Notes under the pieces: generated by a model
The model's database searches: none
Told to the model about the DNA's origin: nothing
Seen by the model: only the letters and a program-made list of their open reading frames with translations
Shown: positions 1 to 34,568 of the stretch, one piece after another
How the letters are laid out: the number at the start of each line of letters is the position of its first letter
Position numbering within the stretch: position 1 is the first letter of the stretch
Translations under genes and position numbers: made by a program
Source of the DNA: an archaeon
Lineage (GTDB): Archaea > Nanobdellota > Nanobdellia > Woesearchaeales > GW2011-AR9
DNA length: 34,568 bases
NCBI GenBank assembly: GCA_023259115.1
Contig: JAHFQW010000016.1
Span: 1 to 34,568, forward strand
Reading direction: 5' to 3'

Positions 1-4
1 AAAA

Positions 5-850
5 GTGATTGAGGTATTTCCAAAAGAAAAATCGTATCTGGCAGTGGTTGATCATACATTGACAATTGAAGATGCAAAAGAGGTGGTATATCTTACGGAG
101 TTGTGCACGATTAATGAGGATAATTTGAATACCATCTTTTGTGTTGCGGTGGATAAGAATACGACATCAAAGAGAAAGGTGAATACGGCTCTGCAAGTGG
201 GGAAGAATGTGTTGTTGGCGGGAACGTATGAAAAAGGAGTTGGTTCTTGCGCGTATCTGGTTGAGAATGAAGAGAAGATTGTGTGGGTGAAAACATATAA
301 TGGCGCAGTAAAAGATGAGATTACATCTATTGCGGTGCATCCCCAAGGATATTTTCTATGGGGCAAGAAAGAGGGAAAAGATACGTTGAAACTTGCGGAT
401 ATGCAAGGAGATTTGGTGTGGGAGAAGGGATATGATTTTGGAATGACTGATACGAGAGTTCTGAAAATGGATACAGGGATGTATGGGGTGTATGGGTATG
501 ATGTGACTAAATATTTTTTGTTGGATACGCAAGGTGTGGTTGTTATGAAAGTTGATTTGCAGATTCCAAATGGGGGGACACAAAAGTATTTATTCCAAAC
601 GCAGGTGGAATTGGCGGGGTTGTTATCAGATGGTTCTTTTGTGGGAGTGGGGCAACAAGATAATCCCACATTTGGCTCATGGGTGGCTCATTTTGGGACG
701 ACGGGAAAATTAGATGAATTGGCTGTGCTTGTTCATGATGCAATAGAGCAAATAGCGGTGACGTCTGAAGGATATATGGCGGTTGGAGCACAGTGGAGTG
801 GAAGTAAAAATGTGGAGTGGTGGATGAAGAAGAAGTGGTGTGAGAAGTGA
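5..850 (+). CDS. Hypothetical beta-propeller-like protein, possibly 5'-truncated
   Basis: I do not recognise the family. The protein consists of short beta-strand-like repeats with recurring patterns such as LLAGTYEKG, FLWGKKEGK, GVYGYDV, FVGVGQQ and YMAVGAQW, spaced about 40-50 residues apart, as in propeller proteins built from PQQ- or Kelch-like blades. No catalytic motif, signal peptide or membrane segment is visible. The first in-frame start is a GTG four bases from the window edge, so the gene may begin outside the window and a signal sequence may be missing. It ends 8 bp from the convergent Lrp-like gene. The coding strand is rich in G and A, like most genes here. Confidence 0.6.
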   Translation: MIEVFPKEKSYLAVVDHTLTIEDAKEVVYLTELCTINEDNLNTIFCVAVDKNTTSKRKVNTALQVGKNVLLAGTYEKGVGSCAYLVENEEKIVWVKTYNGAVKDEITSIAVHPQGYFLWGKKEGKDTLKLADMQGDLVWEKGYDFGMTDTRVLKMDTGMYGVYGYDVTKYFLLDTQGVVVMKVDLQIPNGGTQKYLFQTQVELAGLLSDGSFVGVGQQDNPTFGSWVAHFGTTGKLDELAVLVHDAIEQIAVTSEGYMAVGAQWSGSKNVEWWMKKKWCEK

Positions 851-858
851 GAAGATAG

Positions 859-1833
859 TTAAGAAAGTAGAATGGTTTGGGGAAAATAAGAGTATTTGTA
901 TATCTTTAACGCTTTGTAGTAGAAGTAATGCCGAATTTTTCCAGGAAATAGTGATTTGATTTCGTTGATCATGGTATAAAAATCGTCTTGGTTTTTGAAT
1001 TCACCATCAAATTCGAAGTCGGAGCCGCCAACGGTGATATCACGATAGAGGATGTTAGGATGGCGAGTGATGTATTCGTTTAACGCAGGGATTATAGAGA
1101 GGTCTTCGATGTCTAGGTCGATTTTATAATATTCGTAGCCTAATTGGTGGTAGTCGAGAATGAGTTTATAGGCAACGATAACTTTATTTTTCTGGAGATT
1201 TTGCAGTTTATACTTTACGCCAGTTGGGGTCATGTGAAGGTGGTTAGCGAGTTGTAAGAGGGTGATGCGGGCATTGGTTGAGAGGGCGTTGAGGAGTTCG
1301 AGGTCTTTTGTGTCGTAGGCGTAGGGTTGGAAACTGCCAGTTGAGAGCGCGGTGTAGTCATAGATATTTTTTTCGACAAGATAATTTCGAGTGTATTGAA
1401 TGAAGTCCATGAAGAGAGAGAAGTTTTTTTCAACAATGTATTGACGGTATTTTTGGAGGAAGCGTTCATAGGTTTTTTGATAGATGCGAATGTCTTTAAC
1501 GAGAAAGCCAATAGCTAAATCGTATTTGCCATCAGTTCGATAGGCAGTCATGATGTTTTTTTCTTGCAAGAGATTTTGAATGATGCGGTTCTCGATTTCG
1601 GGAGTGGTATTTTGGAGTTTGAGATATAATCTCACGATTTGGTAGCCCAGTTTTGTAAAATCGATTAAAGTGATATAGCCGCGGATGATTTGATGTGCTT
1701 CGAGCTGTTTTATACGATACGAGACAACGTCGCGGCTTAATTTTGTTCGCTTGGCGATCTGGTTAATCGATTGACGGGAGTTACGATCTAGTTCGAAGAG
1801 GAGAATATGGTCTTTTTTATCTAATTTGTACAT
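859..1833 (-). CDS. Lrp/AsnC-type transcriptional regulator with two HTH modules
   Basis: DNA-binding regulator with two Lrp-like halves in one chain of 324 residues. The N-terminal half opens with LDKKDHILLFELDRNSR and a winged HTH (about residues 4-50, recognition helix near LSRDVVSYRIKQL), then an alpha/beta ligand-binding-like region. A second HTH begins near residue 175 (LELLNALSTNARITLLQLA) and is followed by a second sensor-like segment. Ordinary Lrp proteins are about 150 residues with one HTH. The start is supported by a TATA-like GTATAAATA about 27 nt upstream, typical of leaderless genes. It is paralogous to the gene at 6067-7035. The effector and targets cannot be read from sequence; the racemase-like gene lies divergently 140 bp away and is a possible target. 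Confidence 0.85.
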   Translation of the reverse strand: MYKLDKKDHILLFELDRNSRQSINQIAKRTKLSRDVVSYRIKQLEAHQIIRGYITLIDFTKLGYQIVRLYLKLQNTTPEIENRIIQNLLQEKNIMTAYRTDGKYDLAIGFLVKDIRIYQKTYERFLQKYRQYIVEKNFSLFMDFIQYTRNYLVEKNIYDYTALSTGSFQPYAYDTKDLELLNALSTNARITLLQLANHLHMTPTGVKYKLQNLQKNKVIVAYKLILDYHQLGYEYYKIDLDIEDLSIIPALNEYITRHPNILYRDITVGGSDFEFDGEFKNQDDFYTMINEIKSLFPGKIRHYFYYKALKIYKYSYFPQTILLS

Positions 1834-1973
1834 TTTATTCTTATTTTACGTATATTTATACTTTTATATATAAATTTTCTCTTTTTTGTGGAAAATTGTG
1901 AAGAATGTTTTATATTAAGAGAGTATTTAGTTGTTATTAAAAAGTGATTAAAGTTTATATTTTGGATTATACT

Positions 1974-2675
1974 ATGAACATATTAGGTATTGTAGGAGGA
2001 CTTGGAACAGAAACAAGCTGTAGTTTTTGTCTTAATATAAATCAAGCTATCAAAAAATCTCAAGGGGTGCAACCGCAGGTCATTATGGAGAATGTGCCTA
2101 TTACTGATCAAGCACTCAAAAGAATAGCGTATGGAAAATTCTCTGCAGAAGTTCTGGGACTTTTGGTTGATTCGGTGAAGAGATTAAATGTGTGCAGAGC
2201 GAATTTGATTGTTATTCCGTGTAATACCGTTCATGTCTTTATTAATGATTTACGCAGAATCTCAGATGTACCTATTTTGAGTATAATTGAAGAGACGGTA
2301 AAAGAGTGCCAGAAGATGTCGTATAAGAAAATAGGATTATTAGGGTCAACGACAACAATCAATGAGGGATTGTATGCTACAGAATTGCAGAAATATGCGA
2401 TAGAATCGATTGTGCCTGAGGCTGAAGATCAAACGTTTGTGAGTGAGTGTATATTGAAGATTATCAATCAAAGTGCAACGGTTGAAGATAAGAAACGAAT
2501 GATTGAAATTGTTGAGAAAATGCAGTCTAAAGGAGTAGAAGGATTAATACTTGGCTGTACGGATCTTTTTTTGTTGATTTTGGCGCAAGATGTGACAATT
2601 CCGTTGATTGATTCTACTATGATATTAGAGAAAGCAGTAGTGGCTTATTTATTAAATTCAGTGGAGGAGATTTAA
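1974..2675 (+). CDS. Aspartate/glutamate racemase family protein
   Basis: Probable cofactor-independent amino acid racemase of the Asp/Glu/hydantoin racemase superfamily, 233 residues, close to the usual 230-250. From ATG 1974 the protein begins MNILGIVGGLGTE, the family's N-terminal strand and glycine loop. The two catalytic cysteines are visible: Cys83 in IPCNTVH and Cys195 in LILGCTD. The second motif is usually GCTE, so Asp replaces the common Glu. A GTG start at 1944 is possible but adds ten residues ahead of the conserved strand, so I prefer 1974. The next gene starts one base after the stop, so the two are probably co-transcribed. The substrate (Asp, Glu or another amino acid) is not determined. 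Confidence 0.8.
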   Translation: MNILGIVGGLGTETSCSFCLNINQAIKKSQGVQPQVIMENVPITDQALKRIAYGKFSAEVLGLLVDSVKRLNVCRANLIVIPCNTVHVFINDLRRISDVPILSIIEETVKECQKMSYKKIGLLGSTTTINEGLYATELQKYAIESIVPEAEDQTFVSECILKIINQSATVEDKKRMIEIVEKMQSKGVEGLILGCTDLFLLILAQDVTIPLIDSTMILEKAVVAYLLNSVEEI

Positions 2676-2676
2676 G

Positions 2677-3177
2677 ATGAAAAAGATGTATATAGCGTTG
2701 GGAACAATTATGGCAATGGCGTGTACAAAAACGCCTCAAGATTTGGCGCAATTAGTGCGTGAGCGAGGAACACAGATGCGAGCGGATAGCGGTGATTTAA
2801 TTGATAGGTCGTATGAATGGACTAAAACTGTAACTAAAGGTAGAGCTGATTGTACCCGAGTGCATGTTGAAGTGCGAGATTGTATGACTACATCAGAGAA
2901 TGGTGAGAGGATAGGGAGGATGGAGATTCGTATTGATCCAGTTACAGTTGAAGTAACAAATCATCTTCCGTTTCGATATGAAATTACGGATTGGAGTTGT
3001 GATGGGATGAAAACGGATTTTGATGATTTTAGGCTGTATTTAGGAAGTGACCGTTGGCATCGTGCGAGAGTGGAAGAGAAGAAGTGGGATCCACTATTTG
3101 AACCAGTGATTAGAACAGGAGTAAAACCGATGTATGATGAATTAGTTCAAGAGTTATGTAGAGAATTGGTTAAATGA
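2677..3177 (+). CDS. Small lipoprotein-like secreted protein, unknown function
   Basis: 166 residues, family not recognised. The N-terminus (MKKMYIALGTIMAMACTK) has a charged start, a short hydrophobic stretch and a cysteine at position 16 in a lipobox-like AMAC context, suggesting an exported, lipid-anchored protein. The remainder is hydrophilic with cysteines at RADCTRVHVEVRDC, WSCDG and ELCREL that could form disulfides outside the cell. ATG 2677 follows the racemase stop by one base and has a GGAGGA ribosome-binding site 10 nt upstream, so translation does not depend on a leaderless start. Membership of the racemase operon is likely; a functional link is not evident. Confidence 0.7.
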   Translation: MKKMYIALGTIMAMACTKTPQDLAQLVRERGTQMRADSGDLIDRSYEWTKTVTKGRADCTRVHVEVRDCMTTSENGERIGRMEIRIDPVTVEVTNHLPFRYEITDWSCDGMKTDFDDFRLYLGSDRWHRARVEEKKWDPLFEPVIRTGVKPMYDELVQELCRELVK

Positions 3178-3182
3178 AAATA

Positions 3183-4391
3183 TCATTTACTTTGCAGCCA
3201 CTCCACTTCTTCTGTTGTGAGGTCGAGTTCTTTGCTTAGTGATTGGATGTTTGCAGAGGGGGATTTTTGGAAGAGGGCTTGGAAATAAATGAGTTGTTCT
3301 GCGGCGACTTTCTTAGAGGTATGAGTGGCTTTGGCTAATTTTATGGCAATTTGTTTTTTCTTTGCTTGTTTTTGGTTGGACATCCATATTTTGAGGATTC
3401 GACTGGTGGGTTTGTAGGGGATGAATGAGGGATTTTTTTCGTCTTTGGCAGATGTGATGCCGGCGGTGAGAAGGTTGCTTACGTAGACCAAGAAGCGCCA
3501 GTGTTGTTGGCGTTTGATACGATTTTGAAAGATATCGGCGCGGGAGAGTGATTCATAGGCTTTTGCTAAGGAGGCTGCGGAGGTGTATTCTTGAGGTATG
3601 TTTTCATCAAGCCAGAGCATGGTTTCGTTGAGATCGATGTCAAGGTTATCGAGAATGTTTAGGGAATTTTCAGCGGCGGAGGCTTTGAAGATGATGGCGA
3701 GGGCATTGAGAATCGATTCGGTGCGTTTGCGTTCGGAGAGGGTGAGTATGGCGTCATAGGAGATAGTTTGGTTTTTGATACAACTAAGAAGATCAATTAG
3801 AGCAGCGCGGATATCGCCATCGGCTTGTCTTGCGAGCGTGTTGATGGTTTTTTCATCAAATGTGATGTGTTCTTGTTCGCAAACCCATTGCAGAACACTG
3901 GCGACGGTTCTATATTGGGGTTTATGAAATTCGATCATGAGAGATGCTTTTTGGAGCGGCTTGAATTTGTTGTCGAATGGATCGTTGGCAGTCATGATGA
4001 CGGGGAAGTTGGCTTTTTCAATGGCTTGAACAAGCGCGGGAATACAGCCGCGATCTTCTCTTCCGGAGATATTATCTATTTCGTCTATGAGAATGATTTT
4101 AGGAGTGAAGAATAAAGATTGCTGGCCGAGGGCGGCGCCCAGAAATGATTTCATGGATTCTTCGTCTCGCAGATCTGAGGAGTTCAATTCGAGAAGGTCA
4201 TAGTTGAGTTCTTTGGCTAATGCGTAGACAGAAGAGGTTTTCCCAATGCCTATGGGGCCGTAGATTAATGCGGCTTTGTGTTTTTGCTTTTTGTGGTTGA
4301 GAATGAAGTCTTTTAATTGGGAGAGAGGAAGTTGTTGGCCGAAGATTTGCTGGCTGTTTTTTGGAGCGTATTTGATGGTGAGGAGGGTCAT
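3183..4391 (-). CDS. rfcL: Replication factor C large subunit
   Basis: Clamp-loader large subunit that opens and loads PCNA at primer-template junctions with RfcS, which is not encoded here. 402 residues. The AAA+ motifs are Walker A GPIGIGKT (45-52), Walker B LIDEID (101-106), sensor 1 MTAND (133-137) and sensor 2 GDIRAAL (192-198). The N-terminal WT(I)KYAPKN-type box is present as LTIKYAPKN. The C-terminal collar domain is retained, but the chain ends near VEWLQSK without the basic tail and PIP box seen in many archaeal RfcL proteins, so it is compact. A TATA-like CTTAAAATAA sits about 27 nt before the ATG. The gene ends a few bases from the convergent lipoprotein-like gene. Confidence 0.95.
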   Translation of the reverse strand: MTLLTIKYAPKNSQQIFGQQLPLSQLKDFILNHKKQKHKAALIYGPIGIGKTSSVYALAKELNYDLLELNSSDLRDEESMKSFLGAALGQQSLFFTPKIILIDEIDNISGREDRGCIPALVQAIEKANFPVIMTANDPFDNKFKPLQKASLMIEFHKPQYRTVASVLQWVCEQEHITFDEKTINTLARQADGDIRAALIDLLSCIKNQTISYDAILTLSERKRTESILNALAIIFKASAAENSLNILDNLDIDLNETMLWLDENIPQEYTSAASLAKAYESLSRADIFQNRIKRQQHWRFLVYVSNLLTAGITSAKDEKNPSFIPYKPTSRILKIWMSNQKQAKKKQIAIKLAKATHTSKKVAAEQLIYFQALFQKSPSANIQSLSKELDLTTEEVEWLQSK

Positions 4392-4444
4392 GTATGTTTT
4401 TTGGTTGTGGTTATTTTAAGTGTTTTGGTGATAAAATGAGAAAT

Positions 4445-5500
4445 TTATGTGATGCATGCTCCATCTTGACATTTTCCCGATCCCCTACCAAGACAATTTG
4501 TATCTATAAAATAACCATACCCTTTTTCAGAACATCTTCCTTTTCTTAAAGTGATACCATCTTCAGAACAATAATCTTCTTTTCCATGAGGATACTTATT
4601 AGAGAAAATTTTACCTTTTATAAGAGAATTACCATCATTAGTAGTACTACACCAAACTGGTAGTTGAATATTATGTTTTTGCCAATAAGTAATTACTTCA
4701 TCTTCGCACCTTTTTACATCATCCACTATCCAGTAATTCCCTGAATCATTAATGTACTCACATAGTGTAATATCATTTTTTTTAATTGCAAGCCATGTAA
4801 GACAGGTTGTGTATTCTTCATTGTTTCCGTATACTCCGAATTCAGTGTCATTACTACACACCGCAGGAGAATTGTATTTAAGAGCTTTTTCAAGATTACA
4901 CCAAGAATGAGAATCCACCCATTTTTTGTGAGGATTTACTAATAGATGTGAATCACAAAAGGAATAATTAAATATTAAAATGATAGAGAGTATATTATAT
5001 ATTATAAAAATAAAAAGTAAAACTATTGGAACTAGATGAAAATAATACTTGATTTTTTCATTGTTATGATAATATACTGCATAATAATATAACGCAAATG
5101 GAAAACTGATACACATATTTAATACTGTACCCATGAGCAGATATATAGATAAATAAACATCTGGTATAATAAACATAATGATAAAAAATATTATAATAGA
5201 ACTAATTAAAGAATAAAGTGGCATTTTATAAAATATTTTTTTTGAAATTTCTTTTTCTAGGGATCTTTTTCCTAGTGCAATTGATACACTTAAAGGAATA
5301 GAAAAAAATAAAGATAAAACTAATAAATTTAAAGACCAATCTAGGTCTAAATTATCTAAATAAGGATTAAAATAACCAATAGGGTTAAAATGAGAAAAAA
5401 CATCTCCAAATAGAAAAAGATAAGCAATCTTTCCCATAATTATTAATAAAGATAGGATTATTCCTTTTGATGCTATTTCTTTGATCAATTTTAAATCCAT
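4445..5500 (-). CDS. Multi-pass membrane protein with Cys-rich C-terminal domain
   Basis: 351 residues, family not recognised. Five predicted membrane segments fall at roughly residues 12-31, 56-78, 92-112, 117-140 and 155-178. After the last helix comes a soluble domain with about twelve cysteines in short motifs (WCNLEKALKYNSPAVC, TTCLTWLAIKKNDITLCEYI, VKRCEDE, WCST, DYCSEDG, GRCSE, NCLGRGSGKC). The spacing of Leu-Ala-x-Lys-x-Asp-x-x-x-Cys resembles small disulfide repeats of archaeal surface proteins (inference). The gene is clearly more AT-rich than its neighbours, with many Ile/Asn/Tyr ATA, AAT and TAT codons, hinting at recent acquisition or relaxed selection. A TATA-like TTTATATA lies about 30 nt upstream of the ATG. 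Confidence 0.75.
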   Translation of the reverse strand: MDLKLIKEIASKGIILSLLIIMGKIAYLFLFGDVFSHFNPIGYFNPYLDNLDLDWSLNLLVLSLFFSIPLSVSIALGKRSLEKEISKKIFYKMPLYSLISSIIIFFIIMFIIPDVYLSIYLLMGTVLNMCISFPFALYYYAVYYHNNEKIKYYFHLVPIVLLFIFIIYNILSIILIFNYSFCDSHLLVNPHKKWVDSHSWCNLEKALKYNSPAVCSNDTEFGVYGNNEEYTTCLTWLAIKKNDITLCEYINDSGNYWIVDDVKRCEDEVITYWQKHNIQLPVWCSTTNDGNSLIKGKIFSNKYPHGKEDYCSEDGITLRKGRCSEKGYGYFIDTNCLGRGSGKCQDGACIT

Positions 5501-5643
5501 TTTGATTCATAAGATTAAAAAATATATAAACTTATGGTATTTTTGTATGTATTTAGTCTAGTATAGAAAAGCCTAAATTCTAGTTCTGTTTTCCTTATTT
5601 GTGGTTGAGAATTGAATAGAGAATGTAAATTTGGATGTGAAGC

Positions 5644-5970
5644 TTATTCTTCGAGCACATATATTTGTACGGGAACATAACAAATGTTACTCGATTCACC
5701 ATTCATGGCAACTTTTTCTTTAGTTCCTTCTACATACGCATATTTAGAAGCAATATAATCTACTGAAACATATTTACTTTTAGTACCATCTAAGATAAAG
5801 CCGTAGGCTTTGAGGATGGCTTGTTGAAATTCATAACAAGTTGCTTTATCGGTGGTGGGTACAATTTTTAATCCAAAGTGATGAGGATGTGCGTTTACAC
5901 TTTCACCTATGATATTTTCGAGTGTGCCTTTTTCATTTATTCTCAAGGGAGTTAGATTATGGGGTTTCAT
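5644..5970 (-). CDS. Hypothetical 108-residue protein
   Basis: Not recognised. A soluble protein with no signal peptide or membrane segment. The middle (KATCYEFQQAILKAYGFILDGTKSKYVSVDYIASKYAYVEGTKE) looks alpha/beta, and the ends are rich in beta-type residues (ICYVPVQIYVLEE). The ATG is supported by a TATA-like TTTAATATAT about 28 nt upstream, giving a leaderless gene. It is transcribed divergently from the Lrp-like regulator at 6067, with about 96 bp between the starts, so the regulator could control it. That is inference from position only. Confidence 0.6.
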   Translation of the reverse strand: MKPHNLTPLRINEKGTLENIIGESVNAHPHHFGLKIVPTTDKATCYEFQQAILKAYGFILDGTKSKYVSVDYIASKYAYVEGTKEKVAMNGESSNICYVPVQIYVLEE

Positions 5971-6066
5971 ATACTACATGTTTTTGAACTGATATATTAA
6001 ACTAATTAGTTATTTTTACTAATTTAATGGAAAATATTATAAATAAAAACATTATTTGATTAGGAA

Positions 6067-7035
6067 ATGAATGTATTTTTGGATAAAATAGATAGGAAGA
6101 TATTATTTGAATTAGATAGGAATGCACGAATTGCAGATACCACACTTGCTAAAATGGTTGGGAGATCAAAAGAGTCAGTGAGGTATAGGATAACACAATT
6201 GCAACTTCGAGGAGTGATTCTAGGATTTACTCTATGGATTGATCCGACAAAATTAGGGTTTAGTTCGGCGAAGATTTATTTGTCTTTAGCGAATAAGCCG
6301 GAATTGCGCAAGAAATTTATTGAGTATGTGACGCAAGATAAACGGTTATTTTGGTTAGGAATAGCGGAGGGGGCGTGGAATGCGGGATTGACATATTTTG
6401 TGCAAACAAATAGGGAATTTTTTGAGTTGAAAAATGAGTTGTTTTCGAGATTTAAAGATTTGATTTTAGAGAGCAGAACGGCGGTGCTTGTGAATGTGAA
6501 TATTCATGATAAAACATTTCTGGTGCCGCAAGAAGTGAGTTGGAAGACAATGTTTGAGGGCAGAGAGGAGTATGTGCTAGAAGAGATAGAGCAGGAGATA
6601 TTACGAGAGTTGTTCCAAGACGGGCGAGTGAGTGTGGTTGAGATGGCGCGCAGAATTGGGGTGAGTGTGGATGTGGTGCGACATCGGATGAAAAGATTAG
6701 AAGAGAAGAGAATAATATTGAAGTATACCGCCCGAATTGATGTTAATGCGTTAGGATATGAATTTTATAAGACGTTTTTATATTTTCGTAATTTGACAAA
6801 ACAAGATGAGCAGCGATTAATGCAATATACACTGCAAGAGCCAAACATAATCCATTTAGTGAAACAAATTAGCCCATGGGATGTAGAGTTGGAGATTATG
6901 TGTGAGAATTATGTGGATTATAATAAAATTATTGAGAGGCTTACCAGAGAATTTTCAGGAGTGATTATGAAAGTGGAGACGGCAATTATCAGCGAGGATT
7001 ATGTGTTTCCGGCACAGAAGATGATTTTCGAATGA
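6067..7035 (+). CDS. Lrp/AsnC-type transcriptional regulator with two HTH modules
   Basis: Second two-module Lrp-like regulator, 322 residues, similar in length and layout to the gene at 859-1833. HTH 1 lies near residues 8-50 (IDRKILFELDRNARIADTTLA, then SKESVRYRITQL) and HTH 2 near 172-215 (IEQEILRELFQDGRVSVVEMA, then SVDVVRHRMKRL). Each is followed by an alpha/beta segment related to the RAM ligand-binding fold, with GYEFYKTFLYF in the second half. A TATA-like TATTATAAATAA about 28 nt before the ATG supports this start. The divergent unknown gene at 5970 is the natural candidate target. The two regulators look like old paralogues rather than a recent duplication. Confidence 0.85.
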   Translation: MNVFLDKIDRKILFELDRNARIADTTLAKMVGRSKESVRYRITQLQLRGVILGFTLWIDPTKLGFSSAKIYLSLANKPELRKKFIEYVTQDKRLFWLGIAEGAWNAGLTYFVQTNREFFELKNELFSRFKDLILESRTAVLVNVNIHDKTFLVPQEVSWKTMFEGREEYVLEEIEQEILRELFQDGRVSVVEMARRIGVSVDVVRHRMKRLEEKRIILKYTARIDVNALGYEFYKTFLYFRNLTKQDEQRLMQYTLQEPNIIHLVKQISPWDVELEIMCENYVDYNKIIERLTREFSGVIMKVETAIISEDYVFPAQKMIFE

Positions 7036-7049
7036 AGAATGAATAAGAT

Positions 7050-7439
7050 TTAATTATGGGCAATGAATTCGAGATATTTTTCTTTTTGGTTAAAACTGAC
7101 AATAAAGTGGTCAAAAATATCTCTTGTACCGATAATATAGAAACCAACACCTAATCCTTTTGAAAATCCAATAGATGCAATAAATTCTTTGCCCGCAATG
7201 GAAATAAAAATTTTATGAATAAATACTTGAAGAGTATTTCCATCACCAACAACCATTTCATTTGGTTCACCTGCTTCAAGTATGAAGCCTAAGAGTTCGG
7301 CGGCATCAGCAGGAAATAGAGAATAACTAGCCCCAGTATCAACAAACGCTTTAACCTCGACCCATTCTTGCGTTCCTTTTAGACGAATAGGGATTATGGG
7401 AAGAAAACGTCCTTCAAAAAAACGATAGGGAAATTTCAT
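7050..7439 (-). CDS. Retropepsin-like aspartyl protease
   Basis: 129 residues, the size of a single-lobe clan AA protease that must dimerise to build the active site. The catalytic motif is VKAFVDTGASYSLF with Asp34, and a later hydrophobic-hydrophobic-Gly strand (FYIIGTRDIF) matches the second conserved element of the family. There is no signal peptide, so it should act in the cytoplasm. The start codon overlaps the stop of the upstream small gene as ATGA, so the two are translationally coupled. The physiological substrate is unknown. Its partner is a DUF5678-like protein; whether the pair is a toxin-antitoxin-like unit or a processing system is discussed in the findings. Confidence 0.85.
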   Translation of the reverse strand: MKFPYRFFEGRFLPIIPIRLKGTQEWVEVKAFVDTGASYSLFPADAAELLGFILEAGEPNEMVVGDGNTLQVFIHKIFISIAGKEFIASIGFSKGLGVGFYIIGTRDIFDHFIVSFNQKEKYLEFIAHN

Positions 7440-7621
7440 AAAAAAGTAATGGTTTCTTTTTTTGTAGGAATATATTCTAAAGTAATCATTTTGGTAGCAT
7501 TTATTTTTTTTGCTTTTTTGTATGCTTCAAGACTAGTTCGAGCGGAGGCAATAATTTTTTCTTCTACTGAGGCGATATATTGTCCTGCGTATTGAGAAAA
7601 GGATTCGGCCATAGTAAACAT
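7436..7621 (-). CDS. Small DUF5678-like protein, partner of the aspartyl protease
   Basis: 61 residues. The core SFSQYAGQYIASVEEKIIAS, followed by a helix (LEAYKKAKK) and a strand ending YIPTKKE, matches my memory of DUF5678 (pattern: yxGkyVAvxxgkvvAsg ... vPk). The match is by eye. The first ATG at 7621 is about 26 nt from a TATATAAAA box (7643-7650), so a leaderless start there fits; MAES at 7612 is the alternative. Four bases overlap with the protease gene, giving one transcript with the small protein first. That order is common for antitoxin-like or regulatory partners. Function unknown. Confidence 0.65.
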   Translation of the reverse strand: MFTMAESFSQYAGQYIASVEEKIIASARTSLEAYKKAKKINATKMITLEYIPTKKETITFL

Positions 7622-7666
7622 TATTCATCAATGCTTTAGAGTATATAAAATTTTCTTAGGGAAATA

Positions 7667-7993
7667 TCATTTTAACTTTCCTTCCAATATATCAACATGA
7701 CCGCATTTGCCGCATTTCATGCGATAGCAGTTATCTTCATCACTATAGGAGGCGCTGATTTCCATGAGTTCGGCTTTGTTGTATCCGCATTTGGTGCAGA
7801 GGTGATCATGGACGGCGAGAATGTTGATGCTATCGGCGACTTCAATGGGTTTTGCGAGGTGGGTGTTTTTTTGGATCTGGGTGGTTGAGATTTGGTTTAA
7901 TTCAGGTTGAGGATGGCCATTGGGGCAGGCGAGCCATTTGCCATAGGGGGTGGTTTTAGGAGTTAAGAGGGTGCCACAGGTTTTGCAGAACAT
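7667..7993 (-). CDS. TFS/RPB9-type RNA polymerase zinc-ribbon protein
   Basis: 108 residues from ATG 7993: an N-terminal zinc ribbon (CKTCG ... LACPNGH) and a C-terminal TFIIS-type ribbon (CTKCGYNKAELM ... KCGKCGHV). The acidic Asp-Glu pair that transcript-cleavage factors insert into the polymerase is present in YSDEDNC, at the same distance from the third cysteine as in archaeal TFS. It therefore probably rescues backtracked polymerase by stimulating RNA cleavage. An upstream in-frame ATG at 8077 would add 28 residues unlike the family; the TATA-like CTTATAAAAAA about 30 nt before 7993 supports the shorter form. Confidence 0.85.
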   Translation of the reverse strand: MFCKTCGTLLTPKTTPYGKWLACPNGHPQPELNQISTTQIQKNTHLAKPIEVADSINILAVHDHLCTKCGYNKAELMEISASYSDEDNCYRMKCGKCGHVDILEGKLK

Positions 7994-8155
7994 ATGTCTA
8001 GATTTGATGGATTTTTTATAAGGGTTTGGCAAGAAAATAGGGGATTTGGAAGTTGGTTTGGAATATACGTGAGGCACTAATTAATTGAACACGTAGTTTA
8101 GTTATAAAGGGTTTTGATTAACCCTATAATACTTGTCAAACCCCTCTAAGAAGGA

Positions 8156-8247
8156 TACCAACGGACAGAAATAATAATATCAATAGTTCTGTCCGTTGTA
8201 TCTACAAAAGACCTAACTATTATTATAAGAAATTAGGTCTTTTGGTA
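8156..8247. mobile_element. Two-hairpin miniature element with CCAA/TTGG ends at TA
   Basis: Two near-perfect hairpins side by side. Hairpin 1 is 8154-8170 with 8187-8202 (about 16 bp, arm CCAACGGACAGAA, 16-nt loop). Hairpin 2 is 8202-8216 with 8233-8248 (arm CTACAAAAGACCTAA, 16-nt loop). The unit starts TA-CCAA and ends TTGG-TA, so the flanking TA could be a target duplication inside the linker of the host family-E element. Only one copy is seen here, so family status is inferred from the shared architecture. Confidence 0.6.
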
Positions 8248-8256
8248 GACTTTGAA

Positions 8257-8325
8257 TATAGATAACTGTGTAGAAGATATAATATTTGACACAGTTATCT
8301 AATAAATAAACTGTGGTTTATTATA
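8257..8325. mobile_element. T1-family two-hairpin element, copy a
   Basis: Inserted at a TA in the second hairpin of the surrounding family-E element. Hairpin 1 arms are AGATAACTGTGT (8260-8271) and ACACAGTTATCT (8289-8300), a perfect 12-bp stem around a 17-nt loop ending TTTG. Hairpin 2 is shortened to AATAAAC-TGTG-GTTTATT (about 8305-8322). The element begins TAGATAA and ends TTTATTA, each next to TA. Confidence 0.7.
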
Positions 8326-8355
8326 TTGATAAATATATGGGTTATTCAAAGTCCT

Positions 8356-8556
8356 CTATAATTTTTTTAAATCCCAAATAATTAAACAAATGCTGCAGAA
8401 TGAGAAGAGGGCAATGAGATTATTTTGGATTGGCAGAGGAAGGCCAATGTGGAATAGAGCAAGAGCAGGGTTGAGGAGGGTGATGAAGAAGAGGAGAGCG
8501 AAGAGTAAGAGAAGAATCATTAAGAGGAAGAAGATTTTTCTGCGGTATTGTATCAT
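8356..8556 (-). CDS. Small membrane protein, two transmembrane helices
   Basis: 66 residues, almost entirely two hydrophobic segments (about residues 8-28 and 43-62) joined by a short Pro/Gly/Asn loop, with basic residues at the start (MIQYRRK) and end (DLKKL). That pattern suggests a helical hairpin with both ends in the cytoplasm. Function unknown. The ATG is preceded by a TATA-like TTTAAATAAT about 27 nt upstream, so it is probably a real leaderless gene. Its TAG stop coincides with the TATAG terminus of the adjacent family-E repeat, so the present C-terminus may have been set by that insertion. The opposing reading frame at 8390-8602 is a shadow rich in Arg/Lys. Confidence 0.55.
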   Translation of the reverse strand: MIQYRRKIFFLLMILLLLFALLFFITLLNPALALFHIGLPLPIQNNLIALFSFCSICLIIWDLKKL

Positions 8557-8718
8557 AGGATATTTGGAGGAGGGGGATTATTTAAATTTGGTTGGGCTTT
8601 GAAATAGATTTAGGAAAAGATATCTCTTGTACTGCCATAATATATTTAAATGATGAGAGTTTAGTGGTTTTGGCGATTGTGTGGGAAGTGTGAGGAAATT
8701 GTCAAAAATAGGTGAATT

Positions 8719-10146
8719 ATGAAGTCTATACGTTTGGGATTAACATTTAATGATGTATTATTGGTACCAAAGAGGACGCCGTTGCATTCACGCAGTGAGG
8801 CGGATGTGCGTTCGAGATTTACGAAAAATATTATTCTAAATGTGCCTCTGGTGAGTGCGAATATGGCAACGGTGACGGAACATAAAATGGCGATTGCCAT
8901 GGCACGTGAAGGCGGCTTGGGAGTGATTCATCAATTTGGGACAATTGCGGAGCAGGTGGATGAGATTAAGAAAGTGAAGCGCAGTACGAGTTTTATTATT
9001 GAAAATCCTTTGTCGATTGAGGTACACGCAACGATGGGAGAAGCGGTGAAGCTTATGACAGCGAGCGGGGTGACGAGTCTACTTGTCATGGATAAAGAAG
9101 AGTTAGTGGGGATTTTTACGCATCGGGATTATTTGTTTGAAGAGCAACTGGATCGCAAGATTACAGAAGTGATGACGCCACGAGAGAAGTTGGTGGTGGC
9201 GGAGTATGGGATTGCGCTGGAAGATGCAAAGAAGATTTTACATACGCATCGTATTGAAAAATTGCCGTTGCTGGAGAATGGCAAAGTGAAAGGGTTGATG
9301 ACAACACAAGATATTAAGAAATTGGAATGTTGGCCTAATGCGACACGCGATGCAAAGGGACGTTTGAGAGTAGGGGCGGCGGTGGGAGTGAAAGATACAC
9401 TAGAACGAGCGAGGGCGTGTATTGAGGCGGGAGCGGATGTGATTATTTTAGATATTGCGCATGCGCATTCAGAGTTCGCAATGCAACGAATTCGGGAGTT
9501 AAAAACTGCTTTCACGATTGATGTGATGGCAGGTAATATTGCGACAGCACAAGCAGCAGAGGATTTAATTGCAGCAGGGGCGGATGGATTAAAGATTGGA
9601 ATTGGTCCAAGTCCGGTGTGCACAACGAGAATTATTTCTGGTGCGGGAGTGCCACAGTTAACGGCGATTATGGATGTGGTTGAGGTTGCAAGAAAGTATG
9701 ATATTCCTGTTTGTGCAGATGGAGGAATGAAGTATCCTGGCGATGTGGCAAAAGCGATAGCGGCGGGAGCATCAAGCATATTTTCTGGAGCGCTTTTTGC
9801 AGGAACGGAAGAAGCACCGGGACTTGTGATTATGAAAGATGGCAAGCGATACAAGAAGTATATGGGTAGTGCGTCGTATGATAGTAATCATGAACGCCGC
9901 GAGAGCAGTGAAGGGAAACAAGTCAAAGAAAGATTGGATGTGTTTGTGGAAGGTGTGGCTATTTTAGTTGATTACAAAGGAGCAGTGCAAGAAGTGATAC
10001 GAGGTGTGGTGAAAGGTTTGCAGAGCGGGATGAGTTATTGTGGTGCGTCAACAATTCTGGAAATGCAGGAGAAAGTAGAGTTTATGCAGATCACCTCTGC
10101 CGGCTGGGAAGAGAGCGGAAGCAGAGGAGCGAAGTTGAGTGAGTAA
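8719..10146 (+). CDS. guaB: IMP dehydrogenase/GMP reductase family enzyme with CBS domains
   Basis: 475-residue TIM-barrel purine enzyme. It shows the N-terminal LTFNDVLLVP signature, a paired CBS (Bateman) insertion at about residues 95-205, the NAD/substrate segments AGNIATA and ADGGMK, the catalytic loop GPSPVCTTR (Cys301, Thr303) and the C-terminal CGAST and ITSAG elements. IMP dehydrogenase makes XMP on the way to GMP. The mobile flap (about 382-405, YMGSASYDSNHERRESSEGK) lacks the Arg-Tyr pair normally found in IMPDH and has a Ser-Glu-Gly-Lys like GMP reductases, so the direction of the reaction is uncertain. A Shine-Dalgarno-like AGGTGA lies 3-4 nt before the ATG. No purine neighbours are present. 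Confidence 0.85.
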   Translation: MKSIRLGLTFNDVLLVPKRTPLHSRSEADVRSRFTKNIILNVPLVSANMATVTEHKMAIAMAREGGLGVIHQFGTIAEQVDEIKKVKRSTSFIIENPLSIEVHATMGEAVKLMTASGVTSLLVMDKEELVGIFTHRDYLFEEQLDRKITEVMTPREKLVVAEYGIALEDAKKILHTHRIEKLPLLENGKVKGLMTTQDIKKLECWPNATRDAKGRLRVGAAVGVKDTLERARACIEAGADVIILDIAHAHSEFAMQRIRELKTAFTIDVMAGNIATAQAAEDLIAAGADGLKIGIGPSPVCTTRIISGAGVPQLTAIMDVVEVARKYDIPVCADGGMKYPGDVAKAIAAGASSIFSGALFAGTEEAPGLVIMKDGKRYKKYMGSASYDSNHERRESSEGKQVKERLDVFVEGVAILVDYKGAVQEVIRGVVKGLQSGMSYCGASTILEMQEKVEFMQITSAGWEESGSRGAKLSE

Positions 10147-10151
10147 AACTG

Positions 10152-10889
10152 TTATTTTAAATGCGTGTCTAACGCTTCAAGCCAAATCATGTGCTCTGTA
10201 ACATCATACCTTTTTCTTTCAATCAAAGAAGAGGGAATATCTTTTGCTCTAATAGCAAAGAGTGCCGGAGTATCTTTTATGCGATCAAGTAAAGATTGAA
10301 TGTTAAATCCGAGCTCTTTTAATTTGTAAGGAATTTCAATAATATCCAAAATGCGACCCATTTTAAACTGATGCACTTGTTCATGATTATACGCCAAAGA
10401 AGGAGCAGTTAAACCATACGTGAGAGTGTTGAGAAATGAAGCAAGACAACGAGCAAGACAAATAATTATATCTTTTTTATTCTCCGTTGAAAAGTATCTT
10501 AAATGATAGTTAATAGTCTGTAATTGTTGAATAACAATTCCATAAAAACCACTTGAATTATTACTAATCTGATCGAGGTGATCAAATGTGTGATGAAAAA
10601 GGTGTGCAACCATAGGAACTCTTTGAAAGTCAATCAATCCTCTAGGTATATCAAACAGTGAGGATGATTCTTGAACCGTTTTAAGAACAATAATCTCTTT
10701 AGCTAAAATATCGTTGAATCCATACTTATCAATCTCACATTCTTCATCATATTTTTTCAAAAATTCTTGCTGAAGAATATACCACTCCCCTCCATCTGTA
10801 CACAAAGTTATCTTTCCTTGTCCAAAAAACAATTGGTTAAGAATACGAACCGCAGCTTCTCGATTAAGCCTATCTTGTTTTTCAAACAT
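10152..10889 (-). CDS. Hypothetical protein, 245 residues
   Basis: Not recognised. A soluble, probably largely helical protein with no membrane segment. Visible pieces include a His-rich stretch (PMVAHLFHHTFDHLDQ, about residues 91-107) and YNHEQVHQFKMGRILDI near residue 167; spaced histidines and acids of this kind could bind metal, but I cannot place them in a family. The ATG has a GAGGTGA ribosome-binding site about 9 nt upstream and a TATA-like GATTTAAATAAA further up, implying a short leader. It is divergent from the 612-residue gene at 11088, with 198 bp between the starts. It ends 5 bp from the guaB-like gene. Confidence 0.65.
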   Translation of the reverse strand: MFEKQDRLNREAAVRILNQLFFGQGKITLCTDGGEWYILQQEFLKKYDEECEIDKYGFNDILAKEIIVLKTVQESSSLFDIPRGLIDFQRVPMVAHLFHHTFDHLDQISNNSSGFYGIVIQQLQTINYHLRYFSTENKKDIIICLARCLASFLNTLTYGLTAPSLAYNHEQVHQFKMGRILDIIEIPYKLKELGFNIQSLLDRIKDTPALFAIRAKDIPSSLIERKRYDVTEHMIWLEALDTHLK

Positions 10890-11087
10890 CTATAATTTCA
10901 CCTCTACTTCATCTCCATTTCATCTTTATTTAAATCTCAAATCAGAATATCTTAATAAATATATTGGTTATGTAGTGAATAAACTACCCCAGTGTACTTC
11001 ACACAGAGAATGAAATTCACCTAAATTCACCATTACTTCAACCAAGAAATACGAATATTTTAAATAGACAACAGAAATAGAATAACT

Positions 11088-12926
11088 ATGGCCTTTTCAC
11101 TCAAAAATATATTCTCTAGACCAAGTACAGAAGGTCCAAAAACCACAACACCTTTCCCAAAAGATGAAAATAAAGAAATCGTACGCTGTATTGAATGGGT
11201 AGCTGGAGAATACAAATACTTGGAAGAGTTAAAAGAGCATTTAACTCAAGTAGAGAAACTCAATTCAATTGATGACCAGGTTAAGGAAATTTTAAAAAGT
11301 ATAAAAGTATTGCACTACATTGGTAAAGCAGAACAAAGAGCATATAGATTTGAGAAAATAGTTGGTGTAGATTTACAAAAAGTGATAACCTATCTTTCTA
11401 AGAAAATATCAATCACCTCTTCTGGAACAGAATCTCTGCACCGTTTACAAAAAGCATTGGAATTATTTAAAAAAATCACCCAAGAATTTTCCCTGTCTCA
11501 GAATACGTTACTCACCCATGCCGCATTGTATGAAGGAACATTACAAGAACAACTAAAAAAAGCAAAAGCAGATGTAGTTTTTGAACAGATGCTAGAAAGT
11601 GACGTCATTAAGAAAAAATATGATCCCAAAGAGTATGAAAAAATAAAAAGTACAACACATACAGAATTTGTAAGTATCATTCGAAGAGTACAAAAAAGTA
11701 TTGGGGATGCAGAGCAATGGGCACAAGGCTTAGAAACTGTTCTCAAACAAGCACAAACAGCATTTGCCCAATTAGAAAGTCAAGAAAAAGAAACCGCACT
11801 CTCAGAAGGATATGCCCTCTTAGAATTATATCAATTTCCCATCAAAGAATTTCCCACAGAAGCTACGTTCTTAGCCCAACACTATCTAGATCTCCATGAA
11901 TTAATCAATCATGCAACCAATCAAGTTTCAATAAACGATCAAGAAAGAATTTTAAAAAAGATGTTCAAATATAATCTACCTCTTCTTATTAAATTTGGAA
12001 ATCTCAAAATATATTGGCCATATCTTTTACGTATAGCCTCTCTGCAGGGTCCCTACACCCAAGAAACAGTTGAAACACTAGCCTTATTGCAACCCATTTT
12101 AAATGAAAAAACAATCTCTTATGTCCCCTCTTTTATAGAAGCACAAGGACGTTTTCACGCAAAAGAATCCCTTCGCACAATCGTCTTTTATTTGACTCGT
12201 AGAAGGATAGGAGAAAAAATATCCTCTTTACACAGTTTTGATTCACAGCTAGATATTAACCCACATCTGCAAAATTTTTATTATGCAAAACAGGTCCAGC
12301 TATTCCAACAGCCGCTGTATTGGAAAAGTCTTGTGCTCATTGCAAAAAATACTCCTCATATAACTACAGATGTTATTGGCTTGGTAGTCAGCGCGTATGA
12401 TTTAACTGATGATCCTAACCTATGGGCTGGAATTGTGCGTTTAATCCAGAAAGCAAGATTAGGGTCCTATGCTCTTCTTACTAGTGTCACCTTACCTCTC
12501 CTAGAAGAAGTCAATGAGGGAAAAAAACAATGGAGCGACGTAGTTTCTTTTTGTTTAACCGTAGCAAAGTACTGCGAAGAATTACCTCTATTGAATAATG
12601 GTTTCGCAAACCAATCACTCTTGGCAAGTTTTATTCCATATAATACTGATCGAATGCAATTACAAGCATGTTACAATTATTTTTATCAACAAAAAACAGG
12701 CAAAACATATTTTAAACGTGCAGCCACAGGACTAAGCATTTCTGGTGCAAATCAAAAACGAGAAGAAAAATATCATTTACTCGAACAGTATTTAGAAGGA
12801 CTTTATACATTAAATGCAGATTTACTTATCAACATGGTGCGCCAACAAAATACCCTTGAGCATCCTCTACTTGTTGGCGACGTTCTAAAAAATCCTCAAT
12901 TATTAGGAAATCGGTATATTCCCTAA
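11088..12926 (+). CDS. Large helical/coiled-coil protein, unknown function
   Basis: 612 residues, family not recognised. The protein is rich in Gln, Glu, Lys and Leu. The first 270 residues look like long amphipathic helices or coiled coil (for example around KIVGVDLQKVITYLSKK and LKKAKADVVFEQMLESDV), and the rest resembles an alpha-solenoid. There is no signal peptide or membrane helix. A TATA-like TTTTAAATA about 27 nt before the ATG supports the start. Unlike most genes here its coding strand is poor in G and rich in C and A, as if acquired separately or under different codon pressure. It is divergent from the unknown gene at 10889, and a T1 hairpin element follows its stop. Confidence 0.7.
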   Translation: MAFSLKNIFSRPSTEGPKTTTPFPKDENKEIVRCIEWVAGEYKYLEELKEHLTQVEKLNSIDDQVKEILKSIKVLHYIGKAEQRAYRFEKIVGVDLQKVITYLSKKISITSSGTESLHRLQKALELFKKITQEFSLSQNTLLTHAALYEGTLQEQLKKAKADVVFEQMLESDVIKKKYDPKEYEKIKSTTHTEFVSIIRRVQKSIGDAEQWAQGLETVLKQAQTAFAQLESQEKETALSEGYALLELYQFPIKEFPTEATFLAQHYLDLHELINHATNQVSINDQERILKKMFKYNLPLLIKFGNLKIYWPYLLRIASLQGPYTQETVETLALLQPILNEKTISYVPSFIEAQGRFHAKESLRTIVFYLTRRRIGEKISSLHSFDSQLDINPHLQNFYYAKQVQLFQQPLYWKSLVLIAKNTPHITTDVIGLVVSAYDLTDDPNLWAGIVRLIQKARLGSYALLTSVTLPLLEEVNEGKKQWSDVVSFCLTVAKYCEELPLLNNGFANQSLLASFIPYNTDRMQLQACYNYFYQQKTGKTYFKRAATGLSISGANQKREEKYHLLEQYLEGLYTLNADLLINMVRQQNTLEHPLLVGDVLKNPQLLGNRYIP

Positions 12927-12939
12927 TCGCAAAGGTAGA

Positions 12940-13033
12940 TATAGTAATGGTGAATAATTTTCGAATGTTTGTTCACCATTACTAATAAGTAAATGTGTAG
13001 GTTACTATTCGATTATTTCACACATTTACTATA
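12940..13033. mobile_element. T1-family two-hairpin element, copy b
   Basis: TA-[TAGTAATGG...TTTACTA]-TA, 94 bp. Hairpin 1 is a perfect 12-bp stem (12943-12954 with 12972-12983, core TAATGGTGAA) around the 17-nt loop 12955-12971, which ends TTTG. Hairpin 2 is an 11-bp stem (12988-12998 with 13020-13030, AGTAAATGTGT) with a 21-nt loop. It fills the gap between two convergent genes, where the hairpins could also serve as a bidirectional terminator. It has the same length and loop as copy e at 30002-30095 but compensated stem changes. Confidence 0.8.
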
Positions 13034-13040
13034 TCAATCC

Positions 13041-13376
13041 CTATTCAGAATTATAATGCTGATAAATACGATCATATAATTCTGCAATGGCGGGGGGAAT
13101 CTGTCCAGCACGACTAAGGATATCTTTACGCATGGTTTCTGTTTCGCCAATTTTTTTACCGCAACCGTTGTTTCTACCAAAAACGGAGAGGTTAACTGTA
13201 CCGGACATGACTCCGCGGTAATGGGAATCGAGATGGATGAGGTATTCTTGATATTCGAGAGTGTAGGAATCAAGATATGGGTCTTGCGAATAATTTTGAT
13301 GTGTGTTGGCTGAGAGGTGTTTCCAACGTGTGGCGGGAATAGGCAGGAGTTCTTGAATGAGTTTTTCTATGTCCAT
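13041..13376 (-). CDS. Hypothetical 111-residue protein
   Basis: Not recognised. Soluble, with no signal or membrane segment. The middle (SHYRGVMSGTVNLSVFGRNNGCGKKIGE) has a Gly/Asn-rich loop and the C-terminal third is helical (ETMRKDILSRAGQIPPAIAELYDRIYQHYN). The ATG is preceded by a TATA-like TTTATAAATAA at about 25-28 nt, supporting a leaderless start. A frame on the same strand at 13034-13273 overlaps it and is poorer in composition, so I take this one as real. It is convergent with the 612-residue gene, the two stops being separated by a T1 element. Confidence 0.55.
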   Translation of the reverse strand: MDIEKLIQELLPIPATRWKHLSANTHQNYSQDPYLDSYTLEYQEYLIHLDSHYRGVMSGTVNLSVFGRNNGCGKKIGETETMRKDILSRAGQIPPAIAELYDRIYQHYNSE

Positions 13377-13408
13377 GGACTGCGTGGAAGAGGGGTTATT
13401 TATAAATT

Positions 13409-13437
13409 TATAGAGTGGTTTGATTAACTTTACTCTA
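13409..13437. repeat. Decayed left half of a family-E hairpin element
   Basis: TATAGAGTGGTTTGATTAAC followed by TTTACTCTA resembles the left hairpin of the intact element at 14014-14111 (TATAGAGGAGTTTGAATAAC). The stem is reduced to TAGAGT/ACTCTA and no second hairpin can be recognised up to 13519. It lies upstream of the 13376 gene. Confidence 0.4.
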
Positions 13438-13519
13438 AAGATTGAGGAAGGGAGAGAGTCAGTAACGCATAGAGCATTAGTTTAAAGAGAGTTTGGGGTT
13501 GAGATATTTTTCGACAGAT

Positions 13520-14011
13520 CTATTTAAAAAAAAATTCTGAGGTGATATCAATTCTTGAATCAACAAAATTGCTTTTCACATCACTCTCAGAATTAACCCA
13601 TATTTTTTCTGGTACAAACTTGTAAATTCTTCTGGGCAATAGTGCTAAAAATTCTTCCGGTTTTCTGGGATTCTTGTTTTTTCTTGAGTAAAGTAATTTT
13701 AATGATTTTACTATTTCTAGAATATCTTTCTTTTCTAATTGACATGCTTTACCTCGCATATACACTCCAAAGCCTGTACCTTCTGGAACGGTGGAGTCAT
13801 AAATTACGACAAAAACTTTTTCATTTTCTTTAATGTTTTTGGAGTGTTGATTTTCTTTCCAAGAAGCCCAGTAGAAATTGTAATTTTTGTCAAAAGCAGA
13901 ATAGAGGGGAGAATTCCACGGTTGATTATTTTTATCAGAAGTTGCAATCGTGATATATAATATATCATTGATAACTTTCTTGGCTTTAATGGTTAATTCT
14001 GAGGAGTTCAC
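13520..14011 (-). CDS. Pyridoxamine 5'-phosphate oxidase-like FMN-binding split-barrel protein
   Basis: 163 residues from GTG 14011. The fold is indicated by LYITIATSDKNNQPWNSPLYSAFDKNYNFYWASWKENQHSKNI, the split-barrel pattern in which the first strands and the W-x-S-x-x-x-x-H-S-x-N element contact the flavin phosphate. IYDSTVPEGTGFGVYMRGKA forms the later strands. Family members reduce or oxidise small molecules or bind F420, FMN or heme; the substrate cannot be inferred. Extending to 14050 would add residues encoded by a family-E repeat, so I reject that. GTG 14011 lies about 27 nt from a TATAAA box in the loop of that repeat, consistent with a leaderless transcript initiated inside the element. 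Confidence 0.75.
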   Translation of the reverse strand: MNSSELTIKAKKVINDILYITIATSDKNNQPWNSPLYSAFDKNYNFYWASWKENQHSKNIKENEKVFVVIYDSTVPEGTGFGVYMRGKACQLEKKDILEIVKSLKLLYSRKNKNPRKPEEFLALLPRRIYKFVPEKIWVNSESDVKSNFVDSRIDITSEFFFK

Positions 14012-14013
14012 AA

Positions 14014-14111
14014 TATAGAGGAGTTTGAATAACTTTATAAAATTTGTCAAACTCCTCTAAGAAGAACTTTGAATAATCGTTGAAAGATATGGTTATTCAA
14101 AGTCCTCTATA
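14014..14111. mobile_element. Intact family-E two-hairpin element (reference copy)
   Basis: TA-[TAGAGG...CCTCTA]-TA, 98 bp, with terminal inverted repeats TATAGAGGAGTTTGAATAAC and the complement of GTTATTCAAAGTCCTCTATA (19 of 20 match). Hairpin 1 is a 13-bp perfect stem, 14016-14028 with 14047-14059, around an 18-nt loop ending ATTTG. After AGAAGA comes hairpin 2, an 11-bp stem, 14066-14076 with 14093-14103, around a 16-nt loop. The loop of hairpin 1 contains TTTATAAAA, which read on the minus strand is a TATA box for the adjacent flavoprotein gene. No reading frame lies inside. Confidence 0.85.
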
Positions 14112-14248
14112 CTAAATAGATAAAGACATTTTAAAACTTTCTAAAAGAAGGTTTAATTATTGAGCATAATTGATGTTATTGCTATCCCCGAGCATTCCTA
14201 GGACAGATATTGATAACGGTTTGACACTGTGCGGGTGAGGGATTACGC

Positions 14249-14287
14249 CACTGGACACACTGGACAGGTGCGGAGAGGGTTTATATA
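14249..14287 (+). promoter_or_regulatory. radC promoter with a tandem 9-bp repeat
   Basis: TTTATATAG at about 14279-14287 lies 25-30 nt before the radC ATG and is the likely TATA box. Just upstream, CACTGGACA is repeated twice without a gap (14249-14266), a possible binding site for a regulator. The rest of the interval from 14112 to 14248 shows no gene or clear structure. Confidence 0.4.
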
Positions 14288-14309
14288 GGAATAATTCTAT
14301 AAAGATATT

Positions 14310-14978
14310 ATGAAAATACAAGACATCCCGGCGGAGAATCGTCCGCGAGAACGGTTACAGAGACAAGGAGCGGCAGCGTTGTCAAGTGCGGAGTTGTTGG
14401 CGTTGATTTTGAAGTCGGGCACTCGAGGGTGTAATATTTTAGATTTGTGTAATGGATTATTGACGAAATATCCTCTAGAGCAGTTAGCACAGTGTACATT
14501 GTCACAGCTTATGCGAGAACATGGGATTGGGCATGCGAAGGGAGCGCAGATTTTGGCGGTGTTTGAGTTGTATAAACGATTGCCCGTTCGAGAGATGAAG
14601 AGCGAGGCAGTAACATCGGCAAAAGATATTGCACCGAGGTATATGGCACAGTTTAAAGATGTGCAACAAGAACATTTTATGGCAATTTATTTGGATGTGA
14701 AACATAAAATTATTGCAGATCAGATGATATCGAAAGGTACATTGACGAGTGCGATGGTGCATCCACGGGATGTGTTTCATGGGGCGATTAAACACTGCGC
14801 GCAAGCGGTGATTGTGATACATAATCATCCCTCGGGTGATCCGATGCCCTCAGAAGAGGATTTGAGAGTGACGCAGGTATTACGCAAGACGGGGGCGCTG
14901 ATGGATATTCCCCTGCTAGATCATATTATTGTGGGAAGTGAGGAGTGGTATAGTTATCGAGAGGAGGGGGTATTGTGA
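14310..14978 (+). CDS. radC: RadC family JAB/MPN-domain protein
   Basis: 222 residues, the usual RadC length. An N-terminal helix-hairpin-helix region (about 20-90, with LMREHGIGHAKGAQIL) precedes the JAB1/MPN+ metalloprotease-like domain with its zinc motif IHNHPSGDPMPSEED (His171, His173, Asp184). The family's usual HPREVF reads HPRDVF here, so an Asp stands where Glu is usual; I cannot say whether that affects metal binding. RadC proteins are common in bacteria and sparse in archaea, and their role in DNA repair is disputed, so this copy is probably a transfer. The start is supported by a TATA box at 14279-14287. Confidence 0.9.
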   Translation: MKIQDIPAENRPRERLQRQGAAALSSAELLALILKSGTRGCNILDLCNGLLTKYPLEQLAQCTLSQLMREHGIGHAKGAQILAVFELYKRLPVREMKSEAVTSAKDIAPRYMAQFKDVQQEHFMAIYLDVKHKIIADQMISKGTLTSAMVHPRDVFHGAIKHCAQAVIVIHNHPSGDPMPSEEDLRVTQVLRKTGALMDIPLLDHIIVGSEEWYSYREEGVL

Positions 14979-15057
14979 TTTGAGAGAGTTGAATAGTGAT
15001 TTTTTTAATATTTTTCCCACAACCTTTAAAAAGACTTCTTCCAAAAACTACCTATTC

Positions 15058-15708
15058 ATGAGTAAACATACAACAGAATCTGCTGAGGCAGCCGAGCCTG
15101 AAACCGCAGTAGAGGAAGAAGAACACAGAGCAGTAGATATACCTGTTGTGGTAGATGATTCTGAGGATAAAAAGAAGAAGAAGAAAGTTGTGCCAGCGAT
15201 TCTCGCAGGAGAGCGGGTATTGACGGAAGTGTCAGATGAGGCACGAGAGTTTTATAATCAATCACGTTTTGGGAATTTGCTTGAGAGTGGCAAAGTAGAA
15301 TTGTCTCTGCTTGAAGGATTCTATTTGTTAGAGAAAGGCAGGCTTGAGGTTTTGACTGAGACAAATAAGAAAGTGACGTTTGAGTATTTTTTGAAGAAAG
15401 CGAGAAAAATTGAACCTAATTTTTGGATCCGGTATTGTGTGTTTAAAGATATGCGTAATAGAGGATATATCATTAAAACGGCGCTGAAGTTTGGAGCGGA
15501 TTTTCGAGTGTATGATCGGGGTGTGAAGCCAGGAGAAGATCACGCACGATGGATTATTTATCCGGTTCATGAAGGAGAGACGTTAACGTGGTACGAGTTT
15601 GCGGCGAAGAATCGGGTGGCGCATAGTACGAAGAAACGATTATTAATGGGAATTGTGGATGATGAGGGTGATGTGACGTATTATGAGATTAAGTGGATGC
15701 GGCCGTGA
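15058..15708 (+). CDS. endA: tRNA-splicing endonuclease
   Basis: Cleaves archaeal introns from pre-tRNA at bulge-helix-bulge sites. From ATG 15058 the protein has 216 residues: an acidic then lysine-rich tail (residues 1-45, with KKKKKK), an N-terminal domain (about 50-120) and the catalytic domain. The triad is visible as Tyr152 (RVYDRG), His162 (EDHARW) and Lys193 (HSTKKRLL), with the spacing expected for the family. The chain ends in the conserved GDVTYYEIKW strand. A longer frame reaching back to 14929 overlaps radC and adds unrelated sequence. The TATA-like TTTAAAAA about 30 nt before 15058 fixes the leaderless start. Confidence 0.95.
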   Translation: MSKHTTESAEAAEPETAVEEEEHRAVDIPVVVDDSEDKKKKKKVVPAILAGERVLTEVSDEAREFYNQSRFGNLLESGKVELSLLEGFYLLEKGRLEVLTETNKKVTFEYFLKKARKIEPNFWIRYCVFKDMRNRGYIIKTALKFGADFRVYDRGVKPGEDHARWIIYPVHEGETLTWYEFAAKNRVAHSTKKRLLMGIVDDEGDVTYYEIKWMRP

Positions 15709-15769
15709 GCGGGGATGGTATTTTTTAGAGATATTTTTTGTTTGGTTTCTGTAGGGTGATATTATTTTT

Positions 15770-15904
15770 TTAGATTATTGTAATTTCTAGTTTGTTTTTG
15801 GCGGTGGGTTCAATAATCACTTCTTGACCTTTTTTGAGTTTGAGAACTTCAGCTATCGCTTTGGGTACTTTCACATCTAATGATCCTATTATTCTACCAT
15901 CCAA
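15770..15904 (-). CDS. Small AbrB/MazE-like protein
   Basis: A 44-residue frame from TTG 15904: DGRIIGSLDVKVPKAIAEVL followed by KLKKGQEVIIEP and a short tail. This fits the SpoVT/AbrB swapped-hairpin pattern (strand, VPK-x-x-x-x-x-L, x-KKGQEV-x-I), usual for DNA-binding antitoxins and regulators. The start is uncertain: there is no ATG, and a stop lies four codons upstream. The predicted TATA box of the divergent 15938 gene overlaps the region ahead of TTG, so this could be a decayed gene. The remainder of the interval 15709-15937 holds only that promoter. Confidence 0.45.
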   Translation of the reverse strand: MDGRIIGSLDVKVPKAIAEVLKLKKGQEVIIEPTAKNKLEITII

Positions 15905-15937
15905 AACTATTTAAACTTAGTTTTTCGCTTGTAAGAT

Positions 15938-16924
15938 ATGCTTGATCAAGATAGAATTTTACAATATATTGGTTCCATTGGGCCGACAACGCCTTCGAAG
16001 ATTGCAAAAGTGATTAATACGGATACGCTTCTGGCAAGCGCGCATTTATCGGATTTGGCATCACAAAAGAAGGTGAAGATTTCGAGTGTGAAGATTGGGG
16101 GGACACCTCTCTATTATCTGCCGGGGCAGGAGGAGAGGTTGTATCAGTTTGCGCAGGGGAATATTAATCCTAAAGACCATGAAGTGCTGGAGATGCTTAA
16201 AGTACAGAGGGTGTTACGAGAGGTGGAGTTGGAATTATTGCCGCGAGTGGCATTGCGAGGGTTGAAAGATTTTGCCATTCCATTTAATGTGACAATTGGG
16301 GGACAGACGGAGTTGTTTTGGAAGTTTTATTTGGTGAGTGAGGCGGAACGAGATCAGATGGTGAAACAGATGCTGACACCTGTAGAAGAAAAAAGAGAGG
16401 AAGGGAGAGTGGAGTTGCCCATGAGTGAGGCACAAGGTGCGGCAGCAGGTGTGCAAGAGGAGGTTACTTTTGGGGTTACGCAAATAGGGCTAGGTGGAGA
16501 ACATATCGAAAAACAACGATCATTAGTAGAGCAAGAAGGAGAGATAAGGGGGTATTCTGAGAAGGTTGGGCAGAGAGCAAAACCTAAGAGGAAAAGAGTG
16601 GTGGTGGCTGAGACGTTTTTGGAAGATATTGAAGATCATTTTAAGAAGTTGAAAATCATCATTGAACAGAAAGAGACAGTGAAGAAGAATGGGGAGTTGA
16701 ATTTATTTGTTAAAGTGCCATCGGTTGTGGGAACGATTCGATATTTCTGTAAAGCAAAGAATAAAAGTAAATGTGATGAGAAAGATTTATCGCTGGCATA
16801 TATGGAAGCGCAGATTAAGAAGTTGCCGCTGTTGTTTTTATATACTGATGAATTGGCAAAAAAAGCGCAGGAGATGTTAGATTCGGGAGCGTTTGAGAAT
16901 ATGGTTGTGCGAAAGATGGAGTGA
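15938..16924 (+). CDS. Winged-helix protein with C-terminal alpha/beta domain
   Basis: 328 residues. The first 65 form a winged helix (DRILQYIGSIGPTTPSKIAKVI, then LASAHLSDLASQKKVKIS, with a wing reading GGTPLYYLPGQ), so DNA binding is likely. Residues 70-150 may form an accessory domain, and about 150-220 is a charged, low-complexity linker. The final 110 residues (FLEDIEDHFKKLKIII ... LNLFVKVPSVVGTIRYFC ... LPLLFLYTDELAKKAQEML) look alpha/beta. The VPS...IRYFCKAKNK segment is reminiscent of a restriction-endonuclease-like fold, but no convincing catalytic set is visible. TTTAAA about 27 nt upstream supports the start. The role is unknown. Confidence 0.65.
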   Translation: MLDQDRILQYIGSIGPTTPSKIAKVINTDTLLASAHLSDLASQKKVKISSVKIGGTPLYYLPGQEERLYQFAQGNINPKDHEVLEMLKVQRVLREVELELLPRVALRGLKDFAIPFNVTIGGQTELFWKFYLVSEAERDQMVKQMLTPVEEKREEGRVELPMSEAQGAAAGVQEEVTFGVTQIGLGGEHIEKQRSLVEQEGEIRGYSEKVGQRAKPKRKRVVVAETFLEDIEDHFKKLKIIIEQKETVKKNGELNLFVKVPSVVGTIRYFCKAKNKSKCDEKDLSLAYMEAQIKKLPLLFLYTDELAKKAQEMLDSGAFENMVVRKME

Positions 16925-17026
16925 GGTATTATTTTTTGTCGTTGTTAGAGTAGAGATGTTACTATTTTCTTAATCGTAATTCTTTCACAAACATTTATAT
17001 TGTGACTTTGATATTTTTAGATAATA

Positions 17027-18301
17027 ATGGACTCATTTGAAGAATTACGTTTGATTGAACCGCTGCAACGTTCGATTAGAGATGAGGGGTATACTAAACC
17101 AACCCCGATTCAGGCTCAGAGTATTATTCCTCTGCTGGAGGGGAGAGATATTTTGGGTTGTGCGCAGACGGGAACAGGGAAGACGGCGGCATTTATGCTA
17201 CCAATATTGCAGCGATTAATGGAGACGCGAAAAGTAATGCCGCGCAGTACGCCACGCGCACTTATTCTGGCTCCTACCAGAGAATTGGCGGCGCAAATTG
17301 GAGATAGTATTCATGCATATGGAAAATATCTTATGTTGAAGAGCGTGGTTATTTTTGGCGGGGTTGGCCAACAGGCACAAGTGCAGGCGCTGAGTCGAGG
17401 AGTTGATATATTAGTGGCAACGCCGGGAAGGTTATTAGATTTGATGAATCAAGGGCATGTTCGGATATCTGAGGTAGAGATTTTTGTGTTGGATGAGGCG
17501 GATCGAATGTTAGATATGGGTTTTATTCGCGATATTCAACGAATTATTAGCAAACTTCCTGCAAGACGCCAGTCAATGTTTTTTTCAGCAACGCTTGAGC
17601 CAAAAGTGGTTGAGTTGGCAAGAACTTTGGTGCATGATCCAATTCATGTAACGATTAGTCCAGAAACGCCAACGGTTGAGCGAATTGAGCAGAGTGTCTA
17701 TTTTGTGGATAAAGATAAGAAAGATGCACTACTGGTAAAACTTCTTACGAATCCGGCAATGAGTAGAGTTATTGTGTTTACGCAGATGAAACATGTGGCG
17801 AATAGAGTTTCGATTATGTTAACACATGCGGGAATCAGAGCAGACGCAATTCATGGAAACAAAAGTCAGGGAGCGCGTATTGCTTCTTTAGAGGCATTTC
17901 GAGGGGGTCGAGTTCGCGTGCTTGTGGCAACAGATATTGCAGCGCGTGGTATTGATGTGGAAGGAGTTACGCAGGTGATTAATTATGAGTTACCTAATGA
18001 GCCTGAGACGTATGTGCATCGTATCGGACGTACGGCGAGGGCGGATGCTTCGGGAGAGGCTATTTCTTTTTGCAGTGGGTTTGAGAAGAGTTACTTACAA
18101 TCTATTGAACGCTTGATTCGCAAACAAATACCGGTTGTTCTGCATCACCCCTATCATTCTACGAGTGCGATGAATGCGACAGGAGCGGCGAGCAGACCGC
18201 CACCAAAAGGGAATCAACAGAGAGGATTTAGAAAATCGTTTGGCGGTCCGAAGAATCGAAGTGGAGGAAAACATTTTGGCCATGGCCGGTTTAGAAAGTA
18301 G
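17027..18301 (+). CDS. DEAD-box RNA helicase, RhlE-like
   Basis: ATP-dependent RNA-remodelling helicase of 424 residues. Motifs in order: Q motif (YTKPTPIQ, 22-29), I AQTGTGKT (46-53), Ia PTREL (83-87), Ib TPGRLLD, II DEAD (156-159), III SAT (187-189), then in the second RecA domain VIVFTQMK, VLVATDIAARGIDV (V) and HRIGRTAR (VI). The last 50 residues are basic and Gly/Arg/Phe-rich, like the RNA-binding tails of bacterial RhlE-type enzymes. It may help ribosome assembly or mRNA unfolding at low temperature, in line with the cold-shock protein in the window (inference). A TATA-like CATTTATATTG lies about 35 nt upstream. Confidence 0.93.
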   Translation: MDSFEELRLIEPLQRSIRDEGYTKPTPIQAQSIIPLLEGRDILGCAQTGTGKTAAFMLPILQRLMETRKVMPRSTPRALILAPTRELAAQIGDSIHAYGKYLMLKSVVIFGGVGQQAQVQALSRGVDILVATPGRLLDLMNQGHVRISEVEIFVLDEADRMLDMGFIRDIQRIISKLPARRQSMFFSATLEPKVVELARTLVHDPIHVTISPETPTVERIEQSVYFVDKDKKDALLVKLLTNPAMSRVIVFTQMKHVANRVSIMLTHAGIRADAIHGNKSQGARIASLEAFRGGRVRVLVATDIAARGIDVEGVTQVINYELPNEPETYVHRIGRTARADASGEAISFCSGFEKSYLQSIERLIRKQIPVVLHHPYHSTSAMNATGAASRPPPKGNQQRGFRKSFGGPKNRSGGKHFGHGRFRK

Positions 18302-18363
18302 GGTTATGGATGTTGAGAGAATGAGTGCTCATCTTTAAAAAGAGATTCTTATTTTTGAGTATT

Positions 18364-18957
18364 ATGTTCACAAACAGACCGATAGGATTAGTAGATTCAT
18401 TAAGAACGATATATGAATTAAAGAATCTTAAACGGCAAGGGTGGTTACGTCGAGGCGTTCCGGATTATTTGTGTGAATCTGTTGCGGGACATTCGTATAG
18501 AACAGCTCAGGCAGGGTTTTATTATTCTGGAGATGCTCAACTGGCAAAAATGCTTCTCATTCATGATTGGCCAGAAGCTATTGTGGGAGATATTACTCCC
18601 CATGATAATGTTAATCCTGATGAAAAAAGAAGATTAGAAACAGATGCAATGAACAGAATAGTAAGTCCGCTGCCCTATGGAGATAGGTTAATGAATCTCT
18701 GGCTGGAATATGAGGGTAGAGAAACGACTCGAGCAAAAACGGCTACGCAATTAGATAAATTAGATGCGGCAGTTATGGCTTTAGTTTATGAAGAAAAAGG
18801 TTTTGAAGTTTCTGAGTTTTATCCCTATGCCAGAGATAGATTAACCGATTTTTCTTTACTTCAAGTATTTGATACTTTATTAAGAAAAGATCATGACTTG
18901 CGAGATTCACATAGAGTTTATTTTGGCTTGCTGGCTGAAGCAAGACGTCAAATTTAG
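18364..18957 (+). CDS. HD-domain phosphohydrolase (YfbR/HDDC2-like)
   Basis: 197 residues from ATG 18364. The HD signature is complete: His43 (VAGHSYR), His67-Asp68 (LLIHDWPEAIVGDI) with Glu71, and a downstream Asp in QLDKLDAAV (131/134). The layout matches the YfbR/HDDC2 family of 5'-deoxynucleotidases that dephosphorylate dNMPs; the substrate here is inferred. An in-frame TTG-type start at 18325 is less likely, because a TATA-like CTTTAAAAA sits about 30 nt before 18364. It lies between the helicase and fen, transcribed the same way but with its own promoter. Confidence 0.85.
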   Translation: MFTNRPIGLVDSLRTIYELKNLKRQGWLRRGVPDYLCESVAGHSYRTAQAGFYYSGDAQLAKMLLIHDWPEAIVGDITPHDNVNPDEKRRLETDAMNRIVSPLPYGDRLMNLWLEYEGRETTRAKTATQLDKLDAAVMALVYEEKGFEVSEFYPYARDRLTDFSLLQVFDTLLRKDHDLRDSHRVYFGLLAEARRQI

Positions 18958-19030
18958 AGGTGTACTTTTTTCTACATTCAAGTGTTCAAGCCCAATAAAA
19001 ATATAAAGAGAGAATGAGAGTTAATAAAAT

Positions 19031-20071
19031 ATGGGATTACATTTCAAAGAACTGGTGGTGAAACAAGAGATTAGTATTGCGGATTTACGTGGTAAAGTGT
19101 TAGCGGTTGATGCGATGAATATGCTCTATCAATTTCTAACTACAATTCGGGGGCCAGAGGGGTTAGCGTTAACGGATGCAAATGGTCACGTGACATCGCA
19201 TTTGATTGGATTGTTTAGCCGAACAACGGCACTTATGGAAGCGGGATTGAAGTTGGTGTTTGTGTTTGATGGCAAAGCGCCGGAGTTGAAGCAGAAGACG
19301 TGGGAGAAGCGAACGGGCGTGAAAGAGAATGCGGCGTTGAAGTATGAAGAGGCGAAAGAAGTAGGTAATCTAGAAGAGATGAAAAAGTTTGGTTCGCGAA
19401 CAGCGGTGTTAACACGAGAGATGCGGGAGGAAGCGCAACATCTGATACGAGCGTTGGGATTACCAATTGTACAAGCACCATCTGAGGGAGAAGCGCAGAC
19501 GGCGTATATGGTGAAGATGGGTAGAGCGTATGCATCTATATCACAAGATTATGATAATTTGATTTTTGGCTGTCCGCGATTGATTCGTAATTTGTCAATT
19601 GATGGGAAACGTAAGAAAACGGGAAAGTTAGGATATCAAATTGTGAAGCCGGAACAGATATTGTTAGAAGAGGTGTTAACGCATTTGCATTTAAGCCAAG
19701 ATCAATTAATTACGCTGGCTATTCTTGTGGGAACAGATTATAACCCTGGTGGAGTGAGAGGGATTGGACCCAAAACAGGGTTGAAGCTTGTGAAGGAGTA
19801 TAGTGAACATCAACTGCCGGCGTTATTTGACAAAGTGGAGTGGGCAAAGTATTTTCCAGAGGTGGGATGGCAGGAGATTTTTGATACGATTAAATATATT
19901 CCTGTGACGGATTCATTTACACTAGAGTGGAAGCAGGTTGATGAGAAAGAAGTATATCAATTATTAGTTGAGAAGCATAATTTTAGTGTAGATAGGGTTA
20001 AGGGAAAGATGGAGAAGCTGCGTGAAGCAAATAGATTGTTGGCGCAAAAAGGATTGGGTGCGTTTTTTTGA
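19031..20071 (+). CDS. fen: Flap endonuclease 1
   Basis: Structure-specific nuclease that removes 5' flaps during Okazaki-fragment maturation and repair. 346 residues, typical of archaeal FEN1. The metal ligands are visible: Asp27 (AVDAMN), Asp80 (FVFDGKAP), Glu152 and Glu154 (SEGEAQ), Asp173 and Asp175 (SQDYDN) and Asp236 (VGTDYN). The helix-two-turn-helix GVRGIGPKTGLKL follows. The C-terminus QKGLGAFF is a good PIP box for the sliding clamp, so it should work with PCNA loaded by the RFC complex whose large subunit is at 3183-4391. A TATA-like AAAATATAAAG lies about 30 nt upstream. Confidence 0.96.
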   Translation: MGLHFKELVVKQEISIADLRGKVLAVDAMNMLYQFLTTIRGPEGLALTDANGHVTSHLIGLFSRTTALMEAGLKLVFVFDGKAPELKQKTWEKRTGVKENAALKYEEAKEVGNLEEMKKFGSRTAVLTREMREEAQHLIRALGLPIVQAPSEGEAQTAYMVKMGRAYASISQDYDNLIFGCPRLIRNLSIDGKRKKTGKLGYQIVKPEQILLEEVLTHLHLSQDQLITLAILVGTDYNPGGVRGIGPKTGLKLVKEYSEHQLPALFDKVEWAKYFPEVGWQEIFDTIKYIPVTDSFTLEWKQVDEKEVYQLLVEKHNFSVDRVKGKMEKLREANRLLAQKGLGAFF

Positions 20072-20142
20072 GTGTGATATGGGCAGAATTTATATTATTC
20101 AGTAGAGAAAAATACATAAATGGTTGTTTAGATTAGATTTCT

Positions 20143-20946
20143 ATGTCGCTTGATTATAAATTATTTAAAGAAGAGTTGAGACGCAACGCATATATTAGTG
20201 TGCCGTTCTCACTTTCTTCTGTTGAGTTGAGTAAGGCGGCAGAAGAGTATATGGTGTTTTTGAGGTTGCCGCAGGAAATAAAAAAAGAGATGGAGGGAAT
20301 TAAAATAAATCCGTTGGATCGAGGATCGTATGTTGGATACCGCAGACGAGAACAACAGTTAGGAGATTTGGATGAGAAAGAGTTGTTTCAGTATAATTTG
20401 TATTTTGAAGAATTTTTTGGGAGTAAACCGGAAGTACGATATCCTGAAGTGGCATCATTCTTGCAGTCTGCGAAGAACATTTATACGCAGGCGGCGCTGA
20501 TGATGCAAGAGATTATAGATATACTTGAGGGAGAATTTCCTGGGATATATGATCAATTTTTCCATAAAAATATTCCGCCCCATTTTTATCTGCGTTTTAT
20601 TACTTATAGCAATTTTGTGGGGGGAAATTTTTTAGCAAAAGGCCATTATGATCGAGGAGGTTGCACGCTGGCACTCGCAGAGAGTGGACCTGGACTGCGC
20701 ATTGGAAGAACGGCTGATTCGTTACAGGATATAGGACATCATGAAAAAGAGGTGTTATTTTTTCCAGGTATATTGTTTCCAGAATTGACGTCTGATGAGT
20801 TTGTGCCGGCATGGCATGATGTTGTGCAAAAATCAGAATATGCAGTTGATGATGCGGTGGCACGTTGGGCAATTGTGTTTTTTGCAGATCAATTCGAACA
20901 AAGAGTAACGAGTTTTGAAGATAATCATACGCCGAGAAGAGGATGA
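20143..20946 (+). CDS. 2-oxoglutarate/Fe(II)-dependent oxygenase-like protein
   Basis: 267 residues with the jelly-roll oxygenase facial triad: His168 and Asp170 (KGHYDRGGCTLALAE) and His225 (PAWHDVVQ), then Arg241 (ARWAIVFFAD), the expected 2-oxoglutarate anchor. The order and spacing resemble isopenicillin-N-synthase-type enzymes, although this is shorter at the N-terminus. It should hydroxylate or oxidatively modify a small molecule, peptide or nucleic acid. The radical SAM gene starts three bases after its stop, so the two very likely act in one pathway. TATA-like ATACATAAA about 30 nt upstream. Confidence 0.8.
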   Translation: MSLDYKLFKEELRRNAYISVPFSLSSVELSKAAEEYMVFLRLPQEIKKEMEGIKINPLDRGSYVGYRRREQQLGDLDEKELFQYNLYFEEFFGSKPEVRYPEVASFLQSAKNIYTQAALMMQEIIDILEGEFPGIYDQFFHKNIPPHFYLRFITYSNFVGGNFLAKGHYDRGGCTLALAESGPGLRIGRTADSLQDIGHHEKEVLFFPGILFPELTSDEFVPAWHDVVQKSEYAVDDAVARWAIVFFADQFEQRVTSFEDNHTPRRG

Positions 20947-20949
20947 TTA

Positions 20950-21999
20950 ATGTCAACGCTCAAGAAAATATTGAGGCTAGGACATGCCTACACGAAATCA
21001 AAATTCCATCCTCTACCCCTATGGGTTCATATGTGGGTAACAGATCGATGTGATTTAGCTTGTAGTTATTGCGAAATTGTTGAGAATACAAAGAATCCTT
21101 CTACAGAAAGAATAGAGAGCTGGATTGCACATGCAGATACTCTGGGAACGGCAATTATTGCATTTATGGGAGGAGAACCCACGCTGCGTTCAGATATGAC
21201 CCAGATTATCCGCTATGCTAGTGAACGCAATATCACAACATATCTTACATCTCATGCGCAGGGCAGAGTGTTGAGTGAAGAAAAGTTGGTGGAATTTGGG
21301 AAAGCGGGCTTAGATCTGTTGGAGATTTCTTTGGATGGCTATGATACTGTTGAAGGTTCTGAAAAAACGTTACAGGGGGATGAGAGTTTAATTGAACGTT
21401 TGGAGATAGCAGCCAAAGAATACGGACTACGATATAAAGCTCATCAAGTGCTTTCTCCAAGTACGCTTGATGAGACACCAAAGTTAATCGAACTGGCGCA
21501 GAGAAGAAAAATACCCATCACGTTTGGGTTAGTGACAGAATTTGCTGCGTTTAATAATAAGAATGATGAGAGGAATAGTATGAATAATCAGAGTAGCGTA
21601 TATGAAACACCGCAGATAAAACAGAGAATGAGAGAAACACTACAATTTTTGATTACAAAAAAAGAGGAAGGAGCGCCAATTCTTAATCCCATTACTTATT
21701 TTGAAGAGGCATTATCTTTTCTGGATCATCCCATACGTTGGAACTGTGACATTGGGACGTATATGCTCCAGGTGGCAACAACGGGAGAGATTTTTCTTTG
21801 TTCGAAATATTTTAAACGATCAACGGGAGTGAGATTCTTAGATATATCACTTAATTATTTCAAAGAGGATCAACATCACAGCAAGGCATTATTAGACAAA
21901 TGTAATGATAAATGTTTTTCTGCGTGTGCGTATACCACTTCTCATTTTAGAAGACACCCTGGGGAATTATTGGGAAATGTGTTGCGGTATGGAAAGTAA
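20950..21999 (+). CDS. Radical SAM protein with SPASM-like C-terminal cysteines
   Basis: 349 residues. The 4Fe-4S/SAM motif is canonical: Cys34, Cys38, Cys41 (RCDLACSYCEI), followed by the MGGEPTLR motif (73-80) and the LEISLDGYD strand. A C-terminal cluster of cysteines (Cys266, Cys284, and Cys318/322/326 in KCNDKCFSAC) resembles the auxiliary-cluster region of SPASM/twitch enzymes that modify peptides or cofactors. It forms an operon with the 2OG oxygenase. The substrate is unknown; no precursor peptide was found between 20071 and 20143 or between 21999 and 22057. Confidence 0.85.
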   Translation: MSTLKKILRLGHAYTKSKFHPLPLWVHMWVTDRCDLACSYCEIVENTKNPSTERIESWIAHADTLGTAIIAFMGGEPTLRSDMTQIIRYASERNITTYLTSHAQGRVLSEEKLVEFGKAGLDLLEISLDGYDTVEGSEKTLQGDESLIERLEIAAKEYGLRYKAHQVLSPSTLDETPKLIELAQRRKIPITFGLVTEFAAFNNKNDERNSMNNQSSVYETPQIKQRMRETLQFLITKKEEGAPILNPITYFEEALSFLDHPIRWNCDIGTYMLQVATTGEIFLCSKYFKRSTGVRFLDISLNYFKEDQHHSKALLDKCNDKCFSACAYTTSHFRRHPGELLGNVLRYGK

Positions 22000-22056
22000 T
22001 TTTTAGAACTATTTCCTCTCGTTACATTTATATAACGAGATTGGTTTTCTTGTTGT

Positions 22057-23085
22057 ATGCTGGCAGCACAAACGGAGCTGAAAAATGCTCAGAAAGTTAA
22101 AGATTATATTATACAGAGAGATATTCTTAATAAAGATTATTTAGCAGTGAAAGAGTTAGGGTTTATCTATTTCCCGTTGTTAAAGAGGGTGAAAGTGCCG
22201 GGGGCGATGGTTGTGGATACGAAATTTACGTTTCCACTCAAGCAAAAAGAGCTGAGGGTTGAAGAACTGCTCAAAGATAAACTTACCAAAATGGAACTGA
22301 AAAATATCCCTAAGTCACAAGAAGTGATTGGAAGTATTCTTATTTTAGAAATCCCCCCTGAGTTTAGCTCAAAAGAGAAGATGATTGCCCAGGCGTATCT
22401 GCAGGTGCATAAAGCGGTGAGTACGGTTGTTAAAAAAGAAGATATTCATTCGGGACAGTTCCGGACACGCCATGTGAAAATTTTAGCAGGAAAGAAGACG
22501 ACAGAGACAATTCATCAGGAGAATGGTGTGAAAATAAAGTTAGATATTGAGAAAGTGTATTTCTCGGCGCGCTCAGCGCATGAGAGGATGCGCATTGCGC
22601 AGCAGGTGAAGAAGAATGAGATGGTGCTTGTGATGTTTTCAGGAGCCGGTCCATTTCTTTTGGTTATTGCGAGAAATAGTGAGGTGAACATGGTGTATGG
22701 AGTGGAAATGAATCCACAGGGGCATATTTATGCGGTTGAAAATGTAACGTTGAATAAGCTTGAAAAAAAAATCATACTTAAAGAGGGAGATGTACGTCAG
22801 ATAGTCCCATTATTGGAAGAGAAGTTTGATCGGATTGTGATGCCGCTGCCGAAAACAGGGGAAGAGTTTTTGCCTTTAGCGCTGGCGAAGGTAAAAATGG
22901 GCGGGATGATACATCTGTATGCGTTTTTAGAAGAGAAAGATATTAAAGAGTATGAGAAGAAAGTGAGGGGAATTTGTACGAAATTGAAATTTAGAGTTAC
23001 GATTGTAGATACGGTGAAATGCGGGCAGTTCTCACCGCGGTTGTTTAGGATGTGTCTGGATATTAAAATTCTGGGAAATGTTTGA
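22057..23085 (+). CDS. Trm5-like tRNA (guanine37-N1)-methyltransferase
   Basis: 342 residues, the size of archaeal Trm5. The N-terminal region is followed by the Trm5 signature VYFSARSAHERMRI (168-180; usually YFSPR...ER.R), the SAM-binding motif FSGAGPFLL (194-202), VEMNPQGHIYAVENVTLNK and the substrate motif VMPLPKTGEEFL (261-272). It should methylate N1 of G37 in tRNAs, which prevents frameshifting and is the first step towards wyosine. In many Trm5 proteins the last motif begins Asn-Leu-Pro; here Pro-Leu-Pro replaces it, so activity may differ. TATA-like TTTATATAA about 30 nt upstream; the start gives the full N-terminus. Confidence 0.8.
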   Translation: MLAAQTELKNAQKVKDYIIQRDILNKDYLAVKELGFIYFPLLKRVKVPGAMVVDTKFTFPLKQKELRVEELLKDKLTKMELKNIPKSQEVIGSILILEIPPEFSSKEKMIAQAYLQVHKAVSTVVKKEDIHSGQFRTRHVKILAGKKTTETIHQENGVKIKLDIEKVYFSARSAHERMRIAQQVKKNEMVLVMFSGAGPFLLVIARNSEVNMVYGVEMNPQGHIYAVENVTLNKLEKKIILKEGDVRQIVPLLEEKFDRIVMPLPKTGEEFLPLALAKVKMGGMIHLYAFLEEKDIKEYEKKVRGICTKLKFRVTIVDTVKCGQFSPRLFRMCLDIKILGNV

Positions 23086-23124
23086 GTATCAGAAAAAATG
23101 TTAAAATATTCATTATTTATGCAT

Positions 23125-23177
23125 TATAAATGGGTTTGAATATTGATGAATATAGGGTTTATTCAAAGTCCTCTATA
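23125..23177. repeat. Short single-hairpin derivative of family E
   Basis: TATAAATGGGTTTGAATA at the left and TTATTCAAAGTCCTCTATA at the right form inverted termini around about 15 nt. The right 34 bases resemble the ends of the copies near 8360 and 14111. The inner pair of arms is absent, so it looks like an internal deletion. Confidence 0.65.
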
Positions 23178-23194
23178 AAAAGAAGATGGAATCG

Positions 23195-23221
23195 TTTAAA
23201 AAAATATTAAAAAAAAAGAAG
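23195..23221 (-). terminator. T-rich terminator of the cold-shock gene
   Basis: On the minus strand, just after the csp stop, runs of T (complement of AAAAAAATATTAAAAAAAAA) give the oligo-U tract typical of archaeal termination. Confidence 0.5.
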
Positions 23222-23224
23222 AAA

Positions 23225-23521
23225 TTAATACTCTTCTTGACTTTCTTGTTGTTGTTGTTCTTCTTCTTGTCCTTCGCTTTGATTCCCGTGTGCATCACGT
23301 TGTGGTGCGAGACCAAGATCGGATGCTTTTGCGATTAGTTGAACGTTTTCTGCTTTTAAGCCACGCTCGCCTTGACCGCTCTCGAATGACACTTTGTCAT
23401 TATCCCGCAAAAACACTCCTCTAGGCAACGCCGAGAAATGCACGAAATAATCTTGTCCATCTTCACCGTGGATGAACCCAAATCCTTTTTTTCTGTTAAA
23501 AAACTTTACACTTCCTTCCAT
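23225..23521 (-). CDS. Cold-shock domain protein with acidic glutamine-rich tail
   Basis: 98 residues. The OB-fold cold-shock domain occupies residues 1-66, with RNP1 KGFGFI and RNP2 DYFVHFS for binding single-stranded nucleic acid, and ends in the usual GLKAENVQLI strand. It continues into a hydrophilic tail of about 30 residues very rich in Glu and Gln (EGQEEEQQQQESQEEY) that most bacterial CspA proteins lack. Cold-shock proteins are patchy in archaea, so a bacterial source is plausible. The transcript seems to have a leader: the TATA box is near 23577-23586 and the ATG is 55 nt downstream. Confidence 0.92.
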   Translation of the reverse strand: MEGSVKFFNRKKGFGFIHGEDGQDYFVHFSALPRGVFLRDNDKVSFESGQGERGLKAENVQLIAKASDLGLAPQRDAHGNQSEGQEEEQQQQESQEEY

Positions 23522-23550
23522 TGTACTCGTTCCTCACTAATTACTAAAGA

Positions 23551-23586
23551 AGGCTCTGAGAGCCTACTTCGTTTTGTATATAAAAT
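23551..23586 (-). promoter_or_regulatory. csp promoter with a palindrome at the start site
   Basis: TATATAAAA (23577-23586) is the probable TATA box. The perfect palindrome AGGCTCTGAGAGCCT (23551-23565) covers the transcription start expected about 25 nt downstream. It could be an operator or the first hairpin of a 5' leader. Confidence 0.45.
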
Positions 23587-23649
23587 GAATGTGATTTATA
23601 AACTTTTTTGAGAAAAATGGTGATTTTAATGAGGGGTGCAGAAAGTGAT

Positions 23650-23839
23650 AATTAACAAGGTCTGTCCAGAATGCTGAAGAAAGCCACCCTGGCCGAGTGC
23701 TTGACCTATCTTTGATATGACTGTTGGTGAGGAGAGGACTTAATTTTTTATTGAAATATAGGGGTTATTCAAAGTCTTCTATACATTCTCTCGCACTCTT
23801 CTTGGCCAGGCGGGTGGCTTTCTGGACAGACAATTAACA
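23650..23839. mobile_element. MITE-like element with long terminal inverted repeat and 8-bp target duplication
   Basis: AATTAACA occurs directly at both ends (23650-23657 and 23832-23839). Inside lies an imperfect inverted repeat: GTCTGTCCAG (23660-23669) pairs with 23822-23831, AAAGCCACCC (23680-23689) with 23812-23821, and TGGCC (23690-23694) with 23804-23808, with a 10-nt bulge on the left arm. No reading frame is credible. A family-E repeat sits in the middle. The flanking repeat points to transposition rather than a simple terminator. Confidence 0.65.
23733..23783. repeat. Family-E repeat nested in the MITE-like element
   Basis: Starts GAGAGGACTTAAT and ends TTATTCAAAGTCTTCTATA, with the conserved TTGAAATATAGGGG before the right arm. 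It is a single-hairpin form, one substitution away from the family right end. Confidence 0.55.
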
Positions 23840-23886
23840 CATAAATATATAAAATTACCCCATAATTGGTAGGAAGAAGAGAATAA

Positions 23887-23956
23887 GTGGAGAGCGCGAT
23901 GATGAGGTGAACACCAATGGCTCTATGCCAGACGGAAGTAACTGCCGAGCGCCCAC
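23887..23956. other. Structured segment resembling part of a 5S rRNA domain
   Basis: 70 nt closed by GTGG...CCAC and GCGC...GCGC, with internal pairing. On the plus strand, ATGCCAGACGGAAGTAACTG followed by CCGAGCGCC resembles helix II/III and loop C of 5S rRNA (bacterial pattern AUGCCGAACUCAGAAGUGAA, then CGCCGUAGCGCC). Helices I, IV and V are not found, so it is not a complete 5S gene. It may be a fragment, a small RNA or a coincidence. Apart from this and the elements at 23650-23839 and 24007-24124, nothing was recognised between 23587 and 24160. Confidence 0.25.
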
Positions 23957-24006
23957 AATTATATTTTGAGAAATAAAAAATCGAATCGCCCAAAATGAGG
24001 GGATAT

Positions 24007-24124
24007 TATAGATAATTCTGCTGATAAGATCACATTTGGCAGAATTATCTAATAAGTAAATTCTGTCGATAATGGTTATCAGATACAATTAAAAAAAATG
24101 ATCCAATTAACAGAATTTACTATA
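24007..24124. mobile_element. T1-family two-hairpin element, copy c
   Basis: TA-[TAGATAATTC...TTTACTA]-TA, 118 bp. Hairpin 1 is 12 bp (24010-24021 with 24039-24050, arm AGATAATTCTGC), around a 17-nt loop ending ACATTTG. After AATA comes hairpin 2, also 12 bp (24055-24066 with 24110-24121, arm AGTAAATTCTGT), around an enlarged 43-nt loop. The TTCTG core recurs in all four arms. It lies downstream of the PAN gene stop. Confidence 0.8.
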
Positions 24125-24160
24125 CATAAATAAATTATTATGGATTATCGTACGTATTAT

Positions 24161-25372
24161 CTACCCAAAAAATCTTCCGGTTTCTTCATCGTTTTCGGTT
24201 AACTGGAGCTTTTCAACGGCTTGAGTGAAGTCATTATGGGTGACGTATTCTCGGTTATCCCTAATGGCAAAGAAGCCGGCTTCAGTACAGACGGCTTTGA
24301 GTTCGGCGCCGCTGAAGTTTTCTGTGAGAGCGACTATTTGGGACATATTCACGTTTTGGAGATTCATCTTACGGGTATGTACTTTGAAGACTTCGCCACG
24401 GCCTTCTTCATTGGGTAATCCCACTTCAATTAAACGATCAAGTCGCCCAGGACGGATGATGGCGGGATCTAGAATGTCAATACGGTTGGTTGCGCCAATG
24501 ATTTTGACGTCATCGAGGGGTTTGAACCCATCAAGTTCAGCAAGAAGCTGCATGAATGTGCGATTGACTTCACGTTCACCAGAGGTGCCTAAATCAACAC
24601 GTATGGCAGCAAGAGCATCAATTTCATCGATAAAAACTATCGCTGGGGCTTTGGAACGAGCGAGGGCGAAGATTTCTTTGACGAGTTTTGCGCCTTCTCC
24701 GATAAATTTTTGGACTAACTCAGAACCAACAACTTGGATAAATGTGGCGTTTGTGCTATGAGCGACGGCTTTAGCAAGAAGAGTTTTTCCAGTGCCAGGG
24801 GGGCCGTATAAGAGCACACCTTTAGGGGGTTCGATACCCACTTTTGCAAATAATTTTGGTTTTTTAAGGGGTAATTCAATGACTTCTTTGACTTCTTGCA
24901 CTTCCTGTTTTAAGCCACCGATTTCTTTCCAACTTTCTTGTGGTTTTTCAAGAATGATGAATTTTTCGACTTCCATGTTGTTATTAACGGTTAATTTGTC
25001 AACAATATTGAGAGATTTTTGGTCCACAAGTACCGCATCGCCACTGTGGATATCTTTGAGGTCTTTGGCAACGTAGCTGTAGAATTTATTGCCATTGGGT
25101 AACTTGATGACAGATTTATTCTGGTCAATACTGATGACATCAGCAACGAGTAATGAGGGCCGTTTGAGAGCGGCGAGTTCATTGTTGGCATTGTTGAACA
25201 TTTCACGCAGCATGAGGTTTTCTTCTTCGAGGCGAATGACATTTGTGCCTAACATTTTGTTTTCTTCCTCTAATTTTTCTACAGAGGCGTTTGGTAGCTT
25301 ATCTTGTCCTAGCGTTTGTTCAAGATGGATGCTCTCAGAGTAGACTACTTTGGGATTGTCTTGTTTTTCCAT
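24161..25372 (-). CDS. pan: Proteasome-activating nucleotidase (PAN)
   Basis: AAA+ unfoldase that feeds proteins to the 20S proteasome; no proteasome subunit is encoded here. From ATG 25372 it has 403 residues: an N-terminal coiled coil (about 31-72), an OB domain (about 75-130), Walker A GPPGTGKT (190-197), Walker B FIDEID (247-252), the second region of homology GATNRIDILDPAIIRPGRLDR, and a C-terminal helical lid. An upstream ATG at 25387 adds five residues, but the TATA box TTTAAATA (25395-25402) is only 8 nt from it and about 26 nt from 25372, favouring the shorter protein. The chain ends GRFFG, so the usual HbYX tail has Phe in place of Tyr. Confidence 0.93.
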   Translation of the reverse strand: MEKQDNPKVVYSESIHLEQTLGQDKLPNASVEKLEEENKMLGTNVIRLEEENLMLREMFNNANNELAALKRPSLLVADVISIDQNKSVIKLPNGNKFYSYVAKDLKDIHSGDAVLVDQKSLNIVDKLTVNNNMEVEKFIILEKPQESWKEIGGLKQEVQEVKEVIELPLKKPKLFAKVGIEPPKGVLLYGPPGTGKTLLAKAVAHSTNATFIQVVGSELVQKFIGEGAKLVKEIFALARSKAPAIVFIDEIDALAAIRVDLGTSGEREVNRTFMQLLAELDGFKPLDDVKIIGATNRIDILDPAIIRPGRLDRLIEVGLPNEEGRGEVFKVHTRKMNLQNVNMSQIVALTENFSGAELKAVCTEAGFFAIRDNREYVTHNDFTQAVEKLQLTENDEETGRFFG

Positions 25373-25494
25373 TTTTGAGAGAAACATGACTTTCTATTTA
25401 AACTTTATGAGATTTTTTCTTCACGACGATAAATTTTAGAAAGAGGAAGAAGAGAAATTTTCTGACGAAAAAGAGGATGTGAAAAAAAGAAATA

Positions 25495-25502
25495 TTTAAA
25501 TA
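25495..25502 (+). promoter_or_regulatory. TATA box of the nine-codon gene
   Basis: TTTAAATA, with A-rich sequence upstream, predicts initiation near 25524 and a leader of about 22 nt containing a Shine-Dalgarno sequence. Confidence 0.5.
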
Positions 25503-25546
25503 GGCAAACAACTTTCTTACTTTTAGAAAAACGAGGTGAATATTTC

Positions 25547-25576
25547 ATGGCTAAAAAAGCTAAAAAGAAGAAGTAA
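25547..25576 (+). CDS. Nine-codon lysine-rich ORF (MAKKAKKKK)
   Basis: ATG GCT then lysine and alanine codons and TAA: nine residues, six of them lysine. Everything expected of an expressed gene is present: a TATA box at 25495-25502, a strong GAGGTGA ribosome-binding site at 25533-25539 with 7-nt spacing, and a long T-rich tract after the stop. Most genes here are leaderless, so the strong site stands out. It could encode a micropeptide, be a leader or attenuator peptide, or be the remnant of a larger lysine-rich (histone-tail-like) protein. I do not know a family for it. Confidence 0.5.
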   Translation: MAKKAKKKK

Positions 25577-25640
25577 TTTTTTAATTTATCATTGATTTTT
25601 TTCTTTTTTTTTTGTTTATTTTTTTATTTTTTATCGTTTA
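25575..25640 (+). terminator. Extended oligo-T terminator after the nine-codon ORF
   Basis: About 65 nt almost entirely T, with runs of 6, 7, 10, 7 and 6 T's, immediately after the TAA. Archaeal polymerases terminate on such tracts without a hairpin. This is the longest T-rich stretch in the window. Confidence 0.65.
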
Positions 25641-25685
25641 GCTTTTTTTTTGTTTGAGGTTTAGCAAGAGGAAAGTTTAGCGATT

Positions 25686-25729
25686 CTTTGAAGTTTGATG
25701 AAGTAAGGGCTTATTCAAAGTTTTCTATA
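25686..25729. repeat. Diverged family-E repeat
   Basis: CTTTGAAG...CTTATTCAAAGTTTTCTATA, with GATGAAGTAAGGG before the right arm as in other copies. Two changes in the right terminus and a short left arm suggest decay. The remaining sequence from 25641 to 25792 shows no gene. Confidence 0.5.
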
Positions 25730-25792
25730 AAGCAAAGAGATTGAAAATTATACAGAGGGAATTGGAGAGATGTTATTAGAGATAGAGAGATT

Positions 25793-27763
25793 TTAGGAAA
25801 ATAGAGTCATAATGGAGTTTAAGATCATTTTTATTCTGTCCCCAAAAGTGAGGGCTACTCCAGTTATATGAATTTCTTTGGTGGAGGTATAGGTTTTACC
25901 GCTATCTTGCCAGGTTACTAAAATGGTAAATGCATTATCGCGGGTGAGAGGAAGATTTTCGAGGTTGACGGTGAGCTGCTCGGGTTTTTCTAGTGTGGAG
26001 AGTTCCCATTTTTGTTCAAAACGTTGGCTGTGAATGGTTACTTGGAGATTTTTGGGAACGCTAAATGATTTTTTGTTAAGGGTGAGAGTGAGAGGAATAT
26101 TCTCTCCATAATTGATAGAAGAAGGATATTGAGGGATAATCTCAAGATTGGGATCGTCGGTGACTAGATAGGTTAGGGCATTTTTTTGTTCTACCATATC
26201 GTTTTCGGCACTGAGAATGATTTTTTGCCAGCCGGCGGTTTCGCCGAGAATGGTGAGAGAGGTGGTCTTGGTCTGACCACTGGGGAGATCGATGATTTCA
26301 CAGACTTTATTGAGGCAGATGTTTATTTTTTGCAAGTTGAGGCTGCCACTATTTTTGATAGTGCATTGCACGGTGGCTTTTTGATTGAGAGGGAGTTCAT
26401 GAGGATAGTTGCAATCGAGAATGATTTTACGAGAGTAGGCTTTTTCTTCATTTTGAATGGTTAATTTTTCAATGTCGGTTTGCGAGAAGATTTCTTTGTT
26501 TTTTTGAGCACTGAATGTGTCAAGTGAGGTGACATTTTTCTCGGAGTAGATCATAGAAGGAAATTGGTAGATGTAGTTTTCGCTGAGCGTTGCGGGTATA
26601 TGAATGACCCAGTAGGTTTGACGCACTTCTTTGGGGGAGAGTAAGATGGTGCGGCGATTTCTTCCTTGAATTTCTACTTCAGAAGGAACGGCGAGCTGCA
26701 GCGTGGTTGCAGCATAGGAGTCGGCTTTGTTTTTAACAATTCCTTTAATTAGGTTATAACTGCCAAAGCCTATGTCTTTTTGCAGAATTTCTTGTTCCAA
26801 TTGGATTTCATCAGGAATGGGCGTGCCTTTTTTGAGGATGTTGATTTGAAAATCGAGAGGGTGGGCGTTTAATTTTACTTGATCGGCAAGCCATTCGTAT
26901 TTGGTAGCGGGTTCAGTGGCGTCAAAGCCTTCACGCAAAGTGATGTGAGTTACATCGACGTAGCCAAATTCACCAAAAGCGATATCGAATGGGACCCAAC
27001 CAATAGTTGGGAAATAGACTTCGGCCCAGCCATGAGGCTGCCAGTTTTCTTTGAAGAGATCAGATGTTGTATAACTAATACCTGAGACAAAGCGAGCGGG
27101 CATGCCTAATGAACGGGCCATGGCGACAAATAAAGAAGACATTTCATCACAGACACCCTCTTTGTTATCTAAGACCCAGCTGGCTTTTTGGGATGCTTGG
27201 GCGGTGAGGGAGTTTAAGTCGTATTTGACGTTACTTTCTACCCAACTGGCGAGCATGAAGGAGACTTTGAATAGATCGTCTTGGTTTTGGGCAAGTTCCC
27301 GGGCTTTTTTGATGATTTTGGGATTGTCAGAATCAATAGTGGGAGTGGGCAGAGTATATGATTCGTATCCTTTGATGTCTTCCGAAGAGAGGGGATAGGG
27401 TATTTTTTTATTGACTTTGAGTTTGATGTTATTTGTTTCTATGACAGAGGTGTAGCCAAATTTTTTGGTTTCGATTACGCCATCATTCCAGACGTAGGTG
27501 AGAGCGTTGTCTTTGAATGCACCTTTTTGCAGTTGGATTTCCAGAATACGCTGGCGGTAATCTTCTACGGGATAGAGCAAGAGTTTGACCTGGGCTTCTT
27601 TGAGTTTGGCGGCTTGGTCTTGAGGCACGAGGTCAAATGCACCTTTAATCTGCACTTGGGTTTTGAGTTCGTCGTAGCGGTATAAATTTTCACCTGAGAG
27701 AGCAAGAGTGAGGGAACTGGTTAGAAGTAGGAGAAGAAGGATGAAGAAGATGCTTTTTGGCAT
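25793..27763 (-). CDS. Secreted transglutaminase-like protein
   Basis: 656 residues from ATG 27763, which begins a clear signal peptide (MPKSIFFILLLLLLTSSL, cleavage near TLALSG). A prodomain-like segment is followed by a transglutaminase-like papain-fold core with its triad Cys205 (KEGVCDEMSSLF), His244 (QPHGWAEVYF) and Asp260 (WVPFDIAFG). The C-terminal 300 residues form Ig-like/CARDB-type beta domains. Such proteins act outside the cell as proteases or cross-linking enzymes. A hydrophobic tail (GDRIKMILNSIMTLF) may associate with the membrane. The longer frame back to 27871 is rejected because a TATA-like TTTATATT lies about 30 nt before 27763 and the signal peptide starts there. Confidence 0.85.
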   Translation of the reverse strand: MPKSIFFILLLLLLTSSLTLALSGENLYRYDELKTQVQIKGAFDLVPQDQAAKLKEAQVKLLLYPVEDYRQRILEIQLQKGAFKDNALTYVWNDGVIETKKFGYTSVIETNNIKLKVNKKIPYPLSSEDIKGYESYTLPTPTIDSDNPKIIKKARELAQNQDDLFKVSFMLASWVESNVKYDLNSLTAQASQKASWVLDNKEGVCDEMSSLFVAMARSLGMPARFVSGISYTTSDLFKENWQPHGWAEVYFPTIGWVPFDIAFGEFGYVDVTHITLREGFDATEPATKYEWLADQVKLNAHPLDFQINILKKGTPIPDEIQLEQEILQKDIGFGSYNLIKGIVKNKADSYAATTLQLAVPSEVEIQGRNRRTILLSPKEVRQTYWVIHIPATLSENYIYQFPSMIYSEKNVTSLDTFSAQKNKEIFSQTDIEKLTIQNEEKAYSRKIILDCNYPHELPLNQKATVQCTIKNSGSLNLQKINICLNKVCEIIDLPSGQTKTTSLTILGETAGWQKIILSAENDMVEQKNALTYLVTDDPNLEIIPQYPSSINYGENIPLTLTLNKKSFSVPKNLQVTIHSQRFEQKWELSTLEKPEQLTVNLENLPLTRDNAFTILVTWQDSGKTYTSTKEIHITGVALTFGDRIKMILNSIMTLFS

Positions 27764-27903
27764 ACAAGGTGGTGTTTTTTGAGGGAATATAAATGTTTGT
27801 GTGGTGAATCGAGGATGAGAGAGATTAGAATTTTCATTTTTAAAATGATGATTTATTTTGCACTCCCACAAACCTTATAAAATAGTATATTCTTTGGCGT
27901 GTG

Positions 27904-28518
27904 ATGGAAAGAGGGATTGCGTTATTGTCTGGGGGCATTGATAGTCCGGTGGCGATTCATCTGATGCAGAATAGATTAGAGATTATTGCGGTGCATTTTC
28001 ATCAGCAGCCGTTAACCGATGAGAAAGAAATTACGAAAGTGAAGGATTTAGTTAGGCAGTTAGGCTTGAGCAAGTTGTATTTGATTCCGTTTACGGTTGT
28101 ATTAAAAGAGCTTGTGAGCAAGTGCAACCATAAAGATTATTATATTCTCTCTAAAATTGCGATGTTTAAGACGGCAGAGCTGGTTGCGGCAAAAGAGGGG
28201 GCGAAGTTTCTGATTACGGGAGAGAATTTAGGGCAAGTGTCAAGCCAGACGCTGAGTAATATGACAACGATTACAAAGAACTTGACGCTTGAGATTTTTC
28301 GGCCGGTGTTGAGTTATGATAAAGAAGAGATTGTAAAAGTAGCAAAAAAGATTGACACGTATGAGATTTCCAAAGGTCCTGAGATTTGTTGTTTGCTTGG
28401 ACCAAAATATCCTTCTACCAAGTCGAATCCGGAGGAGATACGAGGGCAGTTGGAGAGAATTGATATTATGCCCCTGCTTAAAGAAAGTTTAAATAAAGCG
28501 GAGATTATTTCTGTGTAA
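27904..28518 (+). CDS. ThiI-like PP-loop thiolase, stand-alone catalytic domain
   Basis: 204 residues from ATG 27904. The ATP-pyrophosphatase P-loop SGGIDSP is at residues 9-15, and the ThiI hallmark FLITGENLGQVSSQTLSNM follows, then EICCLLGPKYPST with paired cysteines. ThiI adenylates U8 of tRNA and inserts sulfur to form 4-thiouridine. The usual N-terminal ferredoxin-like and THUMP tRNA-binding domains are absent, so tRNA recognition would need another subunit. CysS starts one base after the stop, coupling sulfur chemistry with cysteinyl-tRNA synthesis. A TATA-like TTATAAAATA about 26 nt upstream supports the start and a leaderless mRNA. Confidence 0.85.
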   Translation: MERGIALLSGGIDSPVAIHLMQNRLEIIAVHFHQQPLTDEKEITKVKDLVRQLGLSKLYLIPFTVVLKELVSKCNHKDYYILSKIAMFKTAELVAAKEGAKFLITGENLGQVSSQTLSNMTTITKNLTLEIFRPVLSYDKEEIVKVAKKIDTYEISKGPEICCLLGPKYPSTKSNPEEIRGQLERIDIMPLLKESLNKAEIISV

Positions 28519-28519
28519 T

Positions 28520-29956
28520 ATGGCACTGTTTTTGTATAATACGCTTTCGCGAAAGAAAGAGTTGTTTCAACCTCTCCATAAAAGTCATGCTGGTCTTTAT
28601 ACATGTGGTCCAACAGTGTATCATTACGCACATATTGGTAATTTACGCAGTTACATATTTGAAGATGTGCTTAAACGTACTCTTCTTTTTAACAAATTTA
28701 AAGTTAAGCATGTTATGAACATCACTGATGTGGGCCATTTGACATCTGATGCGGATACGGGAGAGGATAAGATGCTTAGAGGCGCGCGGCGGGAAAATAA
28801 AACGGTTTGGGAAATTGCGAAGTTTTATACTGACGCGTTTATGCAAGATATTCAAAAACTCAATATTTTACCTCCAGATATTGTCTGTAACGCCACAGAA
28901 CATATCTCTGAGCAAATCGCTTTAATCCAACGTTTGGAAAAAAATGGTTTTACGTATAATGCTTGTGGCAATGTCTATTTTGATACGTCTAAGTTGGATG
29001 ATTATGGGAAGTTAGCACGACTGGATTTGGGTGCGCAAACGCAGGCACGTGTTGAAAAAGATTCAAATAAGAAGAATCAGCATGATTTTGTGTTGTGGTT
29101 TACAAAGTCGAAATTTCAAGATCAGGAGATGAAGTGGCCATCGCCTTGGGGATTGGGATATCCAGGGTGGCATATTGAGTGTTCGGCGATGTCGATGAGG
29201 TACTTAGGTGAACAGTTTGATATCCATTGTGGAGGGATTGATCATATTGCGGTGCATCACACTAATGAAATAGCACAGTCAGAGGCGGCAACAGGTAAGA
29301 AGCCATGGGTGCGCTATTGGCTACATGGTGAATTTTTGGTCATTCAAGTGGTTGAGAAGAGTTCAGCTGAGAGAATGGCAAAATCTGGCGAAAATTTTAT
29401 TACGATACGTACGCTTGAGACTCAAGGATATGATGCATTGGATTATCGCTATTTTTGTTTTAGCACGCACTATAGGATGCCGTTGATGTTTAGTTATGAA
29501 GCGCTAGAGGGTGCAGCGGTGGCACGAAAGCGGTTGGCGGAGAAAGTAATTGAGTTGAAGGAGAATTGCAAAAAAGATGTAAAAGTGCATACAGAGCGGC
29601 AAGAGAAGTATTTGTTACAATTTACAGAACAGATCAATGATGATTTGAATATGCCGCAGGCATTGGCAACGATGTGGGGTGTATTGAAAACAGAGGAGTT
29701 ATCGGCTAAGGATAAGTATACGCTTTTATTGAAGTTTGATAAAATATGGGGATTTAATTTAGGATTATTACAGAAAGAGAAAGTGAAAATTCCAAATGAT
29801 GTGAAGAAGTTAGCAGAGGAGCGATTGAGAGTGAGGGAACAGAAAGATTGGAAGAAGTCAGATGAGTTGCGGGAGAGGATTCGCAAGTTGGGATGGATTG
29901 TAGGAGATACAAAAGAAGGGTATGAACTGAAGAGAGGGGAATTGTTAGAGAAATAA
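28520..29956 (+). CDS. cysS: Cysteinyl-tRNA synthetase
   Basis: Charges tRNA-Cys with cysteine. 478 residues, normal for a class I CysRS. Motifs: CGPTVYHYAHIGN (29-41, Cys29 zinc ligand and HIGH-like signature), ITDVGH, WHIECSAMS (second zinc Cys), GGIDHIAVHHTNEIAQSEA (remaining zinc ligands and the Cys pocket) and MAKSGENF at 286-293 as the KMSKS variant. The C-terminal helical domain is complete through the anticodon-binding region (RLRVREQKDWKKSDELRERI). It is co-transcribed with the ThiI-like gene, one base apart. A T1 element follows the stop by 3 bp and could aid termination. Confidence 0.96.
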   Translation: MALFLYNTLSRKKELFQPLHKSHAGLYTCGPTVYHYAHIGNLRSYIFEDVLKRTLLFNKFKVKHVMNITDVGHLTSDADTGEDKMLRGARRENKTVWEIAKFYTDAFMQDIQKLNILPPDIVCNATEHISEQIALIQRLEKNGFTYNACGNVYFDTSKLDDYGKLARLDLGAQTQARVEKDSNKKNQHDFVLWFTKSKFQDQEMKWPSPWGLGYPGWHIECSAMSMRYLGEQFDIHCGGIDHIAVHHTNEIAQSEAATGKKPWVRYWLHGEFLVIQVVEKSSAERMAKSGENFITIRTLETQGYDALDYRYFCFSTHYRMPLMFSYEALEGAAVARKRLAEKVIELKENCKKDVKVHTERQEKYLLQFTEQINDDLNMPQALATMWGVLKTEELSAKDKYTLLLKFDKIWGFNLGLLQKEKVKIPNDVKKLAEERLRVREQKDWKKSDELRERIRKLGWIVGDTKEGYELKRGELLEK

Positions 29957-29958
29957 TA

Positions 29959-30145
29959 TATAGATAACTGCGCGGTTTATAACACATTTGGCGCAGTGAT
30001 CTATAGTAATTGTGAATAATTTTCGTACATTTGTTCACAATTACTAATAAGCAAATGTGTGGATTAATATTTGAATAGTTAACACATTTGCTATAATAAG
30101 TAAACTGCGATGATTCATGTGCGACATCCTACGCAGTTTACTATA
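29959..30145. mobile_element. T1-family element, copy d, interrupted by another copy
   Basis: Outer unit TA-[TAGATAACTG...TTTACTA]-TA. Hairpin 1 (29962-29973 with 29991-30002, one mismatch) has a 17-nt loop ending ACATTTG. Hairpin 2 has arms AAACTGCG/CGCAGTTT (30102-30109 with 30132-30139). The linker between them holds a complete second copy (30002-30095). Its right end overlaps the region just before the DOHH-like gene. Confidence 0.85.
30002..30095. mobile_element. T1-family two-hairpin element, copy e, nested in copy d
   Basis: TA-[TAGTAATTG...TTTGCTA]-TA, 94 bp. Hairpin 1: TAATTGTGAA/TTCACAATTA around the 17-nt loop TAATTTTCGTACATTTG. Hairpin 2: AGCAAATGTGT/ACACATTTGCT with a 21-nt loop. 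It is the same length as copy b at 12940. Removing it together with one TA restores GATCTAATAAG, the continuous linker seen in copy c. Confidence 0.85.
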
Positions 30146-30191
30146 CTATTACTCATTGAAGATAAATGATGATACAAATATGGGAGGGTTT

Positions 30192-30725
30192 ATGGTGAAC
30201 TATTCTTTTGCAACGTTTGATGGTATGAGAAGAGGGATTTCTGAAGAACATTTGAATCTGATTCTACCCTATACACGTAAAGATGTATCAGCGATGCTGC
30301 AGCGTGATTTTTCTGATATACAGACCTATTGGAAGACGTTGACAGAGGCGGGACAGATTTTGCTTTATCATCCAAATAATATTGTGGCGCATGAGGCGGC
30401 ATTTGTGTTTGCGTATTTTCCGTATCCTGCGGCAAATGTGGAGAAGAATGTAGCGATTAAAACGCTGCGGTATGCCCTGCGATTTCGCCCGAGTGTTGTG
30501 GTAAAACATGAGGCGGCAGAGGCGATGGGGGAAGTCATTGATATTGCATCAGTGGGCGCGGCAGCGGATTTGGCAAAGATATTGGCGTTCCCTGCGCCGC
30601 ATCATGCAGATGTGGTGCAGACGGCAGAAGAAGCGTTTGGACATATTGTGAAGTATCTTAGAGCAAAGGCGGGAATGGAGAAGACAATTGAGGAATTGGT
30701 TCGATGGTCGAGAGGGGAGTTTTAA
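30192..30725 (+). CDS. HEAT-repeat protein related to deoxyhypusine hydroxylase
   Basis: 177 residues from ATG 30192, which follows a GGGAGGG ribosome-binding site at 30182-30188. Longer frames run into the hairpin element and are rejected. The protein contains helical HEAT-type repeats with two His-Glu motifs, IVAHEAAFVFAYF (67-68) and VVKHEAAEAMGEV (106-107), the di-iron ligands typical of deoxyhypusine hydroxylase and PBS-lyase HEAT proteins. The eukaryotic enzyme has four such motifs in about 300 residues, so this is half-sized and might dimerise. It could hydroxylate aIF5A deoxyhypusine or be a plain HEAT adaptor; no aIF5A gene is nearby. Confidence 0.7.
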   Translation: MVNYSFATFDGMRRGISEEHLNLILPYTRKDVSAMLQRDFSDIQTYWKTLTEAGQILLYHPNNIVAHEAAFVFAYFPYPAANVEKNVAIKTLRYALRFRPSVVVKHEAAEAMGEVIDIASVGAAADLAKILAFPAPHHADVVQTAEEAFGHIVKYLRAKAGMEKTIEELVRWSRGEF

Positions 30726-30821
30726 GATTTTGGATTGGAATTTGAGAACTGATTTGAGAAATGTGGGGGTTACGATAAATCGGGCTTACATTTTTAAAAT
30801 AAACACGATTTTTACTCTTCT

Positions 30822-31880
30822 ATGGATACATTTGATGATACGCCAGAGCTAATTGAAGAGGCTCATAGAGTGTATGAAACACATTTTGCGCCGGTGACGT
30901 CATTTGAGAGAGCAGTGTTTTTTAGCTGGGGATGCACGATTGGGGATTGTACGTTTTGTTATATGTCAACGCAGCCGGTGGGAAAAGCACCAAAAGAGAC
31001 GAAGCGCAGTGATGCATCAATTCTGGCGGAATTTATTCTGGCAAAGAAGTTGGGGTGGGATATTGGTTTTTTTACGGGAGGAATTGGTGTTCTCAAGCCG
31101 GATGAACTGGAAACATTGCTCAAGGTGATTGTGCAGATTACGGGGGAGAAGATATGGTTATCGGTTGGACCTATTCCTAGGCCGTTATTACTGCGGTATC
31201 AGCCGTATATTCGCGGGGTGGTGGGATCAACGGAAACGATTAATCCGGTGCTGCATAAGATTGTTTGTCCTTCTAAACCACTAGCACCATATGAGAAGAT
31301 GTTTGAAGTGGCAGGGGAGTTGGGACTGGAGAAGGCAATGACGTTTATTGTGGGAATGGGGGAAACAAAAGAAGATTTGAATTTGTTGATTGAGTTTATT
31401 CGCAAGTATGATATTAATAAAATTCATGTGTATAGTTTGATTCCAGAGAAGGGAACGATGTTTGAACATGCAGCAATTCCGAGTAAAGAAGAGCAGGCGT
31501 GGTGGATTGCATCGTTGCGAATTGTGTTTCCTACTCTTAATATTCAATGCGGGGTGTGGGAAGATAGGGTTGAGCGGATTGCGTATCTGTTAGAGGCGGG
31601 AGCAAATTCGATTTCAAAGTTTAAAGCGCTCAAGTTGTTTGGAAAACCCGTGGCTCATCAGATTGAGGAGGAGGCGGCAAGAGCAGGGAGAATGTTTCAA
31701 GGAACGTTGGTGGTTATGCCCGAGGTGGATTGGAGAGGAGAAGTAGACAGATTAGACGCGGAGAGCGAGTTAAAAGAGAGAATATGGAAATGTTTAGTGC
31801 AGTATTTGGAGAGGATGAGGAAGAATACACAAATATGCAATACGCAGAAAAATAGTGTTGTGGTAAAAAACATCTCATAG
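30822..31880 (+). CDS. Radical SAM protein, biotin-synthase-like
   Basis: 352 residues with a TIM-barrel radical SAM core resembling the BioB/HydE group. The cluster motif is SWGCTIGDCTFCYMS: Cys38, Cys43, Cys46, that is CX4CX2C rather than CX3CX2C. Later barrel elements include GFFTGGIGVL, TETINPVLHKIV, TFIVGMGET and IHVYSLIPEKGT, where biotin-synthase-like enzymes bind SAM and substrate, and the GANSISKFKAL C-terminal strand. The substrate is unknown; no biotin, lipoate or hydrogenase genes are near. A TATA-like TTTTAAAATA about 30 nt upstream supports the start. The last 20 residues are polar and possibly disordered. Confidence 0.85.
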   Translation: MDTFDDTPELIEEAHRVYETHFAPVTSFERAVFFSWGCTIGDCTFCYMSTQPVGKAPKETKRSDASILAEFILAKKLGWDIGFFTGGIGVLKPDELETLLKVIVQITGEKIWLSVGPIPRPLLLRYQPYIRGVVGSTETINPVLHKIVCPSKPLAPYEKMFEVAGELGLEKAMTFIVGMGETKEDLNLLIEFIRKYDINKIHVYSLIPEKGTMFEHAAIPSKEEQAWWIASLRIVFPTLNIQCGVWEDRVERIAYLLEAGANSISKFKALKLFGKPVAHQIEEEAARAGRMFQGTLVVMPEVDWRGEVDRLDAESELKERIWKCLVQYLERMRKNTQICNTQKNSVVVKNIS

Positions 31881-31885
31881 TTGGG

Positions 31886-34360
31886 TTACTCTTTTAATAT
31901 CTGCAATAGATTAGTATAGACTTGGGGGTATTTTTCTATATCAAGCAGTTGGGTGTGCAGGGTTTGCAAGCTATCACATGAGCCCTTAATAAAAAATGTT
32001 TTTGCTCCTTCGAGTTGGGCGTTTTCTTTTAGGACAATGCCATCACCATCTTGAGTTTGGCTTTCAATGGTTGTAGGACAGCCAATACCCACAATGGTGT
32101 AGAGGGGAATGGGGGCTGGCTTTTGCGAATTTAATTTGGATATAAAGAGACTATTACTGTTCATGTCTTCACATTCACGTTGTTCACCGATAATATCGCA
32201 GTACTGCGCGATGTTGCCAACAATACCTTGATTGGGGGTTCCTATCATGATGAGTTTTTCGATGCTATCGGAACCAAAAATAGAGAGGTAGTCGCGGGCA
32301 ACTAAGCCGCCCATGCTATGAGCAATAATAATTACTTTGGTTTTACCGGTTTTATATTTGATGGTATCAATTAATTCTTTTAAACGCACGGCGTAGGTGT
32401 CGATATGTTCGCTTTTTTGCTGTACTAGTTTATAGCCGCCTTGTGCAAAGTACATATCATAATAATAACTCCCTTTGAGGCTGATAGGTGTTTTGAATAA
32501 ACCCCAGATACCGGGAGTTGTGTCTTTGAGGGTGTATAATGAGATGGCACCGGCATTGATGTAGCCCTGCTCTTCAAGTTTTTCTTGTAGAGGGTTAAAT
32601 GCGTTGAGACTATATTCGGCGGAGAGGTCTTTATTAAATGCATGACCGTGAATGAAGAGGATGGGGTAGTTGTCATTTGAGCAACTGTTGGTTGTGCAAC
32701 AACTGGTACAACTGTGGAGGGCGCAACAGCGAGGTTGAGGGTCGGTAAATGAGATGTTTGATGTGGGGATAACCGTGGGGAGAAGAGAAGAGGGGAGAGA
32801 GAGGGAGTTGAGAGTTGGAATGGTAATGGAGCTGAGGGAGAGGTTTTGGATAGGGATGAGAGTAGTATTTGGAGTGATGCAGGTGGTTATGGTTTTAGCT
32901 AATTGGATGATGGCTAGGGGTGTTGCGTTTATGGTGGAATTGAAACTGACAGCTACTTTTTGTTCTGGCTCGAGAGTTGAGGGAGGAGGGAGGTTGAGAT
33001 TGATAAAATCTGTGCGATATTGTTCTTTGATGTCTTGCTGTAGATTGTGGATGTAGAGACTTATATTGTTTGAGAGTGCGGGATTTTGGGCGTAATTTAG
33101 AGTGGCGGCTTGCTGTGTCATTTCTTTTTGTATTAATGAGTAGGTTGTGTTGAATTGTGCTTTTTGTTGGCAACTCTGATTGATGTTTTGGGTGGTGTTG
33201 ATTATTTCAAGAGGGGTGAGGGAGGGGAAACAGGTGCCAGAGAGGGTGCAGAGAATGTGCGCAGAGATGGCGAGCTGCAATTCATTTTCTTGAATTTCGT
33301 TTGAACGTTGTTGGGTGAAGGTTTTTTCTATATCTGTTATGTCTTGCGGGAGGGTTGTTGTAATTGGGGTAGCGTTAGTGATGGAGATTTCGGAAGGAGT
33401 GGTGTTGATGAGAGTTGCTACGGCATTGTATTTGGTGATGAGATTATTGAGGTTGTCGTTGAGCGTTTGGTTGGAGATTGGTTCGTTGAGGTTGGCTAAT
33501 TGTTGCTGCAGGTTGTTGAGGGTTTGGACTATGAGATTATACTGAGTTAGCGTAGTATTCACGTTCTGCCAGAGGGTTTGAATGTTGGTTTTGGTTTGTT
33601 CGAGAGTGGAGGCTTGAATTATTTTTTGCACTTTTGTGTACTGTTGTTGCTGCCAGAAGGCGTTGAGGTCTTCGAGTGAGCGTTGTTGGATTTGAAGATC
33701 TGATTTTGCTTGGTTTATTTGGGTGAGTTTACTGTTGAGATCTGATGGGGTGAAGAGGGTATGCCAGAGGGGAAGATTGGTTTCTATGAGTTCTATGGTG
33801 CTTTCAAGTTGGTTGAGATCTTGGAGTTGGAGGTTGAGTGTTTGCTGTAATTGGTCTTTGATTTTTTTTTGTTCATCGGTTAAGATGTAATGAACGGTGA
33901 TGAGCGTTGCTGCGCGGGTGGGAATTTCACTGGTATGGCAGAGCAGAGCTTTTTGGCCTTGGCATTTTATTTCGTAACGATATAAAGCGTAGCCTTCGCC
34001 TTCATCAGGAGGAGGAAGGGTAAATGTACTTTGTTTGCCGCTTCCTGTTCTTAATGAGAATTGATCTTGTGAGAGGGTTTTTTGAGAGGTAATATCTTTC
34101 CATAATCCAGTGCAGAGGACTTCACAGAAAGGATTGGCAGTGGCACTGAGGTCAACTTGAATGTTTTTTGTCTCACTTTGGAGCAGGGTGACTTCTTCGG
34201 GGCTGGCTTTGAGGTTGATGATGATGTCGTTGCCTACCAAAAATTGCAGGTATAGAGTTATTTGAGTACCAAAGAAGAAAAATAAGATGATGAGAGAGAT
34301 TATAGTTGCGATGAGTTTCTTTTTGTGATGCCCCCAGAAATGTTGCCAGACCTCGTTCAT
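31886..34360 (-). CDS. Membrane-anchored lipase/esterase with long coiled-coil stalk
   Basis: 824 residues. A basic N-terminus and one membrane helix (about 20-42) lead outside the cell. Next come a beta-rich segment with paired Cys (ANPFCEVLCTGLW), a long Gln/Leu/Asn-rich coiled-coil region (about 150-470), a short linker and a Cys cluster (CCALHSCTSCC). The C-terminal alpha/beta hydrolase begins YPILFIHGHAF, has the nucleophile elbow AHSMGGLVARDY (Ser682) and probable Asp and His partners in TQDGDGIVL and LHTQLL. It resembles PGAP1/triacylglycerol-lipase-type enzymes. It should hydrolyse lipid esters at the cell surface, held away from the membrane by the stalk. TATA-like CTTTATAG about 30 nt upstream. 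Confidence 0.8.
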   Translation of the reverse strand: MNEVWQHFWGHHKKKLIATIISLIILFFFFGTQITLYLQFLVGNDIIINLKASPEEVTLLQSETKNIQVDLSATANPFCEVLCTGLWKDITSQKTLSQDQFSLRTGSGKQSTFTLPPPDEGEGYALYRYEIKCQGQKALLCHTSEIPTRAATLITVHYILTDEQKKIKDQLQQTLNLQLQDLNQLESTIELIETNLPLWHTLFTPSDLNSKLTQINQAKSDLQIQQRSLEDLNAFWQQQQYTKVQKIIQASTLEQTKTNIQTLWQNVNTTLTQYNLIVQTLNNLQQQLANLNEPISNQTLNDNLNNLITKYNAVATLINTTPSEISITNATPITTTLPQDITDIEKTFTQQRSNEIQENELQLAISAHILCTLSGTCFPSLTPLEIINTTQNINQSCQQKAQFNTTYSLIQKEMTQQAATLNYAQNPALSNNISLYIHNLQQDIKEQYRTDFINLNLPPPSTLEPEQKVAVSFNSTINATPLAIIQLAKTITTCITPNTTLIPIQNLSLSSITIPTLNSLSLPSSLLPTVIPTSNISFTDPQPRCCALHSCTSCCTTNSCSNDNYPILFIHGHAFNKDLSAEYSLNAFNPLQEKLEEQGYINAGAISLYTLKDTTPGIWGLFKTPISLKGSYYYDMYFAQGGYKLVQQKSEHIDTYAVRLKELIDTIKYKTGKTKVIIIAHSMGGLVARDYLSIFGSDSIEKLIMIGTPNQGIVGNIAQYCDIIGEQRECEDMNSNSLFISKLNSQKPAPIPLYTIVGIGCPTTIESQTQDGDGIVLKENAQLEGAKTFFIKGSCDSLQTLHTQLLDIEKYPQVYTNLLQILKE

Positions 34361-34384
34361 GGGACTATTAAAGAGGATGGGGGC

Positions 34385-34451
34385 TATAAAGGTTGCGGAA
34401 AGGAAATATTGAAATGTTAATGAAAAAGGAGATTATTCAAACTCCTCTATA
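34385..34451. repeat. Family-E repeat upstream of the lipase gene
   Basis: The right end TTATTCAAACTCCTCTATA (34433-34451) is the exact complement of TATAGAGGAGTTTGAATAA, the left end of the intact copy at 14014. A weak left terminus TATAAAGG lies at 34385 and coincides with the TATA box of the lipase gene. The rest of the sequence to 34568 shows no gene. Confidence 0.5.
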
Positions 34452-34568
34452 ATGAAAAAGAAATAATAATGTTTCTATCATTATCCTAAAATACTCTTTC
34501 GTGCAAGTCGGGCAGGGATAATCAGAGGAATATAAATATAGGTTATTTTCCAATAATTGAGAAATGAA

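Follow-up and report, generated by a model that had tools for sequence, protein, structure and literature searches.

Lysine-rich, H1-like proteins with a variable number of repeats are known from bacteria, e.g., AlgP (PMC9239181) and the chlamydial Hc2 (PMC2848022). AlgP of Pseudomonas aeruginosa joins a helical N-terminal domain to about 195 disordered residues, its C-terminal domain and similar KPAA proteins are low-complexity K-A-P polycations that vary in repeat number, and KPAA peptides derived from it bind DNA in vitro (PMC9239181). Hc2 (HctB) is likewise a lysine-rich DNA-binding protein, the size of which (165–237 aa) depends on the number of repeats (PMC2848022). Among archaea, histones and Alba have been reported for Woesearchaeota and Pacearchaeota (PMC6136690), and within the word-searched text of that report "lysine-rich" describes only the eukaryotic H4 tail. 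As to the lower end of protein size, a global small-ORF catalogue has a minimum of 30 nt (PMC11364881), and in an archaeal small-proteome study the smallest annotated sORF measures 35 aa (PMC11456600).

The gene unit described here lies in the window, i.e., the whole stretch of 34,568 nucleotides that was analysed, which is part of genome G000 (Table 1). Its ORF, read directly as ATG-GCT-AAA-AAA-GCT-AAA-AAG-AAG-AAG-TAA, encodes nine residues, mostly lysine, and with its stop codon has exactly the size of the catalogue minimum. Its family shares with the AlgP domain the K-A-P low complexity, the positive charge and the variable repeat number, but where AlgP has a helical domain and a long disordered region, there is here a bare 9-residue tail with orthologs of 9–193 aa. 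Similarly, the length of Hc2 varies less than twofold within species, whereas here it varies more than twentyfold across genera, down to 9 residues. In the literature covered, mostly outside subscription journals, we found neither MAKKAKKKK nor any lysine-rich micropeptide reported for this group. We lean slightly towards reading the unit as a real protein-coding gene for a polycation that would act by its charge, a minimal H1-like tail on DNA or RNA.

Table 1 Features of the micropeptide gene unit and its neighbours in the window
Feature	Position	Strand	Remarks
BRE/TATA element gaaataTTTAAATAgg	25489–25504	+	direct read; core TTTAAATA at 25495–25502
Pyrimidine-rich element ACTTTCTTA	25511–25519	+	at same place in 20 of 22 orthologs
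Shine-Dalgarno GAGGTGA	25533–25539	+	direct read; 7 nt 5' of ATG
ORF MAKKAKKKK with stop	25547–25576	+	ATG at 25547; TAA at 25574–25576
T-rich tract (probable terminator)	25577–25655	+	directly after TAA; T-count rank in window
PAN, proteasome-activating AAA ATPase (presumed)	24161–25387	-	divergent neighbour; ORF and family-wide matches
Putative transglutaminase-like protein	25793–27871	-	convergent neighbour; name from initial annotation

The initial annotation had singled out a TATA box, a strong Shine-Dalgarno (SD) site, the nine-codon frame and a very long T tract, all of which are borne out by direct reading and by the rank of the T tract. The 60 nt 3' of the stop contain 46 T, a count that is reached or exceeded by 0.055% of the 60-mers on the plus strand of the window and by none on its minus strand, and the tract is a probable archaeal intrinsic terminator. 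The ACTTTCTTA element likely lies near the transcription start. SD-led ORFs of 6–15 codons with at least 50% K/R occur once in the window versus in 1 of 300 dinucleotide shuffles. An SD-like site precedes 3 of 30 other ORFs in the window (ATG starts only, at least 100 aa, start sites without curation), which would fit a translation that is mostly leaderless or SD-free and, as far as the rarity of SDs goes, the earlier picture of a section rich in leaderless mRNAs. The divergent neighbour we take from its sequence to be PAN, in agreement with that annotation. Its closest match among named PAN loci belongs to a Candidatus Woesearchaeota archaeon (57% identity), which makes a DPANN archaeon of this type the likely source. 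A DNA search of the genome itself retrieved a second site (G000:C53; 89% identity over 57 bases) that encodes the identical nine-residue peptide with one synonymous base difference, sits behind a TATA-like box and SD, and is located downstream of, and beside, a frame whose end presumably belongs to GAPDH.

Of the 49 family genomes, 43 yielded a PAN ortholog; six, in which all AAA matches were more distant, were left out. Upstream of PAN, and in divergent orientation to it, 22 of these 43 carry an SD-led ORF in which K/R make up at least 40%; it lies within 1 kb in 18 cases and at 1.6 to 5.1 kb in four. An arrangement of this kind was what the initial annotation had suggested looking for beside pan in relatives; behind the same promoter, a micropeptide stands in five genomes (9 aa in the window, 11, 12, 12, and 14 aa). 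The other 17 orthologs, from sister genera, are H1-tail-like proteins rich in K/R, A, P, and V (27, 31, 31, 32, 42, 63, 69, 71, at least 80, 89, 90, 118, 119, 146, 159, 171, and 193 aa; the ORF of at least 80 aa, in G044, is interrupted by the contig end), and length at one locus, varying through repeats, ranges from 9 to 193 aa. A TATA-like 8-mer is found 40–47 nt 5' of the SD in all 22 orthologs, and a pyrimidine element of the CTTTC, CTTTT, CTTCT or TTTC type stands between TATA and SD in 20. As this promoter is common to long and short forms, whatever the ORF length, they are most simply one gene. No such ORF was detected within the examined flank at the remaining 21 PAN loci, several PAN flanks being short (206–725 bases); G001, of the same genus as G000, is without one at the PAN side and carries MAAKKKAKKKK elsewhere in its genome. 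In G046 both a micro form and a 171-aa form are present. Over the 22 rows of the PAN tree, at least three changes are needed to explain the short state, and a topology that unites all short forms in one clade is marginally rejected (p-AU 0.041). Four long forms had no matches in Pfam and four none in NCBIfam, curated H1/HC2 profiles included, and their likeness to H1 is therefore one of composition; the nine-residue peptide itself is too short for a profile scan. The longest forms (L031, L033, L035, L036, and L173) finish in a repeated AGKKAAATRKRKTAVRK-like unit that is distinct from the K-A-P-V repeats, and three of them (L031, L033, and L035) were scanned in Pfam and NCBIfam without a match.

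Beyond this locus, a first order-level pattern had matches in 71 of 287 genomes (backward control, 1 of 287), and a stricter one gave 70 matches in 60 of the 371 genomes of the class (backward control, 0). Closed in-frame ORFs of 7–15 residues of the MA(A)KKK..KKKR type account for 37 of these 70 matches and come from 32 genomes in 15 families, 13 of the 32 belonging to other orders of the same class. The other 33 matches, which lie out of frame and reflect either chance or the beginnings of longer genes, were excluded from the counts, and the in-frame excess over one third is significant (p 6e-4). Typical peptides are MAKKKAAKKKKR, MAAKKKAKKRR, MAKKKKAKKK, and MAKKKKK, and two copies each are present in G000, G107, G320, G378, and G443. 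Among the 426 residues of the 37 micropeptides there are 258 K, 95 A, 37 M, and 24 R, with AAA and AAG codons alternating at 129:129, and both the micropeptides and the long forms (selected at 40% K/R or more) have a K/A(/P)-rich, low-complexity composition. A charge-inverted decoy with GAR glutamate codons in place of the AAR lysine codons matched in 1 of 371 genomes, out of frame, a contrast that would be overstated if the genomes are A-rich; on the basis of this decoy and the shuffles (1 of 300), a chance origin was rejected. Since the SD and the MA..K content are built into the search patterns, their frequency and the universality of the SD are circular, and only the T tract, the TATA box, the frame, the synonymous excess and the decoy are independent of them. 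The 31 genomes that were reached via other loci gave two out-of-frame matches and no in-frame micropeptide; one of them is from Woesearchaeota, and with a different SD usage and base composition elsewhere this is a weak test outside the class.

The flanks were compared for 42 micro-ORF entries from 42 sources (the G170 locus, L249, was left out and L267 gave two entries). A T tract (15 or more T in 20) follows 33 of the 42 micro-ORFs versus 24 of 212 neighbouring control genes (Fisher 4e-18), a TATA-like box precedes 32 of 42 versus 53 of 199 control genes (Fisher 3e-9), and of 199 control genes in the vicinity of related loci, 27 have an SD-like site. Differences in length between micro-ORFs are whole codons. 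Substitutions were counted in equal-length pairs only, a restriction that biases towards similar copies, and the members of a pair share a genome, a conserved locus or a genus; five such pairs (synonymous/nonsynonymous: window-L233 1/0, L240-L241 1/0, L257-L258 3/0, L255-L256 1/0, and L253-L255 3/0) sum to nine synonymous and no nonsynonymous changes. The pair L242-L243 (3/2) brings the total to 12 and 2, and the pair L244-L268, ungapped and probably misaligned, has 4 synonymous and 11 nonsynonymous changes. Given a neutral synonymous share of 0.18–0.28, p is under 1e-5 without the latter pair (12 of 14) and under 0.002 with it (16 of 29). As most differences between related copies are synonymous, the peptide is probably translated and under selection; the unit combines its own promoter, ribosome site and terminator with conservation at the protein level, as expected of an independent small protein gene.

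Other small K-rich proteins were seen in these genomes. One family of 28–49 aa starts with MAKK and ends with CEFC (L129, L130, L131, L133, L137, L147, and L157), i.e., a lysine tail combined with a CxxC at the C-terminus that may bind zinc. At L240, MAKKKKAKKK is closely followed in tandem by another micro-ORF, MAKKKSKKSAKKCSCC, which has a separate GAGGTG site, and L143 carries MAKKKAVKKAVKKPVKKKSCCGCC; such Cys-ended K-rich micropeptides may form a related set. At L267 (G363), two basic micropeptides, MAARRAKKRSK and MAAKKKTKSKRKK, lie near each other, each with a TATA-like box and an SD.

Among the three options named in the initial annotation, the best fit is a lysine-rich micropeptide that would bind nucleic acid, with frame, peptide and signals recurring throughout the class. 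That the unit encodes a leader peptide or attenuator for a downstream gene, as the short ORF adjoining a T tract could suggest, is scarcely credible. The next gene is convergent in the window, and among the 42 loci the downstream gene is convergent in 20, co-directional in 20 and absent in 2, and differs from family to family, loci being kept inside families (L242, L243, L244, and L268; L254-L256; L245 and L269; L262 and L266; L237 and L238). An attenuator with a fixed co-directional structural gene downstream is contradicted by this gene order and was discarded. A small RNA with an incidental ORF would likewise be short and have a promoter and a terminator of its own, but the class-wide recurrence of frame, peptide and signals, the synonymous excess among related copies, the whole-codon length differences, the alternation of AAA and AAG and the SD kept near the ATG make it very improbable; the lack of any Rfam match up to E 1 speaks neither for nor against it and led us to reject a known RNA family. 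Quite improbable, in turn, is a decaying remnant of a longer H1-like gene, even if longer forms are found in 17 of the 22 orthologs and the changes on the PAN tree, where one micro clade is marginally rejected, fit repeated shortening. According to the initial annotation, a longer protein at this spot in relatives would mean a truncation here; such proteins do exist, but a truncated remnant does not follow, because five orthologs, from different lineages, are just as small and forms of 7–15 aa are spread over 15 families. The identical peptide from two copies in G000, the co-existence of both forms in G046 and the intact expression signals also count against decay. Simple truncation was rejected on the basis of the short PAN-side orthologs, the 15-family recurrence, the G046 pair and the PAN-tree analysis.

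The main rival, although an unlikely one, is a ribosome-bound micro-protein that would lodge in rRNA and replace eL41 in reduced ribosomes. eL41 is among the smallest conserved proteins, K/R-rich and 25 residues long with an Arg/Trp-rich pattern, and the product described here is tiny and K/R-rich too, with signals for strong expression. It is, however, shorter, and it lacks the Trp/Arg pattern of eL41. eL41 (PF05162) scores over the cut-off in none of the 49 family genomes but also in none of the 14 control genomes, so that its absence proves little, and an extension to as many as 193 residues at one locus is not what a packed ribosomal protein would show. Improbable as well is a polycation for some other polyanion (polyphosphate, RNA condensates or the cell envelope) and not for chromatin: the H1-like AlgP associates with polyphosphate granules (PMC9239181), but there is no pointer to such a role in the present analysis.

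For the charge-based polycation on DNA or RNA, we postulate that MAKKAKKKK would be the shortest allele of a gene that is plastic in length, the long H1-tail-like forms of which are encoded behind the same promoter in sister genera. The peptide would be produced in quantity and act by charge alone, without need of a fold, which is the simplest mode of action because orthologs vary more than twentyfold in length while composition and promoter are kept. Such a polycation would bind and screen the phosphate backbone of DNA, or RNA. An HMf-type histone is encoded in G000 and in 37 other family genomes of the 49, and the peptide would thus act beside it, as a free-standing linker-histone tail, or on RNA. 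The histone match in G000 (G000:C8:74546-74719) lies inside a 193-codon open frame, and this histone may carry a long extension. Nucleic-acid binding, abundance and disorder, as well as chromatin as the target, are what we infer for the peptide, and nine residues may have too low an affinity for DNA to organise it.

Whether this ranks among the smallest known conserved protein genes we regard as an even call, i.e., a class-wide set of archaeal polycations of 7–15 residues, all provided with a promoter, SD and terminator of their own, with orthologs that would reach 193 residues as only charge is selected. It would in effect be an encoded counter-ion for chromatin or ribosomes, and possibly a minimal or starting form of H1-like tails. 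As nine-codon genes are ignored by gene finders, a possibly abundant product would be invisible in a large class of uncultured archaea. If true, the natural range of lengths from 9 to 193 residues behind a single promoter would allow one to ask how much of the work of an H1-like tail is due to charge alone, and the gene would mark a lower size limit for recognising a conserved free-standing protein gene from sequence.

Follow-up and report, generated by a model that had tools for sequence, protein, structure and literature searches.

We consider it very probable (about 90%) that the T1 elements described here are IS630-type MITEs of an archaeon, and that one of them, copy e, was inserted into the linker of another, copy d, by an IS630 transposase acting in trans. 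T1 is placed among IS630-type MITEs because IS630 transposons of related genomes share its ends, and because the ends of e fit an IS630 matrix. The window, i.e. the whole stretch of 34,568 nucleotides that was analysed, is contig C38 of a draft genome (G000; 1.57 Mb in 54 contigs, 96% complete), and its CysRS has its nearest relatives in woesearchaeal MAGs, which makes the host a DPANN archaeon. Copy d begins at most five bases from the CysRS stop codon. The first-pass annotation had read e as lying inside the linker of d in the order GATC-TA-[TAG...CTA]-TA-ATAAG, and a second reading of the letters at 29959-30145 gave the same order. The parts of the nest, with the evidence for each, and the related copies of the window are as follows.

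29959 to 30145, + strand: host element d, a T1 double-hairpin MITE of the d type, from TAG at 29961 to CTA at 30143, with flanking TA at 29959-29960 and 30144-30145 (siblings L059, L066, L069, L071; ends of IS630 L118)
29961 to 30003, + strand: hairpin 1 of d, TAGATAACTGCG...GCGCAGTGATCTA (sequence; end comparison)
30002 to 30003, + strand: left copy of the TA target-site duplication (exact empty site GATCTAATAAG in L066)
30004 to 30093, + strand: inserted element e, T1 of the e type, 90 bp, TAG...CTA (33 full-length e-type copies; fold)
30004 to 30046, + strand: hairpin 1 of e, arms TAGTAATTGTGAA and TTCACAATTACTA, apex ATAATTTTCGTACATTTG (covariation; end profile)
30050 to 30093, + strand: hairpin 2 of e, arms AGCAAATGTGT and ACACATTTGCT (covariation)
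30094 to 30095, + strand: right copy of the TA target-site duplication (exact empty site in L066)
30096 to 30143, + strand: remainder of d, linker ATAAG (30096-30100) and hairpin 2, TAAACTGCG...CGCAGTTTACTA (match to contig C47)
24007 to 24124, + strand: copy c, uninterrupted (ends match IS630 L119, L093 and L121)
12940 to 13033, + strand: second e-type copy of the window, 85% identical to e

Removal of e together with one TA from d yields GGCGCAGTGATCTAATAAGTAAACTGCG, which is found letter for letter in L066, an uninterrupted d-type sibling on another contig of the same genome (G000:C12). The same stretch differs by a single base in two copies at L059 and in L069, L071 is a further uninterrupted d-type sibling in G000, and the right half of d recurs with 100% identity over 52 bp at C47:43725-43776. 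Copy c, first put forward as the empty site, is indeed uninterrupted, but it is diverged and of another subtype, reading TTATCTAATAAG where d requires GATCTAATAAG, so that L066 serves the purpose better. A second empty site is provided by a coding sequence. In genome G049, an e-type copy (L166:634-727) interrupts a gene for a Bro-N domain protein: the upstream piece matches Bro-N at 25.3 bits, just below the cut-off of 25.6, while for the downstream piece the matches are annotated Bro-N proteins. When one TA, and one only, is kept between the flanks, the conserved RLIQSIPSPKAEPFK is restored, the two intact homologues having RIIQSIPSPKAEPFK and RLIQSIPSPKAEPFK at this position, whereas keeping neither or both TAs destroys the frame. 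The boundaries and the TA duplication of the first reading are thus borne out twice, once by an exact empty site within the genome and once by a coding one. Orthologous loci after CysRS in relatives offered no exact empty site for d itself: d is absent there and the next gene is different. That the nest might be a product of assembly or recombination rather than of transposition is scarcely credible, and the least probable of the readings weighed here. To be sure, the draft is rich in repeats and some of its contigs end in such elements (L187, L188, L193); against this, e is only 90 bp long and can be spanned by single reads, the TA duplication and the empty site are both exact, and TA-duplicated nests are many and occur in several genomes.

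Copies of the e type measure about 94 bp with both TAs included and have abrupt TATAG and CTATA edges amid unrelated flanks. Distinct full-length copies with sharp boundaries number 33 across many genomes, element counts resting on searches and on targeted stretches of genome. They occur in 14 of the 49 genomes of the family, our own included, and in G032, which belongs to another family; near-full-length relatives of e itself come from the 13 other family genomes and from G032, with E values down to 1e-33. The G032 copy (L043:1501-1593) is 93% identical to e, closer than copies within the family, and may reflect horizontal transfer. A search of viral contigs with two end patterns gave no match. 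T1 elements encode nothing, and e has no ORF of its own. Its fold is far more stable than that of dinucleotide shuffles (z = -7.0; about -7 for four elements of the window); a chance origin of e is excluded by this distance of 7 SD, together with its relatives in other genomes. The two-hairpin fold is present in all e-type copies. In an alignment of 19 sequences, three of them from other families and with stems quite unlike the rest, paired cells make up 92%, and both sides have changed in 14 of 24 pairs, a figure reached in none of 500 shuffles and nowhere approached by slid controls. T1 elements with very different stems are thereby shown to keep one folded plan through paired changes, and d, c and many e types, for all their different stems, have the identical linker CTAATAAG between their hairpins. 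Two variations on the plan were seen along the way. Many e-type copies (L060, L063, L067, L070, L100-L104) carry in their first loop a cassette starting with TCGAGTCACTCCGTTCGTGA and containing short hairpins, with no TA duplication apparent. In the single-hairpin derivatives L062, L065 and L081, the outer arm of hairpin 1 is joined to the loop or to the outer arm of hairpin 2, a pattern expected from deletion between repeated arms.

Covariation of this strength could be taken to mean that the hairpins are conserved as working structures, be it in RNA or in DNA (terminators, RNase sites or protein targets), mobility being secondary or past, and the position of some copies directly 3' of genes, as with d after CysRS, would suit such a role. 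Yet the arms are at the same time the terminal repeat of a transposon, so that paired changes are also expected from repeats changing together; a search of Rfam gave no match; and copies interrupt genes as well as one another. As the primary explanation we hold this improbable, while a structural role as a side effect is compatible with these elements being IS630 MITEs.

What ties T1 to IS630 is best seen in d and c. DDE_3 domains were found in 36 of 353 genomes of the order, those from the family of the window being decisive, and woesearchaeal relatives hold intact IS630 transposons of about 1.09 kb which end like d (L118) and like c (L119, L093, L121). L118 (G062:C95) codes for an intact transposase of 344 aa (NF033545, 219 bits for a cut-off of 100; DDE_3, 129.6 bits for a cut-off of 28.6) within a 1093-bp transposon at 940-2032 with ends TATAGATAACTGCG; by its DDE-domain enzyme, terminal repeats flanked by TA and length of about 1.1 kb, L118 belongs to the IS630 family. 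L119 (also in G062), L093 (G014) and L121 (from another family) have TATAGATAATTCTG or TATAGACAATTCTG as their ends, as does c. The outer arm of hairpin 1 of d is the IS630 terminal repeat, and the likeness goes past the terminal repeat: the right end of d, TATAGTAAACTGCGTAGGATGTCGCACAT, aligns with the left end of L118, TATAGATAACTGCGTAGGATACAGCACAT, the similarity continuing through CTGCGTAGGAT..GCACAT, and the right end of c, TTCTGTTAATTGGA, aligns with the left end of L119. Anchored scores against L118 are 26 for the left end of d, 32 for its right end and 35 for the left end of its sibling L071, for a shuffled maximum of 11-13; c scores 27-33 against L119, L093 and L121, for a shuffled maximum of 15-18. 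In a further nested element, T6 (L098), the right end matches the ends of L140. Boundaries, TA duplication, empty sites and dispersal in many copies were all observed directly, as were, for the d and c types, matching IS630 ends in relatives. The initial reading had called for a transposase whose ends match, be it in this genome or in relatives, and L118, L119, L093 and L121 supply it in relatives; its assignment to the IS630/Tc1-mariner class stands on these TAG-ended transposons and on the TA empty sites of L066 and G049. It had further predicted ends resembling TAGTAAA or TAGAGGA: the transposons do start with TAG, but their ends are TAGATAACTGCG (as in d) and TAGATAATTCTG (as in c).

The link of copy e to IS630 is through its end profile only, and we place it there with lower certainty than d. 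The 353 genomes of the order yielded no autonomous element ending in TAGTAATTGTGAA; matches in G131, G133 and G308, considered for this role, proved to be decayed or ordinary MITEs. A profile of IS630 ends, from which miniature elements and the clade of L118, L119, L093 and L121 were left out, was scored against a null of 328 TATAG sites from contigs of eleven relatives. The left end of e scores 1.1, a value attained by none of the 328 null sites, and the right end -5.3, above 321 of them and matched or exceeded by seven; of the 33 e-type copies, the majority reach or pass the top of the null with one end or both. In e, hairpin 2 has the right-end repeat as its outer arm, and the apex of hairpin 1, ATAATTTTCGTACATTTG, corresponds to the left subterminal region of IS630. 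The left apex of e, ATTTTCG, and the right apex, AATAATCGAACATT in relatives, lie about as far from the end as ATTTTCGG in L130 and AATAATGGAACATT in L136, L139 and L142. Profile scores and apex spacing together suggest that e belongs with IS630 too.

The search for the enzyme in the carriers is instructive about draft genomes. In the G000 draft, DDE_3 and protein searches turned up no IS630 transposase and returned weak HTH matches only, and DDE_3 searches were likewise empty in most carriers. This silence is weak evidence, because in G021, a genome with d- and e-type copies, DDE_3 also missed IS630, of which a protein search recovered at least three copies, cut off where contigs end (L209, L212, L215, L216, L217; three right-end and two left-end pieces of one IS630, with differing flanks). 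Their C-terminus is 85% identical to that of the L119 enzyme. In G010, the IS630 pieces are decayed or broken at contig ends. Multi-copy IS630 genes break these assemblies and hide transposases at contig ends, which explains why such enzymes go missing from metagenome assemblies. The sole other transposase noticed in G000, an IS481-like one (L222:1471-2325, on C15), has ends CCCGAAACTATTTCCC unrelated to T1.

Paired hairpins in many copies also bring to mind REPINs or BIMEs, palindromes moved as single-strand hairpins by a Y1 (HUH) transposase, and Y1_Tnp genes are indeed present in five carriers, such as G001, G010 and G058. They are absent, though, from G000 and nine other carriers, G020 and G021 among them, and Y1 chemistry would lead one to expect neither duplications of two bases, TA, nor ends like those of DDE transposons, which makes this account very improbable. 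With IS630 enzymes as the probable movers of d and e, the events may be pictured as follows. In a T1 element, each end is folded into a hairpin of its own, with the linker CTAATAAG in between, and would carry an IS630 terminal repeat and subterminal bases. Acting in trans, a DDE transposase of the IS630 family, presumably one whose ends were of the L130, L136 or L139 kind, most likely excised e from another site by cut-and-paste, and would then have pasted it into a TA of the linker of d, whereby TA was duplicated.

The nest of e in d is not isolated. The window contains a composite nest and an uninterrupted element of another type:

8103 to 8361, + strand: composite nest, a T4 element whose linker holds T5 (8156-8247) and whose second hairpin holds T1 copy b (8259-8321)
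14014 to 14111, + strand: T4 element, uninterrupted, TATAGAGG...CCTCTATA

Uninterrupted T4 relatives of the composite are known from L104 and L105. In the composite, T5 (TACCAA...TTGGTA) lies in the T4 linker with a duplication of GA (8154-8249), the empty site being AAGAAGGACTTTG in L104; in L066, T5 sits in a T4 linker with a TA duplication, and the empty site is in L105. Two-base duplications in these nests thus extend beyond TA. An extreme case is T2 (CAAG...CTTG, 57-121 bp; L181-L208, e.g. L184:1501-1622). A search of the whole genome G000, regardless of context, found about 20 copies, every one inside another element: 15 share one TA position in the T1 linker CTAATAAG, in hosts with five different stems, and the rest lie in T5 linkers or, with a CA duplication, in a T1 loop (L203). 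The same linker site is also used in G010 and G050; the linker is a repeated insertion site. Independent insertions are fewer than nests, since a number of composites were probably moved whole, but a single event is unlikely given five types of stem and the involvement of several genomes. Nesting in linkers may reflect neutral survival, insertions into MITEs being harmless, conversion from linker to linker, or real targeting. We can only tentatively entertain, and would not bet on, the linker being a true landing site and T2 an obligate parasite of MITEs; if so, it would be the structure of the hairpin junction, rather than sequence alone, that is targeted. Either way, elements within elements offer a natural case for asking whether a transposase can recognize a DNA hairpin as its target.

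The mechanism and the class of T1 are already known. MITEs had been described by the first-pass annotation as mostly bacterial, which is overstated, as they are on record in archaea such as Sulfolobus (SM1-SM4) and Haloquadratum (PMC10969869). Our literature search found no description of MITEs in DPANN archaea. As far as that literature goes, what is new is the host, a DPANN archaeon, together with a two-hairpin plan that covariation upholds, a linker shared between types and an element living only inside elements. DPANN archaea gain a MITE system of clear boundaries, for which empty sites and candidate parent transposons have been identified. The Sulfolobus MITEs are, like T1, archaeal, non-autonomous and multi-copy, but belong to other lineages (PMC10969869). 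The Correia or NEMIS elements of Neisseria, to which T1 had been likened, have TA termini, inverted repeats, lengths of about 107-155 bp and many copies (PMC2229807). T1 resembles them by analogy in these general properties rather than by membership; the neisserial elements are listed with terminal repeats of 24 bp (PMC2229807). Nothing points to an ancestry shared with T1. Within the order itself, the IS630 transposons of Woesearchaeales (L118, L119, L093, L121, L130, L140) share TA flanks and ends with d, c and T6, but they are autonomous, measure about 1.0-1.1 kb and, unlike T1, have ends without separate hairpin folds. The closest described pair is RUP of the pneumococcus with IS630-Spn1: RUP is non-coding, about 100 bp long, targets TA and has terminal repeats matching those of IS630, its mobilization in trans has been proposed and its insertion into other mobile elements reported (PMC2229807, PMC3049150). 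The likeness to RUP, a bacterial element, is one of general properties, and T1 differs in having two separate covarying hairpins and a fixed linker.
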